A stretch of DNA of 40,793 nt from a virus. The DNA lies in the IMG/VR virus record IMGVR_UViG_3300048837_000378, positions 1-40,793 of that record; one strand, 5' to 3'. Below, piece by piece: positions 1 through 40,793 of the stretch (positions are counted from its first letter, which is position 1; each line of letters starts with the position of its first letter). The notes beneath the pieces were generated by a model. That model searched no databases. It was not told the origin of the DNA and worked only from the letters and a program-made list of their open reading frames with translations. Both the position numbers and the translations under genes were made by a program.

Positions 1-92
1 TGGTGGCAGTCAGTGTATTCGTTTTGAATCTTATAGTCTCTAGAATCTGTTCTACACAATTGTATAATTAAAGACACTAAGATTTCTTCCAT
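1..92 (-). CDS. Hypothetical protein, cut by window edge
   Basis: The first 30 codons of a gene that runs off the left edge; the product begins MEEILVSLIIQLCRTDSRDY. Its ATG overlaps the TAA of the preceding gene (TAATGG), as in a translationally coupled operon. The visible part is too short to assign a family. Confidence 0.5.
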   Translation of the reverse strand, partial: MEEILVSLIIQLCRTDSRDYKIQNEYTDCH

Positions 93-253
93 TACTCGTC
101 CTTTTTTAAGACTTTGTCTTTATATTCGTTTATACGTTTGATTTCTTCTTTAATTTCAGCCATATCACCTTTGTCGGCTAAAAACTCAATCCATTTTAAA
201 CTAGTTTCAGTGTAGCCGATAACTTCAAACGCTGCTACTGCTTTGTCGCTCAT
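92..253 (-). CDS. Small charged hypothetical protein (53 aa)
   Basis: The ORF begins MSDKAVAAFEVIGYTE and ends in a lysine/glutamate-rich, probably helical stretch (AEIKEEIKRINEYKDKVLKK). A strong Shine-Dalgarno, GGAGG, lies five bases before the ATG, so the start is well supported. It overlaps the upstream 23-aa membrane ORF by ATGA and the downstream gene by TAATG. I do not recognise a family. The helix-rich composition would fit a small regulatory or binding protein, but that is inference. Confidence 0.6.
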   Translation of the reverse strand: MSDKAVAAFEVIGYTETSLKWIEFLADKGDMAEIKEEIKRINEYKDKVLKKDE

Positions 254-321
254 GTGTTCCTCCAAACATAGATTATAAGGGATATGCCTACTGCTACTTG
301 AAAAAAATCATATCCGCTCAT
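250..321 (-). CDS. Tiny single-span membrane peptide (23 aa)
   Basis: A 24-codon ORF encodes MSGYDFFQVAVGISLIIYVW followed by RNT: one hydrophobic span of about 15 residues ending in Trp-Arg, a usual interfacial layout. Its start overlaps the stop of the preceding gene as ATGA, and its stop overlaps the start of the next gene as ATGA. Such double four-base coupling is hard to explain if the ORF were not translated. It also carries inside it the GGAGG that serves the next gene. Function is unknown; small phage membrane peptides often act on the host envelope. Confidence 0.45.
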   Translation of the reverse strand: MSGYDFFQVAVGISLIIYVWRNT

Positions 322-614
322 TTGTTTTTTCTCTTAATAATAGGAGTTGCAATCTCAAGGCCAGCTTCAAAGTCTATTAAATTCGTTTCTACGTCTTCGC
401 TGTCAACTAATTTTTCTTCATCTGTCAATTCGTTAGACAATTCATTTTCAAACAAAAATAAATCTACTCCGTTAATATCTTGAACCCAATACAAAATCCT
501 ACCCCCTAATAAATTGTACTTAGGGTTATTATTCTCTTCTATTGGCATTGGGGCTTGTACAGTTACAAAGCCATAGGTTTTTGTGTCTATAATATCACCT
601 TGACGGTAAATCAT
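318..614 (-). CDS. Hypothetical protein, small beta-barrel N-terminus and acidic tail (98 aa)
   Basis: The product opens MIYRQGDIIDTKTYGFVTVQ, the 'GD-turn then beta strands' pattern seen in many short proteins of this window. Its C-terminal half is acidic (ELTDEEKLVDSEDVETN) with a basic end (IKRKNK). Unlike its relatives it has no C-terminal VLYG box. The start overlaps the upstream stop (ATGA) and the stop overlaps the 23-aa peptide. Function is unknown. The opposite-strand hydrophobic ORF over the same bases is a shadow. Confidence 0.7.
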   Translation of the reverse strand: MIYRQGDIIDTKTYGFVTVQAPMPIEENNNPKYNLLGGRILYWVQDINGVDLFLFENELSNELTDEEKLVDSEDVETNLIDFEAGLEIATPIIKRKNK

Positions 615-790
615 TGGATGCTCGCAGTCATAAGGTGTTTATTATTTTGATACTCGTACATTTCATGTACAATAGCTAAAATCTCCATAAGGTCGTGATG
701 TTGTGCCACTTCGACCTCTTCTTTACCTTCTTTAGCGGTTAAAATATACTTTTTAAGATTTTTACTCTGTTTAATCTCGTCGGTAGTCAC
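611..790 (-). CDS. Small hypothetical protein, GTG start (59 aa)
   Basis: An ORF from GTG at 790 to TGA at 611, beginning (M)TTDEIKQSKNLKKYILT. GGAG lies seven bases before the GTG, inside the last codons of the upstream gene. The stop overlaps the next ATG as ATGA. The middle is charged and helical, with a His-His pair (VAQHHDLMEIL). No family is recognised. It fills what would otherwise be a 180-bp hole in a gap-free operon, which supports it. Confidence 0.6.
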   Translation of the reverse strand: MTTDEIKQSKNLKKYILTAKEGKEEVEVAQHHDLMEILAIVHEMYEYQNNKHLMTASIQ

Positions 791-792
791 AG

Positions 793-1176
793 CTATTCTC
801 CTTTTTCTTCGTTTTGAAATAAAACTTTGCCTTTATCACTATAAGGCATTACATCTTTATGTTGAAATTCAATCTTAGGCCAACCTAAACCTTGTGCTAC
901 AATTTTGTTCCAGAATGGTTTGCCTTTCTTATCAAAATCAAAAGTCATATATCTAACAATAAAAGCTTGGCATTTTTTGTCCATAATGGCGTCGCCTTTG
1001 TTGTGCGGCCTAGTTTTTGCAAACTCAAGGTAATCCTCTAGCAAAGGTTTTGCTTCGTTCATGTCCTCAAGAAACTCAGTCACGAGTTTTGTTAAAACTG
1101 TGCCAGCCTTATCTTGTAATTTGTACTTTTTTAATATTCTTTCAAATTTCTGGAAATTGTCTTTATTAAATTTCAT
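793..1176 (-). CDS. Hypothetical protein (127 aa)
   Basis: I place the start at 1176 (MKFNKDNFQKFERILKKYK), preceded by AGAGG at a normal distance, rather than at an in-frame ATG at 1227 that overlaps the end of the protease gene. The N-terminal half is helical and lysine-rich. The C-terminal half has DFDKKGKPFWNKIVAQGLGW and ends with DKGKVLFQNEEKGE, which faintly echoes the VLYG box found elsewhere in the block. No family is recognised. Confidence 0.65.
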   Translation of the reverse strand: MKFNKDNFQKFERILKKYKLQDKAGTVLTKLVTEFLEDMNEAKPLLEDYLEFAKTRPHNKGDAIMDKKCQAFIVRYMTFDFDKKGKPFWNKIVAQGLGWPKIEFQHKDVMPYSDKGKVLFQNEEKGE

Positions 1177-1205
1177 ATATACCTCTACTGCAAACGGCTT
1201 GCCAA

Positions 1206-1718
1206 CTAATCCATGTGCTGTATGCAACTAGGTTCGTTTTCAGCCGCAGTTTCTAACTTTGATGCGACAAACATTTGACTATTGTCTAACAGTTCGTCGT
1301 AATAATAATCTTTATTATTAGCGTAAAACAGAGAGCTACCGAAAGCATAAGGATACATGATGCTTTTAGGCTGCCCATTGTCCAAGCGTTCTGACCTATG
1401 CCCTAAATTTAGAGTGCAATGGCCTAGCTCGTGGAATATTGTTTGCTCCATAAAATTAGGAGTGTCAATATACTGTTCATAGTAGTCAATATTCACCACG
1501 ACCTCACGCTTACCGCTAGACCACATCTTACAAACTGCTACAGTGTTTGCGTCTAATTGTCCAAGCTGTACTGTATAATTAATAGACACGCCGTAAACAC
1601 GTTCAAACAAGCTTATATGCTCTGCTAATTCTGCTGCGCGAAAAGGTAGCTCTACAGTTTTGTAGCCGCTATCGGCACAACCTACGCAAAATAAGGCTAA
1701 AATTAATAGATACCTCAT
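1206..1718 (-). CDS. Putative exported zinc metalloprotease, metzincin-like (170 aa)
   Basis: The product starts with a short hydrophobic signal, MRYLLILALFCVGCADSG; Cys14 after Val-Gly could be a lipidation site, but Cys at -3 makes the lipobox weak. Residues 95-107 read FHELGHCTLNLGH: an HExxH zinc motif with a further Gly-His. About 14 residues on, SIMYP resembles the Met-turn of matrixin/astacin-type metzincins. The third His is seven residues after the second, one more than the metzincin rule HExxHxxGxxH, so this is a divergent member. The start overlaps the upstream stop as ATGA, which fixes it at 1718. It could cleave an envelope protein or serve late in infection; the substrate is unknown. 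Confidence 0.7.
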   Translation of the reverse strand: MRYLLILALFCVGCADSGYKTVELPFRAAELAEHISLFERVYGVSINYTVQLGQLDANTVAVCKMWSSGKREVVVNIDYYEQYIDTPNFMEQTIFHELGHCTLNLGHRSERLDNGQPKSIMYPYAFGSSLFYANNKDYYYDELLDNSQMFVASKLETAAENEPSCIQHMD

Positions 1719-1990
1719 TGTGCCCACTCCCAACCTTGGCATGGCGCTAATTCGTTTAAGTTTTTAGTTTTAGAAACAATATAAGGTTTAATTTCTGGCA
1801 TATATACGTCGCCAATTTCTGTCTCATAGCCCATTACAACGCATTGGATTGTGTCGTCGTCAAACTTTTCGTCAGTGACGTAGTATTCCCAACCATTTCT
1901 CAAAATGATATGCTCAACTACGTTGATTGTGCTGCCGTATTTATTTTTCATTTGTCTCATTTGATACCGCCTTGTTAATACTAGTACCAT
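1715..1990 (-). CDS. Hypothetical protein (up to 91 aa)
   Basis: The upstream gene's VLYG codons (gtt ttg tat ggt) contain the ATG at 1990, giving MVLVLTRRYQMRQMKNKYG. Internal ATGs at 1960 and 1951 are alternatives; the conserved-looking part begins at MKNKYGSTINVVEH. The body resembles a small beta protein (WEYYVTDEKFDDDTIQCVVM, then EIKPYIVSKTKN). The stop overlaps the protease start (ATGA). No VLYG box is present at its own end. Function is unknown. Confidence 0.65.
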   Translation of the reverse strand: MVLVLTRRYQMRQMKNKYGSTINVVEHIILRNGWEYYVTDEKFDDDTIQCVVMGYETEIGDVYMPEIKPYIVSKTKNLNELAPCQGWEWAQ

Positions 1991-2213
1991 ACAAAACCTG
2001 TGCCGCTGGGCAATTTTTTTCTAACTTAATGAAATTATAGTGTAAACTGGCGTGAGCTTTAATTTCAGGCCATTTAAAACTGTGTAAATTATTTACCTTT
2101 GCTATAGATACACAAAAAGTATCGTAATCAAATTCAATAATTTCATATACTTGCTTAGACTGTCTATCTATTACATAGTCGCCTAATTCATAAACACCCA
2201 TAGAATTACCCAT
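1941..2213 (-). CDS. LYG-box small beta-barrel protein (90 aa)
   Basis: The product begins MGNSMGVYELGDYVIDRQSK; the 'LGDYV' turn, followed by alternating hydrophobic strands (QVYEIIEFDYDTFCVSIAKV), looks like an SH3-like or KOW-like small barrel. Near the end is CPAAQVLYG followed by a 14-residue tail. The start at 2213 lies inside the VLYG codons of the upstream gene (ctc tat ggg taa). It is one of about 18 related short proteins in the window. Function is unknown. Confidence 0.75.
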   Translation of the reverse strand: MGNSMGVYELGDYVIDRQSKQVYEIIEFDYDTFCVSIAKVNNLHSFKWPEIKAHASLHYNFIKLEKNCPAAQVLYGTSINKAVSNETNEK

Positions 2214-2556
2214 AGAGTACCTCAAAAGCTTTTAAATCATCTGCAATTTTTGTCCATCTAATATTTGTTACGGTCCAAGGTGGCATATCTCTTGTAAACT
2301 TTTTAGCCAACATCCAATCTATTTTAAATAGACCTCTGTTTTCGTCCCATTGAAAAACTTGCATTGAATCGCATATCTTAGGACCTCCGCCTATAATTAA
2401 ATGCTCCAACACTTCACCCATTGATTGTGTCAATGTTTTATGATTGTGGTCTATATTCGCCTGCTTAAGTACTAAAGTCCAAGGCGAAGTGTTAACACAA
2501 CAAGCTAACACCGGATAATTTTTATTAGTATGAAACAACACGAAATCAATCGCCAT
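2206..2556 (-). CDS. LYG-box hypothetical protein (116 aa)
   Basis: The start is set at 2556 (MAIDFVLFHTNKNYPVLACC), because that ATG sits in the VLHGD codons of the upstream gene (ttg cat ggc gat tga). An upstream in-frame extension would overlap that gene further and has no better ribosome site. The protein ends exactly at its box, DDLKAFEVLYG, followed by the stop. It contains several Trp (SPWTLVLKQ, PPWTVTNIRW). No named family. Confidence 0.7.
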   Translation of the reverse strand: MAIDFVLFHTNKNYPVLACCVNTSPWTLVLKQANIDHNHKTLTQSMGEVLEHLIIGGGPKICDSMQVFQWDENRGLFKIDWMLAKKFTRDMPPWTVTNIRWTKIADDLKAFEVLYG

Positions 2557-2809
2557 GCAATACTCGTGCCGTAGGCGATTCGTCAAGTATAAATGGGCAC
2601 TCTTCATCTGCGTGAGGTTGATGTCTATTTTCCCATTCTGAAATTAATTCTTTATTAAGTTCGTCGTCTGTCAATTTATAAAACGTGTTAACTAGCTGTT
2701 CTTCTATATACAAAACCATAGTTTCTGTATCCCAATCTGATACAGCAATATTTTCCATAATAATTTCAATAGCTTGTTCTCTATTTACTATTTGTTTTTT
2801 AGTTTTCAT
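2546..2809 (-). CDS. LYG-box hypothetical protein, acidic helical (87 aa)
   Basis: The product begins MKTKKQIVNREQAIEIIMEN and is mostly acidic and helical, then ends DESPTARVLHGD. The box (P-T-A-R-V-L-H-G) matches the family consensus with His for Tyr. The ATG follows the upstream stop by two bases (gggtaatATG), so here the upstream box and the start are not the same codons. Function is unknown. Confidence 0.7.
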   Translation of the reverse strand: MKTKKQIVNREQAIEIIMENIAVSDWDTETMVLYIEEQLVNTFYKLTDDELNKELISEWENRHQPHADEECPFILDESPTARVLHGD

Positions 2810-2810
2810 A

Positions 2811-3113
2811 TTACCCTTTCAAAACTTGAAAAGCTGGACTATTTTTAAGCATCTCAATCACTAGACTAAACTCTTCTGCAACTGCGATGCCAACAGTGTT
2901 ATCAGGTTGTACTTGAACATATTTATCTATTGAAGCAAATGCCAATTTTTTATACACATCATAAGACATAATTATAATAGTTTTAGGTTTTATTGTGTTG
3001 GTAGAGTAGTCTTGTTCTAAGATTTCAATAGGACCGATAATAGCCGAGCGCGGCACAACAAACCTATACTTATCTTTGTGAGTCAGAATGATACAATCAT
3101 TATAGTCCATCAT
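2811..3113 (-). CDS. LYG-box hypothetical protein (100 aa)
   Basis: The start is MMDYNDCIILTHKDKYRFVV; either of two adjacent ATGs (3113, 3110) is possible. The body is beta-rich (PKTIIIMSYDVYKKLAF, DNTVGIAVAEEFSLVIEML) and it ends LKNSPAFQVLKG. The C-terminal box is kept although no start codon of the next gene lies in it, which argues for selection on the protein. The 5' end overlaps the upstream gene by 14 bases. Function is unknown. Confidence 0.7.
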   Translation of the reverse strand: MMDYNDCIILTHKDKYRFVVPRSAIIGPIEILEQDYSTNTIKPKTIIIMSYDVYKKLAFASIDKYVQVQPDNTVGIAVAEEFSLVIEMLKNSPAFQVLKG

Positions 3114-3342
3114 CCCCGACTCCCGTATTGTTTAAGTTTTCTACATTTGTCAATTTATCTAAATAAACCCGCATCATTAGAATTTCACTTTTTAAATTGA
3201 TAAAGTAGCCGAGGCCGTAAGAATCTAGCTCAGAATCAAAAGTTAACTCTTTTACCCAATTATCACAACTGTCTAATTGTTCTACGGATTTACAACTACG
3301 AATAACCTTCATGGCTGCTGTATATTTTGAATTATTGTCCAT
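3100..3342 (-). CDS. Small hypothetical protein (80 aa)
   Basis: The start at 3342 (MDNNSKYTAAMKVIRSC) is the ATG inside the LYG codons of the upstream gene (ctt tat gga caa). The product is helical, with CKSVEQLDSCDNWVKEL and a C-terminal NNTGVGDDGL; it has neither the GD barrel pattern nor the VLYG box, so it is an outsider within the cluster. Function is unknown. Confidence 0.65.
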   Translation of the reverse strand: MDNNSKYTAAMKVIRSCKSVEQLDSCDNWVKELTFDSELDSYGLGYFINLKSEILMMRVYLDKLTNVENLNNTGVGDDGL

Positions 3343-3595
3343 AAAGTAAATACTCCGTTCTATTACTAATATTGAAGTGTTTACATATATCATGCAGATT
3401 ATATGCCACAACCATATCAATTTGTTCTGGTAATCTTTTCAATAACTTAAGATGCAAGCCTGGGATTTTAAGATTACGTTTAGTGACTATAAAGAAGTCG
3501 CCTGTATATTTGTTAGACAGGTAATCCCCTTTTCTAAAATCGGTAATAAAAACGCCACCAGGCCACAAAGGATTATATTGTCTCTTTTTTGCCAT
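3332..3595 (-). CDS. LYG-box small beta-barrel protein (87 aa)
   Basis: The start at 3595 (MAKKRQYNPLWPGGVF) lies in the VLYG codons of the upstream gene (tta tat ggc). The N-terminal half has the barrel signature FRKGDYLSNKYTGDFFIVTK. The C-terminus reads NRTEYLLYGQ, whose tat-gga codons in turn provide the next start. The two linked junctions make this a clear example of box-mediated coupling. Function is unknown. Confidence 0.75.
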   Translation of the reverse strand: MAKKRQYNPLWPGGVFITDFRKGDYLSNKYTGDFFIVTKRNLKIPGLHLKLLKRLPEQIDMVVAYNLHDICKHFNISNRTEYLLYGQ

Positions 3596-3998
3596 ATAAC
3601 ACCATAAGACTAGAAGGACCATTTTCTACTACAAAATCAATAAAAGGTTTACAACTGTTTAAAAACTTAGCAGCATTTGACGTGTTATTAGTTCTATAAA
3701 CTCTAGCATCGTGTATTGCTTTAGACTCTGCAAGACCTAGGCCAAAAGCTCGCCTAATCTCTTTAATCATAGGTATAGCTTGATTTTTATTGACCGTAAA
3801 TCTTATAACTATAGGCTGGTCAGTATCGTCGTCCGCAAACAGTAGCCTAAGTGTTTTGTATTCGTTTAATTTTGACTCAATTTGAATAACGTTTCTTCGT
3901 TCTTCTTTATTCTCGGGCCAGGCTGCGGCGTCTTGGATACTTTCGCCCATCTCCCATCGACCTGTAGTTCTCTTAACTAAGTATATGATTTTATTCAT
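3573..3998 (-). CDS. Protein with ribosomal L7/L12 C-terminal-like domain and LYG box (141 aa)
   Basis: Residues about 66-100 (RFTVNKNQAIPMIKEIRRAF, then GLGLAESKAIHDA) closely resemble the C-terminal domain of ribosomal protein L7/L12, whose hallmark is KxxVIKxVRExTGLGLKEAK; that domain recruits translation factors to the ribosome. The N-terminal 60 residues are unrelated. The protein ends GPSSLMVLYGKKETI, so an L7/L12-like domain is joined to the box seen across this gene cluster. A ribosome- or translation-factor-directed role is an attractive inference only. The start MNKIIYLVKRTTGRW has a weak purine-rich leader. Confidence 0.7.
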   Translation of the reverse strand: MNKIIYLVKRTTGRWEMGESIQDAAAWPENKEERRNVIQIESKLNEYKTLRLLFADDDTDQPIVIRFTVNKNQAIPMIKEIRRAFGLGLAESKAIHDARVYRTNNTSNAAKFLNSCKPFIDFVVENGPSSLMVLYGKKETI

Positions 3999-4044
3999 AA
4001 AAGCCTACCCTGCCTTTGTTTTAGGGGCTATCCAAAACAGCGCC

Positions 4045-4227
4045 CTATTGTTTACAGTCCTCGTATAAGTAAAATAATACAACCGGCCACCCTAATAAAC
4101 CCAGCAACCCCCTAATGATACTACCTATAGTAGCACTCCTGAAGCTCTTATGATTGATTATAGCCATAGTTAAGTAGACACCTAACCCGATACTAGCATA
4201 CATGATTAAAACTGTGTTGTGGTCCAT
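4045..4227 (-). CDS. Small two-span membrane protein (60 aa)
   Basis: Two hydrophobic spans are visible: TVLIMYASIGLGVYLTMAII near the N-terminus and IIRGLLGLLGWPVVLFYLY near the C-terminus, with a short basic linker (NHKSFRSATIG). The tail YEDCKQ is hydrophilic. It begins directly at the stop of the upstream gene (TAAATGG). It could be a superinfection-exclusion, holin-like or envelope-modifying protein; nothing in the sequence decides this. Confidence 0.65.
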   Translation of the reverse strand: MDHNTVLIMYASIGLGVYLTMAIINHKSFRSATIGSIIRGLLGLLGWPVVLFYLYEDCKQ

Positions 4228-4437
4228 TTAGGAAGCTCTTTCTAGCCATAGGCTATTAATTAGGTGTCCTTCTTCTATCTCTTCAATAGTTACCATATAA
4301 TAGCCATTATTAAGGTTGTCTATACAGCAACTAGCAATAGTTAAGGTTTTACCCTTGTAGTTAGAAAAGTAACCATCGTAGTCAGGGTAGAACTTAACCT
4401 TAGAACCAATTTCCATAACTTGGCTTTTGCCTTTCAT
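4228..4437 (-). CDS. Small SH3-like hypothetical protein (69 aa)
   Basis: The product contains MEIGSKVKFYPDYDGYFSNY, then KGKTLTIASCC and GYYMVTIEEIEEGHLINSLW, a pattern typical of small SH3-like barrels. I start at 4437 (MKGKSQVMEIG) because this ATG overlaps the upstream stop as ATGA and GGGGG lies nine bases before it; starting at the internal Met (4416) is possible. Function is unknown. Confidence 0.65.
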   Translation of the reverse strand: MKGKSQVMEIGSKVKFYPDYDGYFSNYKGKTLTIASCCIDNLNNGYYMVTIEEIEEGHLINSLWLERAS

Positions 4438-4766
4438 AAAAGGGTACCCCCTATTGTTTTTGAGGTAGTTTCAAAAAGACTACCCCCTTTACTTTTTAGG
4501 TAAGCAGAATTTGTGCCATGTGTTATTTCAATAGGATAGCTGTATAATACCTGTGTAATAAGTGTACAAGTGTATGAGATATGGTGTACAATATACATAT
4601 AGGTCATATAGGTTATAATAGAGGTAATAAGTAGGGTAGTAGATATGGTAAGTAGTTGTAATTGTTTAGGAATAGTAAGTAATTGTAGTAGTAATATTAG
4701 TACAATCGGGGACCAGTTTTCATCTAACCTGCCGGTTTTACTGGTGAAAATAGCATTTTTCATCAT
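4434..4766 (-). CDS. Hydrophobic hypothetical protein, doubtful (110 aa)
   Basis: The ORF begins MMKNAIFTSKTGRLDENWSP and continues with long Leu/Ile/Thr-rich stretches that could be membrane spans. The underlying DNA is simple (many TAGTA/TAATA-like steps), so the ORF may be a by-product of low complexity. In its favour, its TGA overlaps the ATG of the next gene as ATGA. It would be the first gene of the left - strand operon. Its AAGGG leader is weak. Confidence 0.35.
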   Translation of the reverse strand: MMKNAIFTSKTGRLDENWSPIVLILLLQLLTIPKQLQLLTISTTLLITSIITYMTYMYIVHHISYTCTLITQVLYSYPIEITHGTNSAYLKSKGGSLFETTSKTIGGTLL

Positions 4767-4933
4767 AAAATACCCTTAAATAGCATATAAAGCTCTATAA
4801 ACTGTAAAAATAGCCTTATTACTACAAACATTATATATAATTTAAGTACTACTAGAGCCTTTTTACCTATAGGTAGAGCTAAAAATTCTATATATAGGGC
4901 TTTCCCTTTCACACATAGCATATACTAGTCCTT

Positions 4934-5006
4934 TCTCAGTATGAGTCATCTCAAAATGAGACGTATCAGATTAAGACGTATCATTATGAGGCGTTCATTT
5001 TGGTAC
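4934..5006. repeat. Tandem iteron-like array, about 15-bp period
   Basis: Five head-to-tail copies of a 14-bp quasi-palindrome start at 4934, 4949, 4964, 4979 and 4993: TCTCAGTATGAGTC, TCTCAAAATGAGAC, TATCAGATTAAGAC, TATCATTATGAGGC and GTTCATTTTGGTAC. The TCA steps are 15, 15, 15 and 14 bases apart. Regular tandem short sites are typical of replication iterons, partition centromeres or cooperative operator arrays. Many more isolated copies follow across the island. Confidence 0.75.
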
Positions 5007-5017
5007 GAGTAGGCCGT

Positions 5018-5033
5018 TGGCACGGAAATTGCA
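5018..5033 (+). promoter_or_regulatory. Sigma54-like (-24/-12) promoter sequence
   Basis: TGGCACGGAAATTGCA matches the RpoN consensus TGGCACGnnnnTTGCW at every defined base, with the required GG-to-GC spacing. It points toward the + strand island genes and lies 11 bases after the tandem array. An imperfect inverted copy follows at about 5042-5055, so a protein-binding inverted repeat is an alternative. No activator gene is visible in the window. Confidence 0.4.
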
Positions 5034-5055
5034 TATATAGCAAATAGCGTACCAG

Positions 5056-5099
5056 TCCCAAATAGAGACGTATCAGATTGAAAATACCGCATTGAGACG
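5056..5099. repeat. Second cluster of the quasi-palindrome
   Basis: Three degenerate copies follow one another: TCCCAAATAGAGACG at 5056, TATCAGATTGAAAA at 5071 and TACCGCATTGAGACG at 5085. They keep the 15-base spacing of the main array but diverge in one half-site each. Confidence 0.6.
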
Positions 5100-5409
5100 T
5101 AGCTGCAAATACCGTGCTTGTATTGGAATGATACGTAATTCGAATTGTAAGTCTATAAGTATATGAAACTACTAGTGATTCTCAATTTGATATGTGAATA
5201 TTGAGTGGTGTCTAACTGACGTATATTGACTATAAGTTATACAAGCTTGTAACCTATTGATTCTATTAAGTAATATGTAATTGTTCTATATATGAGACTC
5301 CCCTTGTATATAAGTTCAACGTACCATCATAAGATTGACAGTCTAAGTACTTGAATTTACGTTGTGGCACCTAAACTGCATTAGTTACTTGTATGAAAGC
5401 GAGGCATAT

Positions 5410-5640
5410 ATGAATCAGATACCTAGAGGCATATATAAGCACTACAAGAATACAGATACTCATACTATAACGTTTTATACTGAGACTAAGACCTATAGCT
5501 TATCTTGTGATTCACTCTTAGGTTTATTAAGTTTAGTTGATTCGTTCTTTAGCCCTAGACCTGATATGAGTCTAAGTGAATACACTTTAGCTCTAGAGTC
5601 AAGTTTAGACAACACTGTAAAACTTAATAAGGTGGCTTAA
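5410..5640 (+). CDS. Hypothetical protein (76 aa)
   Basis: I start at 5410 (MNQIPRGIYKHYKNTDTHTI), preceded by GAGG at five bases, instead of the upstream ATG at 5362. The product has a beta-hairpin-like segment (HTITFYTETKTYSLSCDSLL) and a Ser/Leu-rich helical C-terminus. It is the first gene of the + strand island. No family is recognised. Confidence 0.6.
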   Translation: MNQIPRGIYKHYKNTDTHTITFYTETKTYSLSCDSLLGLLSLVDSFFSPRPDMSLSEYTLALESSLDNTVKLNKVA

Positions 5641-5641
5641 T

Positions 5642-5824
5642 ATGGTACAGATTAAAGAGTCTCAAGTTGAGGCGGTTATTACAGTGTGCCCGTATTGCAT
5701 GGACGAAGTGTCTCATAACAAGACAGGCTGTTGTGGGGAGAGTTCGTGTCACTTTGAGACGGCTGTGGTATATGATGGCATGGCATACCTTGAAAATGAG
5801 ATTGATATAATTGAAGGACAATAA
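5642..5824 (+). CDS. Small zinc-binding-type protein (60 aa)
   Basis: The cysteine pattern CPYC (residues 17-20) followed by CCGESSCHFE suggests a small zinc knuckle. It begins one base after the stop of the previous gene, with GGTGG upstream. Three copies of the island's 14-bp palindrome fall inside its coding sequence (5660, 5711, 5747), all in frame 0, giving SQVEA, SHNKT and CHFET. A DNA- or RNA-binding role is plausible but unproven. Confidence 0.65.
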   Translation: MVQIKESQVEAVITVCPYCMDEVSHNKTGCCGESSCHFETAVVYDGMAYLENEIDIIEGQ

Positions 5825-5864
5825 ACTGTCTCATAACGAGACAATACACTATAACGGGGGTTAT

Positions 5865-6593
5865 ATGTTTAGGAACTACGCTAAAGATGAAATAGAGGCG
5901 CTTCAAATTGAGACAGGCGTCAAGTCTGTACTCACTCAGAATGCTAAAATGAAGCGTTCGTCTCAAAATGGGATTCACTTGTATAACTTCGGTATTCCAG
6001 CCTTTAGGTCTCAAACTGGTCTTGCCACTTGTCCCAATGCGAAACACTGCGTTAAAGGCTGTTATGCTAAAAGCGGCTCTTATCTGTACTCGGGCACCGT
6101 AGCAGCCTATGAGAATCGTCTCAGTTTGACACGAACCAAAGGTTTTGAACAAGTAATAACGTACCATATTGATAAACTCCTCAAAAAACACCCCACTGGT
6201 CTCATATTGATACGGGTGCATGATAGTGGGGACTTTTACAGTGAAACATATCATAGAGCATGGTATTTAATAGCGTCTCAGTATGAGACTAATCCTAGAG
6301 TCAAGTTTTATGCTTATACCAAAATGGTACAGCAGTCTTTAGGCTTATCGGCTTTAGCGCCTAAAAACTTTAGGTTAATTTTTAGTTATGGCGGAAGTGA
6401 AGATTCTCATATTGATACAGAGAAGCATTACCATAGCCGAGTGTTTGAAAGTCTAGAGGCATTGAGTCAAGCCGGATATATAGATGGTACTCACGACGAT
6501 ACTTGCGCTGCCATTGGTCCAGACGTGAAAATAGGTCTAGTATATCATGGTATGCGAAGCTTTAAAAACACAACATGGGATAAGGTCTCATAA
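5865..6593 (+). CDS. GP88-family phage protein (242 aa)
   Basis: The sequence has the hallmarks of the phage GP88 family, whose function is unknown: a cysteine cluster TGLATCPNAKHCVKGCYAK (Cys 56, 62, 66), the central RVHDSGDFYS (about 117-126) and KFYAYTK (147-153). I take the ATG at 5865 because GGGGG precedes it by five bases; a TTG at 5811 would overlap the previous gene. A hairpin terminator follows the stop. At least seven palindrome copies lie inside the gene, in more than one reading frame. The three cysteines and the conserved His-Asp suggest a metal or iron-sulphur site, by inference. Confidence 0.8.
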   Translation: MFRNYAKDEIEALQIETGVKSVLTQNAKMKRSSQNGIHLYNFGIPAFRSQTGLATCPNAKHCVKGCYAKSGSYLYSGTVAAYENRLSLTRTKGFEQVITYHIDKLLKKHPTGLILIRVHDSGDFYSETYHRAWYLIASQYETNPRVKFYAYTKMVQQSLGLSALAPKNFRLIFSYGGSEDSHIDTEKHYHSRVFESLEALSQAGYIDGTHDDTCAAIGPDVKIGLVYHGMRSFKNTTWDKVS

Positions 6594-6609
6594 TGATATA
6601 ACCCCCAAG

Positions 6610-6656
6610 CTGGCACGGTAGTTGCTTATGCAATTGCTGTGCCAGTCTCTTTATTA
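6610..6656 (+). terminator. Hairpin terminator after the GP88 gene, with sigma54-like arms
   Basis: A 16-bp stem (CTGGCACGGTAGTTGC with GCAATTGCTGTGCCAG, three G-U pairs in RNA) closes a TTAT loop and is followed by TCTCTTTATTAT. It lies 16 bases after the gene end, so a rho-independent terminator is the simplest reading. Each arm also reads as a -24/-12 sequence: TGGCACG-4-TTGCT on + and TGGCACA-4-TTGCA on -. Confidence 0.7.
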
Positions 6657-6839
6657 TACATAATTCGAAATATGGCTTATATTGAGACATTCGAGGACTG
6701 TCTAAGGTATGACTCTCGTATATAAGTTCGCCACCTGCTAAGTACTTATAACTATTAAGCTTATTAGAACTAAGGCTATATTGACTATAAGTTGTACGTC
6801 TTCTCTATTCGAGACTTGAGTAATTACAACTACTTAGGT

Positions 6840-6855
6840 TGGCACGAGGACTGCA
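6840..6855 (+). promoter_or_regulatory. Sigma54-like promoter sequence before the 31-aa ORF
   Basis: TGGCACGAGGACTGCA matches the RpoN pattern except C for T in the -12 TTGC. There is no hairpin here, so termination cannot explain it. A start 12 bases after the GC would fall at about 6865-6866, two or three bases before the ATG at 6868, which has no Shine-Dalgarno. That would give an almost leaderless message. Confidence 0.35.
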
Positions 6856-6867
6856 ATACTAGTATAT

Positions 6868-6963
6868 ATGAAGACGTTAACTGTTACAACTAAGAAGATA
6901 AGTGATAAGCAAATAAAACAACTAGAGTGTTTAGGCTTTAAAGTTAAAGTGATTTTAAAATAA
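6868..6963 (+). CDS. Putative 31-aa basic peptide
   Basis: A short ORF encodes MKTLTVTTKKISDKQIKQLE and ends GFKVKVILK. The pattern (beta strand, then 'ISDKQIKQLECLGFKV') resembles the start of small phage proteins with a helix and a strand. No Shine-Dalgarno precedes it. Support comes from the promoter-like element just upstream and from sensible codon composition. Confidence 0.35.
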   Translation: MKTLTVTTKKISDKQIKQLECLGFKVKVILK

Positions 6964-7004
6964 ACCGTCTCTATATGAGACATAACTATACCTAGGGGGT
7001 ATAT

Positions 7005-7256
7005 ATGAAGCATTCAGTAAAACAAACAGTATTCAACGCATTGAATACAGAACTAGAATCTGGTCGCATGACCTTGACTCAGTTACTCAATCCCAATTGG
7101 GGACAGTGTCAAGACTTTGGTCTATTCATTACTGGACTAGTGTCTTATATTGGCACTAATTATGGTACTGTCAGACCTGAAACTGTAAACGTATATATTA
7201 GAAGCTTTAAAGCTAAGGAACGACGCAAGTTGTCTCAAGCTAAAACAACTATCTAA
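7005..7256 (+). CDS. Hypothetical protein (83 aa)
   Basis: The product begins MKHSVKQTVFNALNTELESG and ends in a basic stretch (IRSFKAKERRKLSQAKTTI). GGGGG lies a few bases before the ATG, the same unusual G-run leader as at the GP88 gene. The fold looks helical, with a central WGQCQDFGLFITGLVSYIG. The pattern resembles short phage proteins that bind nucleic acid, but no family is recognised. It is the last gene of the island. Confidence 0.65.
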   Translation: MKHSVKQTVFNALNTELESGRMTLTQLLNPNWGQCQDFGLFITGLVSYIGTNYGTVRPETVNVYIRSFKAKERRKLSQAKTTI

Positions 7257-7537
7257 AAGTTAGACATTGTATCATACTGAGCCGTACCTCTAAGGGGGGT
7301 ACGGTAATCAGTTTACCTCCCCTAACCCCTCCAGTTACCAAAAGAGTATCGGTTTGGAATTTTAAAAAAAATTAAAAATCAAACTTACGTATTATAATAT
7401 TATACTCTTAAAGGTATATTTTAACAGTTTAAAGCTCTAACTAGTTAATAAGACTGGCTTATGTATTTACGTATATTAACTAATATAAGGGGTACTACCA
7501 TTAAAACGGACTCTACAACAAAGTGACATTCTAAATT
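7257..7537. other. Convergent intergenic region
   Basis: This region separates the + strand island from the converging - strand block. A stem CCGTACC/GGTACGG (7282-7304, 9-base loop) is a likely terminator although its T-tract is poor. The remainder is very AT-rich, with an A-run at about 7364-7377 and a palindromic TATAATATTATA near 7394. The last clear copy of the island palindrome is at 7270. I see no gene. Confidence 0.55.
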
Positions 7538-7777
7538 TTAAAAAATTCTTAAAAAGGAACTAGTGGTGATTACATCAGGTATAGGGTCTGGACTGGGCCA
7601 ATATAACGTAATTTCAGCCTTAGTAGCCAATCTACAAGTAAACATACCATCTTCTAAATACCAACGGTTATAATTACCATTATCCCATAAAACTTCAAAC
7701 CACCTGTTAGTAACTCGGGATATCTTACCCATACTAACGTCAGTGACTATAATGTCGCCTTTATTAAAAGGGACCAT
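7538..7777 (-). CDS. Small beta-barrel protein of the LYG-box cluster (79 aa)
   Basis: The start at 7777 (MVPFNKGDIIVTDVSMGKIS) is the ATG inside the LYG codons of the upstream gene. The NKGDII turn and following strands (RVTNRWFEVLWDNGNYNRWY) fit a KOW/SH3-like barrel. At the place of the box it has TKAEITLYWPSPDPIPDV, so Gly is replaced by Trp and a proline-rich tail follows. It is the last gene of its operon. Function is unknown. Confidence 0.7.
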   Translation of the reverse strand: MVPFNKGDIIVTDVSMGKISRVTNRWFEVLWDNGNYNRWYLEDGMFTCRLATKAEITLYWPSPDPIPDVITTSSFLRIF

Positions 7778-8015
7778 ATAAAGTCTCTATAACTTTGATT
7801 CTAGTGTCTGAGTCGTCTACAACTTCAAATAGCCGCTGTAAATCGTACCTAGTAAAGTGAAGTTCATTTCCAGTATTAAAGGAATAGAATAGAAGCTCAT
7901 AAGGCTTATTTCTTACGTAGTTATTAACTTTAATAAACTTATATAGCCTAGTGTGGTCTAGGGATACCCAGTCGCCAGGTTGCAATAAATTGATTTCTCT
8001 AAACGTCATTGCCAT
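7764..8015 (-). CDS. LYG-box small beta-barrel protein (83 aa)
   Basis: The start at 8015 (MAMTFREINLLQPGDWVSLD) lies in the upstream LLYG codons (tta tat ggc). It has PGDWVSLDHTRLYKFIKV, a clear barrel signature, and ends SDTRIKVIETLYGPF. The tat-ggt of its own box gives the next start. The longer in-frame extension upstream is hydrophobic and overlaps the previous gene, so I reject it. Confidence 0.75.
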   Translation of the reverse strand: MAMTFREINLLQPGDWVSLDHTRLYKFIKVNNYVRNKPYELLFYSFNTGNELHFTRYDLQRLFEVVDDSDTRIKVIETLYGPF

Positions 8016-8304
8016 ATAACAGCTCGCCAGCAGGAGTATGTGGCACAAAAGTAACGTAGTCCATATTAACCCAACACCGCGTATTATACAGTTCAATAAG
8101 TAAAGTATTATCTTCTATTTTAAATTCTGTCAATTCTTCTTGTATCAAAGCCCAAGGTCCGTTGTCAATTTGACGGTAATATTCTAATTTGACTGGAATA
8201 GCAAGTTTAACGTAAGTATCAGTCTTTTCTAAATAAAATAGAGGACTATCTGACATATAAGCGTGTAACAGCTTGACTTGTTGGGCAGGAACTTTAGCTT
8301 CCAT
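7999..8304 (-). CDS. LYG-box hypothetical protein (101 aa)
   Basis: The start at 8304 (MEAKVPAQQVKLLHAYMSD) sits in the last codons of the upstream gene (tca gat gga agc taa). The body is beta-rich (KLAIPVKLEYYRQIDNGPW, then DNTLLIELYNTRCWVNMDYV) and it ends PHTPAGELLYGNDV, a very typical box. Function is unknown. Confidence 0.7.
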   Translation of the reverse strand: MEAKVPAQQVKLLHAYMSDSPLFYLEKTDTYVKLAIPVKLEYYRQIDNGPWALIQEELTEFKIEDNTLLIELYNTRCWVNMDYVTFVPHTPAGELLYGNDV

Positions 8305-8641
8305 CTGAAGGTCCTGTAAGTACTTGTAAAGCTGGAGTTTCTTCAAATACGCTAAAATGGTGTACGTTATTAGCGTCAATCTCTAACCTAGCAGTACCAG
8401 CAGCTAGAGTCCAATTAACTACTGATAAGCTAATAGAGTCTTTTGTAAAAGAATAGGCTCTAACTTCAAATATATGAAATTTACCGTTATTATCTAGATA
8501 TTCAGGGTTTGTATAGACTAAGTGACATATAGTAGTCCTACCTATGTCGTAGGGCCTCTCAGCTTCTTTTTGAGCTTTAGTCAACTTGTATCTTTTTAAT
8601 TGTTTCTTTAAGACGTTCAAGGGTAGAGCTTTTCTAGGCAT
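8294..8641 (-). CDS. LYG-box hypothetical protein (115 aa)
   Basis: The product has a basic N-terminus, MPRKALPLNVLKKQLKRYKL, then a beta-rich body (FHIFEVRAYSFTKDSISLSV) and a C-terminal EETPALQVLTGPSDGS. Thr replaces Tyr in the box. The ATG overlaps the stop of a 43-aa ORF (TAATG). The basic N-terminus could bind nucleic acid; function is unknown. Confidence 0.7.
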   Translation of the reverse strand: MPRKALPLNVLKKQLKRYKLTKAQKEAERPYDIGRTTICHLVYTNPEYLDNNGKFHIFEVRAYSFTKDSISLSVVNWTLAAGTARLEIDANNVHHFSVFEETPALQVLTGPSDGS

Positions 8642-8772
8642 TATAAGCTCCTAATAGCCCGTTTAAGGCGTCTCATCTCATCAAGGCTGATACTGGGGTA
8701 CATCCAGTAATCTAAAGGAATCTGAGGCGTTATAGAGGCCGACGCTTGCAAGGGCTTAGGTGGCATGCTCAT
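8641..8772 (-). CDS. Small hypothetical protein (43 aa)
   Basis: The ORF reads MSMPPKPLQASASITPQIPL and ends SLDEMRRLKRAIRSL. It fills the space between two operon genes and its stop overlaps the next start (TAATG), which supports translation. Proline-rich first half, basic helical second half. An internal ATG at 8766 is an alternative start. No family is known. Confidence 0.5.
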   Translation of the reverse strand: MSMPPKPLQASASITPQIPLDYWMYPSISLDEMRRLKRAIRSL

Positions 8773-8804
8773 ATATTGACTCTACTGTAACCTAGGTAGA
8801 ACAT

Positions 8805-9398
8805 TTATAGCATACCTTGTTGTTTAGCCTTATTACGTAAGTACGTCATAAAGTTATCTTGAGTGTAAGTAACAGCTTCAGTAGCTCCTATCACAGTTTT
8901 AGAAGGCTTAGACAAAGTTATAAATATTTCGTTATGATGATTTTTAAAAGTTTTAAGGTTAACCCAACCGTCTTGTTTGACAATTTCAGAAGCTATTGCT
9001 AAATAAGGATTAGGGGTCGAGGATGCGATTGTGCCAGAGCTTGAAGAGTCAGACCGAGTAGTACTTCTTTTATCGTAGTTTAGAAGGTCTGACCCAGGCT
9101 TAGGGGTTCCTAGGTTGCCTGTCCCTATTACCTTAGTTCTTTTTTCTAGTTCGTTTTTTAGGTTTTGTAAGGTCGTAGAAGAACGTGACGTCGTCTTCTG
9201 GGCTAGAGGGTACGACGTGAACTTTTGGTTTACGTTTGTTTGTCGATTTTCGGGGGCGGCCTTCGGCCTTGACAGGGCTAGGGAGGCTCGGAGGGTATAT
9301 ACTTTTTTTTTAAGCTGAAGTACTAACTGGTACAATTTAGTACCAAGGTTTATGACAGCTTCGCCTAACAAAGTTAGGAAATCTTTATTTTGTTCCAT
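8805..9398 (-). CDS. Hypothetical protein with low-complexity linker (197 aa)
   Basis: There are three parts: an N-terminal hydrophobic/amphipathic helix with a lysine cluster (about 1-40), a Ser/Thr/Asn-rich linker (about 45-125), and a compact C-terminal domain from NPYLAIASEIVKQDGWVNLK to the end, which looks like a small alpha/beta or winged-helix fold. A strong promoter lies directly upstream; its predicted start coincides with the ATG, so the message may be leaderless. No VLYG box. Function is unknown. Confidence 0.7.
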   Translation of the reverse strand: MEQNKDFLTLLGEAVINLGTKLYQLVLQLKKKVYTLRASLALSRPKAAPENRQTNVNQKFTSYPLAQKTTSRSSTTLQNLKNELEKRTKVIGTGNLGTPKPGSDLLNYDKRSTTRSDSSSSGTIASSTPNPYLAIASEIVKQDGWVNLKTFKNHHNEIFITLSKPSKTVIGATEAVTYTQDNFMTYLRNKAKQQGML

Positions 9399-9404
9399 AC
9401 TTAA

Positions 9405-9433
9405 GCTATATCAAACTTGTTAGTTTGAGTCAA
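9405..9433 (-). promoter_or_regulatory. Sigma70-type promoter with operator-like palindrome
   Basis: On the - strand, TTGACT (9433-9428), a 17-base spacer and TATAGC (9410-9405) form a near-consensus promoter. The spacer holds an inverted repeat, TCAAAC-6-GTTTGA (9411-9428). The predicted start, about seven bases after the -10, is the A of the ATG of the gene ending at 8805, which would give a leaderless transcript. Confidence 0.65.
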
Positions 9434-9441
9434 GCAATATA

Positions 9442-9840
9442 TTACTTTGACTTGATTTCTTCTCCAAATAAGACTTCTCTGTTATCAACTATCTTGGCGT
9501 CTACCCATTCCCCATACTCAAGTATCTTTTCTCCGAAACTTTGACGAAGAAAAGTCTCTGCGTTATCTAATTTCTCTTCGTAGTCCTTACCTTTGATTTT
9601 TACGCCCATAGCGTCAAACAAGCCATTATCCAACATCATCTGAGCGTTGCCCCTAAATCCTAACACTCCATTGTGTATTTTAGTTGCGTCATTTACTGCC
9701 GCCAGAAATTCCTTTTCCTGGCCCACTTTGGCTACCAAATATTTTTGGGTCAAGGAGGCTTCGTTTGATGAAGTTGAGGGCTTCTTGGATTTTGGCTTTG
9801 CGGTCGTCCTTGGCTTTTTCTTCATCTTCAGTGTCTCCAT
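9442..9840 (-). CDS. Hypothetical protein with basic N-terminal tail (132 aa)
   Basis: The start at 9840 (METLKMKKKPRTTAKPKSKK) lies in the LLHG codons of the upstream gene. The N-terminal 30 residues are Lys/Pro/Ser-rich and are encoded over 152 bases that also encode the upstream gene's C-terminal tail in another frame. The compact domain after SLTQKYLVAKVGQEKEFLAA is helical. It ends DNREVLFGEEIKSK, a box with Phe for Tyr. Function is unknown. Confidence 0.65.
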   Translation of the reverse strand: METLKMKKKPRTTAKPKSKKPSTSSNEASLTQKYLVAKVGQEKEFLAAVNDATKIHNGVLGFRGNAQMMLDNGLFDAMGVKIKGKDYEEKLDNAETFLRQSFGEKILEYGEWVDAKIVDNREVLFGEEIKSK

Positions 9841-10066
9841 GTAAAAGTCTGTAATTTCCAATATTTATAAGTTTTAAGAAACTCATTTTTTCAATTTTAA
9901 AACGATGTCTAATTAGAGTTTGTTTTGTATCGTAGTCTAGAATCTCATAAGCATGACCATCATATTCACATTTAAAAACATCCAATACTAGGTAATGGTT
10001 ACGTTCATCTATTAACTCCGAGCCTGGAGCGTATTTGGCTAATCTTTTATAACCGTTATTGCCCAT
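9689..10066 (-). CDS. LYG-box protein with long C-terminal extension (125 aa)
   Basis: The start at 10066 (MGNNGYKRLAKYAPGSELID) sits inside the VLFDGQ codons of the upstream gene. A barrel-like body (HYLVLDVFKCEYDGHAYEIL) leads to the box NIGNYRLLHG, but instead of ending there it runs on for about 48 charged, Gly/Ser-rich residues. The next gene starts inside the box, so the extension and the next gene's N-terminus are overprinted. Function is unknown. Confidence 0.65.
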   Translation of the reverse strand: MGNNGYKRLAKYAPGSELIDERNHYLVLDVFKCEYDGHAYEILDYDTKQTLIRHRFKIEKMSFLKLINIGNYRLLHGDTEDEEKAKDDRKAKIQEALNFIKRSLLDPKIFGSQSGPGKGISGGSK

Positions 10067-10493
10067 CAAATAACACCTTAGTTGTTTCTGAATATGGGGC
10101 CAATTCATCTTGAGGAATGAATCTACTAGAAGGTGTAATTCTTCCGTCTTTTCCAACAGTTACAAAATGTACCACATATCCAGGCGGCGACTCTTTAGTC
10201 CAACCTTCAGGAGCATTTGGAGGAGAAGAACCCCAATCCGTATAAAGTTTAAAAATTGAGTCCACAAAAGGAGCGACAACAATTCCGTTACCAAACTCCT
10301 TATTGAATACGACTTCTCCTCGTTTATACGTTAAAGAGGAAACTTCAGCTATAGCTTGAACTATACCGGCTCTACGAGCCTCTAGCCTTTTTAGGTCAGC
10401 GTTTAATACTTCTAGAGTATCTCTATAAGGTATTTGTGCAAAAGTAGCAGCTTTAAAAGTTTCTAAAATTTTACTAATATCATCATTTTCCAT
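10056..10493 (-). CDS. LYG-box hypothetical protein (145 aa)
   Basis: The N-terminal part (MENDDISKILETFKAATFAQ through ADLKRLEARRAGIVQAIAEV) is helical and probably a coiled coil. A barrel-like part follows (YKRGEVVFNKEFGNGIVVAP), then the end PYSETTKVLFDGQ. GAGG precedes the ATG. It is the first gene of the second - strand block and faces the divergent region. Confidence 0.7.
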   Translation of the reverse strand: MENDDISKILETFKAATFAQIPYRDTLEVLNADLKRLEARRAGIVQAIAEVSSLTYKRGEVVFNKEFGNGIVVAPFVDSIFKLYTDWGSSPPNAPEGWTKESPPGYVVHFVTVGKDGRITPSSRFIPQDELAPYSETTKVLFDGQ

Positions 10494-10527
10494 TATACCT
10501 CTTTAAATACTATATACTATAATCTAG

Positions 10528-10550
10528 TAACTTTCTACAAGAAAGTTACG
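10528..10550. repeat. Perfect inverted repeat, 10-bp arms and 3-base loop
   Basis: GTAACTTTCT and AGAAAGTTAC flank ACA. It lies 35-57 bases upstream of the - strand gene starting at 10493, where the leader of that message would be. There is no T-tract, so an operator or an mRNA 5' hairpin is more likely than a terminator. Confidence 0.6.
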
Positions 10551-10716
10551 TACTAGTATGTTCTATATAAATTACATAGTTTTATTTAATATCACACTTT
10601 TTATATAAAGTAAATAGGGAATTAAAAATAAATTCATTTTATATTGAATCCTCCTTAAACCCCCGTTCCGCAGCCCCCCTTTATGGTTCCTTTTTGCAAA
10701 ATACATGCCAAACTTC

Positions 10717-10753
10717 TTGACATACCTATATTTTATGTTATAACCAATATAGG
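10717..10753 (+). promoter_or_regulatory. Sigma70 promoter with palindromic operator, + strand operon
   Basis: TTGACA (10717-10722), a 16-base spacer and TATAAC (10739-10744) precede AGGAG (10751) and the ATG at 10760. The exact inverted repeat CCTATATT (10725-10732) / AATATAGG (10746-10753) encloses the -10 box, a normal position for a repressor site. The right arm overlaps the Shine-Dalgarno. Confidence 0.75.
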
Positions 10754-10759
10754 AGTACT

Positions 10760-11266
10760 ATGGCTAAAAATCAAAAAACTATAGATATAACAACTATTAC
10801 GTCAGGTACACAAGTAAACTGGCCAACTTTCGTTTATGACAGTTTTCATAAGGCTCGGTCCTTTAATATGAACAGATTCATAAATTACTGTCACCCTGGT
10901 ACAGTATTAGTACACGGCACCAGTAAGGTTAAGTGGACGGTTAAAGAACTTGTAAAAGTAAAAGAAGGTTATGACGAATGGCCCTATACCGAATCTACTA
11001 CTGATAAGATTTTTGTTTCTATAGAATCTGAAAAAGGTTATAAAAAACAAGTAGATACAGAACAATTTTATATGTACGACATTGTTCATATTCCTAAAGC
11101 TGTAGAAGTTCTTTGGGGCAGTTTGGCGGACAATCCTACAAAAAAACCAGAAGACTTTATTGCCGAACAAGCAGGTATATTTTTTATGGAGTTGCAGGTA
11201 CGTAAACCGGCTTCTATGACCTATATTCCGATTACTCTGCATTTGCCGGTTATAAAAAATGAGTAG
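10760..11266 (+). CDS. LYG-box-family protein with internal box (168 aa)
   Basis: This is the first gene of the + strand small-gene operon, with AGGAG at a good distance. A barrel-like part (CHPGTVLVHGTSKVKWTVKE) is followed by the box HIPKAVEVLWGSL at about residues 112-124, then a further 45 residues, so the box is internal here and no start codon lies in it. The end overlaps the next gene by eight bases (ATGAGTAG). Function is unknown. Confidence 0.7.
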   Translation: MAKNQKTIDITTITSGTQVNWPTFVYDSFHKARSFNMNRFINYCHPGTVLVHGTSKVKWTVKELVKVKEGYDEWPYTESTTDKIFVSIESEKGYKKQVDTEQFYMYDIVHIPKAVEVLWGSLADNPTKKPEDFIAEQAGIFFMELQVRKPASMTYIPITLHLPVIKNE

Positions 11267-11591
11267 ATTTCCCCGAGTCGGAGACTATATTAAATTTGAA
11301 CAACTGTTCACTGTAAATTTAGGAGACTTAGGGTCAGGTCCTTTGTATATAGATATACCTAAAAATACAATATGTGAAGTACTTGATACTCATATAACTA
11401 AAGACGATAAACGTTCTTCAATGATAGACTACGCTCCATTTCAAATATATTTGGGTATAACAGATAAAAATATATCTCCTCATAAATTTATCATAAGATT
11501 CAACTACTTACAACATCAAGAGATTGTATCTATAATTCCAGGAGGGAACCCAAAAACGGTGGAAACACTGTTCGGTCAAAATGAAAGTTAA
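11259..11591 (+). CDS. LYG-box small beta-barrel protein (110 aa)
   Basis: The product begins MSRFPRVGDYIKFEQLFTVN, with the GD turn, and ends GGNPKTVETLFGQNES. Predicted strands fill the body (PFQIYLGITDKNISPHKFII). It overlaps both neighbours, by 8 and 11 bases. The GGAGG just upstream of the box can act as ribosome site for the next gene. Function is unknown. Confidence 0.7.
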   Translation: MSRFPRVGDYIKFEQLFTVNLGDLGSGPLYIDIPKNTICEVLDTHITKDDKRSSMIDYAPFQIYLGITDKNISPHKFIIRFNYLQHQEIVSIIPGGNPKTVETLFGQNES

Positions 11592-11823
11592 CGAATACCA
11601 AAATTTCAAAAAAGGCGACTTCGCATTAGTAGCGAATAAATTAGTTAAGATAGTTCATTTTAAAGTGTATTATACGGGATTAGGTTTGGAGTATGGAGAA
11701 GTGTTTTTCAAATACGTTAAAGACGATAACAGCTTCACTTTTAATGCCTCAATAACTCTTCTTAAAAAATTAGAACAAGGCCCAGCTAAGGTGTTGTATG
11801 GTTCCAGTAAAAGCCAATTCTAA
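11581..11823 (+). CDS. LYG-box small beta-barrel protein (80 aa)
   Basis: A textbook example of the cluster: MKVNEYQNFKKGDFALVANK opens the barrel and the end is LEQGPAKVLYGSSKSQF. The tat-ggt codons of the box contain the next ATG (11798), giving a 26-base overlap. Function is unknown. Confidence 0.75.
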   Translation: MKVNEYQNFKKGDFALVANKLVKIVHFKVYYTGLGLEYGEVFFKYVKDDNSFTFNASITLLKKLEQGPAKVLYGSSKSQF

Positions 11824-12085
11824 ACAATTTAGGGGTTTTTTGCAAGACGGCTTCGTAACTGACGCATTATTACGTCCGTATTTTACACCTGGAAATCTCT
11901 ATCTAGTTAAAATTACTACATATTTTGATGAATATGGTAACGAGACCTCCATAGAAATGATAATAGTTGACGAATTGACCGGATTCTCTAAACTAATAGA
12001 ATTGCCTCCGTATTACATAAATGACCTGTTTATCGAGGCTAAATCTCCAGCAGCCTCCGTCTTATTTGCAAAACCGTCAAAATAA
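11798..12085 (+). CDS. LYG-box-family hypothetical protein (95 aa)
   Basis: The start is inside the box of the previous gene (MVPVKANSKQFRGFLQDGFV). The barrel-like part contains YFTPGNLYLVKITTYFDEYG. The end is EAKSPAASVLFAKPSK: the box is kept (PAASVLF) though no gene starts there, the next ATG being 57 bases away behind a new promoter-like element. Confidence 0.7.
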   Translation: MVPVKANSKQFRGFLQDGFVTDALLRPYFTPGNLYLVKITTYFDEYGNETSIEMIIVDELTGFSKLIELPPYYINDLFIEAKSPAASVLFAKPSK

Positions 12086-12098
12086 TTGACACTACACG

Positions 12099-12122
12099 TT
12101 GACTTAGCATACACATTATAAT
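12099..12122 (+). promoter_or_regulatory. Repeated promoter-like element, copy 1
   Basis: TTGACTTAGCATACACAT followed by TATAAT (12117-12122). The same string recurs at 13156-13178 with one substitution and one base fewer. The TTGACT-to-TATAAT gap is 12 bases, too short for plain sigma70 recognition, but similar in layout to T4 middle promoters, where an activator box sits about 12 bases from the -10. Confidence 0.5.
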
Positions 12123-12141
12123 AGGGCATGAGGAGTCACCT

Positions 12142-12369
12142 ATGGACCTACGTTTTATAGAATGGCAACAGTCCATTTACATTGTGATAGGTATAGGTCA
12201 AGATACTAAATTTGACCCGCCAGACGTGTATTATTGCATCCTGCTAGAAAATTCTCTCATAGCTGACGTCTTAAGGGCTATAGACACTGTTATTATACCT
12301 TTTTCAGAAGCTATTGAAATTACTGATAAAAATAGAGTAAAGGCTATAAATATTTTATTTGGCAGGTAA
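12142..12369 (+). CDS. LYG-box-family small protein (75 aa)
   Basis: GAGGAG lies just before the ATG, and a promoter-like element is upstream. The product begins MDLRFIEWQQSIYIVIGIGQ and ends DKNRVKAINILFGR. Strand-rich, without a clear GD turn. The next gene begins directly after its stop, so the box is not used as a start here. Function is unknown. Confidence 0.7.
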   Translation: MDLRFIEWQQSIYIVIGIGQDTKFDPPDVYYCILLENSLIADVLRAIDTVIIPFSEAIEITDKNRVKAINILFGR

Positions 12370-12370
12370 T

Positions 12371-12610
12371 ATGCAATGGTCTAAGTTTAATATTGGAGAT
12401 TCTGTTATATATCAAGGACTGGTGTATAAAGTAAGAAGTGTTCACGCTTTAAACTGGAGCATGAATAATCCCTTTGTTTACGGGTTGATTTTGGCTCACA
12501 AATCTTCAGACGGCTGCGTATCTAGACAAGTTTACGTATGCGAACAACAAATAGCCGAAGCAACCACTCAACAAATACAAGTGTGGGAGTTACTATATGG
12601 CAACAGATAA
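12371..12610 (+). CDS. LYG-box small beta-barrel protein (79 aa)
   Basis: The start is ATG at 12371 (MQWSKFNIGDSVIYQGLVYK); a TTG 12 bases upstream would overlap the previous gene and is less likely. The IGDSVIYQG turn is typical of the cluster. It ends QQIQVWELLYGNR, and the next ATG (12597) lies in tat-ggc. Function is unknown. Confidence 0.75.
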   Translation: MQWSKFNIGDSVIYQGLVYKVRSVHALNWSMNNPFVYGLILAHKSSDGCVSRQVYVCEQQIAEATTQQIQVWELLYGNR

Positions 12611-12875
12611 GAGTAGAATTTTTACCGAATTAATTGAAGTTCATCTAAAAGAGATGAATATTGTAGAAATCTACCACAACAAAAGTATTGATTTTAAAGC
12701 TAAAGATGTGGTACAGTGTAGCTATATGAAGGGTCTTTACGAAGTAAAACTCATCACGCCCACGTACTTAGAGGTGGCTCCAATCGAAAATAACAGCCTA
12801 CGCCATTTTATAGGACCTAATTTTCTAAAAAAAGTCTCTATAAACCAGAATATAAGGAAAATATTATATGATTAA
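12597..12875 (+). CDS. LYG-box-family hypothetical protein (92 aa)
   Basis: It begins in the box of the previous gene (MATDKSRIFTELIEVHLKEM). A helical N-terminus precedes a barrel-like part (FKAKDVVQCSYMKGLYEVKL). It ends INQNIRKILYD, in which tat-gat again supplies the next ATG (12868); Gly has become Asp. Function is unknown. Confidence 0.7.
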   Translation: MATDKSRIFTELIEVHLKEMNIVEIYHNKSIDFKAKDVVQCSYMKGLYEVKLITPTYLEVAPIENNSLRHFIGPNFLKKVSINQNIRKILYD

Positions 12876-13149
12876 TATAAATACTGGAGATTATATTTTA
12901 GGTAAAGACGAAATCTGGGAAATAACAAATATATACCAATCTGGACAAGATACTCTTTTTAATTTGAGATTACTCTCAGAGCCTGGCGACTTTTTAGAAG
13001 TATACGACCATGAGTTAGCAGAATACAAAGGCGCGGAACCAGTAGATAGGTTAGTTGGAGTATCCTTCAGTTATATCAAACACTTAGGTCAAATCGTCCC
13101 CAAAGATTCTCAAAAGGCAGTAGAAATTCTATTCAAAGATAACAAATAA
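12868..13149 (+). CDS. LYG-box-family small beta-barrel protein (93 aa)
   Basis: The product opens MININTGDYILGKDEIWEIT, a clear GD-barrel start, and ends PKDSQKAVEILFKDNK. The box is conserved (KAVEILF) without overlapping a start codon. It is the last gene before the second promoter-like repeat. Function is unknown. Confidence 0.75.
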   Translation: MININTGDYILGKDEIWEITNIYQSGQDTLFNLRLLSEPGDFLEVYDHELAEYKGAEPVDRLVGVSFSYIKHLGQIVPKDSQKAVEILFKDNK

Positions 13150-13155
13150 AAACCA

Positions 13156-13178
13156 TTGACTTAGTATACACATATAAT
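13156..13178 (+). promoter_or_regulatory. Repeated promoter-like element, copy 2
   Basis: TTGACTTAGTATACACA then TATAAT (13173-13178), almost the same as 12099-12122, and placed similarly before a gene (20 bases to ATG 12142 in copy 1, 19 bases to ATG 13197 here). The spacing from TTGACT to TATAAT is 11. Confidence 0.5.
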
Positions 13179-13196
13179 ATATGAATGGGGCATCGA

Positions 13197-13541
13197 ATGT
13201 CAAACAAATCTGATAAGTTTTCATCTCCAGAAGATGAACAAGACGACGACACTTTTGCTGACATGACCCCTGAACAATATAAAAAGTTGATGGAGGATAT
13301 TGAAAACTTCAACACTTCATTTTTGAGTCATTTGGCTGGAACATCAAATTACGAGTTAGTACCAACTGAAAACGAATTTGGTGAATATTTAGAAGACGGA
13401 CACTATAAATTAATTAAAAAAGAATGTGCCAAAACTGGAGCTAAAATATTATATACTTATTCTATAAGTCCTAATATTAGTATTGTGATTGAACCTAAAT
13501 CATTAAAGTCAATTATTTTACAAGAAGGGGAATTGCATTAA
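13197..13541 (+). CDS. Acidic hypothetical protein (114 aa)
   Basis: I start at 13197 (MSNKSDKFSSPEDEQDDDTF), with GGGG six bases before; an ATG at 13185 is possible. The first 45 residues are highly acidic. The second half is beta-rich (GHYKLIKKECAKTGAKILY) and contains a weak echo of the box (GAKILY). It is followed by a terminator. It may counteract a nucleic-acid-binding protein by DNA mimicry, but this is only inference from charge. Confidence 0.65.
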   Translation: MSNKSDKFSSPEDEQDDDTFADMTPEQYKKLMEDIENFNTSFLSHLAGTSNYELVPTENEFGEYLEDGHYKLIKKECAKTGAKILYTYSISPNISIVIEPKSLKSIILQEGELH

Positions 13542-13595
13542 ACAGTAGCTTTTAATAAGCTCAGATTTAATCCTCCCCCAGGCTCCTAATTGAAT

Positions 13596-13640
13596 CCCCT
13601 TGTAACGTCCTGTTACCTTTTAGGGGCCATTTTTTTCTTC
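13596..13640 (+). terminator. Rho-independent terminator
   Basis: CCCCT (13596-13600) pairs with AGGGG (13622-13626) and encloses an inner stem GTAAC/GTTAC (13602-13616); a run of seven or more T follows at about 13630. It separates the small-gene operon from the packaging module. Confidence 0.7.
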
Positions 13641-13661
13641 TTAATTTGAAAAGAGGAGAAT

Positions 13662-13886
13662 ATGAGGAAAATTAAGTACGCATGCGAGAATTGTGGCTGG
13701 GAAACGTCCATTTGGGAAGAATGGGAAGACCTCAAACCACAGAGATGTATGAATAAGAAATGTAATACGAGTTTTAGATTAAATCCCGAGAAGCTCAAGA
13801 TTACTAGACCAGAGGCAGTAGTTGTCAAACAAGAGTCTGTGCAGCAAGAAGAAAAGAAATCTTATGGCAAAAAGCACAAGTCTTAA
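13662..13886 (+). CDS. Small zinc-ribbon protein (74 aa)
   Basis: Two Cys pairs are visible: ACENCGW (8 and 11) and RCMNKKCNT (about 29 and 34), spaced as in a zinc ribbon. AGAGGAG precedes the ATG. It is the first gene of the packaging module. It ends KSYGKKHKS; the next gene starts inside tat-ggc. It may bind DNA in packaging or regulate late transcription, by inference. Confidence 0.7.
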   Translation: MRKIKYACENCGWETSIWEEWEDLKPQRCMNKKCNTSFRLNPEKLKITRPEAVVVKQESVQQEEKKSYGKKHKS

Positions 13887-14025
13887 ACAGTCTGCAAAAA
13901 TTTCCAATAATAGAGTAATTAAAGGAACTATTTCAGATACAAGCAAGGCTAGTTATGGAAAACAACGAAAACAGCCCACCAAAAAACGGACCTCAAAGCT
14001 CCGCTCAAAAGCTAGAAGCAGTTAG
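13864..14025 (+). CDS. Small very basic protein (53 aa)
   Basis: The product MAKSTSLKQSAKISNNRVIK and its tail KQPTKKRTSKLRSKARSS are Lys/Arg/Ser-rich with no acidic stretches. It overlaps the zinc-ribbon gene by 23 bases and the small terminase by 71. It starts in a tat-ggc and the next gene starts in its own tat-gga (SYGKQRK). It could be a DNA-binding peptide; alternatively the overlap with the terminase N-terminus makes it partly fortuitous. Confidence 0.45.
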   Translation: MAKSTSLKQSAKISNNRVIKGTISDTSKASYGKQRKQPTKKRTSKLRSKARSS

Positions 14026-14503
14026 AGCAGTTAAAAAACTGTCTAATGGAAATTCTCCTTGGACTATCCCCCAAGAGATTCTTCAAGAAGTTATAGCTGG
14101 ACACACCGTAGCCAATCCTGATAGTATTCCGCCAATCACACAGATGACGGAAGAATTAAAAAAAGAGATTGCAGCTCGTTATGTGGATGACCCAGAAACC
14201 AGAGACTTATTACTAGAAAGCATTCCTGAAGTTCGTTCTATCCGATTATGGGTTAAGAAAGAAGGTTGGGATGAAGCTGTTTGGCAAAAAGTTAGAGGAG
14301 ACAGGTTATTTTCAGCAGACAAAAGAGCACAAGTTATTGAATCGTTAAGACAAAGAGCTATAGACAAATCAGACGTTGCAGCAAAGATATGGCTAACTTT
14401 ATCTGGTGATTATTCAGAAAAAATGGAAATTGATAATAAGACTGTAGATACTTACAGAGAAATTAACAATATTCTTCATCGAAAGAGTCGTGAGGATACT
14501 TAA
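13955..14503 (+). CDS. Terminase small subunit (182 aa)
   Basis: The assignment rests on position directly before the large terminase, size and layout: a disordered N-terminus (MENNENSPPKNGPQSSAQKL), a helical DNA-recognition region (PEVRSIRLWVKKEGWDEAVW) and a C-terminal oligomerisation segment (QRAIDKSDVAAKIWLTLSGD). The family recognises the packaging site and hands DNA to the large subunit. No single diagnostic motif exists, so the call is contextual. Confidence 0.75.
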   Translation: MENNENSPPKNGPQSSAQKLEAVRAVKKLSNGNSPWTIPQEILQEVIAGHTVANPDSIPPITQMTEELKKEIAARYVDDPETRDLLLESIPEVRSIRLWVKKEGWDEAVWQKVRGDRLFSADKRAQVIESLRQRAIDKSDVAAKIWLTLSGDYSEKMEIDNKTVDTYREINNILHRKSREDT

Positions 14504-14506
14504 TTT

Positions 14507-16117
14507 ATGACACAAGAAGTAAATACAGAAGGTAGACCATTACGGATACACGAACTGGACATTGAAGCATTAGCTCAATTTCTTATGGAAAAGCGAGTCA
14601 GAACCTCTCAAGGTAAACTGATTATGCCTTTACATGAAGGACATAGAGAGGCTTTACGTGACGCCGGTCGTTTTAAAGTTTTGGCATGTGGCCGACGATG
14701 GGGCAAAACACTCTTAACAAGTTTAATGGCTCTTGCAGTATTAATGCAAATGAACCGTAGAGTATGGATTGTTGCTCCTGATTATGGCTTGACCGAGAAA
14801 GTATTTCGTGAATTGTATCATATTTTAGTTACTCAATTACAGATAATCAAACCTGGTAAAAGAGGTGGAGGTAGGGCGCGTAATCAAAAAGGCGACTACT
14901 ACTTAGAAACTCCGTGGGGCTCCGTTTTGGAAGCTAAATCAATGGAGAATCCAGACTCACTAGCAGGGGAAGCATTAGACCTCGTAATCGTTGATGAGGC
15001 TGCTTTGCAGCCTAATATGGACGACATTTGGACTCAGATGTTACGTCCTACTCTTATGGATAAAGAAGGCTCTGCTGTATTTATCTCTACTCCGCGTGGA
15101 AAAAATGGCTTCTTTAAACTGTTTATGTTCGGCAGTGTCGGTAGAAAACAACGAGAGAATAAATTAAGAATTACACTTGATGCAGACGGTAATTCTAATG
15201 ACATGAGGGATTGGAGTTCTTTCCAACGCTCAAGCTATGATAACCCTTTATTATCTTCTTCTCCAGAAAAATCTAAAGATGAAATTGACCACGCTTATCG
15301 TCAAGCAGCGATGGAAGGTAAATTAACTAAGTTCAAGCAAGAATACTTAGCAGACTTTGAAGCAGTAGCTGATAGTTGTTTCCCTGGATTTACTCCAGAA
15401 GAAACAGATAAATCCAAAGTACCGCATGTAGTTGATTACGTATGGCATCCAGATGAAGGTCCAGTTTTCGCAGCTTGTGACCATAACTTCGCAAAACCAG
15501 CAAGCACATTATTTGCCCAAGTGAATAAGTTTGGGGATGTAGTAATTTTTGATGAGAGATTTACTCCACACACAACTACTTACATGCAAGGTCAACAGAT
15601 TATAGACAAAGAAGCTGAACTTACTAGAACAGCTTTGCAAATCTGGCAAGACGAAGCCGCACTACAGAAATCAAGACACCATATAAAATTTCAAGATATC
15701 GTAGCAGATGTTTCAGGAGACCAAGTCCAACTTAACGGACGGTCAGCATGGGACGATATGACAGCAATTACTGGCCGCAGACCTACTGGTTTAAAGCAAC
15801 CAAGAGATGTCGGCTCTAATATGATTAGGTTGTGGTTAAACTACCCACAATTTGATGAACGAGGCAGACCAAAATTAGACCCTGTTTCAGGAGACCAAGT
15901 AACTCTTCCTAAACTGTTCATCAATAGAAATTGCATTAATTTGATTTATGCTATCCAAACAGCCAAATTTAAAAAAGGCCAAAATGGAGTATTGAAAGAA
16001 GATTACGAAGAAACTCCTGATGGATATGAGGGACTTCTAGATGCTTTAAGGTATTTACTAGTACATCTATTTCATGATAGAGGAGAACATTTTACTATAA
16101 TAAAAGGAGTACAATAA
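14507..16117 (+). CDS. terL: Terminase large subunit (536 aa)
   Basis: The DNA-packaging motor. ATPase motifs: Walker A CGRRWGKT (61-68), Walker B LVIVDEAA (159-166) and the coupling motif STPRG (194-198). The nuclease half begins at FAACDHNF with Asp325, followed by DVSGD (Asp401, Asp405) and a C-terminal acid in GLLDALRYLL (Asp512): the RNase-H-like metal ligands. Length is normal and no frame is broken. It starts three bases after the small subunit. The following HNH gene begins in its stop codon (TAATG). Confidence 0.95.
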   Translation: MTQEVNTEGRPLRIHELDIEALAQFLMEKRVRTSQGKLIMPLHEGHREALRDAGRFKVLACGRRWGKTLLTSLMALAVLMQMNRRVWIVAPDYGLTEKVFRELYHILVTQLQIIKPGKRGGGRARNQKGDYYLETPWGSVLEAKSMENPDSLAGEALDLVIVDEAALQPNMDDIWTQMLRPTLMDKEGSAVFISTPRGKNGFFKLFMFGSVGRKQRENKLRITLDADGNSNDMRDWSSFQRSSYDNPLLSSSPEKSKDEIDHAYRQAAMEGKLTKFKQEYLADFEAVADSCFPGFTPEETDKSKVPHVVDYVWHPDEGPVFAACDHNFAKPASTLFAQVNKFGDVVIFDERFTPHTTTYMQGQQIIDKEAELTRTALQIWQDEAALQKSRHHIKFQDIVADVSGDQVQLNGRSAWDDMTAITGRRPTGLKQPRDVGSNMIRLWLNYPQFDERGRPKLDPVSGDQVTLPKLFINRNCINLIYAIQTAKFKKGQNGVLKEDYEETPDGYEGLLDALRYLLVHLFHDRGEHFTIIKGVQ

Positions 16118-16572
16118 TGAAATTTTGTATTTCTTGTAAAAAAGTTAAATTTTTATCCGATTATGTAAAAGATTGCAGCAGAAAAGACGGATACCAAGTT
16201 TATTGTAAAGAATGCTTTCGTAATAAAGGGTATAAAAGTAAGTATAAAAAATCTCTAAAAGGAAAGCAAGCTAATCAAAGATATCAAAAAAATAATCCTG
16301 GAACAGTTAATGCTAAGACAGCCAGACGTCGAGCAACAAAATTGAAAGCTACGCCAAAATGGTTAACTATACAACAATTACAAGAAATTAAAAATATTTA
16401 TACTCAGTGCGCTAAAATAAATAGAACATCTGAAATTGAATATGAAGTTGACCATATATTCCCATTACAAGGGGATAATAGTTGTGGTCTCCACGTTCCT
16501 TGGAATTTACAAATAATTGAAAAGTCTGTAAACAGGTCAAAAGGAAATAAGGAGAATTATAATGGCCACTGA
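16117..16572 (+). CDS. HNH homing endonuclease (151 aa)
   Basis: The N-terminus is a Cys4 zinc ribbon (FCISCKK with Cys4/7, and VYCKECF with Cys30/33), as in many free-standing phage HNH enzymes. The catalytic part EYEVDHIFPLQGDNSCGLHV (Asp112, His113) continues to PWNLQIIEKSVNRSKGN with the conserved Asn residues. It is inserted cleanly between terL and the next head gene. Such genes spread by cutting empty alleles. Its sequence is more AT-rich than terL, in keeping with acquisition. Confidence 0.9.
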   Translation: MKFCISCKKVKFLSDYVKDCSRKDGYQVYCKECFRNKGYKSKYKKSLKGKQANQRYQKNNPGTVNAKTARRRATKLKATPKWLTIQQLQEIKNIYTQCAKINRTSEIEYEVDHIFPLQGDNSCGLHVPWNLQIIEKSVNRSKGNKENYNGH

Positions 16573-16891
16573 ACCAAGAGGTCTTTTAAAAAAGCAGTCT
16601 AGACTAGCTAGACAGCCCGTAAAATCTGGAGAACTAGTAGCTACTGGTACTCTTGATGGAACAACTACCATAGAAGTATTAACTCTATCAGTAGTAGCTG
16701 AAAAGTTATCTTTGCAGATGCAAGGAACTTTAACTGGTACAATAGAATTTTCTATTGACGGAAAAACATTTATAAATTCTACAGCAATTCCTGCTGCCGG
16801 AGTTATTACAAATTTTAGTACACACTTAGTTGCGTCAGTTAAAGTCACTAGAGCTACAGGTAGCGGTACTTTGACTGTGGCGGCAAGGTAA
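16562..16891 (+). CDS. Putative small virion/decoration protein (109 aa)
   Basis: A beta-rich product (TLDGTTTIEVLTLSVVAEKL, then GTIEFSIDGKTFINSTAI) with an N-terminal basic segment MATEPRGLLKKQSRLARQ. It looks like a small Ig-like or jelly-roll head-surface protein. Its ribosome site (AAGGAG) and first codons overlap the end of the HNH gene by 11 bases. The location in the packaging/head module supports a structural role. Confidence 0.6.
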   Translation: MATEPRGLLKKQSRLARQPVKSGELVATGTLDGTTTIEVLTLSVVAEKLSLQMQGTLTGTIEFSIDGKTFINSTAIPAAGVITNFSTHLVASVKVTRATGSGTLTVAAR

Positions 16892-17118
16892 TGGAAACAG
16901 TTATTTATAGAAAAAATAAATTATTTATTATATCTAAAGATAAGTTGAAACCACACGCACGTAAGGAAGAGATTTACACCGCCTTGTATGCCGCTATTTA
17001 TAGCGAATTTCAAGGAGCTAGTAATCATCCTAACTATAAAGATTTAACAAATTTAGACAGATTAGCAGAAATTAATAAGTATGCTTTTAATTGGCTAAAG
17101 TCGAGAGGTTTTATCTAA
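16891..17118 (+). CDS. Hypothetical protein (75 aa)
   Basis: It starts at the stop of the previous gene (TAATGG) and reads METVIYRKNKLFIISKDKLK, then a helical region (EEIYTALYAAIYSEFQGASN, then LAEINKYAFNWLKSRGFI). No family is recognised. Coupled to genes on both sides, it is probably a minor head or connector factor by position only. Confidence 0.65.
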   Translation: METVIYRKNKLFIISKDKLKPHARKEEIYTALYAAIYSEFQGASNHPNYKDLTNLDRLAEINKYAFNWLKSRGFI

Positions 17119-17390
17119 TGAAAAAACAAAAACAAACCGAGATTAAACCAGCTAAATTTTCTGATTTAGTTAGGGAAGGTAAAGCGAAAGCTGTAGCACC
17201 TCCACCCGAAACTAACAGAGGTATGGATGGTAAATACTCTATTGATAGAGCTAAAGCAGCTCAATTCTGGTTCAAAGCAGCTAAAGAACAAACTCCAGGT
17301 GGAGGATTTTTAGGTGTTCCAACAGAAACAATTGATGAAAAAAAATCTCAATCAGAACGAGACATGCTTTATAAAGGCAATAAAAAATAA
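17118..17390 (+). CDS. Hypothetical basic protein (90 aa)
   Basis: The start is 17118 (MKKQKQTEIKPAKFSDLVRE), overlapping the previous stop (TAATG). Basic and Gly/Pro-containing, with SIDRAKAAQFWFKAAKEQTP and a GGGFLGVP turn. No family is recognised. It lies between terminase and portal, where phages often keep small assembly factors. Confidence 0.65.
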   Translation: MKKQKQTEIKPAKFSDLVREGKAKAVAPPPETNRGMDGKYSIDRAKAAQFWFKAAKEQTPGGGFLGVPTETIDEKKSQSERDMLYKGNKK

Positions 17391-17401
17391 GGAGTATCTT
17401 A

Positions 17402-17680
17402 ATGAAAAAAACTATGGCTTATAAGCACAAAGGTATGAAAGCTCCGCGACCAGATATGTCTGCTCCTGCATTGGACCAGTCTTCTGCTCCCAAGCATAAA
17501 CCTTCTATGCAACACAAAGAGCCTTCTATGCCGATGAAGCCAGAAATGGCGTCAATGGCTCCAGAACACAAGAAAAAAGCTTTACCAATGCAAGACGCTC
17601 CTAAAGGCGTATCTAATGTGAATGGTGGAGTTTCTGTAGCATTGCCCAAATCCGGTAATGTCGGAGAATCTGAAGTGTAA
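17402..17680 (+). CDS. Low-complexity Lys/Met/Pro-rich protein (92 aa)
   Basis: The sequence is built of repeats of KHK, PSM and MKP-like steps (KHKPSMQHKEPSMPMKPEMA) and ends GGVSVALPKSGNVGESEV. AAGGAG precedes the ATG. A hairpin with a T-rich tail follows the stop. It could be an internal head or DNA-condensing protein. If the portal gene is interrupted by an intron beginning near 17680, this could instead be its 5' exon; see findings. Confidence 0.6.
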   Translation: MKKTMAYKHKGMKAPRPDMSAPALDQSSAPKHKPSMQHKEPSMPMKPEMASMAPEHKKKALPMQDAPKGVSNVNGGVSVALPKSGNVGESEV

Positions 17681-17684
17681 TTGT

Positions 17685-17712
17685 AGGGGGAGGGAACTCC
17701 CTCTATTTTATT
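17685..17712 (+). terminator. Rho-independent terminator or intron stem
   Basis: AGGGGGAG and CTCCCTCT form an 8-bp stem with one G-U pair and a GGAA loop, followed by ATTTTATT. It resembles the other terminators in this module. It lies just before the LAGLIDADG gene, so it may also shield the portal from read-through or be part of an intron. Confidence 0.65.
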
Positions 17713-17753
17713 GTTAGTAGAGCTAACAAGTCTTAACTATAGAGTAGTAGGAT

Positions 17754-18437
17754 ATGAAGAAGTACAAAGTAGATGATACTGTTTTTGAAAATATTGATAA
17801 TGAAGAAAAAGCTTATTGGCTAGGTTTTATACTAGCTGATGGAAGTATTCAAATTAGAAAAAATACTGGGCAACATTTATTAAAAATATCATTAGCAATT
17901 AAGGACAAAGAACATCTAATAAAATTTAAAACTTTCATAAAAACTCAAATACCAATAAAAGAATATTTAGTTGGAAATGGTTTAAATGACAATAAATCTA
18001 AATCTTGTGAAATTATTATTTATAATAAAAAAATAGTACAAGATTTGATTAAACTTGGCATAGGACCTAAAAAGAGTTTTAATGTAAAAATACCTACTAT
18101 AAAAAAATCCCTTCTTTCCCACCTTATTAGAGGTATATGGGATGGAGACGGTTCAGTATTATTTAGAGCTAGAAATAGTAAATATCCAGACTACTATCGT
18201 CCAGAAGTTCAAATTTGTGGTAATAGTTTTGTTTTGGGTAAAATAAATGATATTTTTAAAGATAAACTTTTTCTGTCTAAGTCTAAATTATCTCCAATAG
18301 GAAATATATTTGTATTTAGAAAGTCTTCCAGTTCTGCTCAAAAGATTGCAAAATATTTATATAAAGATAGTACTATACATCTTAATAGAAAATATGAAAA
18401 AGCAATTCAGTGTATAAATTGGATAGCAAAAAGGTAG
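17754..18437 (+). CDS. LAGLIDADG homing endonuclease (227 aa)
   Basis: Two LAGLIDADG motifs, YWLGFILADGSI (21-32) and LIRGIWDGDGSV (124-135), mark a single-chain enzyme of the size usual for phage intron-encoded or free-standing homing endonucleases. Coding is A-rich (AAA, ATA, TTA codons), unlike the flanking head genes, consistent with recent acquisition. No Shine-Dalgarno of quality precedes the ATG. The TAG stop is followed in the same frame by portal coding sequence that lacks a start codon, so the gene sits at the portal 5' end. Confidence 0.92.
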   Translation: MKKYKVDDTVFENIDNEEKAYWLGFILADGSIQIRKNTGQHLLKISLAIKDKEHLIKFKTFIKTQIPIKEYLVGNGLNDNKSKSCEIIIYNKKIVQDLIKLGIGPKKSFNVKIPTIKKSLLSHLIRGIWDGDGSVLFRARNSKYPDYYRPEVQICGNSFVLGKINDIFKDKLFLSKSKLSPIGNIFVFRKSSSSAQKIAKYLYKDSTIHLNRKYEKAIQCINWIAKR

Positions 18438-20363
18438 GGTATTTATATTTCTTTTAATTTAGGTGTATCAAATCATCCTGTAAGTAGGCTCGGCGGATTA
18501 AGTTCTGTTGGTATCTATTTATACGAAGATATTTATTACAGACAATGGATTACTGAAGTAGCACTTGCTTTCTACGAAGGTAGGCAGGATGAGTTTATTT
18601 GGTTAGATTTAGTTCGCCAATTCAGGAACCCCGAAAAACAGCAAATACTACCGTCAAATTTGACTAGAGAAGTCATTGATGAAATTTCTATTCTTTACCA
18701 AGAAGACCCAACCTATCAGGTAACTGATGAAAAAGGTAAAGTCTTAAAAGAAGACCAAGAATTGTGGGAAGATATTCAAAAGCATAGCCGTTACAAAATG
18801 GTTATGGATAAAGTTGATAGATGGTGTTGGCTTCTAGGAACGGTACTGGTAAAGGTCAGCTTTGTTGACCCTAGAACAGGCCAAGTAGTAGAAGAAAATA
18901 AAGGTGGACAAGTTCAATTAGATGTTATGCACGGCGGCGTGTACGACATTAAACATGGAGCGTCTCCTTATTATATCACTGAACTATTGATTGGTTTTGG
19001 AAACAGGTTTGGAGGTTTTGGAGCTTCAGGTTCACCTGCCTCTCCCATGACTTCTAAAGTAGCTTCCTCTGTTCCTAGTCCTTCTAATTTAGGGCCAAAT
19101 GATATCCAAAATAGAGCAAAAAAAGTTAATGATGCAGGCTCTCTAGGAAAGTTAAATAGAATTTATTGGAGTCCAAACTCACATAAATCTATTGACGAAG
19201 AGAATAACGAGTACGAAATTGATAATCCGTATGGAATAGTTCCGGCTGTTCCGTTCTTCAATTCGGACCCAGCACATTATTATTTTTTACCAGTCAATGA
19301 ACCTCTTATTTACGCAAATCATGCAGTAAATATGAGAATAACTGACCTTAACCATATCGCTAAATTTCAATCCTTTGGAGTACCTGTACTTAAAGGAGTT
19401 GAGCGACCTACTTCAACAAGACAAGGGAGACCGACAGATGACTTTAACTATCTTAAAGGCGGTTCTGCTCAATCTCGTTTTGGAGGCGTTAGTGGTGCTG
19501 GGGCAGGTTCAGGTCAATTTAGAACTTTTGATGCTGGCTTCGGTTTATTTAAAGACGGTAATGCAGATGCTAATGCTTTAGGGTTCAGCCTTGGACCTGA
19601 TACAGCAGTAGCAGTAGGCGAAAAAGGCGACTTCAAATTCGCCCACCCGTCCGCAGACATTATGGGATTGGTTAAGACGATTCATTCTATTACAGATATG
19701 GTTCGCATTAATCACGGACTTCGACCAAAATACGACCAACAAATTCCAAGTTCTGGTTTTGCTGTTCTTATGGAAAAAATCGGAGTACTTCAAAATAATA
19801 TTCGCCGTTCTAGATTATTCAAAGAACGCGAACAACAATTATTCCATGTGATTAAAACTCTATGGAATACGCACCACAATAAAGCAGGTCAGAAAAAATT
19901 TAGTAAAGACGCAAAACTGGACGTAACTTATAGACAACCTGAGTTTCCAGTAGACCCGAAGACTAAAAAAGAAGACCTTATTATGGAGCAAAAAATCTTA
20001 GACTCTGGCGATAAGTTTGCAGTTAAGAAGCTTTACCCACATTTAGGGGAAGCAGAAATAGCTAAAATTATTAAAGACAGACGAAAAGATAAAATGGAAC
20101 AAGCTAAGTTTGATGCTGAAGTACAAGTTGAGCAGACTAAGATATTGCAGGAAGCAGGAATCTTTACTACTCAAAATAATTCTAGTGCCACTATCGGTGA
20201 TACTAGAACTGCGGCTTCATCAACAATCACCTCTCAGCCGAAAACTGAAACAGGAGATAAAGACGTAGCCAAACCAAAAATTGACAATAGGGCCAAACAC
20301 GCCGAAAAAAGCTCAGTACAGCCAAAGAAAAATGGCGACCCTAGAGGCAAAAAAGAGGAGTAA
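18438..20363 (+). CDS. Portal protein, 5' end not resolved
   Basis: The portal is the dodecameric ring at the head vertex through which DNA passes. The frame is open from directly after the endonuclease TAG and gives portal-like sequence from GVSNHPVSRLGGLSSVG through YYRQWITEVALAFYEGRQ, well before the first possible start (TTG 18660). A central SLGPDTAVAVGEKGDFKFAH, a helical wing and a C-terminal disordered basic tail follow. The position between terminase and scaffold is classic. No ATG, GTG or TTG lies between 18438 and 18660 in this frame, so the true N-terminus is encoded elsewhere or uses an ATT. Confidence 0.85.
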   Translation, partial: GIYISFNLGVSNHPVSRLGGLSSVGIYLYEDIYYRQWITEVALAFYEGRQDEFIWLDLVRQFRNPEKQQILPSNLTREVIDEISILYQEDPTYQVTDEKGKVLKEDQELWEDIQKHSRYKMVMDKVDRWCWLLGTVLVKVSFVDPRTGQVVEENKGGQVQLDVMHGGVYDIKHGASPYYITELLIGFGNRFGGFGASGSPASPMTSKVASSVPSPSNLGPNDIQNRAKKVNDAGSLGKLNRIYWSPNSHKSIDEENNEYEIDNPYGIVPAVPFFNSDPAHYYFLPVNEPLIYANHAVNMRITDLNHIAKFQSFGVPVLKGVERPTSTRQGRPTDDFNYLKGGSAQSRFGGVSGAGAGSGQFRTFDAGFGLFKDGNADANALGFSLGPDTAVAVGEKGDFKFAHPSADIMGLVKTIHSITDMVRINHGLRPKYDQQIPSSGFAVLMEKIGVLQNNIRRSRLFKEREQQLFHVIKTLWNTHHNKAGQKKFSKDAKLDVTYRQPEFPVDPKTKKEDLIMEQKILDSGDKFAVKKLYPHLGEAEIAKIIKDRRKDKMEQAKFDAEVQVEQTKILQEAGIFTTQNNSSATIGDTRTAASSTITSQPKTETGDKDVAKPKIDNRAKHAEKSSVQPKKNGDPRGKKEE

Positions 20364-20365
20364 TA

Positions 20366-20722
20366 ATGTCTCAGCAAGCTAAAGAGGATAAGAAAACCCT
20401 TTATGCTTTGTATGTATTACGTAGAGACGGAGACCATATTTCTGTGGTCGAGTCTCTTAACTACGACGAAGTATATGAGAGTTATCTTAAGCTTACTGCA
20501 CAGTGGTCCGAGTGCATTAAAGAGAGTAGGCCGTTCGCATTAAAAGTACCTGTAGTCACAAGTTTTGACCCAGGACTGATTTACGAGATTACCGTTAAAC
20601 CTGTAATCTTAGACCAAACACAAACCAAGTACGATAACCCATATCAACAAGACATGATTAAAAAAGGTTTCTCAGGAACTTTTGGTAATAAAGGTGACTT
20701 GTTAGATGGTGGATATCGCTAA
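20366..20722 (+). CDS. Hypothetical protein of the head module (118 aa)
   Basis: The product MSQQAKEDKKTLYALYVLRR, with a mixed alpha/beta body (DEVYESYLKLTAQWSECIKE) and the tail GFSGTFGNKGDLLDGGYR, lies two bases after the portal stop. No family is recognised. Genes at this place in other phages include protease, scaffold or head-assembly chaperones; no catalytic motif is visible here. Confidence 0.65.
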   Translation: MSQQAKEDKKTLYALYVLRRDGDHISVVESLNYDEVYESYLKLTAQWSECIKESRPFALKVPVVTSFDPGLIYEITVKPVILDQTQTKYDNPYQQDMIKKGFSGTFGNKGDLLDGGYR

Positions 20723-20757
20723 CCTAAAACCTAGCAGAGCTAGTGAAGGAAATAAAA

Positions 20758-21720
20758 ATGTCAGATTTATTGAATAAGTTAAATTCGCAACAAAAGGGAC
20801 AAGTAACACCAAAAACAGCAGAAGGGGCAGCTAATAGTGCTGCACCAGTACAACCAGACTCACAGTCTACCCCTCGACTAGAGGTTGACCGTGGCGATGA
20901 TTTGCTGAGACAGGTTAAAACAAAAGCACATAACGCGAGTTCTGCCGACTCAAATTATAGTGGTGCTGATTCGTCACATTCCAATAAGGTTGAGCCTTCT
21001 GGAACTGATAACGCAGGTGTCGATGACCCTGATACATGGACAAAAGATAGTGCTTTCAAAGAAGTCAAGAAACTAAGAGAAGAAAACAAAACTTACCGCC
21101 TTAAGTATCAAGAACAAATTGAATCTTTGAAAATGGAAACTGAAGCTCGAATGCAAGCTAAGGAAGATGAACTCAAGTCAGCTATGGAAGCTCAAAAAGA
21201 ACTTTCTAAAATTAAAGCTGAACAAGAGGACAAAAAACGAAGCTTGGAAGAAAAGCTAGCACATCGAGAAGCGAAAGCTGCTGAATTACAAGCTGTTATG
21301 GACGCTAAAGAAAATGAGTACAGACGTAAAATGTCTGAACTTGAAGCTATGGCTCATACATACAAAGCTAAAGAAGCAGCAGAAAAACAAATTTATGTTC
21401 AACGTATTTCTGAGGAAATCGACAAGATTCCCGAAAAATATCGTGAAATTGCCAATATGATTGTAAAAGGCGCAGGGGAAGACCCTCGTGATGGTTTACT
21501 TGCTTTAAACGAAGCTAAGTTACGAAATATCTTTGAGGACAAAACTGTGGTTGTTAATCACAGCGTTCCAGGAGCTTCGGACGGCGCTAGAGTTAGCAAG
21601 ACCAAAATGGATGAAATGCAAGCAGAGAAACGCGCACAGATGAATTCGGGTCAAAAGATTCGTTCAGCATTAGATGCGATTAAGTCTGGCACTTCAAATA
21701 CCGCTTTTAGAATGAAATAA
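20758..21720 (+). CDS. Prohead scaffold protein (320 aa)
   Basis: The start is 20758 (MSDLLNKLNSQQKGQVTPKT) with GAAGGA before it. The N-terminal 100 residues are Ser/Asn/Ala-rich and disordered. A long charged coiled coil follows (from WTKDSAFKEVKKLREENKTY to about residue 225), then a short C-terminal region likely to touch the capsid protein. The position directly before the major capsid gene and this composition are typical of scaffold/core proteins, which guide shell assembly and leave before maturation. No separate prohead protease was found. Confidence 0.85.
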   Translation: MSDLLNKLNSQQKGQVTPKTAEGAANSAAPVQPDSQSTPRLEVDRGDDLLRQVKTKAHNASSADSNYSGADSSHSNKVEPSGTDNAGVDDPDTWTKDSAFKEVKKLREENKTYRLKYQEQIESLKMETEARMQAKEDELKSAMEAQKELSKIKAEQEDKKRSLEEKLAHREAKAAELQAVMDAKENEYRRKMSELEAMAHTYKAKEAAEKQIYVQRISEEIDKIPEKYREIANMIVKGAGEDPRDGLLALNEAKLRNIFEDKTVVVNHSVPGASDGARVSKTKMDEMQAEKRAQMNSGQKIRSALDAIKSGTSNTAFRMK

Positions 21721-21735
21721 AAGGAGAATTTTTAA

Positions 21736-23070
21736 ATGGCTCAAGTAATTTCTTTATCCGATGCAGCAACACTCTCTAACAATATGTTAGTTGAAGGTAT
21801 CGTTGCCGACATCATTTCTGTTGACGACTGGTTTAAACACTTACCATTCGTAGTTTTTGAAGGTCTAGCTTATACCTTCACTCGTGAGAAACGTTTAGCT
21901 AAGGCTGACTTTGCTTCTCCTGGGACAAATTTGAACGCTGCCAAATACCAAGATGGCGCTTCATTTGAAAGCGTAAACGTCAATCTTTCTGCTATCATCG
22001 CTGATATTATCATCGACGGTCAGATTGAAGACCAATTCTCAGAAACTAACGACCAATTACAGGTCCAAATTTCTGCGAAAGCAAAACAAATCGCTCGTAT
22101 TTATATGAATGCTATCATCAATGCTCGACGTGGCGGTTCGCTCGTTCAAGCAAACAACGGACCTATCGGCATCGCTGACCGTTTCAATGGTATGTCTTCT
22201 ATTTTGGATGCAGAGCAAGGTAACGTCGATGACGTAAATCACCCATTCTACAACGGCGGAGCTGCTACACAGTCTCTTGAACTTGTAGAAGATGATGCGT
22301 CTTCTTCTCGTTCTGGCCTTCCTGGACGTGTTTTCACGTTGGAAGACCTTGATGACTTGGTTGACCGTGTTACTGGTTCTAAACCTGAATTTTTGATGAT
22401 GAACGCTCGAGAGATTCGTACTCTTCGTACATTGTTGAGAAACACAGGCGGCGGAACTGATGCTTATATGATTCAACAATCTGGATTGGGTTCTGCTCGT
22501 CCTATGTTGATGTATCAAGACATCCCTGTTTTCCGTAACGACTTTATTTCTAAAGCCGACGCAGTGAACACAGCGTCTGTAACTATCTCTTCTATCTCAG
22601 ACACTGATACACTCGTTGTATCTGCTGACCCTTCTACTGCCTTGGGCGGTGCTGCTAACGTTAAGCATCTGCTTATTCGCGGCCTTGACGGTGTTATGTA
22701 CCGTTATGCGACTGTCGGTTTTGCTGGTGGAACAACTATTGACGTAACTGCTACTGGTCAATTTTTTGACCCTGAGCAGAACAAAGTAGTTAGCCGAGTT
22801 GCGCTTAATGGCGGTAACTTTGCTGGTGTCACTACTGCCACTGTTGCAGAGCGATTAGATGGTTCATCTATCTATTCTGGCGCATGGGGAGAATTGAAAG
22901 GTTTAGTAGGTTTCACTTCTGCTAACAACGCTGGTTTAAAACTAGAGTATGTTGGTCCTCGTGAAAACGAAAATGCTTACCAATATCGTATGAAATGGTA
23001 TTGCGGCTTTGACCTGTACAACCGATTAAGCCTCGGACGTATTAAAAACGTTTTGCCTCTTGGTTCTTAA
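21736..23070 (+). CDS. Major capsid protein (444 aa)
   Basis: The product begins MAQVISLSDAATLSNNMLVE and shows the order expected of an HK97-fold shell protein: an N-terminal region, an E-loop-like stretch (FTREKRLAKADFASPGTNLN), a spine helix area (QVQISAKAKQIARIYMNAII) and a P-domain/A-domain (PEFLMMNAREIRTLRTLLRN), with an inserted beta-rich segment about residues 280-360 that may face outward. Codon choice is noticeably richer in C-ending and CGT codons than the small genes, as expected for a highly expressed protein. A terminator follows. Confidence 0.9.
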   Translation: MAQVISLSDAATLSNNMLVEGIVADIISVDDWFKHLPFVVFEGLAYTFTREKRLAKADFASPGTNLNAAKYQDGASFESVNVNLSAIIADIIIDGQIEDQFSETNDQLQVQISAKAKQIARIYMNAIINARRGGSLVQANNGPIGIADRFNGMSSILDAEQGNVDDVNHPFYNGGAATQSLELVEDDASSSRSGLPGRVFTLEDLDDLVDRVTGSKPEFLMMNAREIRTLRTLLRNTGGGTDAYMIQQSGLGSARPMLMYQDIPVFRNDFISKADAVNTASVTISSISDTDTLVVSADPSTALGGAANVKHLLIRGLDGVMYRYATVGFAGGTTIDVTATGQFFDPEQNKVVSRVALNGGNFAGVTTATVAERLDGSSIYSGAWGELKGLVGFTSANNAGLKLEYVGPRENENAYQYRMKWYCGFDLYNRLSLGRIKNVLPLGS

Positions 23071-23082
23071 TGATTAATTAAA

Positions 23083-23112
23083 GAGGGAGGCTTAACCGCC
23101 TCCTTCTTTATA
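23083..23112 (+). terminator. Terminator after the major capsid gene
   Basis: GAGGGAGGC (23083-23091) pairs with GCCTCCTTC (23098-23106), one G-U, loop TTAACC, then TTTATACTT. It would limit capsid-level transcription from entering the next genes. Confidence 0.8.
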
Positions 23113-23140
23113 CTTGCGGTAGAGCCGCCAAGGAGATTTT

Positions 23141-23836
23141 GTGAGTGTATGGACAACCAAATCACTAGAGAGTGATAGAAATTATATCGTTCTTCAACAC
23201 ACCCTTAAAGGTGTAAATTATATTGTCAATGGAATAAAGTTTAGAGAAAGTTATGCCGTTGTAGAGAAGAACAGTAAAACTTATACAATGCTTAAAAGAA
23301 TACCTGTTTTACGAGGTTCTAGAGAATACCCTCTTTCGTACCTTAAGAATCTACCTTTTATAACAAGACTTGCTGATATCAAAATGGTCTATGGCCAAGA
23401 CGTATATCGCCGATTTTTGGAAGAGGAAGATAAATCAAGAAAAACTGAAGCTTTGGTCCTTGAACAAGAGACTGAACTACTTAAGAATCTTGAAATTGAG
23501 AAACGAAAAGAAGATATCAAACTTAAAGAACAAATTGAACAGATTATCGAAGAAGCAAAAGCATCTGGAGAATCTCAGGAAGTAATTGAACAGCTTAAAG
23601 AAAATCTACCAGAAATTAAAAAATGCACAGCTTTTACTGAAAAAGGCGAACTTTGCGGAAGAGATTCCTTAGAGTACAGTCCAAGCAACTATTGCCACGT
23701 ACACCTTTTTGAAGATAAAAAAATGTCTCAATTTGGAATTGAAGTTCCTAAGTTTATGGACAAAAAAGAACGTAAGTCTCTTAGAAATAAGATAGAAGAC
23801 GTTTTGACTAAAGCCAAAAAACAAGGAAAATTCTAA
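23141..23836 (+). CDS. Coiled-coil protein with C-terminal zinc-like cluster (231 aa)
   Basis: GTG start with GGAG before it; begins (M)SVWTTKSLESDRNYIVLQH. A beta-rich first 90 residues is followed by a long charged coiled coil (about 95-160) and then KKCTAFTEKGELCGRDS and NYCHVHLF: Cys162, Cys172, Cys185 and His188, similar to the short zinc-binding motif of DUF5763-type proteins (KCKA-TKKG-RC...YCWQH). It may be a head vertex or completion protein by position. The zinc assignment is by resemblance. Confidence 0.7.
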   Translation: MSVWTTKSLESDRNYIVLQHTLKGVNYIVNGIKFRESYAVVEKNSKTYTMLKRIPVLRGSREYPLSYLKNLPFITRLADIKMVYGQDVYRRFLEEEDKSRKTEALVLEQETELLKNLEIEKRKEDIKLKEQIEQIIEEAKASGESQEVIEQLKENLPEIKKCTAFTEKGELCGRDSLEYSPSNYCHVHLFEDKKMSQFGIEVPKFMDKKERKSLRNKIEDVLTKAKKQGKF

Positions 23837-23967
23837 TGGCACGTCACTTAGCTTTAATAACTAAAAATGACAAAATAGTTAAAAAATTAAACTGGGAAAA
23901 ATGTTTGTTAATTACAAACAGTATAGTACTAGCTTTAATTGCACTAAAGCTTTTTGGAGTATTATAA
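23836..23967 (+). CDS. Small membrane-anchored protein (43 aa)
   Basis: The ATG overlaps the previous TAA (TAATGG) and the stop abuts the next ATG. The product is MARHLALITKNDKIVKKLNW followed by ITNSIVLALIALKLFGVL, one C-terminal membrane span after a basic segment. The exact fit between two genes supports it. Function is unknown. Confidence 0.55.
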   Translation: MARHLALITKNDKIVKKLNWEKCLLITNSIVLALIALKLFGVL

Positions 23968-24618
23968 ATGAGCACTAAAGGTAACAGGTCGTCTGGAACA
24001 CAGATTACCCCAAAAGGAGTCAATCAAGGCCAAGTCTTAGTTGACCCAAATACAGGTTTGCCTGTTACCGTTGTGACGGATAATCAAGGCAAACGTCGCC
24101 TTGCCGTCGATGCCAATGTTACGGCGTCAATAGGCAATATTAATGTAGATTTAGATTTTAATGAAGATAGTGTTCAACTTGGAGACCCTAATTCAGGTTT
24201 TACATTAAAAATAAATAGTGACGGTTCAATAGATTGTAATGTTAAAGTCGATGCCGCTGACGGTGATAACGTCGCCATAAAAGATAGCAACGGCGACGAA
24301 CTAAACATTAATCCTGACGGGTCCTTAAATGTAGTATTTAATCCACTTACGACCCCGAATATACAAAACATAACAACAGTTTTAGCTAATACAGAGTATT
24401 CGTACACTTTCCCTATAAACACTAAAAAGTTTAAAATTAGAGCAAGAGGAAATGCTAAATTACAATTAGCTTACACTTTGGGACAAACAATCACCAACTA
24501 TATTACTATTGTTGCAGGAAATACTCATGAGGAGAGTGGTCTTTCTGTAACTTCTTTAACAGCCTATTTTATATCAAACAAAGCTGGAGAAGTAGTAGAG
24601 ATATCAAGTTGGACATAA
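23968..24618 (+). CDS. Putative head-decoration/fibre protein (216 aa)
   Basis: Almost entirely beta-type with Gly/Asp/Asn turns (VLVDPNTGLPVTVVTDNQGK, then INVDLDFNEDSVQLGDPNSG) and a C-terminal jelly-roll-like domain (NTEYSYTFPINTKKFKIRAR). The NVDLDFNEDSV segment recurs as NVEVDLNFADDSV in the next gene, so the two are related. Such proteins usually sit on the capsid surface. Confidence 0.65.
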   Translation: MSTKGNRSSGTQITPKGVNQGQVLVDPNTGLPVTVVTDNQGKRRLAVDANVTASIGNINVDLDFNEDSVQLGDPNSGFTLKINSDGSIDCNVKVDAADGDNVAIKDSNGDELNINPDGSLNVVFNPLTTPNIQNITTVLANTEYSYTFPINTKKFKIRARGNAKLQLAYTLGQTITNYITIVAGNTHEESGLSVTSLTAYFISNKAGEVVEISSWT

Positions 24619-24636
24619 CAAAAGGAAATTAAAAAT

Positions 24637-25329
24637 ATGAAAGACCATTTAATTTTTGATACAACCGATGCTGACACAATCGCAGCAACGGATAGCGTAG
24701 GCGCGTATCTTAGAGCGTCAGATGGAACTCTCCTCACACACACAGACGTAGGCGGAAAGAAAGCCTTAGACGTGCGAGTGGCAGAGGGAATCAACGTAGA
24801 AGTTGACTTAAACTTCGCAGATGACTCAGTTACTGCGCATCAAGGTGGAACTTGGACAATCGACAGCATTACAAATGCAGTCACTGTTACAGCCACAAAT
24901 TTAGATATCCGCGACTTAACCGCAGCTAGCGATAGCGTAGATTCTTGGTTAAACGACGGAGCCGGTACCGCATTAACATCTACTTTAGTGAGCGGCAAGC
25001 AAGCATTAGATGTAAATATTGCAAACACTATTGCAGTAAATGATGCAGCTTTAGCAGACACGGCAATACTCAGTACTGCTAATCCTCTTGCAGTAGCAAA
25101 CACTGCGGAATTAATTGTAGCGTCAGCATTAGCAAATAGAAAATACTTATTTGTATACAATAACGCAAATACCAAGGTTTTTGTTGGTAGTTCTGGCGTT
25201 ACTGAGGCTAACGGTTTCCCTCTTTCTCCAGGTTCATATATGGAACTTAGAGCTGGAGCGTCTTCTGCACCTTATTTTGTTGGACAGGCTGGAAAAACTC
25301 CAGAAATCCGAACTTTAGAATTAAGTTAA
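24637..25329 (+). CDS. Repeat-containing head-surface protein (230 aa)
   Basis: It contains an internal duplication: DSVGAYLRASDGTLLT...GGKKALDV (about 19-46) and DSVDSWLNDGAGTALT...SGKQALDV (about 100-126). The C-terminal part (ANRKYLFVYNNANTKVFVGS) resembles receptor or decoration domains seen in virion proteins. AAAGGA precedes the ATG and a terminator follows the stop. It is related to the previous gene. A structural role is likely by context. Confidence 0.65.
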   Translation: MKDHLIFDTTDADTIAATDSVGAYLRASDGTLLTHTDVGGKKALDVRVAEGINVEVDLNFADDSVTAHQGGTWTIDSITNAVTVTATNLDIRDLTAASDSVDSWLNDGAGTALTSTLVSGKQALDVNIANTIAVNDAALADTAILSTANPLAVANTAELIVASALANRKYLFVYNNANTKVFVGSSGVTEANGFPLSPGSYMELRAGASSAPYFVGQAGKTPEIRTLELS

Positions 25330-25337
25330 TATTCTTT

Positions 25338-25366
25338 AGGGGGAGATATTTTCTCCCCTTATTTTT
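25338..25366 (+). terminator. Rho-independent terminator
   Basis: GGGGAGA (25340-25346) and TCTCCCC (25352-25358) with a TATTT loop, followed by TTATTTTT. It ends the pair of head-surface genes. Confidence 0.85.
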
Positions 25367-25375
25367 AGAGGACTC

Positions 25376-25585
25376 ATGAGCGAATTAAATTTTAATGAAG
25401 AAGATAAGCAGAAATTTGTAGAATTTTTGAATATGATAGCTAAGAATGCAGAATTTAAGCTAGATACAACACAGATTATACAGTATTTCAAATTGCTATC
25501 ACACGTCCAACAAAAAATATTACCTAAAATAGATGCTAATATTTTAGAAGTTAAAAGAGTAGTAAATTCTACTGAAAACAGTTAA
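25376..25585 (+). CDS. Small helical hypothetical protein (69 aa)
   Basis: The product MSELNFNEEDKQKFVEFLNM is wholly helical and acidic, with IIQYFKLLSHVQQKILPKID. AGAGGA precedes it. No family is recognised; it may be an assembly chaperone for the fibre genes that follow. Confidence 0.65.
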   Translation: MSELNFNEEDKQKFVEFLNMIAKNAEFKLDTTQIIQYFKLLSHVQQKILPKIDANILEVKRVVNSTENS

Positions 25586-25593
25586 GGATTATT

Positions 25594-25899
25594 ATGTCAA
25601 GATTGTTAGATGGCCCAGCAAAACAGACAAAGGTTTCTGTAGGAACTGGAACTGCTGTAGAAGTAAAAGTAGGTGCTTCATCTTTCACTGACAGACAAGC
25701 AATTACTATACAGCCCACTGGAAAACTTAAAGTATATTTTGCAGACGAAGGTGAGACGCCCTCGGCAGCCACAGTCGCCGCAAATGGTTTTATTCATTTT
25801 AAAGATGCAAAAGAAACTTATGAAGCCGGTCCACAACAAAAAGTATTCATAGTATCAGATACCGGAACTATTGATGTAGTGGTGTGCGAAAGAGCGTAA
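25594..25899 (+). CDS. Small beta-rich virion protein (101 aa)
   Basis: The product MSRLLDGPAKQTKVSVGTGT is beta-rich with regular strands (GKLKVYFADEGETPSAATVA, then QQKVFIVSDTGTIDVVVCER). Size and composition fit a decoration or fibre-tip protein. The next ATG follows the stop at one base. Confidence 0.6.
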   Translation: MSRLLDGPAKQTKVSVGTGTAVEVKVGASSFTDRQAITIQPTGKLKVYFADEGETPSAATVAANGFIHFKDAKETYEAGPQQKVFIVSDTGTIDVVVCERA

Positions 25900-25900
25900 T

Positions 25901-26683
25901 ATGTCAAAAGATAGATTCATACAAGTTGCTGGAACTGTTCCTTTTGATACTGTAGGTAATCATTTTTCTAGTACAAATGTGCAAGAAACAATTGAAGAAG
26001 CTAGAAAAACGGACTCCTTTTATACTCAAGCGACATCGGCCAGCACTCTAGTAATGACTTCCGCGTTTCAAAAAGTAATACTATTTACTGGAACCGTATC
26101 AGGTCAAGTATTAAGATTGCCACCAGCAAATACAGTGCTCGTCGGCACCTGGTATACAATAATTAATACTACAAATGACGATAGTATAGCGGTACAAGAC
26201 GGTTCTTCTACTTTAATTTATACACTAGGCGCAGGCGAAGCTATTCAAGTATACTGTTCTGATATATCTTCAGTTGCAGGAGTATGGACTAAAATAACTC
26301 CTTTAGCATTGTTCGGCAGTCAATATCAAACGGCTGGAACTGCTACAGAAACAAGCACAACTTCCGCTACGTTTCAAAATAAAGTGACACTAACGACAAT
26401 ATCTCTTCCAGCAGGAGATTATAGATTAAGTTGGTCTTTGCAATGGCGAGCTGCCAATGCAAATAGAGGTATAGGAATAAGAGTTCAAAGAGATGCTGTA
26501 GAATTAGCAAACTATACAAGATTTTCAGGAAGCGCGTCAGATGCTCCCCCTGAAAGCGGCTTTATTACTCTAACTGCACAAACAGCCGGAGTAAAAGTTT
26601 ATACTTTAGATTTTAGAGTTGCCATAGGCTCCACAACAATTTTTGTTAAAAATTCTTACTTAGAACTTTGGAGAACTAGATAA
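25901..26683 (+). CDS. Putative head/tail fibre protein (260 aa)
   Basis: The N-terminal FSSTNVQETIEEARK matches the 'NVQDAIEE' segment common at the start of trimeric phage fibre domains. Two beta-rich domains follow: VILFTGTVSGQVLRLPPANT, a stalk-like unit, and a C-terminal jelly roll (SLPAGDYRLSWSLQWRAANA to KNSYLELWRTR). It is probably a capsid-attached fibre, given its place among head genes; a receptor role is possible. Confidence 0.7.
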   Translation: MSKDRFIQVAGTVPFDTVGNHFSSTNVQETIEEARKTDSFYTQATSASTLVMTSAFQKVILFTGTVSGQVLRLPPANTVLVGTWYTIINTTNDDSIAVQDGSSTLIYTLGAGEAIQVYCSDISSVAGVWTKITPLALFGSQYQTAGTATETSTTSATFQNKVTLTTISLPAGDYRLSWSLQWRAANANRGIGIRVQRDAVELANYTRFSGSASDAPPESGFITLTAQTAGVKVYTLDFRVAIGSTTIFVKNSYLELWRTR

Positions 26684-27459
26684 TGTCTTATTCATTTGAC
26701 AAATTATGTAATTCTGCAAGATTAAAGCAAGAAATTGAAAATTCAACAATAACAGTCGCTTTGGATTACATCAATACTACCACTTCTCCAGAAAATACAA
26801 CTATATTTTTTAAAGCCGAATTAGCTTTAGGAGAAGAAACAACATTAGAAGAGTTAGTAGAAAATCATACTAACATCCCATTACCTGACCAAGAAGTTAT
26901 CTTTACTTTGGATACCCCTAAAGATACTGACGGCTCGCCTCTACAAAGAATCAAAGTTACGGCGACAGGTTGGAGCTATCAGCTTCATGGAGTAGAGTTT
27001 AAAACCTCACAATTATCTTCTATACACTCTAAAAAGGCTGATGGTACAGATTTTGGCTTCGCCAATATAAAATGTTATGACTCTGACAATGATTTAATAG
27101 AAACTCAAGAATTAGCAGATACCGACTGTGTAAAAACCGTAATCGACTGGGAACCTACGCACGATTACGAAATAGTGGGTGGAATGTTTAAGTTGGCAAG
27201 TTTACCGGAAGTGGACGTCAGACTGTGGGTGATAGGTGTCCCTGATGTGCCCGTTGAATACGGCGGCAGTAAAGAATTCGTAACTTCGGTCAACATTAAG
27301 TATATAGGATTAGAAGAGGGTGTCCGCGCAGACGGCAGAGCCTCTAAATATCTAGCTCATAATGCACAGTATCATACAAATAAAATGCGGTTAGTATTAA
27401 AGCATCCAGCAGGATATAAACAAGATTTTCAAATGATATTTGAAATATTTAAGGCTTAA
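26683..27459 (+). CDS. Structural protein of unknown role (258 aa)
   Basis: Its ATG overlaps the previous stop (TAATG). MSYSFDKLCNSARLKQEIEN leads to a beta-rich body (EVIFTLDTPKDTDGSPLQRI, then DVRLWVIGVPDVPVEYGGSK). It is not homologous to the fibre gene as far as I can see. Position suggests a virion or fibre-attachment component. Confidence 0.6.
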   Translation: MSYSFDKLCNSARLKQEIENSTITVALDYINTTTSPENTTIFFKAELALGEETTLEELVENHTNIPLPDQEVIFTLDTPKDTDGSPLQRIKVTATGWSYQLHGVEFKTSQLSSIHSKKADGTDFGFANIKCYDSDNDLIETQELADTDCVKTVIDWEPTHDYEIVGGMFKLASLPEVDVRLWVIGVPDVPVEYGGSKEFVTSVNIKYIGLEEGVRADGRASKYLAHNAQYHTNKMRLVLKHPAGYKQDFQMIFEIFKA

Positions 27460-27460
27460 T

Positions 27461-27955
27461 ATGGCAAATATATACGTTGGTTTTTCGTACCCCATAGAAT
27501 TTAAGTTAGGAGCTTACGCGATTAAATCGTGGAGCGGAGTAGATTACTCTCATGTATATATTAGATTTGAAAGTAGTAATACAAAAGTACCTTCTAACGT
27601 ATATCACGCTGCTCACGGAATGGTACATTTTATAGAGTTTGAAAATTTTAAGAAAAACAACAGAGTAATTAAAGAGTATACAATAGAACTTTCCGACGAA
27701 GATAGATTAGACATTTTGATTGAGTGTATGTATCTGAGTGGCGAAGGCTACGGTTATACAGAACTTATTAAAATATTATTTACAGATTTGGTTTACGGGG
27801 CGTTAAATAAAAATTTGATAACCAGTAATAGCAGAGGCTATATATGTTCAGAATTAGTTGGAAAATTGCTAATTGATAAATTAAAACTAAGTTTTTCAAA
27901 GCCGACCCATCTACTAAAACCCGTAGACATAGATAACAAATTAAGAGATTATTAA
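27461..27955 (+). CDS. Permuted papain-fold (NlpC/P60, YiiX-like) hydrolase (164 aa)
   Basis: I start at 27461 (MANIYVGFSYPIEFKLGAYA), after the previous stop. DYSHVYIRF holds a candidate catalytic His31, and GYICSELVGKLL a candidate nucleophile Cys129: the His-first, Cys-last order of circularly permuted NlpC/P60 enzymes such as YiiX/YaeF. These cleave peptide or ester bonds, some of them in peptidoglycan or lipids. It lies directly before a holin-like gene, so a lysis or cell-wall role is plausible. The motif is short, so I am moderately sure. Confidence 0.65.
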   Translation: MANIYVGFSYPIEFKLGAYAIKSWSGVDYSHVYIRFESSNTKVPSNVYHAAHGMVHFIEFENFKKNNRVIKEYTIELSDEDRLDILIECMYLSGEGYGYTELIKILFTDLVYGALNKNLITSNSRGYICSELVGKLLIDKLKLSFSKPTHLLKPVDIDNKLRDY

Positions 27956-28002
27956 AAATACCCCTCACACCATATAGGTTTGAATTACATTAGAGGTTAA
28001 TA

Positions 28003-28401
28003 ATGAATGAGTGGCTTACAAAGCTTTTAATAGCTTCGTTAGCAGCTTTGGCTCCAATCCACATGGTAATGATTACCGTAGGATTCCTTATCTTTGCTGA
28101 TTTGGTCACAGGAGTATGGGCAGCTAGAAAAAGGGGAGAAAAAGTATCATCTGCGGCATTGCGCAGAACAGTATCTAAAATAGTGATATATCAATTAGCC
28201 GTAATAAGCGGATTTTTGCTTGAGACTCACTTGTTAGATAAACTACTCCCAGTAGCTAAAATAGTAGCTGGAGTAATTGGTATGGTTGAGTTTAAATCTA
28301 TTTTAGAAAACTCAAATACCATTGTGGGTGGAGACCTTTTCAAACTTGTTTTGAAAAAATTAGGGTCAGATAACGACCCAAAAAATAAACCACAGGAGTA
28401 A
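28003..28401 (+). CDS. Phage holin, toxin-secretion/lysis family (132 aa)
   Basis: Membrane spans about 18-38, 60-76 and 85-97, with the loop DLVTGVWAARKRGEKVSSAA and LRRTVSKIVIY, match the holin_4-type family (segment DxxTGxxAAxxxxxxxSxxxxRg). The C-terminus is charged. Holins make membrane lesions that release or activate the endolysin. AGAGG precedes the ATG. The only nearby cell-wall-enzyme candidate is the preceding papain-like gene. Confidence 0.8.
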   Translation: MNEWLTKLLIASLAALAPIHMVMITVGFLIFADLVTGVWAARKRGEKVSSAALRRTVSKIVIYQLAVISGFLLETHLLDKLLPVAKIVAGVIGMVEFKSILENSNTIVGGDLFKLVLKKLGSDNDPKNKPQE

Positions 28402-28403
28402 TT

Positions 28404-29162
28404 ATGGCTCGTATCGTATCTTCGGTCGCTGGTACAAGAAGTGAGCCTAAAGACGGTTACGCTTTTGTTCGCGGCACAACAGCTACCTTTAAAATAATTT
28501 TTACCAGTGAAGGACGACCTACCCAGGTTGACACTTTAACTGTACCGGTAGCTAGAATATTAAAACCTGTATTTTTGAGTCACTCTGGCAGCCCTATTCC
28601 AGAAGTAATAGCGTCTCTTAATGGAGTCCTTACGGGTGGACAAGAATTTGAATATAGCTTTACATGGAACATTCCTCAAAACCTAGACCCGAGTGACGAA
28701 TATATCGTTACTTATGAAGGTATTTTAGGTGGAATGACATTTGGCTTTGGAGATGAATTTTTCGCAATAAACCATTCATCAGGTGTCGTCGGAACTAAAA
28801 CTCCATCATTTGCAACAGCAGACGATGTGAGAAAAAAGAAGTTCAATATTGACGACTACTTTCCTGAAATTTTTAAGAAAGATTTAGACTCTAGAAATAA
28901 GCTATTAGAAGACCATCTAAACGACGCAGCAGTAAGACTTAGAGAAGAACTGAGTTTACATAAGCAGCGCGGGTTTTCAGAAAATTATAGACTATTTTGT
29001 ATATATTACACTATTTGGAGCATACTATTAGCTTCCAGAGGAGAAGACGGAAGTTCTGTTTCTGACCAAAATATTCAATTTTGGCGTGCGGAATGGGAAA
29101 GAATCTTGTCTCAAGAAAAACGTCAAAGTTTATTTCAAGGTCTTCCGCTGGGTCGTGGATAA
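28404..29162 (+). CDS. Putative neck/connector protein (252 aa)
   Basis: The N-terminal half is beta-rich (MARIVSSVAGTRSEPKDGYA to DEFFAINHSSG); the C-terminal half is helical (DDVRKKKFNIDDYFPEIFKK, then FRLFCIYYTIW-like segments with many Trp/Tyr). The helical part resembles adaptor proteins attached to portal rings. A neck role follows from its place before the tail genes; there is no diagnostic motif. Confidence 0.55.
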   Translation: MARIVSSVAGTRSEPKDGYAFVRGTTATFKIIFTSEGRPTQVDTLTVPVARILKPVFLSHSGSPIPEVIASLNGVLTGGQEFEYSFTWNIPQNLDPSDEYIVTYEGILGGMTFGFGDEFFAINHSSGVVGTKTPSFATADDVRKKKFNIDDYFPEIFKKDLDSRNKLLEDHLNDAAVRLREELSLHKQRGFSENYRLFCIYYTIWSILLASRGEDGSSVSDQNIQFWRAEWERILSQEKRQSLFQGLPLGRG

Positions 29163-30265
29163 TGGTTAAATTCAAGTTTGATTCTAATACAGAAGTCGTA
29201 AAAGACTTAAAAAAGTTTAGAGAAGATATTAGTAATAATATTGTCTTTAAAGGTTTAGATGAAAGATTAGCTTCAGACGTGATGTTGCTTAAGAAGCAAC
29301 TATTGAATGTAATTAACCAAGCAAAACCAGAAAAACCGACAGACCAAACAACTGTTACAGAACCTGAAGTTTTTGTCACAAAATCAGAAAGTGAATTAAT
29401 AAAACACTTTACTGGACTAGACCCGAATGATATTAGAAAAAGTCAAGACTTCACCAAACTCATAGAAGGTAAAGTCGCTTTTGTCCGCAAAGATAGAAAT
29501 ATGCTAGGAGATGACACCGCTCCTAGCAGAATGACACCAGGAGTAAGTTATAGATTGGACATGAGCCAATACGATACCTTTGAATCTCAACACTCTAGAG
29601 CAATAGACTATTTTAATAACTCTCTATATGTCATTGAAGAGGGCGGCAAACGTAGAATATTTGCTAACCCTGGTGGACACGATTTAAGTAGATTTGTAAA
29701 GGTCGTCTGTACAAGAGAGCAGGGTGACACCGCCGCTGCTAGAAAACGTTTTGAAAAGTATAGAAACGGTAATAATAGAAGCCGCAATGCCGACACAGCA
29801 GGTTTCGCCGATTGGACACTGCAAAAAGAAGGCATAGAATATATTCGTAAAAACTTTGTCGATTTAACAGATATTGTTGAAAAGATAAAAGAAGGTGACG
29901 AAGAAGAAGCTTTTAATATAGCGGCTCGCAAAGGAAGTCGGTCTGAACCAATTAGAGACTTTCAAGAAAAGTTGCAAGACATTAAGGATAGAAAAAATCT
30001 TAATCCTTCAACAGAAGCCTATCTGAATCTTGTTCGATTAGTTAAAAATTTAAAAATTCTAAAGAGAGTGTCTCCTAATATTAAAGTAGAATATTCTTTG
30101 GTTACTAATGACAACTCCTCTACTCAAGAAAACGACGACAAGTTTGTAGATAGTATCAAAAACCACATTTATATGTGGGAAGTATCTCATCAAGAAAAAT
30201 GGGTTAGTACGTTGTTAAGAAAAATCGACAAAATACTACAAAAATATACAACAAAGGAAACTTAA
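29162..30265 (+). CDS. Hypothetical neck/tail-completion protein (367 aa)
   Basis: The start is 29162 (MVKFKFDSNTEVVKDLKKFR), overlapping the previous stop by one base (TAATGG). It is largely helical at both ends, with a central domain SYRLDMSQYDTFESQHSRAI to DTAGFADWTLQKEGIEYIRK. It precedes the tail-sheath region and may be a tail terminator or completion protein. No family is recognised. Confidence 0.6.
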   Translation: MVKFKFDSNTEVVKDLKKFREDISNNIVFKGLDERLASDVMLLKKQLLNVINQAKPEKPTDQTTVTEPEVFVTKSESELIKHFTGLDPNDIRKSQDFTKLIEGKVAFVRKDRNMLGDDTAPSRMTPGVSYRLDMSQYDTFESQHSRAIDYFNNSLYVIEEGGKRRIFANPGGHDLSRFVKVVCTREQGDTAAARKRFEKYRNGNNRSRNADTAGFADWTLQKEGIEYIRKNFVDLTDIVEKIKEGDEEEAFNIAARKGSRSEPIRDFQEKLQDIKDRKNLNPSTEAYLNLVRLVKNLKILKRVSPNIKVEYSLVTNDNSSTQENDDKFVDSIKNHIYMWEVSHQEKWVSTLLRKIDKILQKYTTKET

Positions 30266-30268
30266 TAT

Positions 30269-31747
30269 ATGTCTAGAAGAATCTTTCTTGATGTAGAAGA
30301 AGCTTTAGCACGAGAAGTTCGTAGGATTACATTTCACGACTCTCGTACTCAGGACAAAGTAATTCTTCAAGACACTTATGATGTATTTACTGGAGAAGTA
30401 ATACAAGCTCCAATTGAAGCTAACTTCTATGATTCTAGTGCAGATACCCAACATATTCAGTATCCTCACGTTTTTATTAGATTAATGAAAACTAAAGAAG
30501 ATAGAACTACTGGAAGAGTGGTTCCTCAATACGGTAAATGGATTGTATCTCCAGTTACGACCTCCCCTGGCGCATATCAAATTATAGTACCAGGTTCAGA
30601 CGCTCTTATCACAGCGTTGGGAAGCTCACTAACAACTACTATATTTCAAATTAGAAAAGTCCAAGTAGGACATCTGATTAGACTTTTAGCAGGTAATAAC
30701 AAAGGAACTTATACTGTAAGCTCGATAACAATTAATCCGTCGGGCGACCACACAATAACTGTATCCAATACACTTGTTACAAATTTACCTGCTCTATCTT
30801 ACAATTTAGTAAATGGAGTAGTGACTTTTTTAAATGATATAGACCTTAATACAGTAAAGATAGGTGATATTTTTACTGACGCAAGTTCTAATACGTTTTC
30901 TATTACTGCTGTAAATCCAAGCCAAGCTTCTATAACTTTGGCACCTTCTTTAATAGTGAATACTGCTCTTGGCGGTTCAGTATCACGTTCAGGAAATGTT
31001 TTTACAGCAACGGATTTGAGTCCGGTAAAATATTTAGTAATGGACCCAAACCAACCAATTCAAACAGTTGGAGTTTGTGGGCCTCAAAATGCTTCTAGTA
31101 GTTACGCAGGGGTGAGCCCCGAAGTTCCTATTGACGCTTATTACTTAATACGAATCGACTCCAAGACACGCGAAAACCACATATCAGTCCTTAATAGGGT
31201 TTGGGAGGAATTTAATCCTCCTAGAACAGCTTTACCTGTTATACGACGTTCTTCTCTTAGTGCCGAACAATCATTGACCGTGGATATTACCCTCGGTGGC
31301 AGCAATATTGTTGAAGTGGCCGATACTACCAAGTTTAAAGTAAATGACCAAGTATTTGTATTTGATGATTTTACTCCAACAAAAGCAGTATCAGGTGACG
31401 GTTTTCAAAGACCGTTTAGTTCTAAAGTTGTAAATATCCTGTCAGCTACAGAAATAGAGCTGGCAGATACAGTCCCCGATACTTACAAAGTTGAAAAAAG
31501 TTCTAAAATTGTAAGTAATGCACAGTTTCAGTTATTCATGTTTCATTTCGTGGACCATGTTACAAAAGATGTCGAGGGAGCCCAATACTGGGTTCACGAG
31601 TTTACATTTTGGGTACAAGTGTTCGTAGATAGACTTGAAACACCTGCCGATACTTCGGCAGTTGTGGGAGCTGATTCTTCTGCTATTCTTGATATTGCTA
31701 TTCCAATTGAAAATCTGGAAGGCGATATCATTATCGAAGACACTTAA
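30269..31747 (+). CDS. Putative tail-associated structural protein (492 aa)
   Basis: It starts MSRRIFLDVEEALAREVRRI. It has two or more beta-rich inserts (TIFQIRKVQVGHLIRLLAGN, then SITLAPSLIVNTALGGSVSR) and a conserved-looking C-terminal domain (QFQLFMFHFVDHVTKDVEGA to DIIIEDT). It sits directly before the sheath, where tail terminator or neck-whisker proteins are often found. The assignment is by context. Confidence 0.55.
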   Translation: MSRRIFLDVEEALAREVRRITFHDSRTQDKVILQDTYDVFTGEVIQAPIEANFYDSSADTQHIQYPHVFIRLMKTKEDRTTGRVVPQYGKWIVSPVTTSPGAYQIIVPGSDALITALGSSLTTTIFQIRKVQVGHLIRLLAGNNKGTYTVSSITINPSGDHTITVSNTLVTNLPALSYNLVNGVVTFLNDIDLNTVKIGDIFTDASSNTFSITAVNPSQASITLAPSLIVNTALGGSVSRSGNVFTATDLSPVKYLVMDPNQPIQTVGVCGPQNASSSYAGVSPEVPIDAYYLIRIDSKTRENHISVLNRVWEEFNPPRTALPVIRRSSLSAEQSLTVDITLGGSNIVEVADTTKFKVNDQVFVFDDFTPTKAVSGDGFQRPFSSKVVNILSATEIELADTVPDTYKVEKSSKIVSNAQFQLFMFHFVDHVTKDVEGAQYWVHEFTFWVQVFVDRLETPADTSAVVGADSSAILDIAIPIENLEGDIIIEDT

Positions 31748-31764
31748 TTTATGGGAGATAATAA

Positions 31765-33210
31765 ATGTCAATTTTAAATACAAATATCGGTCCTGAAAGG
31801 GTTCAGGTCTTCGACCAACCCATTGGAACCGTACAAGTTGCTGGAGCTTCTACTTCAGTTACGGCATTTCTTATCAGCACATCTAAAGTCGGCGCACCTC
31901 TTAATACACCTACTGCTGTCAATACATTTGAAGAGTTTGTGGATGCTTTTGGAGACGCTGATGATATCCTTTACGACGGTTATTACGCTGTAAAGGGTTT
32001 TTATGATAATGCTGGTTCGGGAGCTGATGCTGTGATTGTTCACGTAGGAACAACCCCAACTTCGTCTTCTTTCATTGGAAATGCCTCCCTTGGAACAGGT
32101 TTGCGAGCTTTAGATACTGTAGACTCAATTGGTCTAGTGTGTATTCCTGGTTTGCCTCTGTCTATGGCCTACGCAGTTCACGGCCCATTGATTGATTACT
32201 CTGAAACGGTTAGAGCGGAATTTGGTGCTACCCTTTCTACTCTCTTTTCGCTGCTTGCAGTGCCTAAAGAGATTAGTAAAGCTAATACTGACACGCAACT
32301 CTTAGGACCACTTACTGTTAGTACAGTAACTGGCCTTGTTGTCGGGTTTAGCGGTACGCCGAACCTTTCAAGTATCACTCCTGGTATGATTGTTAAAAAG
32401 GCAGGAGCATTCGTTGGAACAATTACTGCGGTAAATGACCCTTCAGATGAGTTGACTTTGACCTCTGTTGGAACGATTGCAGTTTCTGATGCAAATATTA
32501 CGTTGCACATGCCTTCTGCAATTACTTACAAAGATATGGTAGTTAACAACCCTTCACGAGTTTCTGCTTGGTATTTTAATAACCCAATCATGCGTGATGA
32601 AACTACTGGCGCAGCGCCTGATGACACAGTGGTCGTTGACCCTGTAGGACATTGTGCAGGAATTATGGCACGTATTGACCAAAATATTGCAATTGGCGGA
32701 GTATCACATGCTCCATCAGGAATTCAATATGCAGGACTTTCTGGCATTCAAGGATTAAATCTTAGAATTTCTGAAAGACTGGATGCTGAACCTCTTCGAC
32801 TTGCATTCATTAATAGACTTACGTCTTTTCCTGGTCAAGGTAATGTTATTTTTGGAGGATATACTGCTGGCGGCTCAGCCGTAACAGCTAGTGAACAACT
32901 CATTCAAGTAATGAGAAGTTTGCAGTATATTAAGTCTTCTTTGGAGCCAGGTTTGAGAGGCTTCTTGTGGGAAAATTTCTCACCAGAAACACAATCTCAA
33001 GTTGAACGGTCTATTGAGTCGTTTATGCGAAACAATATTCACCTGTTCCCTGCTGGTTTACCAGAGTCGCAACAATTTCGTGTTCTTAGAGTGGAACCAA
33101 CTCAAGACGAACTTGACCAAGGACTCTTACGAGTACGAATTCAAGTTAAACCAAACCAAGCGGTCAGATTCATTGAGATTTCTCTTGAATACCCACTTCC
33201 TACGGCTTAA
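31765..33210 (+). CDS. Contractile tail sheath protein (481 aa)
   Basis: The N-terminus (VQVAGASTSVTAFLISTSKV) is the conserved opening strand-turn of sheath proteins. The central part has an inserted Ig-like segment (LLGPLTVSTVTGLVVGFSGT). The C-terminal domain RGFLWENFSPETQSQVERSI and the ending QFRVLRVEPTQDELDQGLLR, then FIEISLEYPLPTA are classic sheath features that mesh with neighbouring subunits. It polymerises round the tube and contracts at infection. It is followed directly by tube genes, as usual. Confidence 0.95.
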   Translation: MSILNTNIGPERVQVFDQPIGTVQVAGASTSVTAFLISTSKVGAPLNTPTAVNTFEEFVDAFGDADDILYDGYYAVKGFYDNAGSGADAVIVHVGTTPTSSSFIGNASLGTGLRALDTVDSIGLVCIPGLPLSMAYAVHGPLIDYSETVRAEFGATLSTLFSLLAVPKEISKANTDTQLLGPLTVSTVTGLVVGFSGTPNLSSITPGMIVKKAGAFVGTITAVNDPSDELTLTSVGTIAVSDANITLHMPSAITYKDMVVNNPSRVSAWYFNNPIMRDETTGAAPDDTVVVDPVGHCAGIMARIDQNIAIGGVSHAPSGIQYAGLSGIQGLNLRISERLDAEPLRLAFINRLTSFPGQGNVIFGGYTAGGSAVTASEQLIQVMRSLQYIKSSLEPGLRGFLWENFSPETQSQVERSIESFMRNNIHLFPAGLPESQQFRVLRVEPTQDELDQGLLRVRIQVKPNQAVRFIEISLEYPLPTA

Positions 33211-33225
33211 TAAGGAGTACATAAT

Positions 33226-33801
33226 ATGGCAAGAAGTTCAGTCGTAGACCCATTAGAGAAGTTCCGGTTTGCAATTTCATGGACAGCAGATGGTGATTCT
33301 GAAGGTACAGCTTTAGTGCGCCTCGGTTTTCACGATATGCAAATGCCCAAACGAGCGACTAATAAAATTAGTTATCGTGAAGGTATTGACCCTGATATCA
33401 ACCAACTAGCTCCAGGTTTGAGTACCACCGAAGATGTGGTTATGAGTCGCGGTACTATTATCACTGATATGAATGATGAATTCTATAAGTGGATTAGTGC
33501 TGTTCATAATCCCACTGCTGGTCACGTAGGACGCGAAGCTCTAGCAGCTCGAGCGTCAAACGCAGCAGCACACAAGTTTCGTAAAGACGTAACTGTTCAG
33601 ATGTTAGACCGTGAAGGTAATGTAGCCCGTCAATGGGTTTTGTACCAAGCATGGCCAACTAACTTTGTACCTGCTTCAGATTTGAATGCAGGCGAAGACG
33701 GTGAAAAAGCAATGGAACAACTTACTATTGCTTATGAAGACTTTAAAGAACTTGATGTAGCTGGCCAAGCGCGAGCGACTTCCTCAAGTCTACCTTCGTA
33801 A
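33226..33801 (+). CDS. Tail tube protein 1 (191 aa)
   Basis: MARSSVVDPLEKFRFAISWT is the N-terminus of the T4 gp19-like tube family (PF06841 type). The core includes RLGFHDMQMPKRATNKISYR and the conserved DREGNVARQWVLYQAWPTNF near the C-terminus. Tube rings stack inside the sheath. This copy has the richest C-ending and CGT codon usage of the three paralogues and lies directly behind the sheath, so it is probably the main tube. A terminator separates it from the other two. Confidence 0.93.
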   Translation: MARSSVVDPLEKFRFAISWTADGDSEGTALVRLGFHDMQMPKRATNKISYREGIDPDINQLAPGLSTTEDVVMSRGTIITDMNDEFYKWISAVHNPTAGHVGREALAARASNAAAHKFRKDVTVQMLDREGNVARQWVLYQAWPTNFVPASDLNAGEDGEKAMEQLTIAYEDFKELDVAGQARATSSSLPS

Positions 33802-33808
33802 TAATTTT

Positions 33809-33836
33809 AGAGGAGGGGCGCAAGCTCCTCTTCTTC
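33809..33836 (+). terminator. Terminator between tube gene 1 and its paralogues
   Basis: GAGGAG (33810-33815) and CTCCTC (33825-33830) with a GC-rich loop, then TTCTTCCTT. It may reduce expression of the two downstream tube paralogues relative to sheath and main tube. Confidence 0.75.
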
Positions 33837-33851
33837 CTTAATGGAGATAAC

Positions 33852-34550
33852 ATGGCAAGGTCAAGTAAATCAGACCCAGTAGAAAAATTTAGATTTAGAG
33901 TGACAGTTATCGCTTTTGATTTAAGTTTAGCTGGTGCAGTAGACACTCTAGCAAATAGAGCAGACTTAGGTATCCATTCAGGATTAAAGTTGATAACAAG
34001 AGCAGGATTTACAGAAGTAACGCTCCCTAAAGCGACTATTAATGAGATTCCTTATAGAGAAAATATAGACAATTTAAGATTTATTAAAATTCCTGGTTTA
34101 GCAAAATATGAGCCCGTAACTCTTAAAAGAGGAGTCACAGGTAACAGAAATTTGTACGATTGGTATAGATTAGTAAATGAAGAGATAGCTTTAATGAACG
34201 TTGCTAACGAGCTAAGTAAAGACGCACAATTTTCAGTATCTCAAAGTGACGGCTATAGAAAAGATGTAGTAATTGAAGTTTTAGATAGAGAAGGTAAATC
34301 TGTAAAAGCTTGGTATTTGTTTAATGCCTGGCCTTCTACTTACATACCTGGAAATGATTTAAACGCTTCATCTGACGAAAAACTTTTAGAAGAGGTAACT
34401 CTTACTTATGAGTTTTTTGTTGAAATGGAAGGCGGTTTAGAGGGTTTTGCTAAAGAAATTGCAAAAGGCGCTCTTACAGTAGCCGCTAACGTATTACTAG
34501 AGAGATTTAAAAACGGAAAATTTGGAACTGGAAGCGGTTTAGGCTTCTAA
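33852..34550 (+). CDS. Tail tube paralogue 2 (232 aa)
   Basis: MARSSKSDPVEKFRFRVTVI and the later DREGKSVKAWYLFNAWPSTY show homology with tube gene 1. An N-terminal insertion (about 20-45) and a C-terminal extension of about 35 residues after FFVEMEGG distinguish it. It may form a specialised ring at the tail tip or the baseplate end, comparable to T4 gp54/gp48 in position only. Confidence 0.85.
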   Translation: MARSSKSDPVEKFRFRVTVIAFDLSLAGAVDTLANRADLGIHSGLKLITRAGFTEVTLPKATINEIPYRENIDNLRFIKIPGLAKYEPVTLKRGVTGNRNLYDWYRLVNEEIALMNVANELSKDAQFSVSQSDGYRKDVVIEVLDREGKSVKAWYLFNAWPSTYIPGNDLNASSDEKLLEEVTLTYEFFVEMEGGLEGFAKEIAKGALTVAANVLLERFKNGKFGTGSGLGF

Positions 34551-34559
34551 GGAGTAACT

Positions 34560-35153
34560 ATGGCTAGAAGTGCGCAGAAAGACCCCTTAGACAAGTTTAG
34601 ATGGGCAGTAAGCGTAGAAGGCTTCACTAGATTAGGCTTCACAGGTTGTGAGGTTCCTTCAGTTACTATAGGAACTAAATCTTATGCAGAGGGCGGAGCC
34701 CACCTGTACCCAAGAAAAATAGTAGATTCAGTAGAATATTCTCCAGTCACGTTGACTAGAGGAGTAACATTAGATAAAAGCTTTCACGATTGGGCTAGCA
34801 AAATATTTGAGTTGATTAAAGGTATGAGCGCACAGGAAGTAAAACTTATACAACAACAGTCACCTTTATTAGGCACCCCTAGTTACGAAAGACCTGCACC
34901 CGTAGAATATAGAAGAGAAGTGAAAATCCACCACCTAGACAGGCAAGGTAGAATTATCAAAACTTACATTCTTCACAATGCTTTTCCTATAGAGTATAAG
35001 CCTGCTTCAGATTTCGCATCTGACGGCGATGATACGCTAAGTATGGAGAAGTTAGTATTGACCTATGAAAGTTTTGAAGTAGTCACTAACAGTAAAGACA
35101 CTAATCCATTTGATGCTACGGACATCGTTAAACGGCTTATAAAAAGATTATAA
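34560..35153 (+). CDS. Tail tube paralogue 3 (197 aa)
   Basis: MARSAQKDPLDKFRWAVSVE, RLGFTGCEVPSVTIGTKSYA and HLDRQGRIIKTYILHNAFPI align with the other two tube proteins. GGAG lies before the ATG. The body has a 15-residue insertion (KLIQQQSPLLGTPSYERPAP). Probably a minor tube or tube-initiator subunit. Confidence 0.85.
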   Translation: MARSAQKDPLDKFRWAVSVEGFTRLGFTGCEVPSVTIGTKSYAEGGAHLYPRKIVDSVEYSPVTLTRGVTLDKSFHDWASKIFELIKGMSAQEVKLIQQQSPLLGTPSYERPAPVEYRREVKIHHLDRQGRIIKTYILHNAFPIEYKPASDFASDGDDTLSMEKLVLTYESFEVVTNSKDTNPFDATDIVKRLIKRL

Positions 35154-35178
35154 TTATAACTTTAGAGGAGAGAGGGTT

Positions 35179-35946
35179 ATGAGAATTCAATTACCAAATG
35201 GTTTACTAGACGGTTCTGATTTGTTCAATTACGCAACAATAGACGAACTACGCGGTAAACAACAAAATTACCTTGCGGATAGAGAGCTGGTCGTTTCAAA
35301 TATCGGCCACATCCCCAAAATTTTATGCGACTTAGTATTGTCACTGGAAACAGCAGAAGGTCTTAAATGGGCTGGCAATATGGAAGAAGCCATCTACAAA
35401 TTGCCATCTGGCGACCTAGAAACAATCTTAGTAAAAATTCGTGAGAAATCTTACGGAGAACGTTTTTACTTTGAAGCTGAATGCCCCCATTGCGAACAGA
35501 AAAATAAAGATTTACGTATTGATTTATCTTCCTTAGAATTGGATGTTTTTACTTTAGAGCAAATGCTCGATAAGAAAGACAGAATTTTCATGTTACCAGG
35601 CGCTCAGCTTGAATGTGAAATTAAACCAATCCATCTTCGTGACCTTTTTGACGTCATCAAGATTAGTAAGAATAAGCAAAGTGAACTTATTACTTCTGTT
35701 TTAGCTTTGTCGCTAAAACGTCTAGGAACTTTATCAAAAGTCACTCCAAAAGACATTGAACAGTTATCTATGAAAGATATCATGATTCTCAAAGATAAAC
35801 TTGAAAAAGTTAAACTTGAAGGAACTTTGGATACTGAAATAGAAAACACTTGCGTCAAATGCGGTAAAGATTTTACCACAAAACTTGACGTTTTTGGGGC
35901 CGATTTTTTCGACCCTTCCAAGGGCTCACCGAGTACGAATACGTAA
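35179..35946 (+). CDS. Tail assembly chaperone, frame-0 product (255 aa)
   Basis: This lies between the tube genes and the tape measure, where myoviruses keep their tail assembly chaperones. Two CxxC pairs (AECPHCEQ at 102/105 and NTCVKCGK at 225/228) form a likely zinc site, as in T4 gp26-like proteins. The slippery T TTT TTC at 35904-35910 (codons for Phe243-Phe244) permits a -1 shift, after which the -1 frame stays open up to the tape measure start. The frame-0 product ends 11 codons past the slip site. Confidence 0.88.
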   Translation: MRIQLPNGLLDGSDLFNYATIDELRGKQQNYLADRELVVSNIGHIPKILCDLVLSLETAEGLKWAGNMEEAIYKLPSGDLETILVKIREKSYGERFYFEAECPHCEQKNKDLRIDLSSLELDVFTLEQMLDKKDRIFMLPGAQLECEIKPIHLRDLFDVIKISKNKQSELITSVLALSLKRLGTLSKVTPKDIEQLSMKDIMILKDKLEKVKLEGTLDTEIENTCVKCGKDFTTKLDVFGADFFDPSKGSPSTNT

Positions 35947-36098
35947 GTCACGAGCAAGACCTCTTGGATGATTACGCTTTTTTCGCTCAAGTTTGGAAGT
36001 GGCCTCCATCAGAAGTGGACGCACTTCGTTGGTCGCACAGGAAAAAGCTTAAACAAGCCTACAAAGATTATATGATAAATAATCCAGGGAAGAAATAA
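35179..36098 (+). CDS. Tail assembly chaperone, -1 frameshift product (about 306 aa)
   Basis: After slipping at 35904-35910, the ribosome would read RPFQGLTEYEYVSHEQDLLD, then YAFFAQVWKWPPSEVDALRW, ending YMINNPGKK at 36098. The extension (62 residues) is compact and rich in Trp/Tyr/acidic residues, as in gpGT-type extensions. Its stop overlaps the tape measure ATG (TAATG). The -1 frame has a stop at 35886-35888, just upstream, so it is not an independent gene: no ATG in this frame precedes the conserved part. Confidence 0.85.
35904..35910 (+). promoter_or_regulatory. -1 programmed frameshift site
   Basis: T TTT TTC in frame 0 (gat ttt ttc gac) is a canonical X XXY YYZ heptamer. Downstream, GACCCTTCCAAGGGCTC (35911-35927) contains CCCTT/AAGGG, a short hairpin that could promote slipping. 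The site position is equal to that in lambda G/GT and its equivalents. Confidence 0.82.
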
Positions 36099-38548
36099 TG
36101 AGAAACCTAAAGATTATAGTCACAGTAGTTGACAAAACTCAAAAACCATTAGAACAAGTTGAAAAACGTGTTCGCAAGACTGGCGCTGCTGCAAAATCAG
36201 CAGCTCTAGATTTTACAAAGTTTAATAGAATTTTGTTTACTACTTCGGCATTTGTTGGGACCTTTGTAAAAGGTTTTAGCACTTTGACTAACTCTATCGA
36301 AGAAGGAGCAAATTTTGATAGACTAGTGACTCAGTTTGAACGAGTAATGGGACCAAAAGGGCAACTTTTTGATTCCATCAGTTCTATGACTGACGCTTCC
36401 ATCGATAAGATGGAGGCTATGCGTGAAGGATTATCTTTAGGTAGCCTTGGTATTATAAAAAACTCCAGTGAATTAGCAGCTATGGTCACTAAGGCCGGAG
36501 TCGCTTCAAAACTTGCTGGTAAAGATTCTGGAGAAGGAATTAAACAATTCTCCAGCTTCCTAAAAGACGGTAACGTAAGTCATCTAGAATTTTTCAATTT
36601 AATTGCTAGAACAAATCCTGCATTACAAGCACAGATGGCCATTCTCGGCAAAGCTGGCGGAATAATGGGGACAGTAGTCACTACTCAGGCGCGTTTGGCT
36701 ATGGGCCAAGCATTGCTCTCAGCAGCAACAAAAGGACAATTAAAAGGATTTAGAGATTTAAAAGACACAGTAGCAGATTACCGCCAAAACTTACTATTAC
36801 TGAAAAATAATATAGGAACCTTATTAGGAAAAGCTTTACAGCCTCTAATAGACAGTTTTTCTAGGCTATTAGAAAAATCTTCTAATTTTATTGATTCTAT
36901 TAAAGATAACAAACAAGTTAGATTTCTTATTAAATTTTTCACAGTAGCAGCCGGAGCAACATTAGGTTTAGCTGGAGCATTAGGAACATTAAGATTAGCT
37001 GTAATGGCTTTAGGTTCCTTGGGATTCGGACTACCTCGTTTGATTGCTTTGGGCTTAGGTTTAGGCACTACTTTCTTAGGTATCACTAAACCTGTTAGTA
37101 GCTTTGCCGACAAACTAAAATTAATTGGGGCAGTCGTAAAAGGTGTATGGGAACTAATCTCTACTCTAGACAGCGAAACTGGTATTGCAAAACTATCAGA
37201 ATCTACTTATAAACTATTAAAACAGAACGGCCTTCTAGGATTTGTACAATTTCTTGGAAGAGTTGGTTCAGTAGCTAAAACAGTAGTTTTGAATATGTTT
37301 GACGCTTTTAAATGGTTAGGAAAAAAATTAGACGACGTGTTCGGAGGAATGTTCCAAACTGTCATTAAATTTTTTCAAAAAATCAACGACCCTTGGTCTA
37401 ATTGGTGGGTAAATGATAGTGTAGCTCCTATTGAAAAAGGTATGCGAGCCGCTACAGTAATTGTTTCTACATTTGCCGCCCTATGGATGGGCAAAAAAAT
37501 GCTAGGAGGAATAGCTGGAGTTTTAAGTAAAATTCCTGTTATTGGTAAGCTGTTCGGCGGAGCTGGTAAAGGCACCGGCCCTACAGGAGATGCTACTGAC
37601 CCAATTTTTACTGTACCCATCGGCGGTGGACTAGCTGGAGGAATTCCAGGACTAGGTAAAGCCAAGGATGCGATATTTGGTAGATTGGGCAAAATACTAG
37701 GACCTTTGTCTTTAGCTTTTCAAAATTTACTTTTAAGAAGTAAAATTCTTGGTGAAATATTTACTCATCCAGGCGGTAAACTTCGCGGACTTATGTCTGT
37801 ATTTGGTAGTTTTGGTAAGAGTTTTCTAAGTCTCGGAAGAGTCGTAGGAACTTCTATTATGGCATTTGGAAGTACAATACTTACTAGCCTAGTTACAATG
37901 TTTTCATCTTTAGCTCCTTTATTAGGTCCAGCAATAGCAGTTACTGCTGCCGCTGGAATCGGTTACGCAATTGGAACGGCAATTAACACTTTAATAGCTA
38001 AATACACTCAAGGCGAAACTGAAGAAGGTTTTAAGGGAGATTTGTTTGAGCGAGCAGGGTTCAAAGTAAATAAATTGTTTGGTGGAGAATGGTCTAAACG
38101 TGAGATGGCTCTGGCAGATTTCCAAAAGAAATCAGACGTAGACATAGTAAATGAGTTTAGAAAGAAAAACGGTCAACCACCCCTGACAGCGGACCAAGAG
38201 CAAAAACTTAGGGAATCTTCTAAATCTGGACCAACAGTACCAACGTCGAGCCAACTGATGACTCCTATGAAACAGACGTCATCAATAATCCCTGATTCAG
38301 TTCAATCAGAATTAGAGTCATTAAATCAACTTGGCGAGAATATGCAAAACACACCAAGTTCAGACGCTACGGTTATGAAAAATAACATAGAAAAAATGTT
38401 AGCTAGCGGAAAAGAACCTCAAGAAGTTGCGTCACAATTACTCGGAAGTAAATTAGATGATACTAATTACTACTTAGAAGTTATTGCAGGAAATACTGGC
38501 AAAAGCCAATCCTTACAAACTAATCCTATGACTAAAAGGGAGCGATAA
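36098..38548 (+). CDS. Tape measure protein (816 aa)
   Basis: Length in the window's tail module, helical N-terminus (EKRVRKTGAAAKSAALDFTK) and several long hydrophobic Gly/Ala/Leu stretches (AAGATLGLAGALGTLRLAVM, then GPAIAVTAAAGIGYAIGTAI) are typical of tape measures. The protein fixes tail length inside the tube and later passes the host membrane. The C-terminal 150 residues are polar and may carry a hub-binding part. No peptidase motif is seen. At about 820 residues the tail should be of moderate length. Confidence 0.92.
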   Translation: MRNLKIIVTVVDKTQKPLEQVEKRVRKTGAAAKSAALDFTKFNRILFTTSAFVGTFVKGFSTLTNSIEEGANFDRLVTQFERVMGPKGQLFDSISSMTDASIDKMEAMREGLSLGSLGIIKNSSELAAMVTKAGVASKLAGKDSGEGIKQFSSFLKDGNVSHLEFFNLIARTNPALQAQMAILGKAGGIMGTVVTTQARLAMGQALLSAATKGQLKGFRDLKDTVADYRQNLLLLKNNIGTLLGKALQPLIDSFSRLLEKSSNFIDSIKDNKQVRFLIKFFTVAAGATLGLAGALGTLRLAVMALGSLGFGLPRLIALGLGLGTTFLGITKPVSSFADKLKLIGAVVKGVWELISTLDSETGIAKLSESTYKLLKQNGLLGFVQFLGRVGSVAKTVVLNMFDAFKWLGKKLDDVFGGMFQTVIKFFQKINDPWSNWWVNDSVAPIEKGMRAATVIVSTFAALWMGKKMLGGIAGVLSKIPVIGKLFGGAGKGTGPTGDATDPIFTVPIGGGLAGGIPGLGKAKDAIFGRLGKILGPLSLAFQNLLLRSKILGEIFTHPGGKLRGLMSVFGSFGKSFLSLGRVVGTSIMAFGSTILTSLVTMFSSLAPLLGPAIAVTAAAGIGYAIGTAINTLIAKYTQGETEEGFKGDLFERAGFKVNKLFGGEWSKREMALADFQKKSDVDIVNEFRKKNGQPPLTADQEQKLRESSKSGPTVPTSSQLMTPMKQTSSIIPDSVQSELESLNQLGENMQNTPSSDATVMKNNIEKMLASGKEPQEVASQLLGSKLDDTNYYLEVIAGNTGKSQSLQTNPMTKRER

Positions 38549-39300
38549 TGCCAATCCGCCAACCTAAAAGAGTTAGTACAGTAGATAATCTAGCTATTGG
38601 TAAAAAGATTCAAGGAGAGACTCTCCAAGTAGCAGGATTATTTCCTATTAATAATAGGGGAGAAATTGAAATCTCTGAAGTGGGAATTTTCATGTTAAAT
38701 CCCACTTCTTGGCAAGAAAATAAATCAGTTAACTGGGCTGAACAGACCGTACCAGGCCAATCAGACCCAGTACTACAATTTATATCTGGAGGAGCAAGAG
38801 CAGTTAGTTTTGAAGCTTTAGTTACCGCAGACACATCAGATTTTATATCTGGTCAGAAAAAGCAACCAGGAAAAGAAACTGACCCTTTAAAGCAAGCTAC
38901 AAATTTTGTAGGAAGTATTGCAGCTCAGTTTTTTAAAGTTCCTGCACCAGCTCCCAGAATTGAAGTTGATTCTGATAGAGGGGACAACTTAGACATATCA
39001 GCATACTTAAATTATTACAGGTCTTTGCAGTACCCTACTTACGACAAGTCTGACGGTCCTACAAAGTTACGAAATAGTCCTCCTATATTAGTACTAGCTA
39101 ATGGCACAGCTATCAATAAATTACCTCTCGGTGGACCAGGAACTAGAATTAGTAGCAACCACGATTTATGGGTTTTAGTAGATTTGCAAATAAGCGTCAC
39201 TAAACAGTTGCCTAATCTAGCTCCTATGGAAGCGACTGTGCAATTTAAATTAGTGCAGTATAATGTTCGTTCTTTTGATAGAAACAGATTCTTGAGGTAA
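38548..39300 (+). CDS. CIS tube/baseplate-proximal LysM-type protein (250 aa)
   Basis: The start of the domain, IFMLNPTSWQENKSVNWAEQ followed by GQSDPVLQFISGGARAVSFE, matches the contractile-injection-system tube-cap domain (CIS_tube type, as in T4 gp53/gp54 neighbours), which bridges tail tube and baseplate hub. The C-terminal half holds a long loop and PILVLANGTAINKLPLGGPG. The ATG overlaps the tape measure stop (TAATG). Followed by the gp53-like and hub genes, as expected. Confidence 0.8.
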   Translation: MPIRQPKRVSTVDNLAIGKKIQGETLQVAGLFPINNRGEIEISEVGIFMLNPTSWQENKSVNWAEQTVPGQSDPVLQFISGGARAVSFEALVTADTSDFISGQKKQPGKETDPLKQATNFVGSIAAQFFKVPAPAPRIEVDSDRGDNLDISAYLNYYRSLQYPTYDKSDGPTKLRNSPPILVLANGTAINKLPLGGPGTRISSNHDLWVLVDLQISVTKQLPNLAPMEATVQFKLVQYNVRSFDRNRFLR

Positions 39301-39302
39301 GT

Positions 39303-39620
39303 ATGGCCAATTTTAGAGCTAATTCAAGATACACAAACGGCAAAGTTACTACGAATAGATTAAATAAAACATTTCTTATATTACGTAAGCCTATTAAACT
39401 TGAAGAAGATTCTACAGACACTTTTATTGAAGTGGACCAACAGTTAGAAAAAAGACCAGATTTAGTATCATACAAAGCTTACGGAGTTTCAGAACTTTGG
39501 TGGGCAATATATGAATTTAACAATATTAGAGACCCATTCTTTGATTTAAAATCTGGACAAATATTGAGAATACCTGCTATTGAGCGTGTACTTGAGGCAA
39601 TTGACAAGCTAGGAACTTAA
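39303..39620 (+). CDS. Baseplate wedge protein, gp53-like (105 aa)
   Basis: DLVSYKAYGVSELWWAIYEF with NNIRDPFFDLKSGQILRIP follows the wedge gp53 signature, related to LysM domains: a buried Tyr-Gly, 'LWW', an Asn-rich turn, then 'G..LRIP'. It holds wedges together in the baseplate. Length is short, as usual for such single-domain versions. Confidence 0.82.
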   Translation: MANFRANSRYTNGKVTTNRLNKTFLILRKPIKLEEDSTDTFIEVDQQLEKRPDLVSYKAYGVSELWWAIYEFNNIRDPFFDLKSGQILRIPAIERVLEAIDKLGT

Positions 39621-39621
39621 T

Positions 39622-40793
39622 ATGGCATTTGATTATGACAAGTTTAGAACCCCTTATTATGAGATTGAAGTTTCAGACCCCTCTAATAAGAGGAAAGTAA
39701 AGTTGCCTCACCATATATTAAGACTAGTCACTAAGATTGAAATTAATGAAGCCTACGTATCTCCAGAAAATCAATTTGGAGCTACTACGGCTACTATATC
39801 TTTTGTTGAAGGTTCTCGTGAACCTGCTTCTCAAGACCCATCTATGGGAACCTCCGGCTTGTATCAAATGAGCCTGGATGGTGAAAATACGGACATGGAC
39901 ATTGCTGGCTCTATCACCAATAGAGTAGGAAGTATTGTTGATTTACGTTTTTCCGGTTCTAGTGGGATAACTTTTATTACTGACACAGAAAAAAAGACTG
40001 GAAAAGTTGAAGACCAATTTCAACCTAACGTTGATAAAAAATTAACAACTAGAAAGCATAAAAAAGAAACGCAAGCACCAAAATTCTTATTTGATGCGTA
40101 CAATTTAGTTCACATTACTTGGGGCTATAGAGAAGACCCTACCACCATCAGAAAAATAGTACTAAGCATTATAAATGTTGAAACTATGTTCTCTGATTCT
40201 GGACCAACAACTATTAATGTCCTATGTTCAGATAAGGGAGCTTTGTTAAATCAAATCGTTCCTAAATCTGCCAAGGCTTTTGGAGAAGTATTAAGTTACA
40301 AAGGTAACGCAATTATTGATTTCAAAGACCTTAAAACAGACGCTCTGATTCAAAAGATAGCTAAAGATAGTGGCATGGCCACAATCGTAAGTCAAAACAT
40401 TCTATCAGATACGTTGGACAAAAATCATCAAAAAATGTGGATAGCTGGAGAGAGCTTTCACGAGTTTCTAACTAAACTTGCAGTTACTCAAAATTGTTAT
40501 TATAAAATAATCAACAATCCAAAAACCGCAAAACCTACAATTTATTTTATCAAACGAGATGACTTTGAAGCAAAGCCTCCTATTGCTAAAGATAAATACT
40601 TTTTGCTAGAATACAAACAACCTGGATGCTTAATTAGGTCGGTTACAGTAAATGCCGACTTTGTTAGCCCAACTGGTTCTGCTTCTAGAGCTACGGACGA
40701 CGAAGGTGATGTTGTTGGTGACGAACGTCAAGTCGCAATCCAACAGTATAAAAGTAAAGAAGGACAGGTTATAGTAGACCCGACGCAGGACCC
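39622..40793 (+). CDS. Baseplate hub protein, gpD/gp27-like, cut at window end
   Basis: 390 codons are visible, starting MAFDYDKFRTPYYEIEVSDP. The sequence has the features of late-control-D/hub proteins: an N-terminal beta domain (INEAYVSPENQFGATTATIS), LVHITWGYREDPTTIRKIVL, and the domain around KMWIAGESFHEFLTKLAVTQ, 'NCYYKIINNPKT'. Hub trimers join tube and spike. It is the last gene in the window and its end is missing. Confidence 0.85.
   Translation, partial: MAFDYDKFRTPYYEIEVSDPSNKRKVKLPHHILRLVTKIEINEAYVSPENQFGATTATISFVEGSREPASQDPSMGTSGLYQMSLDGENTDMDIAGSITNRVGSIVDLRFSGSSGITFITDTEKKTGKVEDQFQPNVDKKLTTRKHKKETQAPKFLFDAYNLVHITWGYREDPTTIRKIVLSIINVETMFSDSGPTTINVLCSDKGALLNQIVPKSAKAFGEVLSYKGNAIIDFKDLKTDALIQKIAKDSGMATIVSQNILSDTLDKNHQKMWIAGESFHEFLTKLAVTQNCYYKIINNPKTAKPTIYFIKRDDFEAKPPIAKDKYFLLEYKQPGCLIRSVTVNADFVSPTGSASRATDDEGDVVGDERQVAIQQYKSKEGQVIVDPTQD

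Follow-up and report, generated by a model that had tools for sequence, protein, structure and literature searches.

Organization of the locus

The stretch of DNA analysed here, referred to as the window, comprises bases 1-40793 of a virus record of 104,793 bases, and the gp26-like gene, its slip site and extension, the stem arms, and the tape measure gene described below lie on its plus strand. The gene at 35179-35946 encodes a 255-residue protein that resembles T4 gp26, a 'baseplate hub' protein. It is located between the tail tube genes and the position of the tape measure gene. That position is occupied by a gene for an 816-residue protein (36098-38548), which is called a tape measure protein by position only; a search of Pfam and PHROG gives no match for it at E 0.1. 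Upstream of the gp26-like gene there are three tandem gp19-like tail tube genes (33226-33801, 33852-34550, and 34560-35153), the middle one being the longest with 232 residues.

The 255-residue protein is a member of the gp26/gp51 N-terminal family. It matches PF12322 (T4 base plate protein) in Pfam at E 3.8e-10, which passes the cutoff, and phrog_150 (baseplate hub) in PHROG at E 2.1e-8, and its model matches gp26-like proteins in BFVD. A second Pfam entry, Phage_TAC_7, is found below the threshold (E 0.0024). The protein contains CxxC pairs. On its sequence, we read it as the putative short form of a tail assembly chaperone, TAC-N.

An AlphaFold2 model of the protein, built from an 11-row alignment, has a mean pLDDT of 83.8 and a pTM of 0.81, and its top match in BFVD is the baseplate hub subunit of SP-15 (E 4.5e-15). 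Foldseek against PDB finds nothing for this model at E 0.001 or better. When 420 PDB chains were re-aligned with VIA-align, three reached Z 2 or more, the best being the HK97 tail assembly chaperone 2ob9_B (Z 4.8, rmsd 4.3, 90 of 104 residues; Foldseek E 4.9). The likeness to HK97 may serve as a lead rather than a proof, a Z of 4.8 being within the range of chance matches.

The slip site and the -1 frame

Near the end of the gp26-like gene lies the slippery heptamer T_TTT_TTC (35904-35910). The codons of the gene at this place are GAT TTT TTC GAC, so that the heptamer is in the X_XXY_YYZ phase, and 11 sense codons separate it from the 0-frame stop TAA at 35944-35946. The stretch 35911-35946 is thus read in both frames. 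Counted from 35904, the -1 frame is open for 64 codons, 62 of them beyond the slip codons, and this extension (35904-36098), the predicted TAC-C domain, ends with TAA at 36096-36098, which overlaps the ATG of the tape measure gene (36098) by one base. In the upstream direction the -1 frame is closed by TGA at 35886-35888, five open codons before the heptamer. The phase of the heptamer, the 62-codon open frame reaching the tape measure start, and the stop just upstream had all been part of the original prediction, and all three are confirmed.

Heptamers of this type are common in the window: 46 in-phase X_XXY_YYZ heptamers occur in its 25 plus-strand open reading frames of at least 150 residues (7736 codons). 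The one at 35904-35910 is the sole heptamer that is followed by a -1 frame open for at least 30 codons beyond the 0-frame stop. As only one of 46 leads into a long -1 frame, the site is more than what chance would provide. An in-phase heptamer together with an overlap of the shifted frame, the combination known from slip sites of the lambda G/GT type, is what the scan of the 46 heptamers and the alignment of relatives found at this place. The extension itself has no match in Pfam, and in PHROG it has only phrog_299 at E 0.07.

Conservation among close relatives

Sixteen relatives of the locus were found. Two of them (L007 and L116) end before the site, and the other 14 together with the window make up 15 rows. 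Four pairs are identical over the compared stretch (L002 and the window, L106 and L105, L110 and L109, L114 and L113), which leaves 11 distinct rows. In further searches for relatives, viral contigs queried with the hub protein alone, the tape measure protein, and the extension yielded nothing but the identical contig 3300048838_000345, a profile scan gave no contig beyond the 16, a scan of genome contigs gave no further relative, and a tblastn search of 50,697 phage records with the extension gave nothing.

T_TTT_TTC and a -1 extension are present at the same place in all 15 rows (11 distinct), with extensions of 63-66 residues; in L113-L115 the extension is cut by the contig ends. Among the nine distinct complete extensions, pN/pS past the 0-frame stop is 0.36 in the -1 frame and 1.09 and 1.38 for the same bases in the other two frames, and pN is lower than pS in the -1 frame in 36 of 36 pairs. 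The alignment was built on the -1 protein and leans slightly to that frame, with few gaps. The extension is under purifying selection in the -1 frame. Both the slip site and the coding in the shifted frame are therefore conserved among relatives, as in frameshifts of the lambda G/GT type.

These data bear on the idea that the junction is a sequencing or assembly error, or that a degenerate gene has been split by an indel. The junction does contain a homopolymer of six Ts and comes from a metagenomic contig, but the contig record L002 is identical to the window over all 920 nt, which argues against an assembly indel. Moreover, the same junction recurs in 13 further relatives from other contigs, and the -1 frame is under purifying selection. 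We regard an error or a broken gene as practically out of the question.

A candidate stimulatory stem

Stimulators of -1 frameshifting are typically located 5-9 nt downstream of the slip site. At 7 nt downstream of the heptamer, CCAAGGG (35918-35924) may pair as the 5' arm of a 7-bp stem with CTCTTGG (35961-35967), a 3' arm of unusually conserved Leu codons. Pairing is possible in 68 of 70 cells of the alignment, with one compensatory change (A-U to G-C in L104) and breaks in L103. Of the two Leu codons in the 3' arm, which belongs to the -1 frame alone, one is CTC in 9 of 10 sequences and the other TTG in 8 of 10, although CTC accounts for only 18 of the 352 Leu codons in these genes. When codons were resampled synonymously, the observed pairing was matched in none of 20000 trials; with all relatives treated as one shared draw, 844 of 20000 were as good. 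Pairs of sequences having the same residue differ in codon in 26 of 90 cases at the 3'-arm codons versus 152 of 365 at the neighbouring ones. The covariation score, which stems from the single compensatory pair, is reached by 53 of 500 shuffles. Folds of 60 nt at nine loci have z-scores between -0.9 and -5.4 (-1.5 for the window), and 100-nt folds are unremarkable. The pairing of 35918-35924 with 35961-35967 is likely, though unproven, to be the stimulator.

The original prediction had pointed to another hairpin, CCCTT/AAGGG, which it placed one base after the slip site, as a possibly atypical stimulator; the hairpin actually starts two bases after the heptamer. Since the 5' arm of the 7-bp stem uses the same AAGGG bases, the two structures are mutually exclusive. 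All five pairs of CCCTT/AAGGG are complete in just two of the 11 distinct sequences (the window and L109), and the 4-bp version breaks in three. Its 4-bp core is paired in 37 of 40 cells, over the 10 rows that differ in this stretch, with no compensatory change. Because this hairpin lies wholly within the dual-coded stretch, its conservation does not show a function in RNA. A role of CCCTT/AAGGG as an atypical stimulator is not supported, and the stem at 7 nt is the better supported candidate.

The stem does not appear to be a property of the whole family. RNAalifold was applied downstream of the heptamer to 75 distinct cyanophage sequences, drawn from the 78 loci with extensions of at least 55 residues (the two short ones, L047 and L088, being left aside), and no conserved structure was found. 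The absence of a common stem in cyanophages implies that the pairing of 35918-35924 with 35961-35967 is not family-wide.

Counterparts in cyanophages, jumbo phages, and T4

At least 592 cyanophage-like gp26 loci exist, the best 80 of which were examined. In all 80 the gp26-like gene ends with TTT TTC, one sense codon, and the stop, and carries the heptamer T_TTT_TTC; 78 have a -1 extension of 62-71 residues, and the other two are cut by contig ends. T TTT TTC with a -1 extension is also present in Atu_ph07, S-RIM50, S-H34, and PA5oct, and XacN1 has T TTT TTT with a -1 extension. In S-RIM50 and S-H34 part of the extension carries the annotation gp51, 'baseplate hub assembly catalyst'. The annotated cyanophage 'gp51' genes begin at internal starts (L017:5525-5662 and L018:5672-5860).

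The extension of the window group was compared with that of the cyanophages as a possible sequence match, and the profile comparison was not significant. By hmmsearch no window-group sequence scored better than 0.88 and decoys scored better; hhalign gave a probability of 12% and E 0.0023 over 16 columns around W..sEiDnm.W; and the window extension has no match to phrog_634, the PHROG family to which the S-RIM50 and S-H34 extensions belong.

In T4, genes 26 and 51 lie on opposite strands (L022:3803-4429, minus, and L022:4480-5229, plus). Both products belong to PF12322. The short gp26 matches phrog_150 and not phrog_634, while gp51, with an extra C-terminal domain, matches phrog_150 and in addition phrog_634 over residues 147-246. 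The two proteins align weakly with each other (20% identity, with E 2e-6 as a one-to-one comparison). With the S-RIM50 extension as its sole target, a BLASTP search with gp51 gave no match, and the link between gp51 and the cyanophage extensions accordingly rests on profiles. From these matches it appears that T4 carries the short and long versions of the chaperone as two genes, a counterpart of the G/GT pair. A review of T4 (PMC3004832) counts gp26 and gp51 among the hub assembly chaperones and describes gp51 as an essential protein that has no known function and is missing from the particle; it also cites work that places gp26 in the hub.

The 'gp51' annotation raises the question of whether the extension is a separate small gene that starts inside the -1 frame and requires no frameshift. 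The original prediction stated that there is no independent start, which is not literally true, as TTG (35964), GTG (36015), and ATG (36072) occur in the -1 frame of the extension. The TTG is shared by 8 of the 10 other distinct relatives, and 77 of 78 cyanophage extensions have a start codon within their first 30 codons, most commonly an ATG at codon 21 (58 loci). However, the start position is not fixed, the two relatives lacking the TTG having TTA (L103) or CTG (L104) at this codon, codon 20. The residues ahead of all the candidate starts are conserved as well (FFRP(F/Y)QG...). A separate gene would also leave unexplained the invariance of the in-phase T_TTT_TTC in 80 of the 80 best cyanophage-like loci, and the existence of T4 gp51 as one long in-frame fusion. 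We find a separate gene in the window highly improbable, and the small genes annotated as 'gp51' in cyanophages more likely represent C-terminal extensions of gp26.

A run of six Ts could also invite slippage by RNA polymerase in place of the ribosome, and the protein outcome could look alike. Yet the phase of T_TTT_TTC is invariant, every heptamer in the 80 cyanophage-like loci and the 15 rows stops at six Ts followed by C, and distant relatives reach their extension with TTC TTT CGT, which contains no long run. Transcriptional slippage is, in our view, very improbable.

A probable tail assembly chaperone in two forms

Taken together, the conserved heptamer, the -1 coding, the gene position, the protein family, and the two-gene counterpart in T4 bear out the predicted programmed -1 frameshift in a tail assembly chaperone. 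We are highly confident, from comparative sequence data, that the gene at 35179-35946 encodes this chaperone in two forms, TAC-N and TAC-NC, by programmed -1 slippage at T_TTT_TTC. Most ribosomes would terminate after the 255 residues of the gp26-like protein. A minority, holding tRNA-Phe in both the P and A sites on TTT TTC, would slip back by one base, probably aided by the stem 7 nt downstream, and would translate a further 62 codons, giving the long form as a small share of the product. If the pair acts like lambda gpG/gpGT and T4 gp26/gp51, the short form would coat the tape measure protein, the C-terminal domain of the long form would recruit tail tube subunits, and both forms would depart before the tail is completed.

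The lambda proteins gpG and gpGT are described in PMC5009743 as absent from the virion and as organising the tail tube around the tape measure protein; there, G-T frameshifting is called conserved in long-tailed phages 'except T4'. Xu, Hendrix & Duda 2004 is the reference cited for gpG/gpGT and for the equivalent proteins of other long-tailed phages. In contrast to the lambda pair, the N-terminal protein of the window is a 255-residue gp26-like protein with CxxC pairs.

The closest known system is the T4-like TAC-N/TAC-NC. The window shares with it the N-terminal family (PF12322, phrog_150), a T-run slip site, a C-terminal extension, and, in most relatives, the place before the tape measure gene. 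T4 itself differs by its separate genes 26 and 51 on opposite strands, and the extension of the window is too diverged for a sequence match to the cyanophage extension of the T4-like system. Vladimirov and colleagues (2022) reportedly assigned the TAC-N/TAC-NC role to genes 26 and 51 and found that several T4-like groups use frameshifting. This work on the T4-like TAC-N/TAC-NC (Vladimirov, Gautam & Davidson 2022, Virology 566:9-15) appears as a citation in PMC10885494 and PMC12846349, the latter naming it as the source for slip signals made of T runs in the TAC-N genes of T4-like phages. The general claim of frameshifting in T4-like phages thus appears to be already in print.

Another related case is the chaperone of Pseudomonas phage Adele and the Vandenendeviridae, in which, according to PMC12846349, 56 unique alleles share a -1 frame open over 200 bp. 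The logic of a -1 frameshift, a T-rich slip motif, and triplicated tail tube genes are common to both, whereas the motif is GTTTTT there and TTTTTTC in the window. The comparisons argue that the programmed -1 frameshift at the window site is genuine and well conserved, and that it belongs to a known kind, that of lambda G/GT and the T4-like phages. With this comparative support, which is strong, frameshift-made tail chaperones are extended to another uncultured myovirus-like group, and the locus offers a clean site and a testable stem for measuring what fixes the proportion of the short and the long chaperone in T4-like phages.

Putative direction of the shift in the gp26-like family

A scan with the hub proteins of SP-15, LIS04, and GXN1 returned 35 loci, three of which reach the contig end ahead of the 0-frame stop. 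Among the remaining 32, the long open frame that follows this stop is +1 in 29 and -1 in three. The gp26-like genes with a +1-frame extension are those of 29 of the loci L133-L164 together with L005, L006, L013, L014, L020, and L021. In most of the +1 loci TTT_CGN occupies the Phe-Phe position at which T_TTT_TTC is found in other relatives.

Adding six loci (GXN1, LIS04, LR756508, Mel-JY01, BRock, and LuckySocke) and removing four duplicates gives 31 distinct +1 loci. The candidate +1 sites are TTT_CGN in 20, TTT_CAN in three, TTT_CTN in one, TTT_T in three, and CCC_AGT in four. In the upstream hub codons of the +1 loci TTT_CGN is observed in 0 of 7928, versus 2.5 expected. At nine loci pN/pS of the +1 extensions is 0.85 in the +1 frame versus 0.87 and 1.48 in the others, values that do not single out the +1 frame.

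We lean towards the view that one shift point has been kept at or beside the conserved Phe-Phe near the end of the gp26-like gene while its direction has changed: -1 at T_TTT_TTC in the window group, in cyanophages, and in several jumbo phages; +1, with TTT_CGN as the main site, in SP-15-like and many uncultured phages; and two genes with no frameshift in T4. If this is true, the -1, +1, and two-gene arrangements would yield the same protein pair by three decoding strategies. Opposite shift directions in one protein family would provide a natural setting in which to compare how one frameshift signal is exchanged for another.

The TTT_CGN motif is not new. It serves +1 shifting in influenza A PA-X (PMC3498833), TTT_CGn has been proposed as the +1 site in the myovirus tail chaperone of HF1-group haloviruses (PMC7230728), and UUU_Ynn is noted as shift-prone in bacteria (PMC5009743). 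A literature search that covered few subscription papers found no report of +1 frameshifting in the gp26-like family, and hence no precedent for the putative use of TTT_CGN at or beside the same Phe-Phe. Four of the loci (L152, L155, L157, and L161) lack TTT_C and have AAT CCC AGT at the end of the hub gene, possibly a +1 slip site for Pro-tRNA.
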